Below are positions 1 through 35,457 of a stretch of DNA of 35,457 nucleotides, piece by piece. The notes under the pieces were generated by a model. That model saw only the letters and a program-made list of their open reading frames with translations, was not told the origin of the DNA and ran no database searches. Source of the DNA: a virus; the IMG/VR virus record IMGVR_UViG_3300036768_000306, positions 1 through 35,457 of that record. One strand, written 5' to 3'. Made by a program: the position numbers and the translations under genes. Within the stretch, counting starts at the first letter, position 1. Every line of letters begins with the position of its first letter.

Positions 1-127
1 ATCAGTCATTCGGTCATTTTGGAAACAATCTTGGTACCAAGTGCCTTACTATTTCTTTAGAAGAAACAATATGGTAAGCTGCTTAGTGGTGGAGCTTTAT
101 AACCTGCTTGCTCCTTGCACATAAATA
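1..127. repeat. Left inverted terminal repeat (127 bp)
   Basis: Positions 1-127 are the exact reverse complement of 35331-35457; identity stops at 128. The repeat contains no gene. It has a 10-bp palindrome, TTGGTACCAA, at 31-40, and the word GTCATT occurs twice near the tip. Inverted terminal repeats mark the ends of linear replicons that prime from terminal proteins or have closed hairpin ends. No terminal-protein-type polymerase is visible in this genome, so the end mechanism is unknown. Confidence 0.95.
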
Positions 128-160
128 AGGTGGTACATGGGTGGTGGGGCGCGCAAGGTG

Positions 161-169
161 TGGTATAAT
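161..169 (+). promoter_or_regulatory. Extended -10 promoter at the left end
   Basis: TGGTATAAT is a perfect extended -10 element (TGn-TATAAT), just inside the left terminal repeat and 30 bp before the first gene. No good -35 hexamer lies 17 bp upstream, which extended -10 promoters can tolerate. It probably starts the rightward transcript of the left gene block. Because it lies outside the repeat, it is not duplicated at the right end. Confidence 0.6.
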
Positions 170-198
170 GATGAGTGTTTAAGCCAGGCGGTTAGTTT

Positions 199-486
199 AT
201 GGAATACAACGACGAAGTTGAAAAGTACCTAGCTTCTTCCCCTGATGTTGCTGCTTTATTGCCTAAAGCAGTTGAAGCTGCAAAAAAGCACTTTCCAGGC
301 AAAGAAGTGGTAGTGAATGTATATAACGACCCAGAAATAGAAGATTGCTATATAGAGGTGAAGATCAGAGGATGCGAGCTAAACAGCTTGAACCTTAATC
401 GGCTAGAAGAGGCGGAGAATGAGTATATCCATGAATTGGTAGATAAGAACGGGTGGATTCAATTAAACCTTGACTTAAGCCGATAG
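199..486 (+). CDS. Hypothetical protein, first gene
   Basis: This 95-residue acidic protein is not recognised. It has no membrane segment or signal peptide. It looks like a compact alpha/beta fold: an N-terminal helical half (about residues 1-32), a strand-like stretch rich in V, Y and I (35-58), then a charged helix (66-83). The ATG follows AGGCGG at a usable distance and lies 30 bp downstream of the extended -10 element at 161-169. First genes after the end of a phage genome are often early host-takeover factors, but nothing here proves that. Confidence 0.7.
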   Translation: MEYNDEVEKYLASSPDVAALLPKAVEAAKKHFPGKEVVVNVYNDPEIEDCYIEVKIRGCELNSLNLNRLEEAENEYIHELVDKNGWIQLNLDLSR

Positions 487-534
487 TTCACGTTACTTGT
501 TGCTCTCAATTAGCATAGTGTAGATGATAGTCTA

Positions 535-873
535 GTGATCAACATAAGAGACATTATAAAGATGCTTCCAGGACGGGTTGCGCTTAAGCATCGCAATGGC
601 CGTTTCTACAATGAGGATGTCCTGTTCGCCATAAGCGTCTGGCGGTTTGTGACTGGAAACTCAATCAGAAGAGCAATAAAGAAGGCAGAAAGGGAACGAT
701 TGCTTAAGAGAAGCATTTGTTACTCGACGTTTTGGGAACGAGAGCAGAACTTTCTTGGCCAAAGCATAAACTTCTCGAAGGATATTGCGTCTAACGTTAG
801 GTTTGCAAGTTGGTCAAAGCTTGACGAGGTGTTATGTCTAGTAAGCAAGAGGATAAAGAAAAGAGCGGCCTAG
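535..873 (+). CDS. Hypothetical basic protein, possible DNA-binding
   Basis: A 112-residue basic protein of unknown family. The GTG start at 535 has only a weak upstream ribosome site; an ATG at 562 is an alternative that would remove nine residues. The middle (about residues 20-62) is predicted helical and lysine/arginine rich, and the C-terminus ends in a KRIKKR cluster. Its 3' end overlaps the next gene by 40 bp in another frame, suggesting translational coupling. Its position ahead of the large terminase makes a small-terminase role possible, with the next gene an equal candidate. Confidence 0.6.
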   Translation: MINIRDIIKMLPGRVALKHRNGRFYNEDVLFAISVWRFVTGNSIRRAIKKAERERLLKRSICYSTFWEREQNFLGQSINFSKDIASNVRFASWSKLDEVLCLVSKRIKKRAA

Positions 874-1181
874 AGGTTGAAAAGCTGGAGAAATGCTTAA
901 ACGATTCGTTTGAGATGTGTACTCAGCTGCTCGAGACGCTAGAAGAGCCTAAGGAAATCTCCAAGATCATGTATGCTGTTTCTTACCTGGTAAACTCAGC
1001 AGTCAAATACCTAGATCACCGAGATGTTCGCTCCCGCCTAGATGAAATCACAGAAGCAGTTGAAGAATCTGGAGCTTCTGATCTAGCCGAGAAGATAGAA
1101 AGTTTTGTGATAGACTTTAACAAAGCAAAGGGCGGAAGGCCTTCAAGGTCTGAAGGTGGAAAGTACAAGAAGCCGTTATAG
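834..1181 (+). CDS. Hypothetical helical protein, candidate small terminase
   Basis: A 115-residue protein, mostly charged helix, with heptad-like leucine spacing around residues 14-38 and a basic glycine-rich tail (GRPSRSEGGKYKKPL). It starts at an ATG inside the preceding gene. A small terminase usually lies just before the large subunit and has a DNA-binding part and a helical oligomerisation part. The helical segment and basic tail fit loosely, but no family motif is recognised and two small basic genes and a 146-bp gap separate it from the large terminase. Treat the role as a guess. Confidence 0.6.
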   Translation: MSSKQEDKEKSGLEVEKLEKCLNDSFEMCTQLLETLEEPKEISKIMYAVSYLVNSAVKYLDHRDVRSRLDEITEAVEESGASDLAEKIESFVIDFNKAKGGRPSRSEGGKYKKPL

Positions 1182-1193
1182 AGGGCATGTAAC

Positions 1194-1355
1194 ATGGCAA
1201 AACCAAAGCTTGGAACTGGGTCTAGGTTTAAAGCGCTTAAGAATAAGCTGGCTGCAAAGGGAGCGATAAATCCTGCTGCGCTAGCGGCATGGATTGGAAG
1301 GAAGAAATATGGGAAGACTAAGTTCCAAAAGTTAGCGGCTAGGGGGAAGAAGTAA
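1194..1355 (+). CDS. Small basic phage protein
   Basis: A 53-residue, strongly basic protein that begins MAKPKLGTGSRFKALKNKL and ends in KKYGKTKFQKLAARGKK. Short proteins of this pattern (lysine-rich, with a central AALAAWIGRKKYGK-like segment) are familiar next to phage structural operons, but their function is not established. It starts 12 bp after the previous stop, and its TAA overlaps the next ATG (TAATG), so the two small genes are coupled. DNA binding is plausible from charge alone. Confidence 0.6.
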   Translation: MAKPKLGTGSRFKALKNKLAAKGAINPAALAAWIGRKKYGKTKFQKLAARGKK

Positions 1356-1510
1356 TGCCGTTCAAAAGTGGGAAGCAAAAGCGCTTCTTCGGTATGTGCG
1401 CGGCAGGCAAGATCAAGGAAGGTTGTCCGCCACGAGATGTTATAGATGAATTCTTTGAGGCTGATAGAAAGATGAAAGGCAAGAAAGGAAGAAGAAAGAA
1501 AGGATGCTAG
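1355..1510 (+). CDS. Small basic phage protein (MPFKS type)
   Basis: A 51-residue basic protein starting MPFKSGKQKRFFGMCAAGK and ending in a lysine/arginine cluster. The MPFKS...RRFF...GKI pattern is common in small phage proteins near terminase or capsid genes; the role is unknown. The start overlaps the stop of the preceding gene by one base. There are two cysteines in the centre (C15, C24) and one at the C-terminus, but no clear zinc-binding pattern. Confidence 0.6.
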   Translation: MPFKSGKQKRFFGMCAAGKIKEGCPPRDVIDEFFEADRKMKGKKGRRKKGC

Positions 1511-1656
1511 CCAGAGGATAGTGTTGTGTATACACGAGGCGGAGAGCACAAAAAAGGAGACAACGCTTTTGTGGCCACCCGAGAGCAGCCACTAAGCCGA
1601 GCCTCCGCATTCAAGTGTAGACATGTCTTGCGCAAAAGTCAAGGGAAAGGATACTA
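1511..1656. other. Non-coding gap before the terminase, possible packaging or regulatory site
   Basis: This 146-bp gap is the longest non-coding stretch in the left third and lies directly before the large terminase. It contains a perfect 10-bp palindrome (GTGTATACAC, 1526-1535), an A-run at 1550-1555 and a 5-bp GTGGC/GCCAC inverted repeat around 1571-1592. Its last part supplies AAGGGAAAGG, the ribosome site of the terminase. Packaging start sites often lie beside terminase genes, but with defined inverted ends this phage may not use an internal site. Confidence 0.25.
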
Positions 1657-2994
1657 GTGCGCCATAGGATATTCTTTCCTAATCCAGTCCAAAAGCGATT
1701 CATAGAAAGCCGTGGGATTGCTGATCTGTTCTGTTCTAGGATGGGTGAAGGCAAAACCACGGCTTTAGTTATGTCTTGCTTTTATCACACGCTAAACAAT
1801 CCTGGCGCGCATTGGGTAATCATTAGGGAAACCTGGCAATCCTTAAAGCGAACAACCTACCAGGAGTTCTTAAACTGGTTTGAGCCTTATGTAGAGACTA
1901 AGCAGGAGAACTCCTCTTCTGCTGTAGCGGTTTGGAAGAAGCCGCTAAAAGGGAAGGTCTGGTTCATTCCTGCTGACAGTCCAATGGATTCCGGCAAGCT
2001 ACAATCGCTTGAGATCGCTGGCGTTGGAATCGATGAGGCCGTTCCAGTCGGAATGTCTGGCGGGGTTTCTGAAACCGTCTTCGATATTATGTTAGGAAGA
2101 AGGCGGCAGAAGGGAATGAACTGGATGGCTTGTAAGGTTGTATGTAATAACCCGTCGCCCCAGCACTGGGTCTATAGGCGCTTTATAGAAACTCCAATTG
2201 AAGGATTCAATGTCTTCCAGACTGACGCGCCAGAAAACGTACACAACCTTCCACCATCCTATTACGATGAGCTTAAGGCCGTCTGGTCGCATAGGAAAGA
2301 CTTAATCCGTCGCTACGTTCAAGGGGAATACTGCGCGGTCTACGAAGGAGAGCCGGCAGTCCCGACGTTCGATGTAGAGAAGCACGTCTGCGAAGCGGAC
2401 AGCATGCCGCCGCTAGACAGGTCGAAAGAGGTTATTGCGCTTTGGGATGCTTCTATGCATCCAGCGCTTCTGATATGCCAGCTACACAACGGCAAGCTGT
2501 ATGTCTATGATGAGTTCTTTGGAACCGGCATAGGAGTTTATGAGCTAATCAAGGATCATTTGAGTCCCCAATACTTTGGCCTTAAGTTTAGGCATATTGG
2601 GGACGATACGATGACAAGGATGGAGCAGTCAAAAGCCTATGCGGCGGATCGGGCAAACTGCGCCGCCAATGTAATCATAAAGATGCTTGGAGGAACATTT
2701 ACTCCTGGCGCACATTACATTCACACTCGTCTGGAAGCGATCCAAATGGCCTGTTATGATGGAGATGTAATCGTTTCCAAGAACTGTCGCTATTTGGTTG
2801 AAGCATTAGCAGGAGCTTGGTCTCTAGTGGAGACTAACAAGAAGAAGAGCCACCCTTATTCTGACTTGGGGGATGCGCTTTCTTATGGTTGTAGCGTCGT
2901 CTTTGTCAACAAGCTAATTAGAAAGGCGAATCGTTTGGCTTCGGCAAAGCAGAATGTTTATACCTTCAAGAATGCAGCCACCTACTCCAGATAA
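1657..2994 (+). CDS. terL: Terminase large subunit
   Basis: This 445-residue protein is the ATP-driven packaging motor and nuclease that moves phage DNA into the prohead. The ATPase half shows a Walker A-like SRMGEGKT (residues 27-34) and a Walker B VGIDEA (123-128). The nuclease half has ALWDAS, with a metal-binding aspartate at 264, further acidic residues at GDD (316-317), and DLGDAL near the C-terminus; this is the usual RNase H-like order. The GTG start follows AAGGGAAAGG. The downstream holin gene begins within its last codons. The presence of a normal terminase together with inverted terminal repeats is unusual. Confidence 0.93.
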   Translation: MRHRIFFPNPVQKRFIESRGIADLFCSRMGEGKTTALVMSCFYHTLNNPGAHWVIIRETWQSLKRTTYQEFLNWFEPYVETKQENSSSAVAVWKKPLKGKVWFIPADSPMDSGKLQSLEIAGVGIDEAVPVGMSGGVSETVFDIMLGRRRQKGMNWMACKVVCNNPSPQHWVYRRFIETPIEGFNVFQTDAPENVHNLPPSYYDELKAVWSHRKDLIRRYVQGEYCAVYEGEPAVPTFDVEKHVCEADSMPPLDRSKEVIALWDASMHPALLICQLHNGKLYVYDEFFGTGIGVYELIKDHLSPQYFGLKFRHIGDDTMTRMEQSKAYAADRANCAANVIIKMLGGTFTPGAHYIHTRLEAIQMACYDGDVIVSKNCRYLVEALAGAWSLVETNKKKSHPYSDLGDALSYGCSVVFVNKLIRKANRLASAKQNVYTFKNAATYSR

Positions 2995-3292
2995 AGGCCC
3001 ATTAGATTATACCGTTCTAACATACGCATGGGTAATTTTCCTTTCAATGTTTGGTGGATTCGCCAGTTTTGTTGTCAAACTAAAGGAAGGGAAAGTAAGG
3101 GCATTCAACATAACAGAACTAGTTGGAGATTTGGTTATAAGCGCGTTTGCCGGCATAATAACTTTCTATCTATGCCAATCTGCTGGTTTTGGCAATACAT
3201 TTACTGCGGCACTGGTTGGCATATCCGGCCATATGGGAGGGAGAGCAATCCATCTATTTGAAAAGTTTATGGAGAATTTTGTCAGTAAGTGA
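2972..3292 (+). CDS. Holin, LydA-like
   Basis: A 106-residue inner-membrane protein with two to three hydrophobic segments (about residues 13-35, 48-68 and 71-89). The segment VISAFAGIITFYLCQSAGFG followed by a TAALVGISGHMGGRAI motif is characteristic of LydA/HP1-type phage holins, which form the membrane lesion that starts lysis. I chose ATG 2972 over ATG 2954, which would add six residues. It overlaps the terminase by 23 bp and the next gene by 4 bp. A second, unrelated holin lies at 22847, so one of them may have a modified role. Confidence 0.8.
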   Translation: MQPPTPDKGPLDYTVLTYAWVIFLSMFGGFASFVVKLKEGKVRAFNITELVGDLVISAFAGIITFYLCQSAGFGNTFTAALVGISGHMGGRAIHLFEKFMENFVSK

Positions 3293-3453
3293 TAACGTCA
3301 TTTATCCTTTGCTTGTTTTCGCTCGTTCTTCTGCTCATCTCAGACAGAGACCCTTCTGTATTAGAGCCGCTTGAAATTTTTGCGTATGCAGCAATGATTT
3401 ACGGATCATTAAATCTTTTGGTCGACATATTTTGTGAAGAAGAAGATGAATGA
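3289..3453 (+). CDS. Small membrane protein
   Basis: A 54-residue protein beginning with GTG inside the holin stop (GTGA overlap). Its N-terminus (ITSFILCLFSLVLLLI) is a strong membrane segment; a second, weaker hydrophobic segment follows at about residues 30-46, and the tail is acidic (CEEEDE). The position directly after a holin suggests a lysis accessory such as an antiholin or an inner spanin, but it is short for a spanin and no lipobox is seen. Confidence 0.55.
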   Translation: MITSFILCLFSLVLLLISDRDPSVLEPLEIFAYAAMIYGSLNLLVDIFCEEEDE

Positions 3454-3559
3454 TAGGGTTGAGAAATCGATAGGAATCATATTGGCCATAATCTTCCTTT
3501 TTCTTTTTAGCACACTTGCTGTGTCTTTAATACACATAATCATCAATGAATTATTATAG
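3446..3559 (+). CDS. Tiny single-pass membrane protein
   Basis: A 37-residue open frame whose ATG lies within the last codons of the preceding gene. It consists of a charged N-terminus (MNDRVEKS) and one long hydrophobic helix (residues 9-33). It overlaps the next gene by 14 bp. The layout of overlapping tiny membrane genes after a holin fits a lysis cassette. Evidence is limited to reading frame, coupling and hydrophobicity. Confidence 0.4.
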   Translation: MNDRVEKSIGIILAIIFLFLFSTLAVSLIHIIINELL

Positions 3560-3761
3560 TCCGCCTCCGTCTAATTACTCGACCGGCTTTGAAGGCCTTT
3601 GCCAGAACTGCGGCAAGTATATAGGGAACTATTCTGTATACTGCTCTAACGTTTGTGAAGATTGTGAAGATGCTTTAACAGAAGCGGCACAGCAGTCAAA
3701 GGCATTGATATATAGGTTTGGCGCCTATGCAAAAAGAAAGAGAGATACTAGATTATATTGA
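3546..3761 (+). CDS. Small zinc-ribbon-like protein
   Basis: A 71-residue protein with five cysteines arranged CQNC (19, 22) and CSNVCEDC (33, 37, 40), typical of a small zinc-binding knuckle, followed by a helical basic tail (AYAKRKRDTRLY). It overlaps the portal gene by 35 bp. Its role is unknown; small zinc proteins in phages often bind nucleic acid or host factors. Confidence 0.55.
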   Translation: MNYYSPPPSNYSTGFEGLCQNCGKYIGNYSVYCSNVCEDCEDALTEAAQQSKALIYRFGAYAKRKRDTRLY

Positions 3762-5457
3762 AGTCTGTTATAGGGAATCTGAGGATTCAAGGAAGAAGAG
3801 GAAAGAAAAGAACAAGATTAACGTAGAAGCGTATAACTCTTGCTTTCCTGATGACTTCTTAGAAGGAAAGTCAGAAGATCAATCGACACAGTTTATCCCC
3901 AAAACATTCGTTGCTGTAGAACGCCTCTCCAAGTTCATCACTAAAGCAATCACTGACGCTGGCAACGAATTCTTCACCGTAGAGACTGGCAAGGTAGACA
4001 TTGATCCAGAAATAGCCAGGGCACTAATTTCCGCCTACCTAAACCACATTGGCCCTAGCGGGGAATCCTTTCTAGAGATAATAGAGAGGTGCATTAAGTT
4101 TGGGCTTCTGAAAGGAGAGATGGTAGCTAAGGTAACCGGAGCGCTCTCTCCAACCACTTTAGTTATGGCGGAGGGTAGCCAAGAGATAGAGGTCTTTAAG
4201 CCAACCATTTCCGCGATTGATCCGGATTTCTATTTTCCTGATCCGACTGGGCGTGGGCTTTACGAGATTCAGGAGATAGAGCAAGACTGGTATACACTTA
4301 AAGACTTGGCCAAAGCTGGAGTTTACAAGAAGAAAGAGGTCGATGAGCTTGGCAAGGGAGAGAAAGAATACAGGAAGTCTGTCAAGCTTAAGGAGGTCTA
4401 CGGAATCTTCTTAAGCAAGGACGGGGAGCCAATAAAGCGCAATGCGATTGCAGTCTGTGCTGACGACCGCTTGCTTCGCTTTGAGGATAATCCATTTTGG
4501 CATGGAGAGTCTCCTTTCGTCTACAAGCGCATTACTGTTCCGGTAACCGACGAATCCATCCCTGCTATCCTGGACGGCCCTGTAGGCATTAACTTTTGCA
4601 TGAATGAGCTATTTAACTTGATGCTAGATTCTGCCGTTCGTGCAAACATTGGGGTCAATGCTATTCACCTGGGCATGTTAGAGAACCCTAACGACATCAT
4701 CGGCGGCGTCAAATCTGGAAGCACAGTTCGCATTCGAGCGGACGCCCCAATTGGGGCGCGCGTAGTCGAGCATATGCCAATCGGCGAAATTAATCCCCTA
4801 ACGCTCCAAATGTATGGGGCGCTAGAAAGCCTATTCGTAGATTCTTCGGTGCTTACCGACATAGCAATTGGTAGGGCGCCGCCAAAGGAAGCTACCGCTA
4901 CCGAGATTGTGCAGCTGACTCAAAGCCAGTCTGTTTTGCTTTCTGGGTTTATCCTTTCTGTGGAGGCCTTTATAAGTTCTATCCTCCGCAAGCTGTGGCT
5001 AATCCTGATGCAAAACCTAGAGTTCTTGAAGACAGACGACATCATCTCTGCCATTGGCCCTATAGAAGCGATTAAGCTCATCCAAATGTCTCCTGAGGAG
5101 AGGTTCCAGGCGTTTTCTGGAATCGGCTTAACAGTGAAAGGAATCTCTGACCTGCTGAGGAGAAGCAGCGACATTCAAAAGTACACCCAATTTATGGGGA
5201 CATTCCTCTCCTCTCCTACGCTAGCACAAGCGTTCCTAACGCGCTTTGATATGTACAAGTACATGTTCAAGCTAGCAAAGCTCTATGGCATAGATATAAG
5301 CGACGTTTCTATGTCGCCGCAAGATCAACAGACAATAGAGATGATGGCGTCTCAATCTATGCTTGGTGGCGCAGGAGTTCCTCAACAGCAGGCTAAACAG
5401 CCGCAAGCTCAACAGCAACAAGTAGGTGCTAATAATGTCGTCGGAGTTAAACAATAG
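3727..5457 (+). CDS. Portal (head-tail connector) protein
   Basis: A 576-residue protein forming the dodecameric ring through which DNA enters and leaves the head. It has the mixed alpha/beta composition of podovirus connectors, a helical core around residues 400-460 that includes a glutamine/serine-rich SQSVLLSGF segment, and a glutamine-rich C-terminal tail (PQQQAKQPQAQQQQ). Its placement between terminase and scaffold/capsid is the standard order. An upstream TTG at 3718 would add three residues; ATG 3727 is preferred. The assignment rests on size, context and overall sequence character rather than on one motif. Confidence 0.82.
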   Translation: MQKEREILDYIEVCYRESEDSRKKRKEKNKINVEAYNSCFPDDFLEGKSEDQSTQFIPKTFVAVERLSKFITKAITDAGNEFFTVETGKVDIDPEIARALISAYLNHIGPSGESFLEIIERCIKFGLLKGEMVAKVTGALSPTTLVMAEGSQEIEVFKPTISAIDPDFYFPDPTGRGLYEIQEIEQDWYTLKDLAKAGVYKKKEVDELGKGEKEYRKSVKLKEVYGIFLSKDGEPIKRNAIAVCADDRLLRFEDNPFWHGESPFVYKRITVPVTDESIPAILDGPVGINFCMNELFNLMLDSAVRANIGVNAIHLGMLENPNDIIGGVKSGSTVRIRADAPIGARVVEHMPIGEINPLTLQMYGALESLFVDSSVLTDIAIGRAPPKEATATEIVQLTQSQSVLLSGFILSVEAFISSILRKLWLILMQNLEFLKTDDIISAIGPIEAIKLIQMSPEERFQAFSGIGLTVKGISDLLRRSSDIQKYTQFMGTFLSSPTLAQAFLTRFDMYKYMFKLAKLYGIDISDVSMSPQDQQTIEMMASQSMLGGAGVPQQQAKQPQAQQQQVGANNVVGVKQ

Positions 5458-5677
5458 GATAAGAGATTTGGCAACCTGGTATTATTATCATGAACCGCAC
5501 ATAGAGGATATAGATAAGCGGCTTGAGTTTTACCAGGATACTATTTCAACGCTGATAGAGGTGGTGGCAATAATCGCAAAAGATATTCAAAAGCTGGAAA
5601 ACAAGCCGCCACAAAAAGATGAGGTTAAGCTATTGATTCCAAAAGGGATAAGATTCCATGAACCTATAAAACTATGA
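5435..5677 (+). CDS. Hypothetical small helical protein
   Basis: An 80-residue protein starting inside the 3' end of the portal gene, with AGTAGG just upstream. It is mostly helical, with a long helix at about residues 22-56 and a basic C-terminus. The GTG at 5426 is an alternative start. No family recognised. Its position between portal and scaffold suggests a minor head-assembly role. Confidence 0.6.
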   Translation: MSSELNNRIRDLATWYYYHEPHIEDIDKRLEFYQDTISTLIEVVAIIAKDIQKLENKPPQKDEVKLLIPKGIRFHEPIKL

Positions 5678-5898
5678 TCCAACATCCAACGCTAGAGTCT
5701 GTTACATGCAACATACTTGAACACCATGCAGAAAAGATTGAGAGAACAATCATCGATGAAATAGTAAGAAAGGAGAATACGCTACCAGCAGCAGAATATA
5801 AGGAACTGATTTATCATAAGATTTGTCTTATAATCGCGCTTAGGAAAGTTATAAGTAGTTTGAAATCTTCAATTGTTAACAAAGGTCTTGAGCAATGA
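5674..5898 (+). CDS. Hypothetical small helical protein
   Basis: A 74-residue, helix-rich protein coupled to both neighbours: its ATG overlaps the upstream TGA (ATGA) and its stop overlaps the scaffold start. It contains a hydrophobic stretch IYHKICLIIALRKVI (about residues 48-62) that is more likely a buried helix than a membrane segment. Function unknown. Confidence 0.6.
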   Translation: MIQHPTLESVTCNILEHHAEKIERTIIDEIVRKENTLPAAEYKELIYHKICLIIALRKVISSLKSSIVNKGLEQ

Positions 5899-6584
5899 GT
5901 GAAGAGTTAGAGTTTAACGAAGAAGAGAAAGTAGAATCTGAAGAGGGGAAAGAGGAAGGTAAGAGCAAAGAGGATTTAAAAGCCGAGCTTGAGGCGCTTA
6001 AGGCCAAGTTTGATGCTATGGTTGCTATGATGAGCAATTTCCAACAACAGCAACCAGCATACAATGCTCCTCAATCGCAAGCTCAGCAGATTGCAGGCCT
6101 TACTCCTGAGCAACTAGAAGAGTACAACCGGCGGTTTTTGGAGAATCCGGTTGAGTCTGTGGCAAAGATTGCAGACGAGGTTAAGAAGCAAACGGAAACC
6201 GAGCTAAGAAGGAAGATTGAAGAGGAGCAGCGCGCTGCTCGGTTTTGGACACACTTTAGAACCTCGCACCCTGAGTTTAAAGACATTCCTGACGACGTTT
6301 TCGCTATCATCATCCAGAAAGACGCCGGAATCATTGCCTCTATGAAGAAAGAAGAGGACATTTCGCGCCACTTGGAGAAGCGGGCATGGGATCATTTAAA
6401 GGAAATGGCCGAGTACTATAAGAAAGCAGCATCCGAGAAACGGAAACCAGCTGTTTCTGATACCGGCGGCACCCCATTTGGTGGCTTATCTTTCACCACT
6501 ATGGAGGAGAGGTCACCAAATACCAGCGGCTCTTTGGCAGACTACATTCGCTCAAAGAGGGCTAAGATGTTTGATGTTCACTAA
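5895..6584 (+). CDS. Capsid scaffolding protein
   Basis: A 229-residue, highly charged protein immediately before the major capsid gene. The N-terminal 45 residues are almost entirely acidic and lysine-rich helix, followed by a predicted coiled coil (about 29-52), a glutamine-rich linker (QQQQPAYNAPQSQAQQ) and another helical charged segment (80-115). The C-terminus has a short basic patch (DYIRSKRAKMF) that could bind coat protein. This composition and position are typical of scaffolds that guide prohead assembly and then leave. No protease motif is visible. Confidence 0.82.
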   Translation: MSEELEFNEEEKVESEEGKEEGKSKEDLKAELEALKAKFDAMVAMMSNFQQQQPAYNAPQSQAQQIAGLTPEQLEEYNRRFLENPVESVAKIADEVKKQTETELRRKIEEEQRAARFWTHFRTSHPEFKDIPDDVFAIIIQKDAGIIASMKKEEDISRHLEKRAWDHLKEMAEYYKKAASEKRKPAVSDTGGTPFGGLSFTTMEERSPNTSGSLADYIRSKRAKMFDVH

Positions 6585-6603
6585 CTACGGAGGAAATGAG
6601 TAG

Positions 6604-7542
6604 ATGGCTGCTTTTACTTGGGAATTTGATGTCCCTTCTGGGACTTGGAAAAACCATGCCTTAAGTTCTGAGCTAAGGCGAGCTGCAATTGCTCAAGTTA
6701 CCCTCGCCGAGCATGCTCGCACTGAGAAAGCGTTTGGGCGCAAGTCTGGTGAAAGTGTTACTCTTGCGAGGGTAAAGGCTCTTGATGAACCTACTACCGC
6801 CGAGTTTGGCGAGAACCAGCTCATTCCGGAAGACACCTTGACGCCAGCGGTGACTTCTATCACTGTCAAGCGCTTAGGGCGGGCCGTGGTGTTTAGCGAG
6901 GATGTTCAAATCCTCTCTAAGTACGACATGGAAGACCCAATCCAGTCTCTCCTGAGAGACCAAATGAGCTTAGTGCTAGATACGATGGCTGCCTCTGCGT
7001 TCAAGCAGACAAACATTAAGGCTTCTTTGACTGGCGCAAGCTCAATCACGTTCACCACCAACGGCACCGGCTCTCCTTCTACATCTGCCTTCACTCTCTA
7101 CCATTTGGAAGAGATTAGGGACTATCTGTATGATGACATGAAGGCGCCGATGGTGAACAACGACCACTATGTTATGATTGCTCGCACTAAGTCCGTCCGC
7201 GGCCTAATGCGCGACCAATCTTGGCAGAACTGGTACATGTACACTAATCCGCAAGGCAAGTACAACCATGAGCTGGGGCGGATGGAAGGTGTCCGTATCA
7301 TCGAGACCAATCATGACAATGCCCTAGGGCGCAACACCACCACCGGTGAGGCGGTGATCTTTGGTAACGATGCGGTCACCATGATTGAAGCTTACCCGCC
7401 AGAACTGCGCATGGGAATTCCGCGTAACTTTGGTCTGCTTCGCGGTATTGCGTGGTATGGGCGCGTTAACTTTGGCTTAACGTGGGGGGTTGGTTCCAGC
7501 TTGCGTCCTGGTGAAGATCGAGTAATCCATGTTCTTGTTTAA
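6604..7542 (+). CDS. Major capsid protein, N4 gp56-like
   Basis: This 312-residue protein builds the icosahedral shell. The order of features resembles the N4 gp56-like family of HK97-fold capsids: an N-terminal TLAEHARTEKAFG segment, then GENQLIPEDTLTP, a VKRLGRAVVFSEDV motif (about residues 84-97), and a late RVIETNH-like segment (here GVRIIETNHDNA). GGAGG lies just upstream, as expected for a highly expressed gene. The first helix follows directly, without a long delta domain, which fits the presence of a separate scaffold gene. Confidence 0.88.
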   Translation: MAAFTWEFDVPSGTWKNHALSSELRRAAIAQVTLAEHARTEKAFGRKSGESVTLARVKALDEPTTAEFGENQLIPEDTLTPAVTSITVKRLGRAVVFSEDVQILSKYDMEDPIQSLLRDQMSLVLDTMAASAFKQTNIKASLTGASSITFTTNGTGSPSTSAFTLYHLEEIRDYLYDDMKAPMVNNDHYVMIARTKSVRGLMRDQSWQNWYMYTNPQGKYNHELGRMEGVRIIETNHDNALGRNTTTGEAVIFGNDAVTMIEAYPPELRMGIPRNFGLLRGIAWYGRVNFGLTWGVGSSLRPGEDRVIHVLV

Positions 7543-7562
7543 ATTGGAGGAGGAATAGGGGA

Positions 7563-7973
7563 ATGGCTTACGACTTACAAGTTCCGCTGGTGGTCGCTGG
7601 GAATGCTAGCGGTGCGTCTACTGGCGTAAAGGGGAATATTGGCTTGATGATGCCGGCCGTAGTGCACTATGTCGGCATTGTAAACAAGGGCGCTACTGCG
7701 GCGACTGGTGGAGTGGTTGTCTTTAAGAAGCGCCCAACCGCTGGAAGCACGACTGGAGAGACTATCTTTGCAACCCTAAACGTCCCAAACCCGTTAGCAC
7801 AGGGCAAGGTTTTGTATAAGGTTGCGAACGCCACCAAGTTTGCGGTTGGGGATGAGCTTGTAGTGGAAGTGACTGCTTCAAACGCCAACCTGACCAGCTT
7901 TGATGCGGTTGCAATGGTTGAGTATACACACGAGAACCTTGCTAACTCAACTGATGCTTCGGCATCTACTTAA
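7563..7973 (+). CDS. Capsid decoration or minor head protein
   Basis: A 136-residue protein rich in A, G, T and V with alternating strand-like stretches, preceded by GGAGGAGG. The size, beta-rich composition and position right after the major capsid gene resemble head decoration proteins that stabilise the shell. No specific motif confirms this. The C-terminus is a short serine/threonine/alanine tail (STDASAST). Confidence 0.6.
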   Translation: MAYDLQVPLVVAGNASGASTGVKGNIGLMMPAVVHYVGIVNKGATAATGGVVVFKKRPTAGSTTGETIFATLNVPNPLAQGKVLYKVANATKFAVGDELVVEVTASNANLTSFDAVAMVEYTHENLANSTDASAST

Positions 7974-7975
7974 TT

Positions 7976-8317
7976 ATGGCGGCGGTATTTAGCTCGCAAG
8001 TAATCCAAAGGGGCGTCTACCTGGCGGTTTGGTCTGGGCTTGCTAATGGAGAGGCAGGAAGCCCTCAAAGTGGGCCTCAAAAATCAGATCGATCCGTCCA
8101 GGTGGACGGGACGTTTGGCGCGGGTGGATCAGTTTCCATCGAGGGAAGTAACGATGGAAACACATGGTTCACCTTAACTGATCAAAACGGTTCGGCACTT
8201 ACTTTTACCTCTCCTGGGCTTAGGGCTATTTTACAGGCGACAGTCTACATTAGGCCAAGGGTGACCGCTGGAGACGCTAGTACTAACTTGAATGTTAGAA
8301 TTGTTATGGTGGAATGA
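7976..8317 (+). CDS. Small beta-rich virion protein
   Basis: A 113-residue protein beginning two bases after the previous stop. It is beta-rich with a WFTLTDQNG segment and a GSNDGNTWFTL pattern seen in immunoglobulin-like or discoidin-like surface modules of phage heads. It could be a second decoration protein or a head fibre base. Its stop overlaps the next start. Confidence 0.55.
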   Translation: MAAVFSSQVIQRGVYLAVWSGLANGEAGSPQSGPQKSDRSVQVDGTFGAGGSVSIEGSNDGNTWFTLTDQNGSALTFTSPGLRAILQATVYIRPRVTAGDASTNLNVRIVMVE

Positions 8318-8778
8318 TGAACACCAACGAAGCGTTAACGAACGTTAGGGCTGCGCTCGGAATTTACCGCGCGCTAGCTTACATGGAGGAAACGCTTGAG
8401 TTCTTTTCAGGACTTGAGAATAGAGTAAAGGAGCTAGAGGAGAGAAGGGATTCTCTTATTTCCTTGATTGACGACCTCAATGCTCAAGCTGAATCTATTC
8501 AAAGAAGTCTAGCTGACCTAAAGTCGGCGGAGAAGATTGCTCAGACCAACTTCGACATATTCGTGTCGAAGCTAGAGGAGCAAAAGAAGAATATGCTTGA
8601 GGAGATGAACAAGGAAGTAGAAGAGAAGAAGCTAGCTTTAGAGAAGGAGCTAAAGGAAATGGAAGAAGCACATACTGAAAGGAAGCGCGAAATGGAAGAG
8701 GAGATAGCAAATCTTGAAGCAAAGAAAGCGGCTGCCGAGAAGACTTTAGAGTCTCTCAAGCTTCTTGTAAGCACATGA
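8314..8778 (+). CDS. Coiled-coil protein
   Basis: A 154-residue protein, almost entirely one long coiled coil from about residue 25 to 150, dominated by E, K, L and A in heptads. It starts with two consecutive methionine codons (8314 and 8317) and is coupled to the upstream gene by an ATGA overlap. Such rods may act as head fibres, tail whiskers or assembly spacers. No enzyme motif is present. Confidence 0.7.
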   Translation: MMNTNEALTNVRAALGIYRALAYMEETLEFFSGLENRVKELEERRDSLISLIDDLNAQAESIQRSLADLKSAEKIAQTNFDIFVSKLEEQKKNMLEEMNKEVEEKKLALEKELKEMEEAHTERKREMEEEIANLEAKKAAAEKTLESLKLLVST

Positions 8779-8885
8779 CGACCATCTTAGCACATTTCTT
8801 CTTACACGGCGCTTCTCTTTCTTCTACAACTACACAATCAGTTGAATACCTCATCTCTACCCATAGGAGGAGGCGGTGCCGATAG
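8775..8885 (+). CDS. Possible 36-residue small protein
   Basis: A short frame starting in the ATGA overlap with the coiled-coil gene and ending just inside the fibre gene. The product is serine/threonine rich and ends with an arginine cluster (HRRRRCR) that is simply the translation of the downstream GGAGGAGG ribosome site. Coupling supports translation; the uninformative sequence argues against it. The stretch otherwise holds only the leader of the next gene. Confidence 0.25.
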   Translation: MTTILAHFFLHGASLSSTTTQSVEYLISTHRRRRCR

Positions 8886-9835
8886 AAATAGCAGAGGCCA
8901 ACCCTGGCTCAGGCGGCGTCAAGTTTGCAGTAGATAACATCACGCAAGGCTCAGACACTTTATCAGTCCCTTACGTTAAGCTGATGTCTGGGGTGGATGC
9001 TGCCGGAGATGTTATTCCTGGCACCGCAACCAATGGACTGCTTGTTGATGTTAGCCGAGTCCAGGGGAATGTTTCTGTTACACAAGGGGGCGCATGGAGT
9101 GTCAATCAGGCTGGCGTCTGGAATGTTAATGCGGCTCAAACAGGAACCTGGACTGTTAATTCCGCTCAGTCTGGGACGTGGACAGTAAACGCTGCCCAAT
9201 CTGGGATTTGGAACGTAAACGCTTCTCAATCAGGAACATGGAATGTTAATGCTGCTCAATCTGGCACCTGGACAGTAAACTCAGCCCAGTCTGGAATTTG
9301 GAACGTAAACGCAGCTCAATCAGGAACCTGGAGCGTAAACCAAGCAGGAACATGGAATGTTAATGCTGTCCAGTCTGGAACCTGGACGGTAGACTCCGTC
9401 CAATCCGGCGCCTGGAATGTAAGTGCTAGCCAGTCTGGAACATGGAATGTTAATGCTGCTCAGTCTGGAGCATGGGCGGTAGACGTCAATAATGCTGTTA
9501 AGATACAGGATGGCCAAGTAGGAAGCGGTGTTACAAAAACAGCGTTTGTTAACGCGACAGCTTCTGGCAATACTACCATCGTCGCAGGCGTTACAGGGAA
9601 GAAGATTAGGGTACTAGGATATAGGATTCAAGCACAAGGCACGGTGAATGTAAAGTTTGTTGACAGCAGTCCACAAGACCTAACTTTCACCTGGAAGCTA
9701 CAGGATAGAGAAGGCGCTGTTTCTAGCGCTCCTACAGGCGCATTTGAGTTTGAGACTGCTGCTAGCGCTTCTCTTCAAATCAACCTATCTGCTGCTGTTC
9801 AGGTCGGCGCTCAAGTAATCTATGTTGAAGTTTAA
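8876..9835 (+). CDS. Repeat-containing fibre or appendage protein
   Basis: A 319-residue protein with a GTG start behind AGGAGGAGG. After a 69-residue N-terminal domain come about 14 copies of a 10-residue repeat, QSGTWNVNAA with variants (residues 70-204), then a beta-rich C-terminal domain of about 115 residues that starts near VKIQDGQVG. The regular tryptophan and valine spacing suggests a stacked beta structure. The C-terminal domain resembles small trimeric or jelly-roll attachment modules, but the family is not identified. Likely a surface fibre. Confidence 0.72.
   Translation: MPIEIAEANPGSGGVKFAVDNITQGSDTLSVPYVKLMSGVDAAGDVIPGTATNGLLVDVSRVQGNVSVTQGGAWSVNQAGVWNVNAAQTGTWTVNSAQSGTWTVNAAQSGIWNVNASQSGTWNVNAAQSGTWTVNSAQSGIWNVNAAQSGTWSVNQAGTWNVNAVQSGTWTVDSVQSGAWNVSASQSGTWNVNAAQSGAWAVDVNNAVKIQDGQVGSGVTKTAFVNATASGNTTIVAGVTGKKIRVLGYRIQAQGTVNVKFVDSSPQDLTFTWKLQDREGAVSSAPTGAFEFETAASASLQINLSAAVQVGAQVIYVEV
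9083..9487 (+). repeat. In-frame 30-bp coding repeats (14 units)
   Basis: Fourteen tandem units of about 30 bp encode Q-x-G-x-W-x-V-[ND]-x-x. Two units (the first and the ninth) are shortened by two residues, and both precede a QAG unit, as if a two-unit block had been copied. Synonymous differences between units show that the array is old or under selection at the protein level, yet unit number could still change by recombination. Confidence 0.9.
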
Positions 9836-10094
9836 ATACCAAACTAGGGAAGAGGGGATCAAAAGGATATTTGATATTGTGTTCAATGAAAGTGATCCTG
9901 TTCTTCTCCACAAGCACATTTCTTTCATTGTTGGCATGCTGAATAGCGGGGATATATCAGAGGAAGAGATAAGGAGTTATCTTGCGTCTAGCAAAGGGAA
10001 ATCAGATGCCTACTCGAAGTGGGGCCAGTATAAGTCAAAACTGAATGCTATAGCAGCAAGATACAAGGATATGCTTTCTGAGAAAGGCTTATGA
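9822..10094 (+). CDS. Hypothetical small protein
   Basis: A 90-residue protein starting inside the 3' end of the fibre gene (14-bp overlap). It is charged and helical with no recognised motif. Small genes lying between fibre genes are sometimes fibre-assembly chaperones, an inference from position only. Confidence 0.55.
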   Translation: MLKFKYQTREEGIKRIFDIVFNESDPVLLHKHISFIVGMLNSGDISEEEIRSYLASSKGKSDAYSKWGQYKSKLNAIAARYKDMLSEKGL

Positions 10095-10303
10095 TTGTAA
10101 GCTCAGAATATGTATTGCTAGAACCACTTGCTGATGATAGAAGGTATGTTGTAGAGAAGTTTTACACTGATACAGGCGAAGTATATGAGCTAATATACCT
10201 AGCTGAACCAGAGCAGGAATACAAATCACATTTAGACGCTTCTAAGTTATCCCTTAGCGAATCATTAGCTCAAGCAGAAGCTTATTCGATTCTAAATGGC
10301 TAA
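10091..10303 (+). CDS. Hypothetical small acidic protein
   Basis: A 70-residue acidic protein coupled by ATGA overlap to the upstream gene and overlapping the next by 8 bp. The first 35 residues look like paired strands and the C-terminal third a helix (SLSESLAQAEAYSILNG). No family recognised. Confidence 0.55.
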   Translation: MIVSSEYVLLEPLADDRRYVVEKFYTDTGEVYELIYLAEPEQEYKSHLDASKLSLSESLAQAEAYSILNG

Positions 10304-11663
10304 CAAGTATTTATCAAACACTGGCTCAAACACTTCTCCTTTTGAATCTCCTTCTACTGCCGCGACTACTCTATCAGGGCTTCTTGGGGCGAATGTTCTT
10401 GCGAACGGAGAGCTGATTTACGTAAAGGGCGCTTCTGGAGACAACCATACTGAAACATATTCAGCAAGCGTAACATTTAACTCTCCTTCTTGGGCTTCCC
10501 CGTCAAATCCTCTTAGGCTTTACTGTGTTAGCGACTTCTTTACAGGATCGCCTCCTACTTCTCTTGTTAGCTCTCCAGCAGCTAACATAGTTACTAACGG
10601 CGCATATAGCATTACGTTCAATGGAAACTGGAGAATTCATGGTATTAAGTTAGTTTCTGGAAATGGAGGAGGCGTTAATGCGCCTATTTATTTTTATGTT
10701 GATAGTTGCGAGATAGAGAAATCAAGTTTTGATATTGCTAATGGAACGAGTACATATATTTATCTTGGATACGCTGGTAATTATGCATCAAGCGCGAACG
10801 TATTTATTTCATTAAATGATTGCTATGTAAGATTTAGAAATGCGTATAATAGAATTGCTCTTGGTAAATCAAAAGAGATTAATATAACAAAATTGAGATT
10901 TGATCCTTTATCTGTTGCTGTAGTAAGTGTTTTTTCTAACCAAGGCGGCTCGCCGGTTTTGAATGTAAATATATCAGATTCAGATTTCAGCACATTGAGC
11001 TATACAAACTTAATAGACATAACGCAATATGCAGCTGGTGGCCAAATAAACTTTGTTAGGTGCAAGCTTCTCGGCGGGGCTAATATAATAAACTCATATT
11101 ATTCATTCATGCCCCGCATAAGGCTAATGGACTGCGATTCTGCCAACACAAACATCCGTTATGAGGTATATGATTCAGGCGGAGTGGTCAGGACGTCTAC
11201 AACTATTTATCCTTCTACCGATCCGGCTACAGATGGAACAACCACCTATAGCCATTCTATAACCACTTCCACGTTAGCTAGCAACTCTCTTCCGATGTAT
11301 AGCGATTGGATAGAGAGATGGGCAGATGGCGGGGTTGCGATAACGCCAAGAATAGAGGTGCTGGTAGGAGCAGATGGAGGCCCTGCTCTAAACAATAATG
11401 AGCTATGGATTGAGGTAGAATACCAATCAGATTCTACTTCTCCTCTAGGATCAACGTTAAGCACTAGAGGGCCAAAGCTAGGGACTCCTTCCACTGTTCC
11501 TGGCGGAACTGTTTCTTGGACTGGGCATGGGTTTTCAAGCCCAGTCACACATTCTCTTTCAGTTGGATCAATTACCCCAAACAAGAGCGGATTTGTGAGG
11601 GCGAGGGTGGCTTTTGCGAAAGCATCCTCTACGATATACTATGATCCTCAAATACGATGGTAG
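10296..11663 (+). CDS. Tail fibre or spike-like protein with beta-helix character
   Basis: A 455-residue protein rich in S, T, N, G and Y with few charged residues. Residues about 90-290 show repeated short strands with N/D turns (for example VFISLNDCYVRF and NVNISDSDFSTL), suggesting a right-handed beta-helix as in phage spikes. The C-terminal third (about 300-455) looks like a separate beta-sandwich. The start MANKYLSNTGSNTSPFESP resembles the opening of beta-helix surface proteins. It could bind or degrade host surface glycans; no catalytic residues can be assigned. Confidence 0.68.
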   Translation: MANKYLSNTGSNTSPFESPSTAATTLSGLLGANVLANGELIYVKGASGDNHTETYSASVTFNSPSWASPSNPLRLYCVSDFFTGSPPTSLVSSPAANIVTNGAYSITFNGNWRIHGIKLVSGNGGGVNAPIYFYVDSCEIEKSSFDIANGTSTYIYLGYAGNYASSANVFISLNDCYVRFRNAYNRIALGKSKEINITKLRFDPLSVAVVSVFSNQGGSPVLNVNISDSDFSTLSYTNLIDITQYAAGGQINFVRCKLLGGANIINSYYSFMPRIRLMDCDSANTNIRYEVYDSGGVVRTSTTIYPSTDPATDGTTTYSHSITTSTLASNSLPMYSDWIERWADGGVAITPRIEVLVGADGGPALNNNELWIEVEYQSDSTSPLGSTLSTRGPKLGTPSTVPGGTVSWTGHGFSSPVTHSLSVGSITPNKSGFVRARVAFAKASSTIYYDPQIRW

Positions 11664-11830
11664 TTAGGCGGTCTTTAAATAGTGGCTCAGTCCATGCTGC
11701 TAATGCGACAGTCTCTAGGAGAAGGATAGGTGTTTTAGGCGGCTCGATAACTGAAGTATCAGCCTCTCCTCCACCACCGCCGCCGTCACCATCAAACATC
11801 AGAAGATTCTTATTTAACGTAGGACTTTAG
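11657..11830 (+). CDS. Small proline-rich linker-like protein
   Basis: A 57-residue frame starting 7 bp before the stop of the spike gene. It has a basic N-terminus (MVVRRSLNSGS), an RRRIGVLGG centre and a proline run (SPPPPPPSPS) before a hydrophobic end. The tight packing, with the next start 2 bp after its stop, supports translation. Function unknown. Confidence 0.5.
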   Translation: MVVRRSLNSGSVHAANATVSRRRIGVLGGSITEVSASPPPPPPSPSNIRRFLFNVGL

Positions 11831-11832
11831 CT

Positions 11833-12141
11833 ATGGAAATTCATGTAAGAGATAAAGGCGTGTTTGTGGTAGATGATAAAACGCTTGAGCTGGTTGGTAG
11901 CTATGATGAGGTTCCTGATGAGGTGATCGAAATAATTGAAGCCGTGAAGGGAAGCAAAGGAGCAAAACCATCTTCTTCTGCTGAAGCGGAGGGAGTGCCT
12001 CCAAAGAGGAAAAGAGGAAGACCGCCTAAGAAAGCATCTATTTCTGAAGAAGATAAGCCAATCTTGGTAACTGGCACTGGGATTGAGGTTGATCCTTCTG
12101 AAGAAGTTATCAAGCAAGCGATTGCTAGCGGAGTAGTGTAA
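11833..12141 (+). CDS. Small protein with an AT-hook-like motif
   Basis: A 102-residue protein with a beta-rich N-terminus (MEIHVRDKGVFVVDDKTLEL), then a basic PPKRKRGRPPKK segment (about residues 56-67) that matches the GRP core of AT-hooks, and an acidic helical C-terminus. AT-hooks bind the minor groove of AT-rich DNA. Its position among tail-fibre genes is odd for a DNA-binding protein; an alternative is a virion linker with a basic patch. The stop overlaps the next start (TAATG). Confidence 0.6.
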   Translation: MEIHVRDKGVFVVDDKTLELVGSYDEVPDEVIEIIEAVKGSKGAKPSSSAEAEGVPPKRKRGRPPKKASISEEDKPILVTGTGIEVDPSEEVIKQAIASGVV

Positions 12142-13112
12142 TGCCTTATCCTTATTCTTTCCCGCTTATTTCTCCAGGAGATGAGGTAACCGCAGAGCAA
12201 GCAAACGAAATGCACCAAGCGCATGTTGATAACAACGTTCCAACGTCTATTGACGATTACTCTTTAGACGTCAACCAAATGCGCTTGGTTGAAGACCCAG
12301 GCAACAATGGAACTGAAAGCTTGCCGGCGGACTTAGCTGGGGAGATAAAGAGGTTAAGGAATGAGATAAAGGTTATTAAGAGCTACATTGCTCAAACCCC
12401 CCCCTCTTATTGGTACAGCAAGTTAGCTTCCACCAATAGGTCTTATCTCTTGAGGGATGGATCGCTTGCAATGACGGGAAAGCTTCCAGCTAAGGGCGGG
12501 GCTGGCGGATCGAATAACCCAAACAACTGTGGCGTGGTTTTTGACACAGATAACGACAGCGGGCTGTTTGGCATTTCGGATGGGGTTTTGGGGCTCTACG
12601 CAAATGGAACGGAGTTTCTTGAAGCAAATTATACAGCAAATTTGTTAAAAGTTTTTAGGCCAATCTTATTTCCGGCAACACAAATATCTTCTACCGATCC
12701 TAATGCTCTTGACGATTACGAAGAAGGGTCATGGACGCCTTATCTAACCAGGGAGTCAACCGCTCCGTCATTAACATACTCTACTCAAACCGGAAAATAT
12801 GTTAAGATTGGGCAATTTGTATATGTATATGGTAAAATAATAGTAGGCGCAGTTACTTCTCAAGGCTCAGGGGCGCTACTCATAGGGGGGCTACCTTTCA
12901 ATGTAGTTGGGGAAACAGCGCCTACACCGGTTTTATATGGCGGATGGCCTTCTTATACAAGCACAGCGCATATAGCAACTGTTAAATTCCCATTATTTGG
13001 GGGTAACTATTCAATGTATTTGGTGGAGTTAGGCACAGGCTATCCATTCATAAGCGTAGACATTGATAATAGCATGAACATTCGATTTGGTCTTTATTAC
13101 TTTACTTCTTAG
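12141..13112 (+). CDS. Tail fibre protein
   Basis: A 323-residue fibre. Residues 1-85 contain a helical segment (AGEIKRLRNEIKVIKSYIAQ) that may trimerise. The middle has a LRDGSLAMTGKL segment typical of phage fibre shafts, and LDDYEEGSWTP (about residues 190-200) matches a motif common at the start of fibre receptor-binding heads. The C-terminal 120 residues are Y/G-rich beta sheet and probably carry host specificity. A run of eight C residues lies at 12397-12404. Confidence 0.75.
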   Translation: MPYPYSFPLISPGDEVTAEQANEMHQAHVDNNVPTSIDDYSLDVNQMRLVEDPGNNGTESLPADLAGEIKRLRNEIKVIKSYIAQTPPSYWYSKLASTNRSYLLRDGSLAMTGKLPAKGGAGGSNNPNNCGVVFDTDNDSGLFGISDGVLGLYANGTEFLEANYTANLLKVFRPILFPATQISSTDPNALDDYEEGSWTPYLTRESTAPSLTYSTQTGKYVKIGQFVYVYGKIIVGAVTSQGSGALLIGGLPFNVVGETAPTPVLYGGWPSYTSTAHIATVKFPLFGGNYSMYLVELGTGYPFISVDIDNSMNIRFGLYYFTS

Positions 13113-13121
13113 GTTAATACC

Positions 13122-13379
13122 ATGCTTGAGAAACAAACCGAAATATTAGAGTATTCCCATCATCAAGATGGGAGTGTTGTTATAAAGAAAGTAATTAACA
13201 TACTTGAAAACGGCATAGTTATAGCATCAATTGCTAGCCGTGATGTTGTAACAGATGTTAATGCTAATGCTGACATTCCTGCAGAAATAAAGCCACATCT
13301 TAAAGCTATATCAGACCACATTAAGTTTAAGGCTGCTGAAAAGTATGCTGAAAAGGCTGCTGCAAAGGGAGATTCATAA
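13122..13379 (+). CDS. Small protein after the tail fibre, possible chaperone
   Basis: An 85-residue protein with strands in the first half (SVVIKKVINILENGIVIASI) and an alanine/lysine-rich helix at the C-terminus. It is the only small gene directly after the main fibre, a place often taken by fibre-assembly proteins, but no family is recognised. Confidence 0.55.
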   Translation: MLEKQTEILEYSHHQDGSVVIKKVINILENGIVIASIASRDVVTDVNANADIPAEIKPHLKAISDHIKFKAAEKYAEKAAAKGDS

Positions 13380-13382
13380 GCT

Positions 13383-14957
13383 ATGTCGAGCCGGTACGCT
13401 GAGTTTGTAATCCCGTTAGGAATGAATGGGATTTTTGGTCCTTATGATCCTTACTCGGCTGAGGCTACAGATTATCTAATAGATTGTGATGGAATCACGT
13501 TTGTTGATGGAGTTATCTCAAATGACTTTGGTTATTCTATTTACGGTTCAGTAACTGGAAACGTTATAGGAGGCACGGAGTTCAACCATGATATATTGAC
13601 TCCTGTCGTGGTGGTATTTACATCAGATGGGAGGCTCCTTAAGGATAATGGAGCAGGAGCGTTTAGCACAACTCTTGCTACCGGACTAACCGCTTCAGAT
13701 AATGTTGTTTTTGTTGAGGGCGGAAAAGAGGGAGCGGCATTAAACAGGAAGCTGTTTATATTCACCGGAAGCAATCCTGTTAAGGTCTTGTCTGGCGGAG
13801 CTTCTACAGTTACAAACCTAGCAACTCCGCCAGCAGATTGGTCGTCCAATTATCCTACCTCTGGTTTTGTGTTTGAGGGGAGGTTGTGCGGGTTCGGGAA
13901 CAAGAACGATCCGCATAGGCTTTACTTCTCTACCACAACAGACCATGAGAACTTCACTGGAACTGGCTCATTTACTCTTTCCATCTTTCCTGGCGAAGGG
14001 GAAAGACTAAGCGCTGCTATTCCAGTCCAGTATGGCGTCTTGCTATTCAAGTATCCTAGAGGAATTTACTTTCTTGATGCTAAAGACCCTGTTACTACAA
14101 ACTGGAGGGTGTATAAAGTCTCTTCAAAGCTTGGAGCTCCTTCTCAGAAGTGCGCTGTTGATATAGGCAAAGGAATTGTTTTTATAGATAGCTCTGGATT
14201 TCCTTACTTTGTTGCGAGGGATACGTCTGGAAGCTTCGTTTTCTCAAACATAGCTGAAGCAAACTCAATCAAGAGCCTTATCAAGAAAGAGCTAAATAGC
14301 TCAATCATAAAGAACAAATGGTTTGCGTTCTACGATCCTCTTTTTGATGAGTTTGGCTTCTCGGATACGTTCAAGATAATTAGCATAGATTTGCAAAGAG
14401 AGTCGCCAAGGTTTAGAAAGAGTATAGCAGAAGTTTTGTGCGCTTTCCATGTCTATGGCGTAAACTCAAATACCGCCACATTATGTTTTGGTGATAAGGC
14501 AGGAAACATACTTAAGAAAGATCAAGGCAAGCGTTTAGCAAGCTTTAATTTTGCTACTTCTAGCTACGACTTCATTAGAGAGAAGCAGACAAACAAAAGA
14601 TCGATAATGGGGGAGGTTGAATTCTCAGCTTCCTATGCTGGTAACTCTACAGGGTATATTGATTTATCCGTGTTTGTAGATGGTGTTAAGGCAGGGAGCA
14701 AAAGGATAAACTTCTCTCCTACGTTTGGTGTTGCTAGATATGGAACCAGATCAAGTCCAGGGACAGGCGCTTATTACAACCGAGGATACAGATATTCAGC
14801 AGGACAATCACCGATTGTGGTTATAGACAAGTTTAGGGTTCTTGGAAGCGGAAGATTTGTTAGCATTAATGCATCAGGAATTTTCAATAGCTATCAATGC
14901 GTAGCAAGGATAAACAAGGTTATCTTAAGAGCATCAATAGGTGACGAACGTGTATAG
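13383..14957 (+). CDS. Tail nozzle or beta-propeller-like tail protein
   Basis: A 524-residue, beta-rich protein. Repeated hydrophobic strand pairs with G/D turns over about residues 50-330 suggest a beta-propeller-like body similar in architecture to podovirus tail nozzle proteins. The opening (MSSRYAEFVIPLGMNGIFGP) and an FEGRLCGFGNKNDPHRLYFS segment are typical of phage tail proteins of this kind. It overlaps the next gene, a candidate adaptor, by 17 bp; the pairing of nozzle and adaptor supports both calls. Confidence 0.62.
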   Translation: MSSRYAEFVIPLGMNGIFGPYDPYSAEATDYLIDCDGITFVDGVISNDFGYSIYGSVTGNVIGGTEFNHDILTPVVVVFTSDGRLLKDNGAGAFSTTLATGLTASDNVVFVEGGKEGAALNRKLFIFTGSNPVKVLSGGASTVTNLATPPADWSSNYPTSGFVFEGRLCGFGNKNDPHRLYFSTTTDHENFTGTGSFTLSIFPGEGERLSAAIPVQYGVLLFKYPRGIYFLDAKDPVTTNWRVYKVSSKLGAPSQKCAVDIGKGIVFIDSSGFPYFVARDTSGSFVFSNIAEANSIKSLIKKELNSSIIKNKWFAFYDPLFDEFGFSDTFKIISIDLQRESPRFRKSIAEVLCAFHVYGVNSNTATLCFGDKAGNILKKDQGKRLASFNFATSSYDFIREKQTNKRSIMGEVEFSASYAGNSTGYIDLSVFVDGVKAGSKRINFSPTFGVARYGTRSSPGTGAYYNRGYRYSAGQSPIVVIDKFRVLGSGRFVSINASGIFNSYQCVARINKVILRASIGDERV

Positions 14958-15894
14958 CACGACCAAAGACATTCTAGAAGCCGCACTGTTCGATGCATCT
15001 GAAAAGCAGAACGTAAACTCAGATTACTATTCATCCGCGCTTCGTTACCTTAACCAAACGTACTTCGATATACTAAACGGGGCGGGCGTATTCTTCGATG
15101 GCATAAATCCACTAAAGCACGATTGGCCTTTCTTGGTTAAGGATGGTTCCATCATCTTAGAGCCAAGGATAGGTGATGGAGTAGTTGTGGTCACAAGCGG
15201 AAGCCCAACCATCACTTTCTCATCTCCGCCCTCTATCTCTGTTCAAGGATGGAACTTTAAGGTGTATGGGAATGATGAGGTGTTTGTTATCGCATCGCAT
15301 ACCGCAGGAGAAAGCAATGCAACATTAGATTCTGAGTACGTTGGCGGCCCTACAAATCCATCCGCTTCTTACTTGCTATTCAAAACGGACTATGATCTTC
15401 CATCAGACTTTAAGAAGTTTGTAGGGCCTTTGTGGGCGGACAACCTAATTGTTCCAAACAGCGGCATAAAAGGAATAGAGCTAGAGGAGTTTAACCTTAG
15501 GAACAGGCTGAACAGCGTCACGCTAGAGGTTCCAACTGAGTTTGCGTTCCTTCAAAGCAAGAAGATAAGGTTTAACTGTGCTGGAAGCTTAGCTGGAGCG
15601 AAGAGAAGGATAAAGTTTAGGTATGTCCTCTCTCCGCCATTACTCCAGAATACAACTGGCGAAGAGCCGGTGATTCCTGTTGAGTATAGATCAATTCTGG
15701 CTAACGGAACGACATACTTTATCCTTTTGTCAAAGAATGACGATAGGGCGCTCATCTATCACAAGATGGCCCAGACAAAGCTGATGAACATGATAGATGA
15801 TTATAGATCAACGGTTTACAACTCAGCTGACTTCTTGATTACTGGCAAGAGAGGCGGCGGAAAAGTTGTAAGTAGCAGTGGAGTGATATTCTGA
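14941..15894 (+). CDS. Head-tail adaptor-like protein
   Basis: A 317-residue protein with a GTG start inside the preceding gene. The N-terminal helices (TTKDILEAALFDA... and SALRYLNQTYFDIL) are followed by a beta-rich insertion (about residues 68-150) and then a helical C-terminus (LIYHKMAQTKLMNMIDDY). This helix-bundle pattern with an inserted beta domain resembles podovirus adaptor proteins that sit below the portal. The call rests on fold-like pattern and context. Confidence 0.6.
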   Translation: MTNVYSTTKDILEAALFDASEKQNVNSDYYSSALRYLNQTYFDILNGAGVFFDGINPLKHDWPFLVKDGSIILEPRIGDGVVVVTSGSPTITFSSPPSISVQGWNFKVYGNDEVFVIASHTAGESNATLDSEYVGGPTNPSASYLLFKTDYDLPSDFKKFVGPLWADNLIVPNSGIKGIELEEFNLRNRLNSVTLEVPTEFAFLQSKKIRFNCAGSLAGAKRRIKFRYVLSPPLLQNTTGEEPVIPVEYRSILANGTTYFILLSKNDDRALIYHKMAQTKLMNMIDDYRSTVYNSADFLITGKRGGGKVVSSSGVIF

Positions 15895-16763
15895 TGGCAA
15901 ACGGCGGAGGCGCGGTAGGAACAGTAGGCGGCGGACTTCTTGGCGCCTTATTCGGCGATCCGGCATTAGGTGCATCAATCGGTTCTGGCATAGGTTCCCT
16001 TGTTGGAGGATTTGCTCCTGGCCTCTTTGGCAAAGGAAGCGACGATCTTAAGAAGCTAACAAAGCGAGCATTACAACCTGATCCGCTTGATAGGTTACTT
16101 AAGAGCCAGCTTGTTACCTTATCCTCTTATGCCTTGTTAGATTACCTTCAAAGAGCAATCGAGGACAAGTACATAAGAGAAAGAGCGCTTAGGATCGCTG
16201 GCTTCAATCCGGAGGATATATTGCCGCAGAATCTACCAAACTTAGAAGGCCCACGTGTAGGAACGACAAACGAGAAGGGCCCTTCAAACATATTTCCAAT
16301 TCCTGGCGGAAGATATGTTCCAAGTCCAGCTTATGCTGATCTGCTTTCTTCTGTTCCGCCTGGCCTTCAAGCAGCATATGCTCCTGTTCTAGCAGCGCTA
16401 GAATCTATAAATGTTCCGTCTGTAACTTATCCCTCCAAAGGCGGCAGCCAAGCTGATGTTGCTCTTCAAAAAGGACTTGAGAGCGGCGCTATTAGGCCTG
16501 GAGAAGCAGCCAATCCTCAAGCTCGCGCGCTAGCAACCGGCATACCAATTAGGTTCCAAAAGAAAGGCAAGGATACGGCTTATGTTATCCCGATTAAGGG
16601 AACAGGTTACGAAGATAAGATAGATTTAAACTCGGTTGGAGAAGTATCTATACCAAGAGGCGCTAGCGACCAAAACATAATAGAGCAAGCCATCAAAGAC
16701 AAAAACTATGCTTTGGCTTTAGGGATTTTGGCTAACTCTGGCAAGCTTCCTCTAAGAGGTTAA
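15894..16763 (+). CDS. Glycine-rich internal or ejection protein
   Basis: A 289-residue protein. Residues 2-45 form a glycine-zipper-like hydrophobic segment (GGGLLGALFGDPALG, SIGSGIGSLVGGFAPGLFG), as in phage ejection proteins that insert into the host membrane. The rest is alpha/beta with proline-rich turns. It is the first of four consecutive genes that look like internal virion proteins. The start overlaps the upstream stop by one base. Confidence 0.58.
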   Translation: MANGGGAVGTVGGGLLGALFGDPALGASIGSGIGSLVGGFAPGLFGKGSDDLKKLTKRALQPDPLDRLLKSQLVTLSSYALLDYLQRAIEDKYIRERALRIAGFNPEDILPQNLPNLEGPRVGTTNEKGPSNIFPIPGGRYVPSPAYADLLSSVPPGLQAAYAPVLAALESINVPSVTYPSKGGSQADVALQKGLESGAIRPGEAANPQARALATGIPIRFQKKGKDTAYVIPIKGTGYEDKIDLNSVGEVSIPRGASDQNIIEQAIKDKNYALALGILANSGKLPLRG

Positions 16764-16767
16764 TCAA

Positions 16768-18567
16768 ATGGCCATATCGGTTTATAAGTATGGAAACGAA
16801 ACGTACTATGTAGACCCAAGCAGTGGCGCGATATATGACTCGAATGGGAATCGGGCGTTTAATTATGATTATAGAACTGGGAGTGTTACAGACCTTTCTG
16901 GTAATTCGCTAGGGACGCTAAGCAGTTCTGGCGCTTTTACTGATAACTCAGGAAGGACGGCAACTCCTACATCAACGTCAAATATACTAACCGATATAGG
17001 GGCCGAGATAGAGCCTGGCGGCAGGGGCAAAAGCTATACTGGGCAATATAATTTCCAAAACGGTTCCTCATTTTCAGTAGACAATAATGGAATAGTAACT
17101 GACCTTTCCACCGGCAACGTAATAGGGAAAGCAGACAAACTTGGAAGAGTATACTCGACAGGCGGATCGTTATTAGGAACTCTTCAGACAGATAGGTTTG
17201 GAGATGCAACTTTCCGTGACCTAAGTGGAAACGTTGCCGCAACTTATGGTGGAGGCGTAGGAGGTGGCGGAGTTCCCCCCACCAATCTGGTGGTTGGATC
17301 GCCAGGTGGGGCTACAGGCGTTCTAGGAGGAGGTGCTCCAGGTGCTCCAGGAGGAGCTACAGGCGCTCAAGGCGGTGGCACAGGAGCGCCTGGCGATGAG
17401 CAGCAATACATAAATGACTTTCTCCACGGCTTATTAAAAGAAACGACACAGCAGTTCTTCAATGCTAGGGATGTCATCAACAATCAACTATCTCCGTTTA
17501 TAAACAATGCCTTTCAAAGCCAGCAAGGAATCCTACAAGACCTAAGGAACTTAGGTTACGATACCTTTAACATCCTTGATCCAATTAGGAAGGCTCTACA
17601 ACAAGATGTAGACGCTTACGCAGCTGGCTTGCCTGGTTTACAAAACACGCTCAACAACATCGGCTCTTCTCTCCAAGGACTTACAAGCACATTAGGTGGA
17701 AACTTAGATAGTCTTGGTAATGTTAGGGCCAGAAATGAGCAAGTAGCTAGCCAAGCCGCGAATAATCTTCTTAACGTTCTTGGAGGAAACATAACCTTGC
17801 CTTCTTTCCTCCAGCAGGACTTAGAGAGGGCGAGGCTTGAGCTAGAGGATAGGTTGCGTAGAAACTTAGGGACTGGTTATGAAACTTCTACGCCAGGAAT
17901 AGATGCTCTCATGCAGCTTGAGAGACTGCGCTCTGGTGTGATAGATGAGTTTAGACAGCTTGAGCTACAAAGATTAGGTAGCTTGCTTGGCCAGTCAGAT
18001 ACCGCCTTGATTAATGCCGCGCAAGTAGGAGGCAGTTTAGGTTCAACGCTAGGCAACTTATTATCTGCCAGCGCAAACATTTCATCACAGGCGGCGCAAA
18101 CGCCACTACAAGCTGCTGCAGCAAGAAGCGGGCTTATCAACGACATATCAAACATCGCCAACCTTGGCTTTAACATGGCCGGCTCGTTATTGCAACAAAC
18201 CGCTCAGACTGCAGGATTGCCTCTCTTGCTTGCATCTGCTCAGCAAGGGCTTGCTGCAAATGCGTCAGATGTTTTAGGGAGGACGGCTTTATTGCCAGCG
18301 CAAGCAAGAGCTACCTACCTTGGCCTTCTATTCTCGGCTCTCCAGCCGGCAACTTCTACGCCAGTCAATCCCGCCAACGTCTTAGCCTCCTTAACGACTC
18401 AGACTGCAAATGCGGCTAACACAGGCTACAATTTAGCAAGCCTTGCATCTAACTTGTACCAGGCAAATCAGCTTGGTAGCTATGTAAGAGGATCAGGATT
18501 GAGCGAAGCGTTAGCTAACATATTAGGCGGAGTAGGAAGAAACATTCCTCAAACGGCAGGTAGATAA
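16768..18567 (+). CDS. Large internal virion-like protein with collagen-like linker
   Basis: A 599-residue protein in two parts. Residues 1-160 are beta-rich with repeated Y-D-x-x-G-N/S turns (for example DSNGNRAFNYDY and DLSGNSLGTL). A glycine/alanine/proline-rich linker (about 162-206, with GAPGAPGGATGAQ) leads to a long helical, Q/L/N-rich region (210-590). The architecture, a beta head plus linker plus long alanine-rich helices, is common in phage internal or tail-needle-like proteins. No enzymatic motif seen. The stop overlaps the next start. Confidence 0.6.
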   Translation: MAISVYKYGNETYYVDPSSGAIYDSNGNRAFNYDYRTGSVTDLSGNSLGTLSSSGAFTDNSGRTATPTSTSNILTDIGAEIEPGGRGKSYTGQYNFQNGSSFSVDNNGIVTDLSTGNVIGKADKLGRVYSTGGSLLGTLQTDRFGDATFRDLSGNVAATYGGGVGGGGVPPTNLVVGSPGGATGVLGGGAPGAPGGATGAQGGGTGAPGDEQQYINDFLHGLLKETTQQFFNARDVINNQLSPFINNAFQSQQGILQDLRNLGYDTFNILDPIRKALQQDVDAYAAGLPGLQNTLNNIGSSLQGLTSTLGGNLDSLGNVRARNEQVASQAANNLLNVLGGNITLPSFLQQDLERARLELEDRLRRNLGTGYETSTPGIDALMQLERLRSGVIDEFRQLELQRLGSLLGQSDTALINAAQVGGSLGSTLGNLLSASANISSQAAQTPLQAAAARSGLINDISNIANLGFNMAGSLLQQTAQTAGLPLLLASAQQGLAANASDVLGRTALLPAQARATYLGLLFSALQPATSTPVNPANVLASLTTQTANAANTGYNLASLASNLYQANQLGSYVRGSGLSEALANILGGVGRNIPQTAGR

Positions 18568-20216
18568 TGAGCGATCTTGGAGCAGTTGTAGCATCCTACA
18601 TTAGCAACTTGCACGACATGGCTCAAAGGGCCAGGAACTTTGGCTATAACCTAGAACTGCAGCGACAAGCAGATGAAGCTGCAATGAATAGGGTGATAAC
18701 CACCGCCATGGCTGAACTGCAGAGGCAACAGGCAACGGCCAAGGCAACGGCCCAAAACTCCTTTCTTCAAGCTATTTTAGGAGGGAGCGTTGATCCTTCC
18801 ACCGCCTCTATGGTTCTTGAGGCGATGTCTAATAGAGGAGATATAAGCCCTGAGTACGTGCAACCACTACAAACAGCGCTTAGCGGCCAAGCAGAATATA
18901 GCAAGCAAAGGGCGTCTGCGATGGCAAAGGTGTTCGGAGATATTTATGAAGCCAAAGGAATTCCCCTTCCTCAAGGGGGAGTAGAAAACATAGCAACGAC
19001 ATTATCTCTTTTGCCGCCTGCCGAACAAGAAAAGATAGCTAAGTTATTAACACCACGGACAGGAACAACCGTAAACGTTGGCACTGGAGGTAAGCTAGAA
19101 TTTGAAGCGGCGAAAGCAGGGGCTAAACAAGCAGCAATTGAAGCACAAAAAGCGCTTAGTAAGCAGATAGAGGGACATATTTCAGCGTACAGAGACCTGC
19201 CAGAAAATGTAAAGCTTTTTGGAGACGATAGGGTAACGCCAAATCTTGATGCAAGCGCTATTCAACAGATAGAGGCTAATTTTAGAGGCTTTCGTGGGAA
19301 CGAGCTTTATAACAAAATCTTAACAACAATAAACGATCCTGAGAGCAACAAAGATAGAGCATTGGCCGATCTTATGAACACCGCTGCCACAGCGATTAAC
19401 TTTTTTAAGACAAGTGGCCAGTTCAAAGGATCAATGACCAACTATGAAGACCAAACCATAATGTCCTTTGGGACTGGTAAGTTTTCAACAGCTGATGGAT
19501 TGACAGCTCTTGTTCTTTCTGGGAAAGCGCGCGTTAAACAGGCAAAACAACTACATGATTTGGCGCTCGACATAGACGTACTAAGGCACGCTATTTCGAA
19601 TGGCGTTGCTGATCCTTCTGCTAGATATGAGCTGCAAAGCAAGATTAAAGCGTTTAACGATCTATCTCAAAAAGCGCCATATGACTTCTTGACAGGCGAT
19701 CAGCAAGCTTGGCTAAGGAACTTCTATAGCAAGCTGAACAAAGCAGAAACTGGTCAAAGCGGACAAATCGGACAAAGTGCGCAAGGCGTCCAAAGTGGAC
19801 AACAGGGTGGACAAGGAGAGCAGCAAAGCCAACCAACGAGAGGCGGGAACCTTATAAATGAGGACAACTTCCAGAGCCATTCAAAAGAGTTTCTTTTAGG
19901 AGTCACCGGAGCCAAGGACATAGGCCAGGCAAAGAAGTTGTTCTTATCTTCAATGCCGGAGGTGATAACCACAAACAACAAGGCTGTTCAAGAGGTTATA
20001 GGTGGAGACCGCGTAAACTTGAAGGACTTTATGCTGTCGGAAGACATTCCGGACGAAAAGAAGGTAAAGCTATTAGCTATCATCCTTAAGAACCTGCACA
20101 ACCAAAAGGTTCCGGCAGACAAGAGAAGGCCTTACACTAGCGCTGACTATGAAGCGCTGGCTGATTATTGGTTGAACTTCTTGACCGCGCATCTTGCTAA
20201 ACAGCATGGCAAATAA
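18567..20216 (+). CDS. Internal virion-like protein
   Basis: A 549-residue, mostly helical protein rich in A, Q, K and L. A low-complexity glutamine/glycine/serine segment (about residues 394-425, with repeated GQ and SGQ units) separates two helical domains. Coiled-coil potential is seen near residues 35-60. It probably forms part of the internal core ejected with DNA. It overlaps the next gene by 11 bp. No lysozyme motif is visible. Confidence 0.58.
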   Translation: MSDLGAVVASYISNLHDMAQRARNFGYNLELQRQADEAAMNRVITTAMAELQRQQATAKATAQNSFLQAILGGSVDPSTASMVLEAMSNRGDISPEYVQPLQTALSGQAEYSKQRASAMAKVFGDIYEAKGIPLPQGGVENIATTLSLLPPAEQEKIAKLLTPRTGTTVNVGTGGKLEFEAAKAGAKQAAIEAQKALSKQIEGHISAYRDLPENVKLFGDDRVTPNLDASAIQQIEANFRGFRGNELYNKILTTINDPESNKDRALADLMNTAATAINFFKTSGQFKGSMTNYEDQTIMSFGTGKFSTADGLTALVLSGKARVKQAKQLHDLALDIDVLRHAISNGVADPSARYELQSKIKAFNDLSQKAPYDFLTGDQQAWLRNFYSKLNKAETGQSGQIGQSAQGVQSGQQGGQGEQQSQPTRGGNLINEDNFQSHSKEFLLGVTGAKDIGQAKKLFLSSMPEVITTNNKAVQEVIGGDRVNLKDFMLSEDIPDEKKVKLLAIILKNLHNQKVPADKRRPYTSADYEALADYWLNFLTAHLAKQHGK

Positions 20217-22845
20217 CGTCTTAGAACTTAATCAAGGCCTTGAGGAGGAAGCCTCTCCTGCCACAAACACGATGAACCTAGAGTTTGGCCTAGAGGATGA
20301 GGCGGCAAACGCCAATCCTCAGCAGACGCAGCAGACACAACAGGCGCAGCCAGACTTAAGCCTCATGGCATCGTTTGGAAAGGTGCTGAACAATGCCAAG
20401 GACTTTGTGACTGGCTATTTATCCAACCTTAAAGGAGACACTGTCACTGGCCTTGAGTATGGCGCTTCTCAGCTTGAGGATTTTGCGAACTCTTTGACTC
20501 GCGGCCTCAACTATGGCGCGACACTTGGAGAGAAAGGCTTAGGCGCCTTAGGATTTGATGTTCCAGAGCAAAGCTATCCGGAACCAGTAAGGCTTACTCC
20601 AGAATTCACGCATGATAAGAGAGCGAACCTAAGCCTATACTCCAAGACGGTAGGAACCGCCGTTGCCAATCTTCCTATTGCTGTCGCCACGCTAGGAGCT
20701 GGCGGCATTCCAGCAGCTTTAGCGCGTCCGTTCAGGTTCTTCAGCACCATGGTGTCTGAATCTTTTGGCCAGGCACTTGGAGACCACACCTATTACAACT
20801 TCATCTCGGACGAGATAGACAAGTCAGACCTAGCTCCAGAAACCAAAGCGGTTTGGAAGTATATTGCGCTGATTGGCGCTCCAGTGGCCGGAGGAGCTAC
20901 CGTAGGGAGAGCGGTAGGCGGCCTCTTCAACGCTCCTTTCAACAAAGCGGCGGATATTGTAGATTCTGCTACCGGAGGAGCAATCAGAGACTTAAACATT
21001 CCGGAAGGTCAAAACTTAACCACAGCTCAGGCTTTAAGAAACCAAGACCTCAAGCAGGCGGCGACCAACGCTGACACGTTATCCACCACCATTAACAAGC
21101 CTTCAGGCATTAGCAAGATAACAAAGGCAAAGGATGCTATCTCGCAAGAGTACAGAAAGAACATATCTGGCATAGTTGAGGAACTCTCTAAGAACGGCGG
21201 AGATGTTGGGGGAGAGATAGGCATTAGGATTGCAAAGCTTGGGGATGATTTTGGAGCTGCTCTCACTGGAGAAGACGAAGCGCTTGCTGCAGCAAAGAAC
21301 AACCTTGACGACATTGTTCGCGGAGCGCTTCCTTACCTAACTCAAGGGAATGGTGAGATTGGAAAAGCCGTAGTCAAGGCCGTTGGTTCAATCTATGACG
21401 CTGGCGCAAAAACGGCTTCTAACATGTTTGGTGCGCTTAGGAGATACGAGGAGCCTATCGCCTTGCCGGAAGACTTGCGCCCGTTGTTTAATGGAGCCTC
21501 TAATGTCTCCATGAATGACATTATCAACAAGGTCACTACACTGACCAGGTCTAGGAATCCTGAGGCAATGGAAGCCGGCTGGAAGCTGATAGATTCAGTA
21601 GGTCAGTTTTTGCCGAAAGAGCTGGCTGACGACTACCGAGATGCTAGGCAGTTTTATGCTCGGTTCAAGCAAGCATTTAGCGATCCTGCAATACAGGAGA
21701 TTCTAAAAGCGCATACTGGAGCGCCAGGCGCCAAAATACCAGAAGCTATTCCAGGATCGCTAGGCGCGAGAGTGAAGGCTGGCAAAGACGTAGCAGGAGC
21801 GTTTGAGGCGCTTGACAAGCTGAATAAAAACATAGCTGACTTAGCCCAAAACTTCGACAACCTACCACTAGACACCAAGTCTCTTGCCGGCAAGGCAGTG
21901 GTATGGTCTTACATCCAGAACCTGAATGATAGCGTACAAAAAGCGATAAGGAGCGCTGGTGTCTCTAGCAACCAAAACCTAAATGCTGCTAGGGATGCGG
22001 CTATTAGGAGCGTAAACAGAATAGAGTCTCTCGTTGACGCTTCTCAGAGCAACCTAAAGAAGGTTGGCGCGTATAACGATATAAAAACCGTCCTTTCCGC
22101 CTACAAGACCGCAGTACAGGCAGGAGGGATTGATGTAGTTCCAAAGGTCGCGTTCGCTGTTAACGGAAGGATGATTCCGCTTGTGGAGTCTGCTATGAGT
22201 GGAGGGGTCGAATCTGTCAGGAGCATTGGAGAAGCGTTCACCAAGAACCCCGCCTTGAAGAGCAAAGTATCGGCCCTTATGGCGAAAGACCTTTCTACCG
22301 TCTCTCTTAAAGAGCTAGGAACCTGGCTAGATGGAACGGATGCGCTTAAGGGCGAGACGCTAAAGGCGTTTATGACCAAGGAGGATGTGGAGAAGCTAAA
22401 GGAGCTTTATGATTATACCAAGTCGCTAAACGCGCTAAGAGCAACACCTGGATCAGTTGATCTAGATAACTCGATAGCAGCTTTTGTTAAGGATGCTGCG
22501 TCTAGCGTTGCAAACTTCGCGTCTAACAATCCTGGCGTTTCCAATGCTACAGCAGGGGCGGCAACACTAAAGAGGTTAGGGAAGTGGATAGTTAGGGCGC
22601 CGGACGAAGACCTCATGGCAGACATGCTAGTGAATCCAGGACTCGCTAAAGACATTATTAACTACCGGCAAAACATGAAGAGGGCGGTATACGCGATGAG
22701 GTGGTTTGTCGCCACCTCAAACGCCATTAAGCCTTTTAGAGACCAAGCCAACAAAGATAGGATAGAGGAAGCAAGGCAAGCTAAACAAACATCGACGGTA
22801 GGCGGATTTAAGCAGGCTATTATTCAACAATCTATAGGTCAGTGA
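20206..22845 (+). CDS. Very large internal virion or ejection protein
   Basis: At 879 residues this is the largest gene. I chose ATG 20206 over an in-frame TTG at 20194. The N-terminus is acidic and glutamine-rich, followed by an alanine/glycine-rich region with membrane-like stretches (about residues 140-165 and 220-245, with LIGAPVAGGATVGRAVGGLF). The remaining 600 residues are helical with many A, K, L and N residues. Size, composition and position at the end of the virion block match podovirus internal core proteins that form the ejection channel. No transglycosylase motif recognised. Confidence 0.62.
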   Translation: MANNVLELNQGLEEEASPATNTMNLEFGLEDEAANANPQQTQQTQQAQPDLSLMASFGKVLNNAKDFVTGYLSNLKGDTVTGLEYGASQLEDFANSLTRGLNYGATLGEKGLGALGFDVPEQSYPEPVRLTPEFTHDKRANLSLYSKTVGTAVANLPIAVATLGAGGIPAALARPFRFFSTMVSESFGQALGDHTYYNFISDEIDKSDLAPETKAVWKYIALIGAPVAGGATVGRAVGGLFNAPFNKAADIVDSATGGAIRDLNIPEGQNLTTAQALRNQDLKQAATNADTLSTTINKPSGISKITKAKDAISQEYRKNISGIVEELSKNGGDVGGEIGIRIAKLGDDFGAALTGEDEALAAAKNNLDDIVRGALPYLTQGNGEIGKAVVKAVGSIYDAGAKTASNMFGALRRYEEPIALPEDLRPLFNGASNVSMNDIINKVTTLTRSRNPEAMEAGWKLIDSVGQFLPKELADDYRDARQFYARFKQAFSDPAIQEILKAHTGAPGAKIPEAIPGSLGARVKAGKDVAGAFEALDKLNKNIADLAQNFDNLPLDTKSLAGKAVVWSYIQNLNDSVQKAIRSAGVSSNQNLNAARDAAIRSVNRIESLVDASQSNLKKVGAYNDIKTVLSAYKTAVQAGGIDVVPKVAFAVNGRMIPLVESAMSGGVESVRSIGEAFTKNPALKSKVSALMAKDLSTVSLKELGTWLDGTDALKGETLKAFMTKEDVEKLKELYDYTKSLNALRATPGSVDLDNSIAAFVKDAASSVANFASNNPGVSNATAGAATLKRLGKWIVRAPDEDLMADMLVNPGLAKDIINYRQNMKRAVYAMRWFVATSNAIKPFRDQANKDRIEEARQAKQTSTVGGFKQAIIQQSIGQ

Positions 22846-22846
22846 C

Positions 22847-23260
22847 ATGCTAGAGCTAGCATCCTTAATTCCTGTAGTCGCAAAGCTAATCGATAAGATC
22901 ATTCCTGATCCTCAAGCTAGAGAACAGGCTAAGCTAGCTTTACTACAAGCCGAAAGCCAGCAAGCCTTAGAAGAGATGAAGCTTCAGCTTTCTGTTATCC
23001 TCGCCGAAGCTCAATCCTCCGACCCATGGACTTCTAGGGCAAGGCCGACGTTCCTGTACCTCATTTACTCCATCATTGCCACTGAGGTTATAGGTTCTAT
23101 CATTGGTATTTGGTTTCCAGACCAGGCGGTACAAGCGGCTAAGAACTTAAAAGACTTACTTGGCGCTATCCCAAGCGACCTTTGGTGGCTGTTTGGCGCA
23201 GGTTACCTAGGCTACACTGGAGCACGTAGCTTTGAGAAGGCAAAAGGAGTTACTAAGTAG
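22847..23260 (+). CDS. Second holin, GTA-type 3TM family
   Basis: A 137-residue protein with an N-terminal amphipathic/helical part (residues 1-60; ending LSVILAEAQSSDPWTSRARP) and hydrophobic segments at about 64-88 and 105-125. The DPWTSRARPTFLYLIYSII junction is characteristic of the GTA_holin_3TM family. It follows the last virion gene by one base. Its 3' end overlaps the leftward resolvase gene by 8 bp. With the LydA-like holin at 2972 the phage has two unrelated holin candidates. Confidence 0.82.
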   Translation: MLELASLIPVVAKLIDKIIPDPQAREQAKLALLQAESQQALEEMKLQLSVILAEAQSSDPWTSRARPTFLYLIYSIIATEVIGSIIGIWFPDQAVQAAKNLKDLLGAIPSDLWWLFGAGYLGYTGARSFEKAKGVTK

Positions 23261-23744
23261 TAGAGCAGATAACGCTTAAGAACCAGTGGCCTATTAGGAT
23301 CGCCTCGGCTTTATTGTGATCTTTCCCCACCTTAAACATTAGCTTATCGCCTATCACCTTCCTGCATAAGGAGATAGATAGGCTTTTGTCCCTAGAGAGG
23401 CCTAAGTCCTCTTTCCATACTCTAGGATGGACGATGTAGACGCTATGCGTGACAAGAGTATGCAAGACGCTCACTAGCTGGCCATAAACAGTCCCCATCG
23501 TGAGGGCGCCTTTGATGCTTTGGCCAGGTATCACGAATGGCTCCTCAATCACACCCCACACTTCCTCTTCCGCTTCCGTCATCTTCCAAAGCCTCTTCTG
23601 TAGCGTATAGAAGTCAACATAAGAGACTCCTCCTAGCTCATCCTCATCCTCTAAGAAAGGAATGCTTGTTACGGATACAAGCTTCTTTTTCTTCCATACC
23701 GCCACAGCTCCATGTAGACCAGGATCGCAGCTTATAACAATCAT
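23253..23744 (-). CDS. RuvC-like Holliday junction resolvase
   Basis: This 163-residue protein is the only leftward gene. It shows the RuvC/RNase H-like layout: D7 in SCDPGLHGAVAV, a second acidic site at E67-E68 (GVIEEPF), and a C-terminal DHNKAEAILIG helix with D142 and E147. Such enzymes cut four-way junctions during recombination and resolve branched DNA before packaging; in poxviruses a related enzyme resolves telomere junctions. The start at 23744 follows AAGGAT on the minus strand. It converges with the holin gene and diverges from the ERF gene. Confidence 0.85.
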   Translation of the reverse strand: MIVISCDPGLHGAVAVWKKKKLVSVTSIPFLEDEDELGGVSYVDFYTLQKRLWKMTEAEEEVWGVIEEPFVIPGQSIKGALTMGTVYGQLVSVLHTLVTHSVYIVHPRVWKEDLGLSRDKSLSISLCRKVIGDKLMFKVGKDHNKAEAILIGHWFLSVICSTT

Positions 23745-23831
23745 TTATATCCTTGTGAAAAAGTATTCTTTGAATGCCGCTTGCTTTTGGTTACCATTGT
23801 AGCCGTTATCAACACCAACAACGGGTGAGCC

Positions 23832-24416
23832 ATGATCTACAAGAAGATCATCAACGTGATGAGAGAAATAAACTTTATACCAAAAGAGACGTTCGTCAAG
23901 ATGAAGAGCGGCGGATACATAGCAGTTTCTCACGATACGGTAGCAAGGCTATTGCATCCAATCCTAGCAAAGGAAGGGATTGTGGTAAAAGTGACGCTTT
24001 TAGATTCGAGCAAAGAAATGATGAAGGACATGGTGTTCTATAGCGGGAGGTACTCTCTCTCGCTGATAGACGCCGATGATGGAGATTCAATTGAGTATGT
24101 AGGAGAAGCTCATGCGATGGACGTTGGAGACAAGGCGCCAGGCAAAGCGCTTTCTTACGCTACTAAGATGCTGCTCCTTAAAGCTTTCTTGCTTGAGACT
24201 GGAGAGAATGATGAAGAAAGAGTTGAGGTTGAAGAAAAAGCAGAAACGATAAGCGAAGAAGATGCGGAAGACATTATGGAGCTTGCGGAGAAGTCAGGAA
24301 CAGACATCAAAAACATTCTATCATGGGCAGGAATTAAGTCTCTAACTGAGCTAAGAAAAGATCAATATTCGCGCGTGATAGACATCCTGGAGAAAAAACT
24401 TAATAGAGGTAAGTAA
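23832..24416 (+). CDS. erf: ERF-type single-strand annealing recombinase
   Basis: A 194-residue protein that probably anneals single-stranded DNA during phage recombination. The segment GDKAPGKALSYATKMLLLKAFLLETGE-like core (about residues 99-124, split here as GDKAPGKALSYATK and LLKAFLLETGE) is the signature of the ERF family. The acidic C-terminal region (130-160) is typical of partner-binding tails. It heads the rightward replication block and pairs functionally with the YqaJ-type exonuclease at 30310. Confidence 0.83.
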   Translation: MIYKKIINVMREINFIPKETFVKMKSGGYIAVSHDTVARLLHPILAKEGIVVKVTLLDSSKEMMKDMVFYSGRYSLSLIDADDGDSIEYVGEAHAMDVGDKAPGKALSYATKMLLLKAFLLETGENDEERVEVEEKAETISEEDAEDIMELAEKSGTDIKNILSWAGIKSLTELRKDQYSRVIDILEKKLNRGK

Positions 24417-24634
24417 TGATAAAGAGCCTGATGAAAAGTTACGCTAAGAGCGTTGCAAGGATGCATGACCTTAGCCTTAAGGTAGAGAAAGAAGGGTACA
24501 GCGGCGTAAAGATATCGTCGTTAAAGTTCATCAAGAACCAATCGTCCACAATATGCAAATACCTGAAAGAGAAAGAAAAGGCAGATGAGATATGCTCAAA
24601 GATTATCTCGATTATGCAGAGATCGATAACATGA
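24416..24634 (+). CDS. Hypothetical small basic protein
   Basis: A 72-residue basic, helical protein between the annealing protein and the primase. Its ATG overlaps the ERF stop (TAATGA) and its 3' end overlaps the primase by up to 43 bp. No motif is recognised. Context suggests a replication or recombination accessory. Confidence 0.6.
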   Translation: MIKSLMKSYAKSVARMHDLSLKVEKEGYSGVKISSLKFIKNQSSTICKYLKEKEKADEICSKIISIMQRSIT

Positions 24635-25542
24635 AGTTCGGCGTAAGAGCAGAAAGAAACGGAGTTTGGATGAGCGGCATATTCAGCTCAAGAGCAAAGC
24701 TTATGGAGTACGTAGATGACCTAGACGGGGACTGGAACATCTACATGGCGGTAAACAGGCTAGACGAGGCCATAAAGGCCACAAACAAGTTAGAGAGGTG
24801 TTCCGGCACGATACGCAACGAAGACTTTTCTCTTGTGACAAGGATCGTCTTCGATATAGACAGCGAACGAAAAAGCACTCCAGCCACAGAAGAGGAGCTG
24901 CAAGGCGCAAGGAGCGTAGCGAAGAACATCATAGCCTACACAGACTCACTAGGATGGACTTCTCCAGTTTGGGGATTCTCTGGCAACGGCTACCACTTGA
25001 TATGGCGGTGCAGGATAAAGCCTCCCGCGTACAATGAGGTCAAGGATGATCTCTATTACACCTTCCAAGAGTTGTTTGGAGAGCAGTTTGATGTTTCAGT
25101 CAGAAACATTGGAAGGATCATCAGGCTTTATGGAACGATGAATGTGAAAGGGAATGAAAACAAAGAGGAAGGCAGAGTGTTTAGGAGGTCAACATGTAAG
25201 ATTCCACCAAAGGGCTGGAACGTTGTAACCTTAGACGATATAAAGAGAGCAATAAAGAAAAAGCGCGTTTATGCCAATCCAGCACCACAACCACAGCAAT
25301 CCGTTCAGAACACTGTAGACATAGTTGAACTCTTCGTAAGGTCTGGATTATACGTCAAGCAGAAGGAGCCAGGCATACATATTGTTAGGTGCCCGTGGGA
25401 GAACGAGCACACAACAAACAAAAGAAACGGCACCTACATTCTCTCCAACCGTGGCTATGACGTGTTCTATTGCCACCATAGCCATTGTTCAAGAAGAAGA
25501 AACAAAGACGTGTTGAGGCTTCTATGTCAAGCATACAGCTAA
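24592..25542 (+). CDS. Archaeo-eukaryotic-type primase (AEP)
   Basis: A 316-residue primase that would make RNA or DNA primers for replication. Catalytic motifs of the AEP fold are visible: VFDIDS with metal-binding D88 and D90, the nucleotide-binding FSGNGYHLIW with H135, and RIIRLYGTMN (175-184). The C-terminal part has a zinc-binding pattern: C267, H273, then C294-HHSH-C299. ATG 24592 has AAAAGG ten bases upstream; ATG 24631, inside an ATGA overlap with the previous stop, is a real alternative that would remove 13 residues. The D5-type helicase at 33784 is the expected partner, although it lies 8 kb away. Confidence 0.85.
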   Translation: MLKDYLDYAEIDNMKFGVRAERNGVWMSGIFSSRAKLMEYVDDLDGDWNIYMAVNRLDEAIKATNKLERCSGTIRNEDFSLVTRIVFDIDSERKSTPATEEELQGARSVAKNIIAYTDSLGWTSPVWGFSGNGYHLIWRCRIKPPAYNEVKDDLYYTFQELFGEQFDVSVRNIGRIIRLYGTMNVKGNENKEEGRVFRRSTCKIPPKGWNVVTLDDIKRAIKKKRVYANPAPQPQQSVQNTVDIVELFVRSGLYVKQKEPGIHIVRCPWENEHTTNKRNGTYILSNRGYDVFYCHHSHCSRRRNKDVLRLLCQAYS

Positions 25543-27050
25543 GGGATTACCAACAAAAGATCGTTGACGAAGTTATCTCTCTCCCGCCAGGCTCCAGGAG
25601 AGTGGTTTGGCTTCCTACCGGAGGAGGAAAGACGGAAATCTCATGCGCCATTGCGCAAAGCACAGAGAAGAAAGTGCTGTTCCTGGTTGACAAGATAGTT
25701 CTGGTCAAGCAAGCGGAAGCAAGGTTTACGAAGTATGGAATGATTCCAAACATCATCCAAGGCCAGAATACTCTTCTTCGTGGCTCAAGCAACGTCACAA
25801 TCGCTTCAGTCCAAACGCTTTCGAAAGAAAAGCGCTTTTTGCTGATAGAGCATGAGATAGAGGATATTGGCTACATCATCGTAGATGAAGCTCATATCTT
25901 CCACAAAGCGCACAACAAGATCATAAAGGCTATCACGAAAGCCAATCCAGAAGCAAAGGTTATCGGCTTATCGGCCACCCCTCTTAGGAAGGGGATGAAG
26001 GAGATGTATCACGACCTTATCCGCGGCCCTTCTTACGGAGAGCTAATAACATCCGGTTCATTAGTGAAGCCGCGGTACTTTTGCCCAGACTCGCATAAGC
26101 TTGTAGAAGCCGGACTTGCGGAAGTCAAAGTCTCAAAAGCTTCCGGTGATTATGATACCGGCCAGCTCTCACGCCAGATGAGAGTAAAGAAGATCGTAGG
26201 ATGTGTGGTTGATGAGTGGCTAAGGATTGCAAGCGATAGAAGCACGATAGTGTTTTGCGTAGACATTGCGCATTCAAAGGAGGTAGCAGAAGAGTTCTAC
26301 CGTAGAGGCATAGAGGTGGCACAAATAGACCATTATGCGAAGGATGAGGAGAGGGAAAGCCTTATCAAGAGGTTTAACGGCGGGGAAATAAGAGTTCTAA
26401 CGTCTGTGAACGTGCTATCGATTGGCTTTGATAGCCCCATAGCCTCTTGCGCTATCCTTGCGCGTCCTACGCTTTCCACCATGCTCCATATTCAGCAGGT
26501 AGGAAGAGTGCTTAGGCCTTACGAGGGCAAAAAGGATGCAATCATCATAGACCACGCCGGCAACGTGTTTAAGCACGGCAAGATAGAAGAATTCAGTCCT
26601 CAAGAGCTAAAGGGCAAGCATATCTTCGAAGTAGAAAGCAAGATCATCAAGAAAGAGAAGCCAACCGTTAAGCAATGCCGCAAGTGTGGCTTCTTAAATG
26701 ATTATAGCGCCCAAATTTGTGAAGAGTGCGGCGCTATGTTTGAGAAGAAAGGAATGGTTGTAGTTGAGCTTGCAGGTGCTCTAAAAGAGCTAGAGAAAGA
26801 GGAGAAGCGCAACATAAGCCAAGACCATGTAAAGTCTTATTACTTGCAAGCATTGTACGTCGCGAGAGAGATGGGATACAAGGATGGCTGGGCTTACTAC
26901 AGGACGCTAGACAAGTATGGGCATGGAACACGTATACCTTCCGTGTGGAAGTTCGAGAAGCCTCTTATGCCTATAGAGAGCGACCTTAGAAAGATACTCA
27001 AGTACTGGAGGAAGAAAGATGATAGAGAAGTTCGTGTTCATGGGCGATGA
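25524..27050 (+). CDS. SF2 helicase (DEAH box) with C-terminal zinc ribbon
   Basis: A 508-residue helicase. Motifs in order: RDYQQ near residue 10, LPTGGGKTE (30-38), IIVDEAH (118-124), GLSATP (148-153), and QQVGRVLRP in the second RecA domain (about 330). A zinc ribbon, CRKC...CEEC, follows around residues 388-406. The layout is like phage/XPB-UvsW-type helicases that remodel forks and recombination intermediates. ATG 25524 preceded by GAGG is preferred over TTG 25485. It overlaps the primase by 19 bp, so the two are probably made together. Confidence 0.9.
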   Translation: MSSIQLRDYQQKIVDEVISLPPGSRRVVWLPTGGGKTEISCAIAQSTEKKVLFLVDKIVLVKQAEARFTKYGMIPNIIQGQNTLLRGSSNVTIASVQTLSKEKRFLLIEHEIEDIGYIIVDEAHIFHKAHNKIIKAITKANPEAKVIGLSATPLRKGMKEMYHDLIRGPSYGELITSGSLVKPRYFCPDSHKLVEAGLAEVKVSKASGDYDTGQLSRQMRVKKIVGCVVDEWLRIASDRSTIVFCVDIAHSKEVAEEFYRRGIEVAQIDHYAKDEERESLIKRFNGGEIRVLTSVNVLSIGFDSPIASCAILARPTLSTMLHIQQVGRVLRPYEGKKDAIIIDHAGNVFKHGKIEEFSPQELKGKHIFEVESKIIKKEKPTVKQCRKCGFLNDYSAQICEECGAMFEKKGMVVVELAGALKELEKEEKRNISQDHVKSYYLQALYVAREMGYKDGWAYYRTLDKYGHGTRIPSVWKFEKPLMPIESDLRKILKYWRKKDDREVRVHGR

Positions 27051-27261
27051 TTTGAATGAATGGCCAGAATGGTTGAGGAAGGCGTGGATAAGGAAGCCTA
27101 ACCTAGCAGGCGCGTTCTTTCCTAGATTTGATAGCGAAACATCGATGATAAAGTACTACATCAGGCTTCCTGATTATTCACTTGAGGAGGTGAAGCACGG
27201 AGATACTTTATACTGGAACGGAATATGGATAGAAAAAAATATTATTGGACAAGAGGAATAA
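27019..27261 (+). CDS. Hypothetical small protein
   Basis: An 80-residue protein with several tryptophans (WPEWLRKAW, YWNGIWIEKN). The ATG is preceded by GGAGG at 27007-27011 and overlaps the helicase gene by 32 bp. The strand pattern suggests a small beta-rich domain. No family recognised. Confidence 0.6.
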   Translation: MIEKFVFMGDDLNEWPEWLRKAWIRKPNLAGAFFPRFDSETSMIKYYIRLPDYSLEEVKHGDTLYWNGIWIEKNIIGQEE

Positions 27262-27302
27262 AGTAAGTAAACTGGAAGCGTGATAACTTGAGGAGGGGAA
27301 TC

Positions 27303-27791
27303 ATGTACATAAAAACGCAAGTGGACATAGCAATAAACATGCTGAGCAGCTACAAGGCTTCAATGGCAAACGAAAACGCTATCGGCCTTATGTATGCGAT
27401 AGGCTTCCAGGAATCTAGGTTTCTGCACCGCCGTCAACGAGGAGGGCCAGCAAGAGGATTTTGGCAGTTTGAGAAAGGAGGAATAGAGGCAGTGCTAGGA
27501 CACAAAGCTACAGGAGACATCGCTAGGGACACCATGTACAACATGTGTATGTTCGATACGGACGCAGACTATATCATCCAGGCAATAGAGCACAACGATG
27601 TTCTTGCGGCAGTATTTGCAAGGCTATTGCTATTTACCAATCCAAAGCTAATTCCTGCCTTCTGCGCAGAAAACAAGGATGAGCTGTGGCAGTACTATCT
27701 AGAGACGTGGAGACCAGGAAGACCAAGGAAGGAGAATTGGGACAGGTCGATTGATTTCGTCAATGTAATATTGGGCGAAGCAGCAAAATAG
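27303..27791 (+). CDS. Lysozyme or transglycosylase-like protein, probable endolysin
   Basis: A 162-residue protein with a lysozyme-like layout: IGFQESRFLHRRQ with candidate catalytic E37, then RGFWQFEKGGIEAVLG (51-66), resembling the ES...GxxQ arrangement of transglycosylases that cut peptidoglycan. No signal peptide or membrane anchor is seen, so export would need a holin. The start ATG 27303 follows GGAGGGG at good spacing. The location in the replication block, far from both holins, is unusual for an endolysin. Confidence 0.65.
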   Translation: MYIKTQVDIAINMLSSYKASMANENAIGLMYAIGFQESRFLHRRQRGGPARGFWQFEKGGIEAVLGHKATGDIARDTMYNMCMFDTDADYIIQAIEHNDVLAAVFARLLLFTNPKLIPAFCAENKDELWQYYLETWRPGRPRKENWDRSIDFVNVILGEAAK

Positions 27792-27803
27792 GAGGAGAAA
27801 ATT

Positions 27804-28187
27804 ATGGTAGATGATAAAACTAAAGAGGGGCTGCGTATCATTAGAGCCGCCATACGCAGATACCGCGGAGATAAAGGCCCAGGAAGATGGAAAGCGGAAG
27901 CGCGTCGAGTGCTTTTTTATAAAAGTCCTACTCTGCCGGCTCTAGTGTATGTATATAGACTGCCAGAACAATGGCCAGCTGGACAAACAACCTCATTGTG
28001 CTTAATGCCAGGGCCAGAATGGGGGGACATGAATGAACCATGGGAGAAATGGGGTGGAAGCAGCATCATCTTAGATATAGAGGCTTCAGGAAAGCTAGTG
28101 CGTGCTTGCGGAACCGTAGAAGGCGGAAAGACCTACTACAAAGACATTACCATTTTTATGCCTCTTTGTGCTAGGAACAATCAATGA
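27804..28187 (+). CDS. Hypothetical protein
   Basis: A 127-residue protein with a basic N-terminal half (residues 10-42) and a beta-rich C-terminal half that includes MPGPEWGDMNEPWEKWGG. The ATG follows AGGAGGAG. A loosely similar arrangement (P-A-L-V...PW-x-x-x-GG) appears in the gene at 33363, so the two may be distant paralogues. No known function. Confidence 0.6.
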   Translation: MVDDKTKEGLRIIRAAIRRYRGDKGPGRWKAEARRVLFYKSPTLPALVYVYRLPEQWPAGQTTSLCLMPGPEWGDMNEPWEKWGGSSIILDIEASGKLVRACGTVEGGKTYYKDITIFMPLCARNNQ

Positions 28188-28215
28188 CAAAAGTCAACTA
28201 CAGCGGAGGTGTCTT

Positions 28216-28656
28216 ATGAATCTTGAAGAGATAAAAGAATCCATTCTGAAAGATTTCGACAAAGAAGTTGTAGATGCTGTAGAGAATTCCGACATCCTAA
28301 GGTGCGCCTGTGATCTAGTAAGCGCGCTATCGGAAGAATACTTCTTTAATCTATTCGAACATGAACTTATCTCAGCACTAAGAGAGACTGTCTACAGCGC
28401 AGGCAAAAGCCGCATAATGTTGAAAAAGTCAATTTACAAATACAAACAGCACATTGGCGAGGAATGCAGGATAGAAGCACGTGTTCATAACTACCGCGCT
28501 TGTTTGTTTGCAAATTTGGCGGTCTCGATTATAGCGCGCAAAAAGGAAAGCCTACGACTTGCCTATGTGCAAATGATGAAAGAATATCATTGCCCAGAGG
28601 ACATACTAAATGCTGCTCTTGTGGAGATTAGGAGCCATGAAAAGACAACTTGTTAG
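28216..28656 (+). CDS. Hypothetical helical protein
   Basis: A 146-residue, all-helical protein with scattered cysteines and no recognised motif. ATG 28216 with GGAGGTG just upstream is preferred over GTG 28168. Bases 28205-28220, which include this ribosome site and start codon, are complementary to the small RNA at 32560 over 15 pairs with one bulged base, so its translation may be controlled in trans. Confidence 0.6.
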   Translation: MNLEEIKESILKDFDKEVVDAVENSDILRCACDLVSALSEEYFFNLFEHELISALRETVYSAGKSRIMLKKSIYKYKQHIGEECRIEARVHNYRACLFANLAVSIIARKKESLRLAYVQMMKEYHCPEDILNAALVEIRSHEKTTC

Positions 28657-28846
28657 TATTAAATGCGCTTCCGAGTCAATCTTTACGTCGCTATGGATGG
28701 AAATGGCCGTATGCGATGGAGAAGTAAGGCTTATGTTTGAAGAGGGAGACCAGGCTATTTGGTTATGTGCTAGCTCAGCAGATGAGATGAGAAAGATGCT
28801 AGAGACAGCGCTAGAAATGCTTGATCAACTAACTAACGCGGACTAA
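28637..28846 (+). CDS. Hypothetical small acidic protein
   Basis: A 69-residue acidic protein, starting inside the previous gene behind AGGAG. The first half looks like beta strands (VSIKCASESIFTSLWMEMAV) and the end is a helix (SADEMRKMLETALEMLDQL). No family recognised. It ends 15 bp before the Tas-like gene and may be co-transcribed with it. Confidence 0.55.
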   Translation: MKRQLVSIKCASESIFTSLWMEMAVCDGEVRLMFEEGDQAIWLCASSADEMRKMLETALEMLDQLTNAD

Positions 28847-28861
28847 ATATTAGGATGTTCT

Positions 28862-29767
28862 ATGAAAAAGAGCATAAAAGCCACAAAGTCTAGGCTAATA
28901 GACATCGTCAAGAAAGCGCTTAACGAAGACATCGTCTTAACCCGTGACGCTAGGTTCTTGGTAGATTCTTACTTCATTATTCAGAAGCACCGCGTTAGGG
29001 CAGAGAACCAGTATGGGAACCTAAAGCGCGGGCAGGATAAGGAAGGAGTGGTAAACAGCAATGCGATGAAGTGGCTGGCAGATAACTTCCGCGAGGTAGA
29101 GAATGATATCAAGAAGGCGCTTGCATTGTATGTGCAGGAGCATCCTATTGGCGAATGGATGACGAGCGTCTACGGCATAGGGCCAGTAATTTCTGCCGGC
29201 ATTCTGTCTCATATAGACATCACCAAGGCGCAAACAGCAGGAGACATATGGCGCTTTGCTGGCCTTGATCCTACCGCCAAGTGGGAGAAAGGACAAAAGA
29301 GACCATTCAACATGCAGCTAAAGGTAATCTGCTACTACGCAGGTTCTTGTTTCCAGAAGTTCAGCGGAAGAGAGCAGTGCTATTATGGAAAAATCTATGC
29401 TGAGCGCAGGAGGTATGAGATAGAGAAGAATGAGCGGCTAGAATACAAAGACCAGGCTGAGGAGCTAGTAAAGAGAGTTAGGAAGAACACAGCAGCTTAT
29501 AAGTTCTTGTCTCAAGGAAAGCTTTCTCCAGCGCATATCAACATGAGAGCTATGCGATATGCGGTTAAGATATTCCTCTCACACTTGCATGAGGTGTGGT
29601 ATACTGCTGTATTTAATGAGAGGCCGCCTAAGCCGTATTCAATTTCAATTCTAGGCCATGCTCATTACATTCCTCCGCCGGCGACTGACGGATTTGTATT
29701 TGACGGCGAGGAAGAGGTGATTTTAAACCAGGTGGCGCGAGAGAACCAGCGGCTACGAGTGTTATAA
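28862..29767 (+). CDS. IS110/Nop-domain protein, Tas-like partner of the adjacent array
   Basis: A 301-residue protein. The N-terminal 95 residues are helical and basic and do not show the RuvC-like DEDD domain of IS110 transposases. The C-terminal part matches the Transposase_20 (IS110/IS116) helix-hairpin-helix pattern: VYGIGPVISAGILSHIDI (103-120), WRFAGLDP (130-137), FNMQLKVICYYAG (149-161), then a charged insertion (about 165-215) and a last helix pair (HINMRAMRYAVKIFLSHL, 225-242). The serine that is catalytic in IS110 recombinases is expected after GLxP; here that loop (TAKWEKGQKRPFN) has none. There are no flanking insertion-sequence ends. Related Nop/IS110 folds bind box C/D-type RNAs, and the array starting inside this gene's last codons points to a nuclease-free Tas-like RNA-guided protein. 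Confidence 0.8.
   Translation: MKKSIKATKSRLIDIVKKALNEDIVLTRDARFLVDSYFIIQKHRVRAENQYGNLKRGQDKEGVVNSNAMKWLADNFREVENDIKKALALYVQEHPIGEWMTSVYGIGPVISAGILSHIDITKAQTAGDIWRFAGLDPTAKWEKGQKRPFNMQLKVICYYAGSCFQKFSGREQCYYGKIYAERRRYEIEKNERLEYKDQAEELVKRVRKNTAAYKFLSQGKLSPAHINMRAMRYAVKIFLSHLHEVWYTAVFNERPPKPYSISILGHAHYIPPPATDGFVFDGEEEVILNQVARENQRLRVL
29597..29605 (+). promoter_or_regulatory. Possible extended -10 promoter for the array
   Basis: TGGTATACT lies inside the Tas-like gene. With its flank (29592-29605) it matches 13 of 14 bases of the left-end promoter at 156-169. It would start a transcript about 130 nt before the first repeat. It is also simply coding sequence (H-E-V-W-Y-T), and no -35 is visible. 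Confidence 0.3.
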
Positions 29768-30311
29768 GCCTTAATGAGAGAGAGCACCAAGCCTTTTGAG
29801 CGAGCCAGAACAGCGGAGAGTACCATATGGCTTGAGCGAGCCATGTCGGGGGAGAGAACCAACTTTCATGAGCGAGCCACCTAGAGCGAGAGAACCAAGT
29901 TTCTTGAGCGAGCCACAAGCGCTGAGAGTTCCACACGGGTCGAGCGAGCCAGAAGCGTTGATAGTAACTTCCATTCTGAGCGAGCCACATTTGGTGAGAG
30001 AACCATTACAAAGGAGCGAGCCTTCGTCCTGGGAGAGTTCCATGGTAGTCGAGCGAGCCACGTTGAAGGAGAGTACCAGATTGTAAGAGCGAGCCACCCA
30101 AAGCGAGATAACCTTCTACGGCGAGCGAACCAAAGCTTTAGAGAGCACCATGATCAGTGAGTGATCCTAGGCAATCGAGAGAACCACATCGGGTGAGTGA
30201 GCCTAACTGCAAGAGAGTACCTCAAGGTGCGAGCGAGCCTAGCGGGCGGAGAGAACCTAAGCGGTCGAGCGATCCAAAGTTGGCGAGAGAACCACCAGGA
30301 CAGAGAGAAAT
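29739..30311 (+). repeat. TIGR-like array: alternating 9-nt repeats with 9-nt spacers
   Basis: Thirty-two repeats of two alternating classes. Class L is GAGAGNACC: core AGAGAACC seven times, AGAGTACC three, AGAGCACC two, AGAGTTCC two, plus ATAGTAAC and AGATAACC. Class E is GAGCGAGCC: exact ten times, with AGCGAACC, AGTGAGCC, AGTGATCC, AGCGATCC variants and two degenerate ends. Starts run 29739, 29757, then every 18 bp from 29780 to 30014 and from 30033 to 30303. The 31 spacers are 9 nt (one is 10) and all differ; the first spacer base is always A or T (22 A, 9 T). The second repeat is split by TTATA, which creates the stop codon of the Tas-like gene. The last repeat (AGAGAAAT) runs into the exonuclease ATG. 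The 36-bp dual-spacer unit matches TIGR arrays and no CRISPR type. Confidence 0.92.
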
Positions 30312-30897
30312 GATAACCGTCCACGACGTCAAGCAAGGAAGCCTAGAGTGGCATGAGCTAAGGAGTAAGCATATAACCGCAAGTGAAGCCCCTATCATCA
30401 TGGGGGCTTCGCCTTATATGCGGAGGGAGAAGCTTGCCGCCATAAAGAGAGGGGAGATAGCAGAGGCATTCAAGAAAAGCGAGATCATGGAAGCAGGCCA
30501 CAAAGCAGAAAGTGACGCCAGGCAAATAGCGGAGGAGGTCATAGGCGACATGCTTCTTCCGCTTGTGATAACGAGGAACGTTGATGGAATGCCTTTGCTA
30601 GCCTCGATGGACGGAATTACGGAGGACTTTAGCATAGGATGGGAGCATAAGCTGTTTAACAGGAAGCACGCGGAGCACGTTATGTTCCATGATGAGCCTC
30701 CAGAGATGCATTACTGGCAGCTAGAGCACCAAATGCTAGTAACTGGCGCAAAAGAGATACTCTATATGCTTTCCTCGAAGGAGAGAGGAGAGTTTCCTGT
30801 TACCTGTTGGTACAAGAGCAAGGAGGAGAGAAGAGAGAGGCTAATCAAAGAGCTAACTAAGTTCTGTGAGGAGGTTCTATGGACACAGCGACTTTAA
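30310..30897 (+). CDS. YqaJ/lambda-type exonuclease
   Basis: A 195-residue nuclease that probably resects double-stranded ends to give 3' tails for the ERF annealing protein. Motifs: GSLEWHELRSKHITASEAP (10-28), GHKAESDAR with E67, SMDGI with D101, WEHK with E112 and K114, and YWQLEHQM with Q137, the order seen in lambda exonuclease/YqaJ proteins. ATG 30310 begins exactly this conserved domain; an upstream in-frame extension would only translate the repeat array. Its start codon overlaps the last array repeat, so array processing could affect its mRNA. Its 3' end contains the ribosome site of the next gene. Confidence 0.88.
   Translation: MITVHDVKQGSLEWHELRSKHITASEAPIIMGASPYMRREKLAAIKRGEIAEAFKKSEIMEAGHKAESDARQIAEEVIGDMLLPLVITRNVDGMPLLASMDGITEDFSIGWEHKLFNRKHAEHVMFHDEPPEMHYWQLEHQMLVTGAKEILYMLSSKERGEFPVTCWYKSKEERRERLIKELTKFCEEVLWTQRL
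30864..30886 (+). promoter_or_regulatory. Antisense pairing site for the small RNA
   Basis: These 23 bases hold the AGGAGG ribosome site and ATG of the membrane-protein gene. They pair with 32561-32584 of the small RNA: 21 Watson-Crick pairs, one G-U pair, one mismatch (30868 with 32580) and one bulged base in the small RNA. Pairing would block ribosome binding and could expose the exonuclease mRNA to cleavage. Confidence 0.7.
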
Positions 30898-31070
30898 TCA
30901 TTCTTGCGCTCATTGCCATTGCTGCTGCTTGGTTTGTTCTAATGATGCTTGTTGCTTTTGCTCCATTGCTGATATTGGCTGGCTTTGTCTTTGCCGCTTT
31001 CATCTTGTTTGGCTGGCCAGGAGCGATTGTGGCGCTTATAGTGCTGTTTGTGTGTTGGGCGGATAGTTAA
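30879..31070 (+). CDS. Small hydrophobic membrane protein, candidate type I toxin or holin-like
   Basis: A 63-residue protein, almost wholly hydrophobic: residues 5-45 could span the membrane twice and 48-60 once more, with one charged residue (D2) near the N-terminus and D61 near the C-terminus, and a tryptophan-bearing end (VCWADS). The strong AGGAGG ribosome site lies inside the exonuclease gene. The translation start is the best target of the antisense RNA at 32560. A small toxic membrane protein held in check by an antisense RNA is the type I toxin-antitoxin pattern; a regulated holin or superinfection-exclusion protein are alternatives. Confidence 0.7.
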   Translation: MDTATLIILALIAIAAAWFVLMMLVAFAPLLILAGFVFAAFILFGWPGAIVALIVLFVCWADS

Positions 31071-31087
31071 GGATATGTGGGGTCTTT

Positions 31088-31327
31088 ATGGAACAGCAGA
31101 AGATCAAAGAAGCCGCCTTTGAGCTTATGACGAAGGCTATCAGGCTTAAAGACATGATAGACAGCTCAAAGCTGACGGATGTAAGCAAGACGCTGATAGA
31201 CGCGACGTGGCATATAGAGTATGCTATTCAAGTCCTCAAGCTTTCTAACCAAACGCTAGCGAGGAAGGTGTATGGGGGAAACGAACACAATAAGGCAGGT
31301 AAAGAGGCTAAAGAGACTAATTTCTGA
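31088..31327 (+). CDS. Hypothetical small helical protein
   Basis: A 79-residue helical, lysine-rich protein without known motif, starting 17 bp after the membrane-protein gene. Its C-terminal 18 codons overlap the next gene in another frame. Role unknown. Confidence 0.55.
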   Translation: MEQQKIKEAAFELMTKAIRLKDMIDSSKLTDVSKTLIDATWHIEYAIQVLKLSNQTLARKVYGGNEHNKAGKEAKETNF

Positions 31328-31460
31328 CAATAGGCCGTACGCGATGGTAGTTAAAGGAGGCAGCGAAGAAGAAGTTAAGCTGATAGTGGAGGAGCTGATA
31401 AAGAGAAAGCTAATCAGAGAAGACTCGTTAATCTATGGTGATGTGCAGAAGGAGGATTGA
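31272..31460 (+). CDS. Hypothetical small basic protein
   Basis: A 62-residue protein, GAGGAAGG upstream of its ATG. It has a basic N-terminal helix (TIRQVKRLKRLI) and a short alpha/beta remainder (AMVVKGGSEEEVKLIVEELIKRKLI). The last 34 bases of this gene form the left part of a repeat that recurs at 31861, before the second copy of the next gene. Confidence 0.5.
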   Translation: MGETNTIRQVKRLKRLISDNRPYAMVVKGGSEEEVKLIVEELIKRKLIREDSLIYGDVQKED

Positions 31461-31467
31461 GTATGTT
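31427..31467 (+). repeat. 41-bp direct repeat, copy 1
   Basis: GTTAATCTATGGTGAT begins a 41-bp segment that recurs at 31861-31901 with five differences. It carries the ribosome site (AGGAGG) and start of the first DUF551-like gene, and here also encodes the end of the preceding gene. Confidence 0.85.
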
Positions 31468-31855
31468 AGAAGACTGGCCTGTTCCGCCTAACGCTATGAA
31501 AACTATGGCTTGGTCTAAAATGATACAAGAAAACAAGGGATGGATTAGTGTAAATATGTTCTTGCCTAAGATTGGCGAGCCAGTCCTTGTTCTTACAAGC
31601 GCATGGTATGTATTCATCGGATACAGACATTATGATGAAAAATGGAGAGCATGCATCGGATATCATGGGGAAAATTGGTGTAACGATATCAGATGGCATC
31701 CTGAGCCATTCCCGCCAGACAGAGAAAGCGAGTACGGAATTGTGGCTTACTGGCGCGACATTCCTCTTCCTCCAAAGCCATTTGTGCGTAAACTGAGAGA
31801 AGAGCGCTTGGCAGCAATGCCGATTTTCCGTCCAGAATATGAGATCAAAGAATAG
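31463..31855 (+). CDS. DUF551-like protein, copy 1
   Basis: A 130-residue protein whose core runs from KGWISVNMFLPKIGEPVLV to VAYWRDIPLPP. This GWIS...LP..GEPVLV...YW...PLPP pattern matches the DUF551 family, common in phages and of unknown function. The start ATG 31463 follows AAGGAGG. It is about half identical to the next gene over the core, so the two arose by tandem duplication. The C-terminus ends in a charged helix. Confidence 0.75.
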   Translation: MLEDWPVPPNAMKTMAWSKMIQENKGWISVNMFLPKIGEPVLVLTSAWYVFIGYRHYDEKWRACIGYHGENWCNDIRWHPEPFPPDRESEYGIVAYWRDIPLPPKPFVRKLREERLAAMPIFRPEYEIKE

Positions 31856-31860
31856 GATTA

Positions 31861-31901
31861 GTTAATCTATGGTGATTTGTAGAAAGAGGATTGAGCATGT
31901 T
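31861..31901 (+). repeat. 41-bp direct repeat, copy 2
   Basis: Second copy of the segment at 31427-31467, 434 bp downstream. The reading frame that ended the preceding gene in copy 1 is no longer open here; only the ribosome site and start codon keep a role. Confidence 0.85.
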
Positions 31902-32343
31902 TAAAGAAGAGCCTATTGCTACGCACTGGGAAGGATGCGAAGAGGGGCATCCAGAATGCAAGATTGCTAAGCTTAATAAAAGAATAGCTGAGCTTGAGAT
32001 GCTGCTAAGGAATAATGGATGGATTAGCACCACCAAAAGCTTGCCTAAGATTGGCGAGCCGGTTCTTTTGATGACGAGTGAAGGTTATGTTTTTATTGGA
32101 TACAGAGGATATGACAGAGGATGTGATGAAAGATGGGTAGCGTGCATCGGATGTTATGGAGACTGTGTAATTGATTTTAGATGGTTGCCTGACCCAGACC
32201 CATTATTACATGATTACGGTTTGGTAGCTTACTGGAAAGAAGTTACTCTTCCCCCAAGGGACATAATGCGTCGTGTGGCAACACGCTTGTCAAAACTACA
32301 GATTCGTGAAGAAGTGGTCAAGGAAGATGAAGACAAGGATTGA
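31897..32343 (+). CDS. DUF551-like protein, copy 2
   Basis: A 148-residue paralogue of the preceding gene. The core (NGWISTTKSLPKIGEPVLL to VAYWKEVTLPP) is shared, but the N-terminus differs: it has HWEGCEEGHPECK, with two cysteines and two histidines that could bind a metal, followed by a short coiled-coil (KLNKRIAELEMLL). The C-terminus is charged. Two diverged copies side by side suggest specialisation rather than a recent duplication. Confidence 0.75.
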   Translation: MFKEEPIATHWEGCEEGHPECKIAKLNKRIAELEMLLRNNGWISTTKSLPKIGEPVLLMTSEGYVFIGYRGYDRGCDERWVACIGCYGDCVIDFRWLPDPDPLLHDYGLVAYWKEVTLPPRDIMRRVATRLSKLQIREEVVKEDEDKD

Positions 32344-32515
32344 ACCAAGTTCTTTGCTGAGCCTTAGCCAACTTCAAGACAGTATGTCTGATTATCAGCC
32401 TAAAACAAAGCTTGGCAAAGAGCTTCTTGCGTTGCGTCAATCTTACCTAGCTTCCGGCGGCAAACTGCTTTCTCCTGCTGAGCTGGACGAAGAGATGAGA
32501 TTGCGCCGTGGATGA
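32327..32515 (+). CDS. Small protein, antitoxin-like C-terminus
   Basis: A 62-residue protein whose end, LGKELLALRQSYLASGGKLLSPAELDEEMRLRRG, split as LGKELLALRQSYLASGGKLL and SPAELDEEMRLRRG, resembles short bacterial proteins often paired with PIN toxins. No toxin gene is adjacent. The start is uncertain: ATG 32327 has AAGGA too close; ATG 32384 is an alternative. Its 5' end overlaps the DUF551-like gene. Confidence 0.45.
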   Translation: MKTRIEPSSLLSLSQLQDSMSDYQPKTKLGKELLALRQSYLASGGKLLSPAELDEEMRLRRG

Positions 32516-32523
32516 ACAAACAC

Positions 32524-32552
32524 TTGACAGCCAAGAATAAACATGCTTTAAT
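32524..32552 (+). promoter_or_regulatory. Sigma70-type promoter of the small RNA
   Basis: A perfect -35 TTGACA (32524-32529), a 17-bp spacer and TTTAAT (32547-32552, five of six matches) make the best promoter in the window. The predicted start is close to 32560, one base before the antisense segment begins. Confidence 0.8.
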
Positions 32553-32559
32553 TACCTGT

Positions 32560-32631
32560 AGTGTTCATAGACACCTCCTAACAGCTGCCCACAGCAGCAT
32601 CTTTGCCGGCCCTAGTGGCCGGTTCTTTTTT
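32560..32631 (+). ncRNA. Trans-acting antisense small RNA
   Basis: About 72 nt between a strong promoter and an intrinsic terminator, with no convincing reading frame. Predicted structure: a 4-bp hairpin GUGU/ACAC (32561-32574), a 5-bp hairpin GCUGC/GCAGC (32584-32598) and the terminator stem. The 5' half contains CACCUCCU (32572-32579), complementary to ribosome binding sites and equal to the 16S anti-Shine-Dalgarno core. Bases 32561-32584 pair almost fully with the start region of the membrane-protein gene at 30879, and 32564-32578 pair with that of the gene at 28216. It may also be read as a leader of the downstream gene, but a separate promoter lies between. Confidence 0.72.
32605..32631 (+). 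terminator. Rho-independent terminator
   Basis: A GCCGGCC/GGCCGGT stem (32605-32611 and 32617-32623) with loop CTAGT, followed by TTC and six T residues (32626-32631). It ends the small RNA and also insulates the downstream gene from upstream transcription. Confidence 0.9.
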
Positions 32632-32675
32632 GTCTGGAGTAATCTCAAAGCTTCTATCGATATTCCAAAATGTTA

Positions 32676-32704
32676 TTGGACAAACGGTTAAGCTTGAGTA
32701 TGAT
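32676..32704 (+). promoter_or_regulatory. Probable promoter of the right-end block
   Basis: TTGGAC (32676-32681), a 17-bp spacer and TATGAT (32699-32704) lie between the terminator and the gene at 32737, giving a leader of about 26 nt. The -10 matches five of six bases; the -35 only three. Confidence 0.5.
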
Positions 32705-32736
32705 GAAAGCGGCTAAACTAATATCGGTTATGAGTT

Positions 32737-33360
32737 ATGAGTGACGCCGCTTACAAAGTATTCACCATCAGAAAAGGCATTGCTAAAGATGGCGCTATCG
32801 TTAAGCGCTTCAATCCATGGGGAGGACTAGACTATCCAGCTATCTTGGTCGGCAAAACCGGAAGACTATGCGAGCTAGGAGCATTGCCGGTTGTGCTGTT
32901 ACCAGAACAGCGTGAGGAATGGCGAAAGAAAGGAAGCACCAAGATCACGGCCGCTAAGGTTACTGAGACGCGGCTTGGAGAGAAAGCGCTTGTGTCTGCT
33001 GGGCAAGCCGATTCAGACGAATACGCGATTTGCGTGCTTCTGACTCATATAGGCCGCAAGGGAAGCAATACGCATACTGGCGCCCCTAAGCCATACGGAG
33101 AGGAGTTTCTTCCATTTCCTGGCGAGGTGCTTGCCAGAGGAAGGATTACTCACAAAGGAGCCAGGATGTCAGTCTACCAGTTTATCGCTTTGATGCCAAA
33201 AATGGTTATTTTTAGGACAGCGTACCAAGGAGCAGTGCGAGAAGTTCCTAGCGCTCATTACTACATGTTCAACGGCAAGAGCATCATTTCGGCTGAAACT
33301 AACCATGTCTCCTTGGTAGAGGAGCTTACTAACATAGCAGCTGAATGCTTGGAGGATTAG
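32737..33360 (+). CDS. Hypothetical protein
   Basis: A 207-residue alpha/beta protein of unknown family. It has a basic N-terminal strand region and a glycine/histidine-rich middle (HIGRKGSNTHTGAPKPYGEE, about residues 108-127), followed by strands with repeated aromatic residues. The ATG has only a weak ribosome site, which may be offset by the nearby promoter. It is the first gene of the block that ends with the SF3 helicase; a replication accessory is possible but not shown. Confidence 0.65.
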   Translation: MSDAAYKVFTIRKGIAKDGAIVKRFNPWGGLDYPAILVGKTGRLCELGALPVVLLPEQREEWRKKGSTKITAAKVTETRLGEKALVSAGQADSDEYAICVLLTHIGRKGSNTHTGAPKPYGEEFLPFPGEVLARGRITHKGARMSVYQFIALMPKMVIFRTAYQGAVREVPSAHYYMFNGKSIISAETNHVSLVEELTNIAAECLED

Positions 33361-33362
33361 AT

Positions 33363-33713
33363 ATGCTTGACGAACGTAAGATCAGAGAGATGGCGAAAGA
33401 GCTATTCAAGATTTGGCACGAGATCAGGATGGAGCTAGACAAAGAGGAGATAAATAAAGCGATTAGTCGCCAAGCCGACAACGATGGAGCGGTTTTCTAT
33501 GCTGAGAATTGGCCTTGGGGGAATGGAATGCCTTCTCCTGCGCTTGTTTGTGTGTGCAAAGATGATAGCATCAAAGACCCGTGGAATTATTTTGGAGGAG
33601 ATGAGATCATCGATAGGATAGAGAAGAAGAAGCATCTTAAGCTTTGCTACAAAGACTATGTAGAGGTAGAGGGAGAGAGAATCTTTGCTGCGGTGTTTAA
33701 ACGCCTTGAATGA
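33363..33713 (+). CDS. Hypothetical protein
   Basis: A 116-residue protein: a charged N-terminal helix (residues 1-30), then strands with AENWPWGNGMPSPALVCVC and DPWNYFGGDEIIDRI. ATG 33363 behind GGAGG is preferred over ATG 33345. The PALV...PW..(F/W)GG pattern recalls the gene at 27804, suggesting distant common ancestry. Function unknown. Confidence 0.6.
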   Translation: MLDERKIREMAKELFKIWHEIRMELDKEEINKAISRQADNDGAVFYAENWPWGNGMPSPALVCVCKDDSIKDPWNYFGGDEIIDRIEKKKHLKLCYKDYVEVEGERIFAAVFKRLE

Positions 33714-33720
33714 ACAAAAA

Positions 33721-33747
33721 AGCCGGTGATTAGCGAGATCACCGGCT
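33721..33747 (-). terminator. Strong hairpin, terminator-like on the minus strand
   Basis: A perfect 10-bp stem (AGCCGGTGAT/ATCACCGGCT) with a 7-base loop. On the plus strand it is preceded by six A residues and has no T-run after it, so it reads as an intrinsic terminator for leftward transcription. No leftward gene lies to the right. It may stop antisense transcripts from the right end or shape the helicase leader. Confidence 0.7.
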
Positions 33748-33783
33748 GTGTCTATTCAAGACATAGTAACACCGAGGAGAATT

Positions 33784-35229
33784 ATGCCCTTGCCGGAGGA
33801 CACAATCGAAAGTAAACTACCGGAGGACACAATCGACAGTAATCAACCGGAGGACACGATGGAAAGTATAGCAGACATTTCTAGGCTAAGTCAAGAGTTC
33901 ACAGACCGGAACAACGCGCTTATCCTGGCGAATAGCCTCAAGGATAAGGCGCTTTGGGTTCCATCATGGGGCTGGATGGTTTGGACAGGAACTCACTGGA
34001 AGCGTGACAAAGATGGATCGCGCGTGTTGGCTATCGCTAGGGAGGCGCTGCCAAATTGCTACCTAGAACGCGCAATGAAGGCGTCAGACTACAAGGAACG
34101 TGAGAAGCTATGTGAGTATGCAAAGCGCGCCCACAAGCGGCATAACATCATAAACGCCGTTGAGCTTTCCAAAGGAGATTTGCGGGCTGAGCCTAATGAC
34201 TTTGACCGCAATCCTTGGCTTCTAAACTGCGTTAACGGCGTCCTAGACCTAAGGACAGGCAATATATGCCGCCACGATCCTAGATTCAAGCTCACCAAGC
34301 TATGCGATGTTCGCTATGATCCTAATGCGCAAGCTCCAACGTGGCAGAAGTTCTTGAAGGATGTGTTCCTCGGCGATGAGGAGCTGATCCGCTACATTCA
34401 GCGAGCGTGTGGTTACTCAATCACAGCGGATACCAGGGAGAACAAAATCTTCATCTGTTGGGGTCGTGGCGCTAACGGAAAGTCAACTTTCCTGCAAGCA
34501 ATTCATCGTGTGCTAGGAGATTATGCAGGAGCTATTGCTCCAGCAGTTATCATCCACACAGGAGGGAAAGACTACCATCCAACCGCGGTGGCGGACATCT
34601 ATGGCTTAAGGTTTGCAATCGCCGTGGAGACAGAAGAAGGCCAGAAGCTTGCTGAGGCGCAAGTGAAGGCTATCACCGGCCGCGATTCAATCAAGGCCCG
34701 TTTTATGCATCGTGACTACTTCGAGTTCGAACCGGTAGCCAAGATATGGCTAGCAACCAACCACAAGCCATCAATCTCGGACACAACTCCAGCAATCTGG
34801 AGAAGAATAGCCTTGATTCCATTCAAGGCATTCTTTCCGCCTAACAGGCAAGACAAATCACTTAGCGAGAGGCTGTGGGAGGAGCGTGAAGGCATTCTCA
34901 CGTGGCTAGTCAACGGATGCCTGGCTTGGCAGTTTCAAGGCCTTGGAGAATGCAAGACTGTTTCTGAGGCGACAGAAGAGTACCTAGCGGAAACAGACGT
35001 CTTAGGCGCATGGCTAAAGGAGAAATGCGTCCAAGACCCTAAGGCGGTCACTCTCTTCAAAGACCTATATGACAGCTATTGCGAGTGGTGCAAAGAACAT
35101 GATCAGGATTACCTTAACAAGAAAACATTCGCGGCAAAGCTGGCAGAGAAAGGTTTTGATTTAGTGGTACTCACTGACAGCAAAAAGGCCAGGAGAGGAT
35201 TAAGGCTAGTACCACCTACCATTCAGTAA
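33784..35229 (+). CDS. D5/P4-type SF3 primase-helicase C-terminal protein
   Basis: A 481-residue hexameric helicase of the D5/P4 alpha family that would unwind the origin or fork. A D5_N-like region (about 140-215, with WLLNCVNGVLDLRTG) precedes the SF3 ATPase: Walker A GRGANGKST (227-235), Walker B FAIAVETEE (277-285), sensor WLATNHKP (322-329) and arginines R340-R341 after TTPAIW. A primase domain is absent from this protein; the separate AEP gene at 24592 would supply it. ATG 33784 has GAGGAG upstream; a second start, ATG 33859, has its own GGAGG and would remove 25 residues, including the repeated LPEDTIES segment. Confidence 0.9.
   Translation: MPLPEDTIESKLPEDTIDSNQPEDTMESIADISRLSQEFTDRNNALILANSLKDKALWVPSWGWMVWTGTHWKRDKDGSRVLAIAREALPNCYLERAMKASDYKEREKLCEYAKRAHKRHNIINAVELSKGDLRAEPNDFDRNPWLLNCVNGVLDLRTGNICRHDPRFKLTKLCDVRYDPNAQAPTWQKFLKDVFLGDEELIRYIQRACGYSITADTRENKIFICWGRGANGKSTFLQAIHRVLGDYAGAIAPAVIIHTGGKDYHPTAVADIYGLRFAIAVETEEGQKLAEAQVKAITGRDSIKARFMHRDYFEFEPVAKIWLATNHKPSISDTTPAIWRRIALIPFKAFFPPNRQDKSLSERLWEEREGILTWLVNGCLAWQFQGLGECKTVSEATEEYLAETDVLGAWLKEKCVQDPKAVTLFKDLYDSYCEWCKEHDQDYLNKKTFAAKLAEKGFDLVVLTDSKKARRGLRLVPPTIQ
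33793..33873 (+). repeat. Three 27-bp repeats, each with a GGAGG
   Basis: Three tandem 27-bp copies starting CCGGAGGACAC at 33793, 33820 and 33847. In frame they encode PEDTIESKL, PEDTIDSNQ and PEDTMESIA. Each carries GGAGG; in the third the ATC codon of the others is ATG (33859), giving a perfect internal start. The repeats may be stacked ribosome sites or a flexible acidic tail. Confidence 0.85.
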
Positions 35230-35277
35230 CTTAAGAGCTTCCTTCCAAGCGTGTAGCGCAGCATTTATGTAGAAAGA

Positions 35278-35310
35278 AGAGGAGAGGAGTAAGCTCCACT
35301 CCTCACCTCT
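35278..35310 (+). terminator. Long hairpin before the right terminal repeat
   Basis: A 12-bp stem with one A-A mismatch (AGAGG-A-GAGGAGT pairing with ACTCCTC-A-CCTCT) around the loop AAGCTCC. There is no T-run. It lies between the last gene and the terminal repeat and may end the rightward transcript or protect its 3' end; a role in end replication or packaging is also possible. Confidence 0.55.
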
Positions 35311-35330
35311 CTACCAACCTTGCTGCTCAC

Positions 35331-35457
35331 TATTTATGTGCAAGGAGCAAGCAGGTTATAAAGCTCCACCACTAAGCAGCTTACCATATTGTTTCTTCTA
35401 AAGAAATAGTAAGGCACTTGGTACCAAGATTGTTTCCAAAATGACCGAATGACTGAT
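35331..35457. repeat. Right inverted terminal repeat (127 bp)
   Basis: Exact reverse complement of positions 1-127. If the two ends were joined they would form a perfect 254-bp palindrome, which is rarely stable in a circular molecule, so a linear genome is the simpler reading. No gene or promoter is seen in it. Confidence 0.95.

What the first reader, a model, noticed from the sequence alone, without database searches (positions are those of the whole stretch)
29739..30311. Dual-spacer array of two alternating short repeats: a TIGR-like guide RNA array
Thirty-two 9-nt repeats of two alternating classes (GAGCGAGCC and GAGAGNACC) are separated by 31 different spacers of 9 nt (one of 10). The 18-bp pitch is held over 570 bp, so each 36-bp unit carries two spacers. 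Repeats vary only at defined positions, while spacers are unrelated except for A or T at the first base. This is too short and too regular for CRISPR and too variable for satellite DNA. From established knowledge, TIGR arrays have this plan (two repeat classes, two 9-nt spacers, about 36-nt guides) and lie beside Nop-domain Tas proteins, many in phages. Inference: the array is transcribed and cut into guides.
Basis: partly seen in the sequence, partly recalled or inferred. Interest (0 to 1): 0.96.

Follow-up and report, generated by a model that had tools for sequence, protein, structure and literature searches.

The report
Phage TIGR-TasA guide RNA array
This virus of bacteria carries a recently discovered kind of RNA-guided DNA-recognition system, a protein gene with an array of sixteen two-part guides beside it, and comparison with about 1,450 guides from related viruses indicates that the two halves of each guide together spell one continuous 16-letter stretch of natural DNA.

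Summary
The adjoining gene (28862-29767) matches NCBI's TIGR-Tas family (203 bits, cut-off 100), aligns by sequence with solved TasR and TasH, and its predicted fold matches their guide-RNA complexes (Z 18-20). It has no nuclease domain, so it is a TasA. The array (29725-30307) holds 16 units of 36 nt. Corrections: the first-base A/T belongs to the repeat, so repeats are 10 nt and spacers 8; one interval is 23 nt; unit 0 lies inside the tasA reading frame. The same repeats occur in at least 120 viral stretches. There, covariation between neighbouring edge repeats supports cutting in mid-edge with paired ends. Spacers turn over while flanks stay 87-89% identical. New here: across 1,452 units, spacer A plus reverse-complemented spacer B, gap zero, carries genomic dinucleotide bias at the junction (z 4.5, 0 of 5,000 shuffles); pairs across edge repeats do not (z 0.4). 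So each unit appears to encode one contiguous 16-bp DNA site. The targets stay unidentified, and function (binding without cutting) is inferred. New member of a known kind.

The parts
28862..29767 (+). tasA: 301-aa solo Nop-domain TIGR-associated protein, no nuclease domain
   Evidence: NCBIfam NF052498 203 bits; phmmer to TasR 9mty 5e-11 and TasH 21kl 1e-7; AF2 pLDDT 87; VIA Z 18-20 to TasH/TasR
29724..29726 (+). TAA in the +1 frame of tasA, at the place where relatives have the tas stop fused to the first truncated edge repeat; probable former stop codon (inference)
29725..30307 (+). TIGR dual-repeat array, 16 units (tigRNAs), 5'- and 3'-truncated edge repeats at its ends
29726..29761 (+). 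unit 0, inside the tasA reading frame: A GGTGGCGC, loop GAGAGAACC, B GCGGCTAC; edge halves pair A-U
29762..29766 (+). extra bases splitting the edge repeat between units 0 and 1 (GAGTG-TTAT-AAGCC); tasA stop TAA is 29765-29767
29767..30307 (+). units 1-15, contiguous 36-nt tigRNAs (unit 8 is 37 nt), predicted ends in the middle of edge repeats
   Evidence: cut site by analogy with Faure 2025 (PMC12045711)
29780..29788 (+). loop repeat of unit 1 (class GAGAGNACC[A/T]); 15 more at 29739, 29816, 29852, 29888, 29924, 29960, 29996, 30033, 30069, 30105, 30141, 30177, 30213, 30249, 30285
29798..29806 (+). first full edge repeat (class GAGCGAGCC[A/T]); others at 29834, 29870, 29906, 29942, 29978, 30014, 30051, 30087, 30123, 30159, 30195, 30231, 30267
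30303..30307 (+). 3'-truncated edge repeat GAGAG; its A4 pairs with U7 of the preceding edge repeat (compensatory change from C-G)
30297..30300 (+). AGGA, possible ribosome-binding site of the next gene, lying inside the last spacer B (ACCAGGACA)
   Evidence: read from sequence; inference
30310..30897 (+). RecE/YqaJ lambda-exonuclease-family gene; its start codon abuts the array end (ORF open from 30157)
   Evidence: Pfam YqaJ 3.2e-13, phrog_7655 5.3e-53 aligned from residue 54 of the 30157 ORF, TIGR03033

Best explanation
It is a TIGR-TasA system of a tailed phage. One transcript is read through tasA, the array and the exonuclease gene. The array part is cut in the middle of each edge repeat into 16 guide RNAs of 36 nt (half edge, spacer A, loop repeat, spacer B, half edge), whose ends are held together by two base pairs (edge positions 8-3 and 7-4). 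A TasA dimer binds one guide. Spacer A (8 nt) pairs with one DNA strand and spacer B (8 nt) with the other, at one contiguous 16-bp site read 5'-A then reverse complement of B with no gap. Lacking a nuclease, TasA most likely acts as a guided roadblock or DNA bender on DNA of rival mobile elements or the host, not on its own phage. Shown here by computation: anatomy, protein family and fold, pairing of edge halves, contiguity of the two spacers (in the repeat class), spacer turnover (in relatives). Inferred: transcription, cutting, DNA binding, biological role.
For: Protein: NF052498 203 bits against cut-off 100; TasR/TasH hits; fold Z 18-20 to tigRNA complexes, then IS621 13.7, Prp31/Nop5 7-8.5. 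No nuclease: structural alignment starts at model residue 21-28, facing residues 62-112 of TasH/TasR, and Pfam shows no HNH or RuvC. Array. Same-strand array beside tas in nearly all relatives holding both. RNA level: of 55 units whose upstream edge has A7, 44 have T4 in the next edge, but only 6 have T4 in the same edge; pairing 96.9% against 90.1% shuffled; in the window G-C 12, A-U 2, U-A 1, U.U 1. DNA level: junction of A and reverse-complemented B follows genomic dinucleotide bias, z 4.5, 0 of 5,000, r 0.91; the neighbouring pairing across the edge repeat gives z 0.36. Not self: no target in the window.
Against: No target was found for any guide. The junction signal comes from relatives with the same repeats, not from the window alone, and one attempt to replicate it in another repeat class failed for lack of arrays. 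The genomic-bias correlation drops to 0.50 when an unrelated set of viral contigs is the yardstick (z 3.1). No convincing promoter for the array or terminator after it was found, so independent expression is not shown. Two loop repeats and one edge pair (U.U, unit 12) are off consensus.
Confidence: 0.93

Rival explanations
1. A TIGR locus in decay: tasA has run on through the first unit after a frameshift, the array carries degenerate repeats, and the system no longer works.
For: tasA reads through unit 0 with an out-of-frame TAA at the usual stop position; split edge repeat; two degenerate loop repeats.
Against: tasA is intact with the family's invariant residues kept; 15 of 16 edge pairs still form, three of them through non-consensus pairs that match.
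Confidence: 0.08
2. The array mainly regulates its own operon: cutting at the last edge repeat separates the exonuclease gene from its ribosome-binding site, so guide production lowers exonuclease synthesis.
For: The exonuclease start codon (30310) follows the last half edge repeat by 2 nt, and AGGA lies in the last spacer. In 22 of 49 arrays (window included) a start codon of an open frame lies within 40 nt of the array end; only 1 of 49 has a terminator-like site.
Against: The neighbouring gene differs between relatives: no YqaJ homologue in the other loci then held. Spacers turn over and look like natural DNA, which regulation of one neighbour does not need.
Confidence: 0.08
3. Protein-coding repeat or satellite DNA.
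For: The 36-nt unit is 12 codons; a 96-aa open frame covers part of the array.
Against: Stops in all three forward frames across the array and a frame shift at the 10-nt spacer; spacers unrelated to each other and turning over in relatives; covariation across edge repeats.
Confidence: 0.01
4. An IS110-type transposon with a bridge RNA.
For: Weak match to Transposase_20 (0.0023, below cut-off) and PHROG 'transposase' labels; shared Nop fold.
Against: No DEDD domain; NF033542 20 bits against cut-off 140; tandem array of 16 guides; TasH/TasR closer in sequence and fold.
Confidence: 0.01

Closest known systems
SpTIGR-TasH of Salicola phage CGphi29 (Faure et al. 2025, PMC12045711; record HQ634153)
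   Same: Homologous Nop protein (25% over 67%, 2e-7), array directly downstream, near-identical repeats (edge AAGCGAGCCA, loop AAGACAACCA; window GAGCGAGCCW, GAGAGNACCW), 10-nt repeats, 8-nt spacers, 36-nt units
   Different: TasH has an N-terminal HNH nuclease and cuts DNA; the window protein has none
TIGR-TasA systems (e.g. Flavonifractor plautii FpTIGR; PMC12045711)
   Same: Solo Nop protein plus dual-repeat array; TasA there binds 36-nt RNAs
   Different: FpTIGR has 18 nt of spacer per unit (here 16); the paper describes arrays as typically ending in a terminator, here the array sits between two genes without one
TIGR-TasR (PDB 9mty)
   Same: Sequence and fold of the Nop part (5e-11, Z 18.1); mid-edge pairing with covariation
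   Different: RuvC nuclease, 9-nt spacers, UG...CCA repeats
IS110/IS621 bridge-RNA transposases; box C/D snoRNP Nop5/Prp31
   Same: Nop-type RNA-binding fold (Z 13.7 and 7-8.5)
   Different: No transposase or RuvC-like domain; guides in a regular array
CRISPR
   Same: Repeats with variable spacers, guide array
   Different: 10-nt repeats of two classes, 8-nt split spacers, no cas genes among the neighbours scanned

Membership tests
TIGR-Tas (dual-repeat) | Nop-domain Tas protein encoded beside the array | tested here: met
   NF052498 203 bits vs cut-off 100; TasR/TasH by sequence and fold
TIGR-Tas (dual-repeat) | Two alternating 8-12-nt repeats with short spacers, about 36-nt unit | tested here: met
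TIGR-Tas (dual-repeat) | 5'-truncated edge repeat at the start and 3'-truncated at the end | tested here: met
   AAACC 29725-29729 (and AAGCC 29766-29770), GAGAG 30303-30307
TIGR-Tas (dual-repeat) | Pairing between 3' half of one edge repeat and 5' half of the next, with covariation | tested here: met
   1,284 units: A7-T4 44/55 across, 6/55 within; window 15 of 16 pairs
TIGR-Tas (dual-repeat) | Spacers target opposite strands of one contiguous DNA site | tested here: met
   Statistical only: junction z 4.5 within units, 0.36 across edge repeats; not biochemical, and on relatives pooled with the window
TIGR-Tas (dual-repeat) | Array typically followed by a rho-independent terminator (stated as typical in the paper, not as defining) | tested here: not met
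   None on the + strand downstream of 30307 before 30768; 1 of 49 arrays by a crude scan
TIGR-Tas (dual-repeat) | Processing into 36-nt tigRNAs bound by Tas | not testable with these tools
   needs RNA sequencing
TasH or TasR subtype | N-terminal HNH or RuvC nuclease | tested here: not met
   No such domain in Pfam; Nop fold begins at residue ~21-28
TasA subtype | Solo Nop domain | tested here: met
IS110 transposase | DEDD/RuvC-like domain plus curated family score | tested here: not met
   NF033542 20 bits vs 140
CRISPR | Single class of long repeats (25-36 nt per PMC12045711), cas genes | tested here: not met
   Repeat length 10 nt, two classes; no cas genes among neighbouring genes scanned

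The most novel reading that the evidence does not exclude
The two spacers of every unit are the two halves of one contiguous 16-bp stretch of natural DNA, so TIGR arrays in phages are written from, or selected against, real DNA sites by a process nobody has identified (no adaptation genes are known), and phages use TasA to mark such sites without cutting.
Probability: 0.6. Interest if true: 0.8.

Novelty: new member of a known kind. Interest (0 to 1): 0.52.

Why it matters
TIGR-Tas was described in 2025. Its discoverers left open where spacers come from, what they target and what nuclease-free TasA does (PMC12045711). The window adds a clean phage TasA locus with 16 units, tasA fused end to start with the array, and an exonuclease gene starting where the array stops. 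The comparison adds a target-free test: if A and reverse-complemented B join like natural DNA, the guide is a split copy of one 16-bp site. The test passes for guides of one RNA and fails for pairs across edge repeats. It fixes order, strand, gap and spacer length for this repeat class and tells target hunters what string to look for. It does not yet say whose DNA the sites come from.

Tried and rejected
Target hunting by exact match led nowhere. Self-targets in the window are no better than shuffled guides. 1,283 guides against 1.1 Mb of related phage DNA showed no excess over shuffled or mis-ordered pairs, nor did 1,626 guides against 3 Mb (most of its 24 exact hits are DNA fetched with that very pattern). 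Guides of a Halomonas array, read by eye from a degenerate array: one gave no match in 3 genomes, another none in 151 genomes of the family. Window unit 9 in all viral contigs: 58 stretches, mirrored control 50. Ten of the 58 are the same gene start in related freshwater contigs, but the control has a cluster of nine, so this is chance.

Replication of the junction test in a second repeat class (GATGTNCR loop) failed: only one contig held an array. The first, poorly deduplicated test also flagged unrelated cells; with mutual information and harsh deduplication the junction cell fell to 54 of 1,000 shuffles. The directional score used afterwards (fit to genomic dinucleotide bias) was chosen after seeing that pattern; it holds at every deduplication level and is positive in all six half-samples.

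Rfam has no match. No close relative of this phage was found, so turnover was shown in other phages only. CRISPR, satellite, coding repeat and IS110 were considered and rejected (see rivals and membership).

Full report
WHAT IS THERE. The array exists and is far from chance. An exact two-repeat pattern matches 23 times, all between 29780 and 30294, against 0.00 in shuffles. Loop repeats (GAGAGNACC) and edge repeats (GAGCGAGCC) alternate. Position 10, A or T, is conserved in both (1.1 bits) and position 11 is not (0.1-0.2 bits), so repeats are 10 nt and spacers 8 nt. I assign GAGCGAGCC as the edge class because the truncated repeats at both ends belong to it and because its halves covary (below).

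BOUNDARIES. The array is longer at its 5' end than reported. 29725-29761 reads AAACC-A-GGTGGCGC-GAGAGAACC-A-GCGGCTAC-GAGTG, a complete unit with half edge repeats whose positions 7 and 4 are A and T, a matching change from the usual G and C. This unit 0 lies in the tasA reading frame. In relatives the tas stop codon is often fused with the first half edge repeat (T-AGCC, TA-AGCC): in 34 of at least 67 distinct loci AGCC or a near variant begins at the second or third base of the stop codon. In the window a TAA sits at that place (29724-29726) but in the +1 frame, and tasA runs on to the next half edge repeat, whose TAAGCC ends it. A frameshift late in tasA is the simplest reading (inference). 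Sixteen units follow one another to 30307; unit 8 is 37 nt, and a few extra bases split the edge repeat between units 0 and 1.

THE PROTEIN. ORF 28862-29767 passes NCBI's TIGR-Tas model with 203 bits (cut-off 100) and fails IS110 (20 of 140). By sequence it hits solved TasR 9mty (5e-11) and TasH (1e-7). The AlphaFold2 model (64 sequences, pLDDT 87, pTM 0.84) matches TasH-tigRNA complexes at Z 19-20, TasR 18.1, IS621 13.7, Prp31/Nop5 7-8.5. The alignment starts at model residue 21-28, against residues 62-112 of TasH and TasR, and Pfam finds no HNH or RuvC: a TasA. NCBI's family name says endonuclease; that is not supported for this protein.

CONTEXT. The record is a 35,457-base virus contig with terminase, head-tail adaptor and major head protein genes, a helicase and a D5-type primase. 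The array sits between tasA and a RecE/YqaJ exonuclease gene starting at 30310. No terminator-like site follows the array on the + strand before 30768. Of 49 arrays examined only one has a terminator-like site within 150 nt by a crude scan, and in 22 a start codon of an open frame lies within 40 nt of the array end. Operon-embedded arrays seem usual in this subgroup, unlike the 'typical' terminator of the paper.

RELATIVES. Tas relatives in IMG/VR, Microcystis phage Mvi-JY20 and Salicola phage CGphi29 all have dual-repeat arrays directly downstream, period 34-36. CGphi29 is the source of the published SpTIGR. Bacterial records with tas relatives include Halomonas sp. NO4 and Acidobacteriaceae KBS 96.

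RNA-LEVEL TEST. In 1,284 distinct units, edge position 7 upstream and position 4 of the NEXT edge form Watson-Crick pairs in 96.9% (shuffled 90.1%, maximum 90.9%). Where position 7 is A (55 units), the next edge has T4 in 44 and the same edge has T4 in 6. Positions 8 and 3 behave likewise (T8-A3 in 19 units). Other position pairs show nothing. This is expected if each unit is cut out in mid-edge and its ends pair, as in the TasR structure.

DNA-LEVEL TEST (new). If A and B bind opposite strands of one site, A followed by the reverse complement of B is a piece of natural DNA and their junction should carry genomic dinucleotide bias. I scored all 64 position pairs in four orders against shuffles within arrays, 1,477 deduplicated units from 128 arrays. 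The junction cell A8/B8 in the order A-rc(B) reached z 5.0 (0 of 1,000), the highest of 256 cells. The only other cell beyond 3.5 in either direction, B8 followed by A8 uncomplemented at -4.0, uses the same two bases. The 16 junction ratios correlate at 0.94 with those of the contigs; the next best cell has 0.51. Over several deduplication levels z is 3.6-4.6, 0 of 5,000 throughout, and all half-samples are positive (z 1.9-4.2). Control: pairs of spacers flanking the same EDGE repeat, which should not share a guide, give z 0.36 and r 0.46, against 4.5 and 0.91 for those flanking a LOOP repeat. Caveats: the directional score was chosen after a first look at the data; the yardstick matters (r 0.50, z 3.1 with unrelated contigs); it was not replicated in another repeat class. 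My reading: gap zero, order A-rc(B), 8+8 bp. The signal does not say whether sites were copied into the array or selected, nor whose DNA they are.

TURNOVER. L028 and L127 are 87-89% identical over kilobases on both sides of the array yet share 2 units; L096 and L122 share units in a different order, with one apparent fusion of A and B from neighbouring units.

TARGETS. None found (see Tried and rejected).

HOW IT WORKS, STEP BY STEP. Transcription and cutting: inferred, backed by covariation. Loading of a TasA dimer: inferred from fold. Recognition of a contiguous 16-bp site by both spacers: supported statistically for the repeat class. Effect: no nuclease, so binding or bending; I favour interference with rival mobile elements (about 0.5), host gene control next (0.25), recombination or integration aid last (0.15). 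These shares are judgement.

VERDICT. New member of a known kind, with a locus layout worth noting and one new general result about TIGR guides.

Noticed in passing
L048:105-2225 (-): TasA relative interrupted by a ~430-aa intein-like insert in the conserved LKTLC motif.
   Followed up: no
L096 vs L122 arrays: Two related phages hold shared tigRNA units in different order, and one unit in L122 looks like a fusion of spacer A and spacer B from two neighbouring units of L096, suggesting recombination at repeats.
   Followed up: partly
L135, L049, L145 downstream of tas: The gene after tas reads like a ParB-type protein (by eye), as in the published tasParB operons; not tested with a tool.
   Followed up: no
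L130 (Acidobacteriaceae KBS 96) and L112: The same TIGR array start appears in a bacterial isolate genome scaffold and in an IMG/VR contig: probably a prophage-borne TasA in a cultured host, useful for experiments.
   Followed up: partly
window 9118-9475: Tandem ~30-nt repeats, about 12 copies, inside ORF 8876-9835 in the structural-gene region.
   Followed up: no
window 33793-33868: 27-nt tandem repeat, 2.8 copies, near the start of the D5-primase ORF.
   Followed up: no
L152-L209, window unit 9: The 16-letter string of unit 9 equals the start of one gene (by eye a tail-sheath-like N-terminus) in ten freshwater phage contigs; clusters of similar size occur in the control, so no evidence of targeting.
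   Followed up: yes
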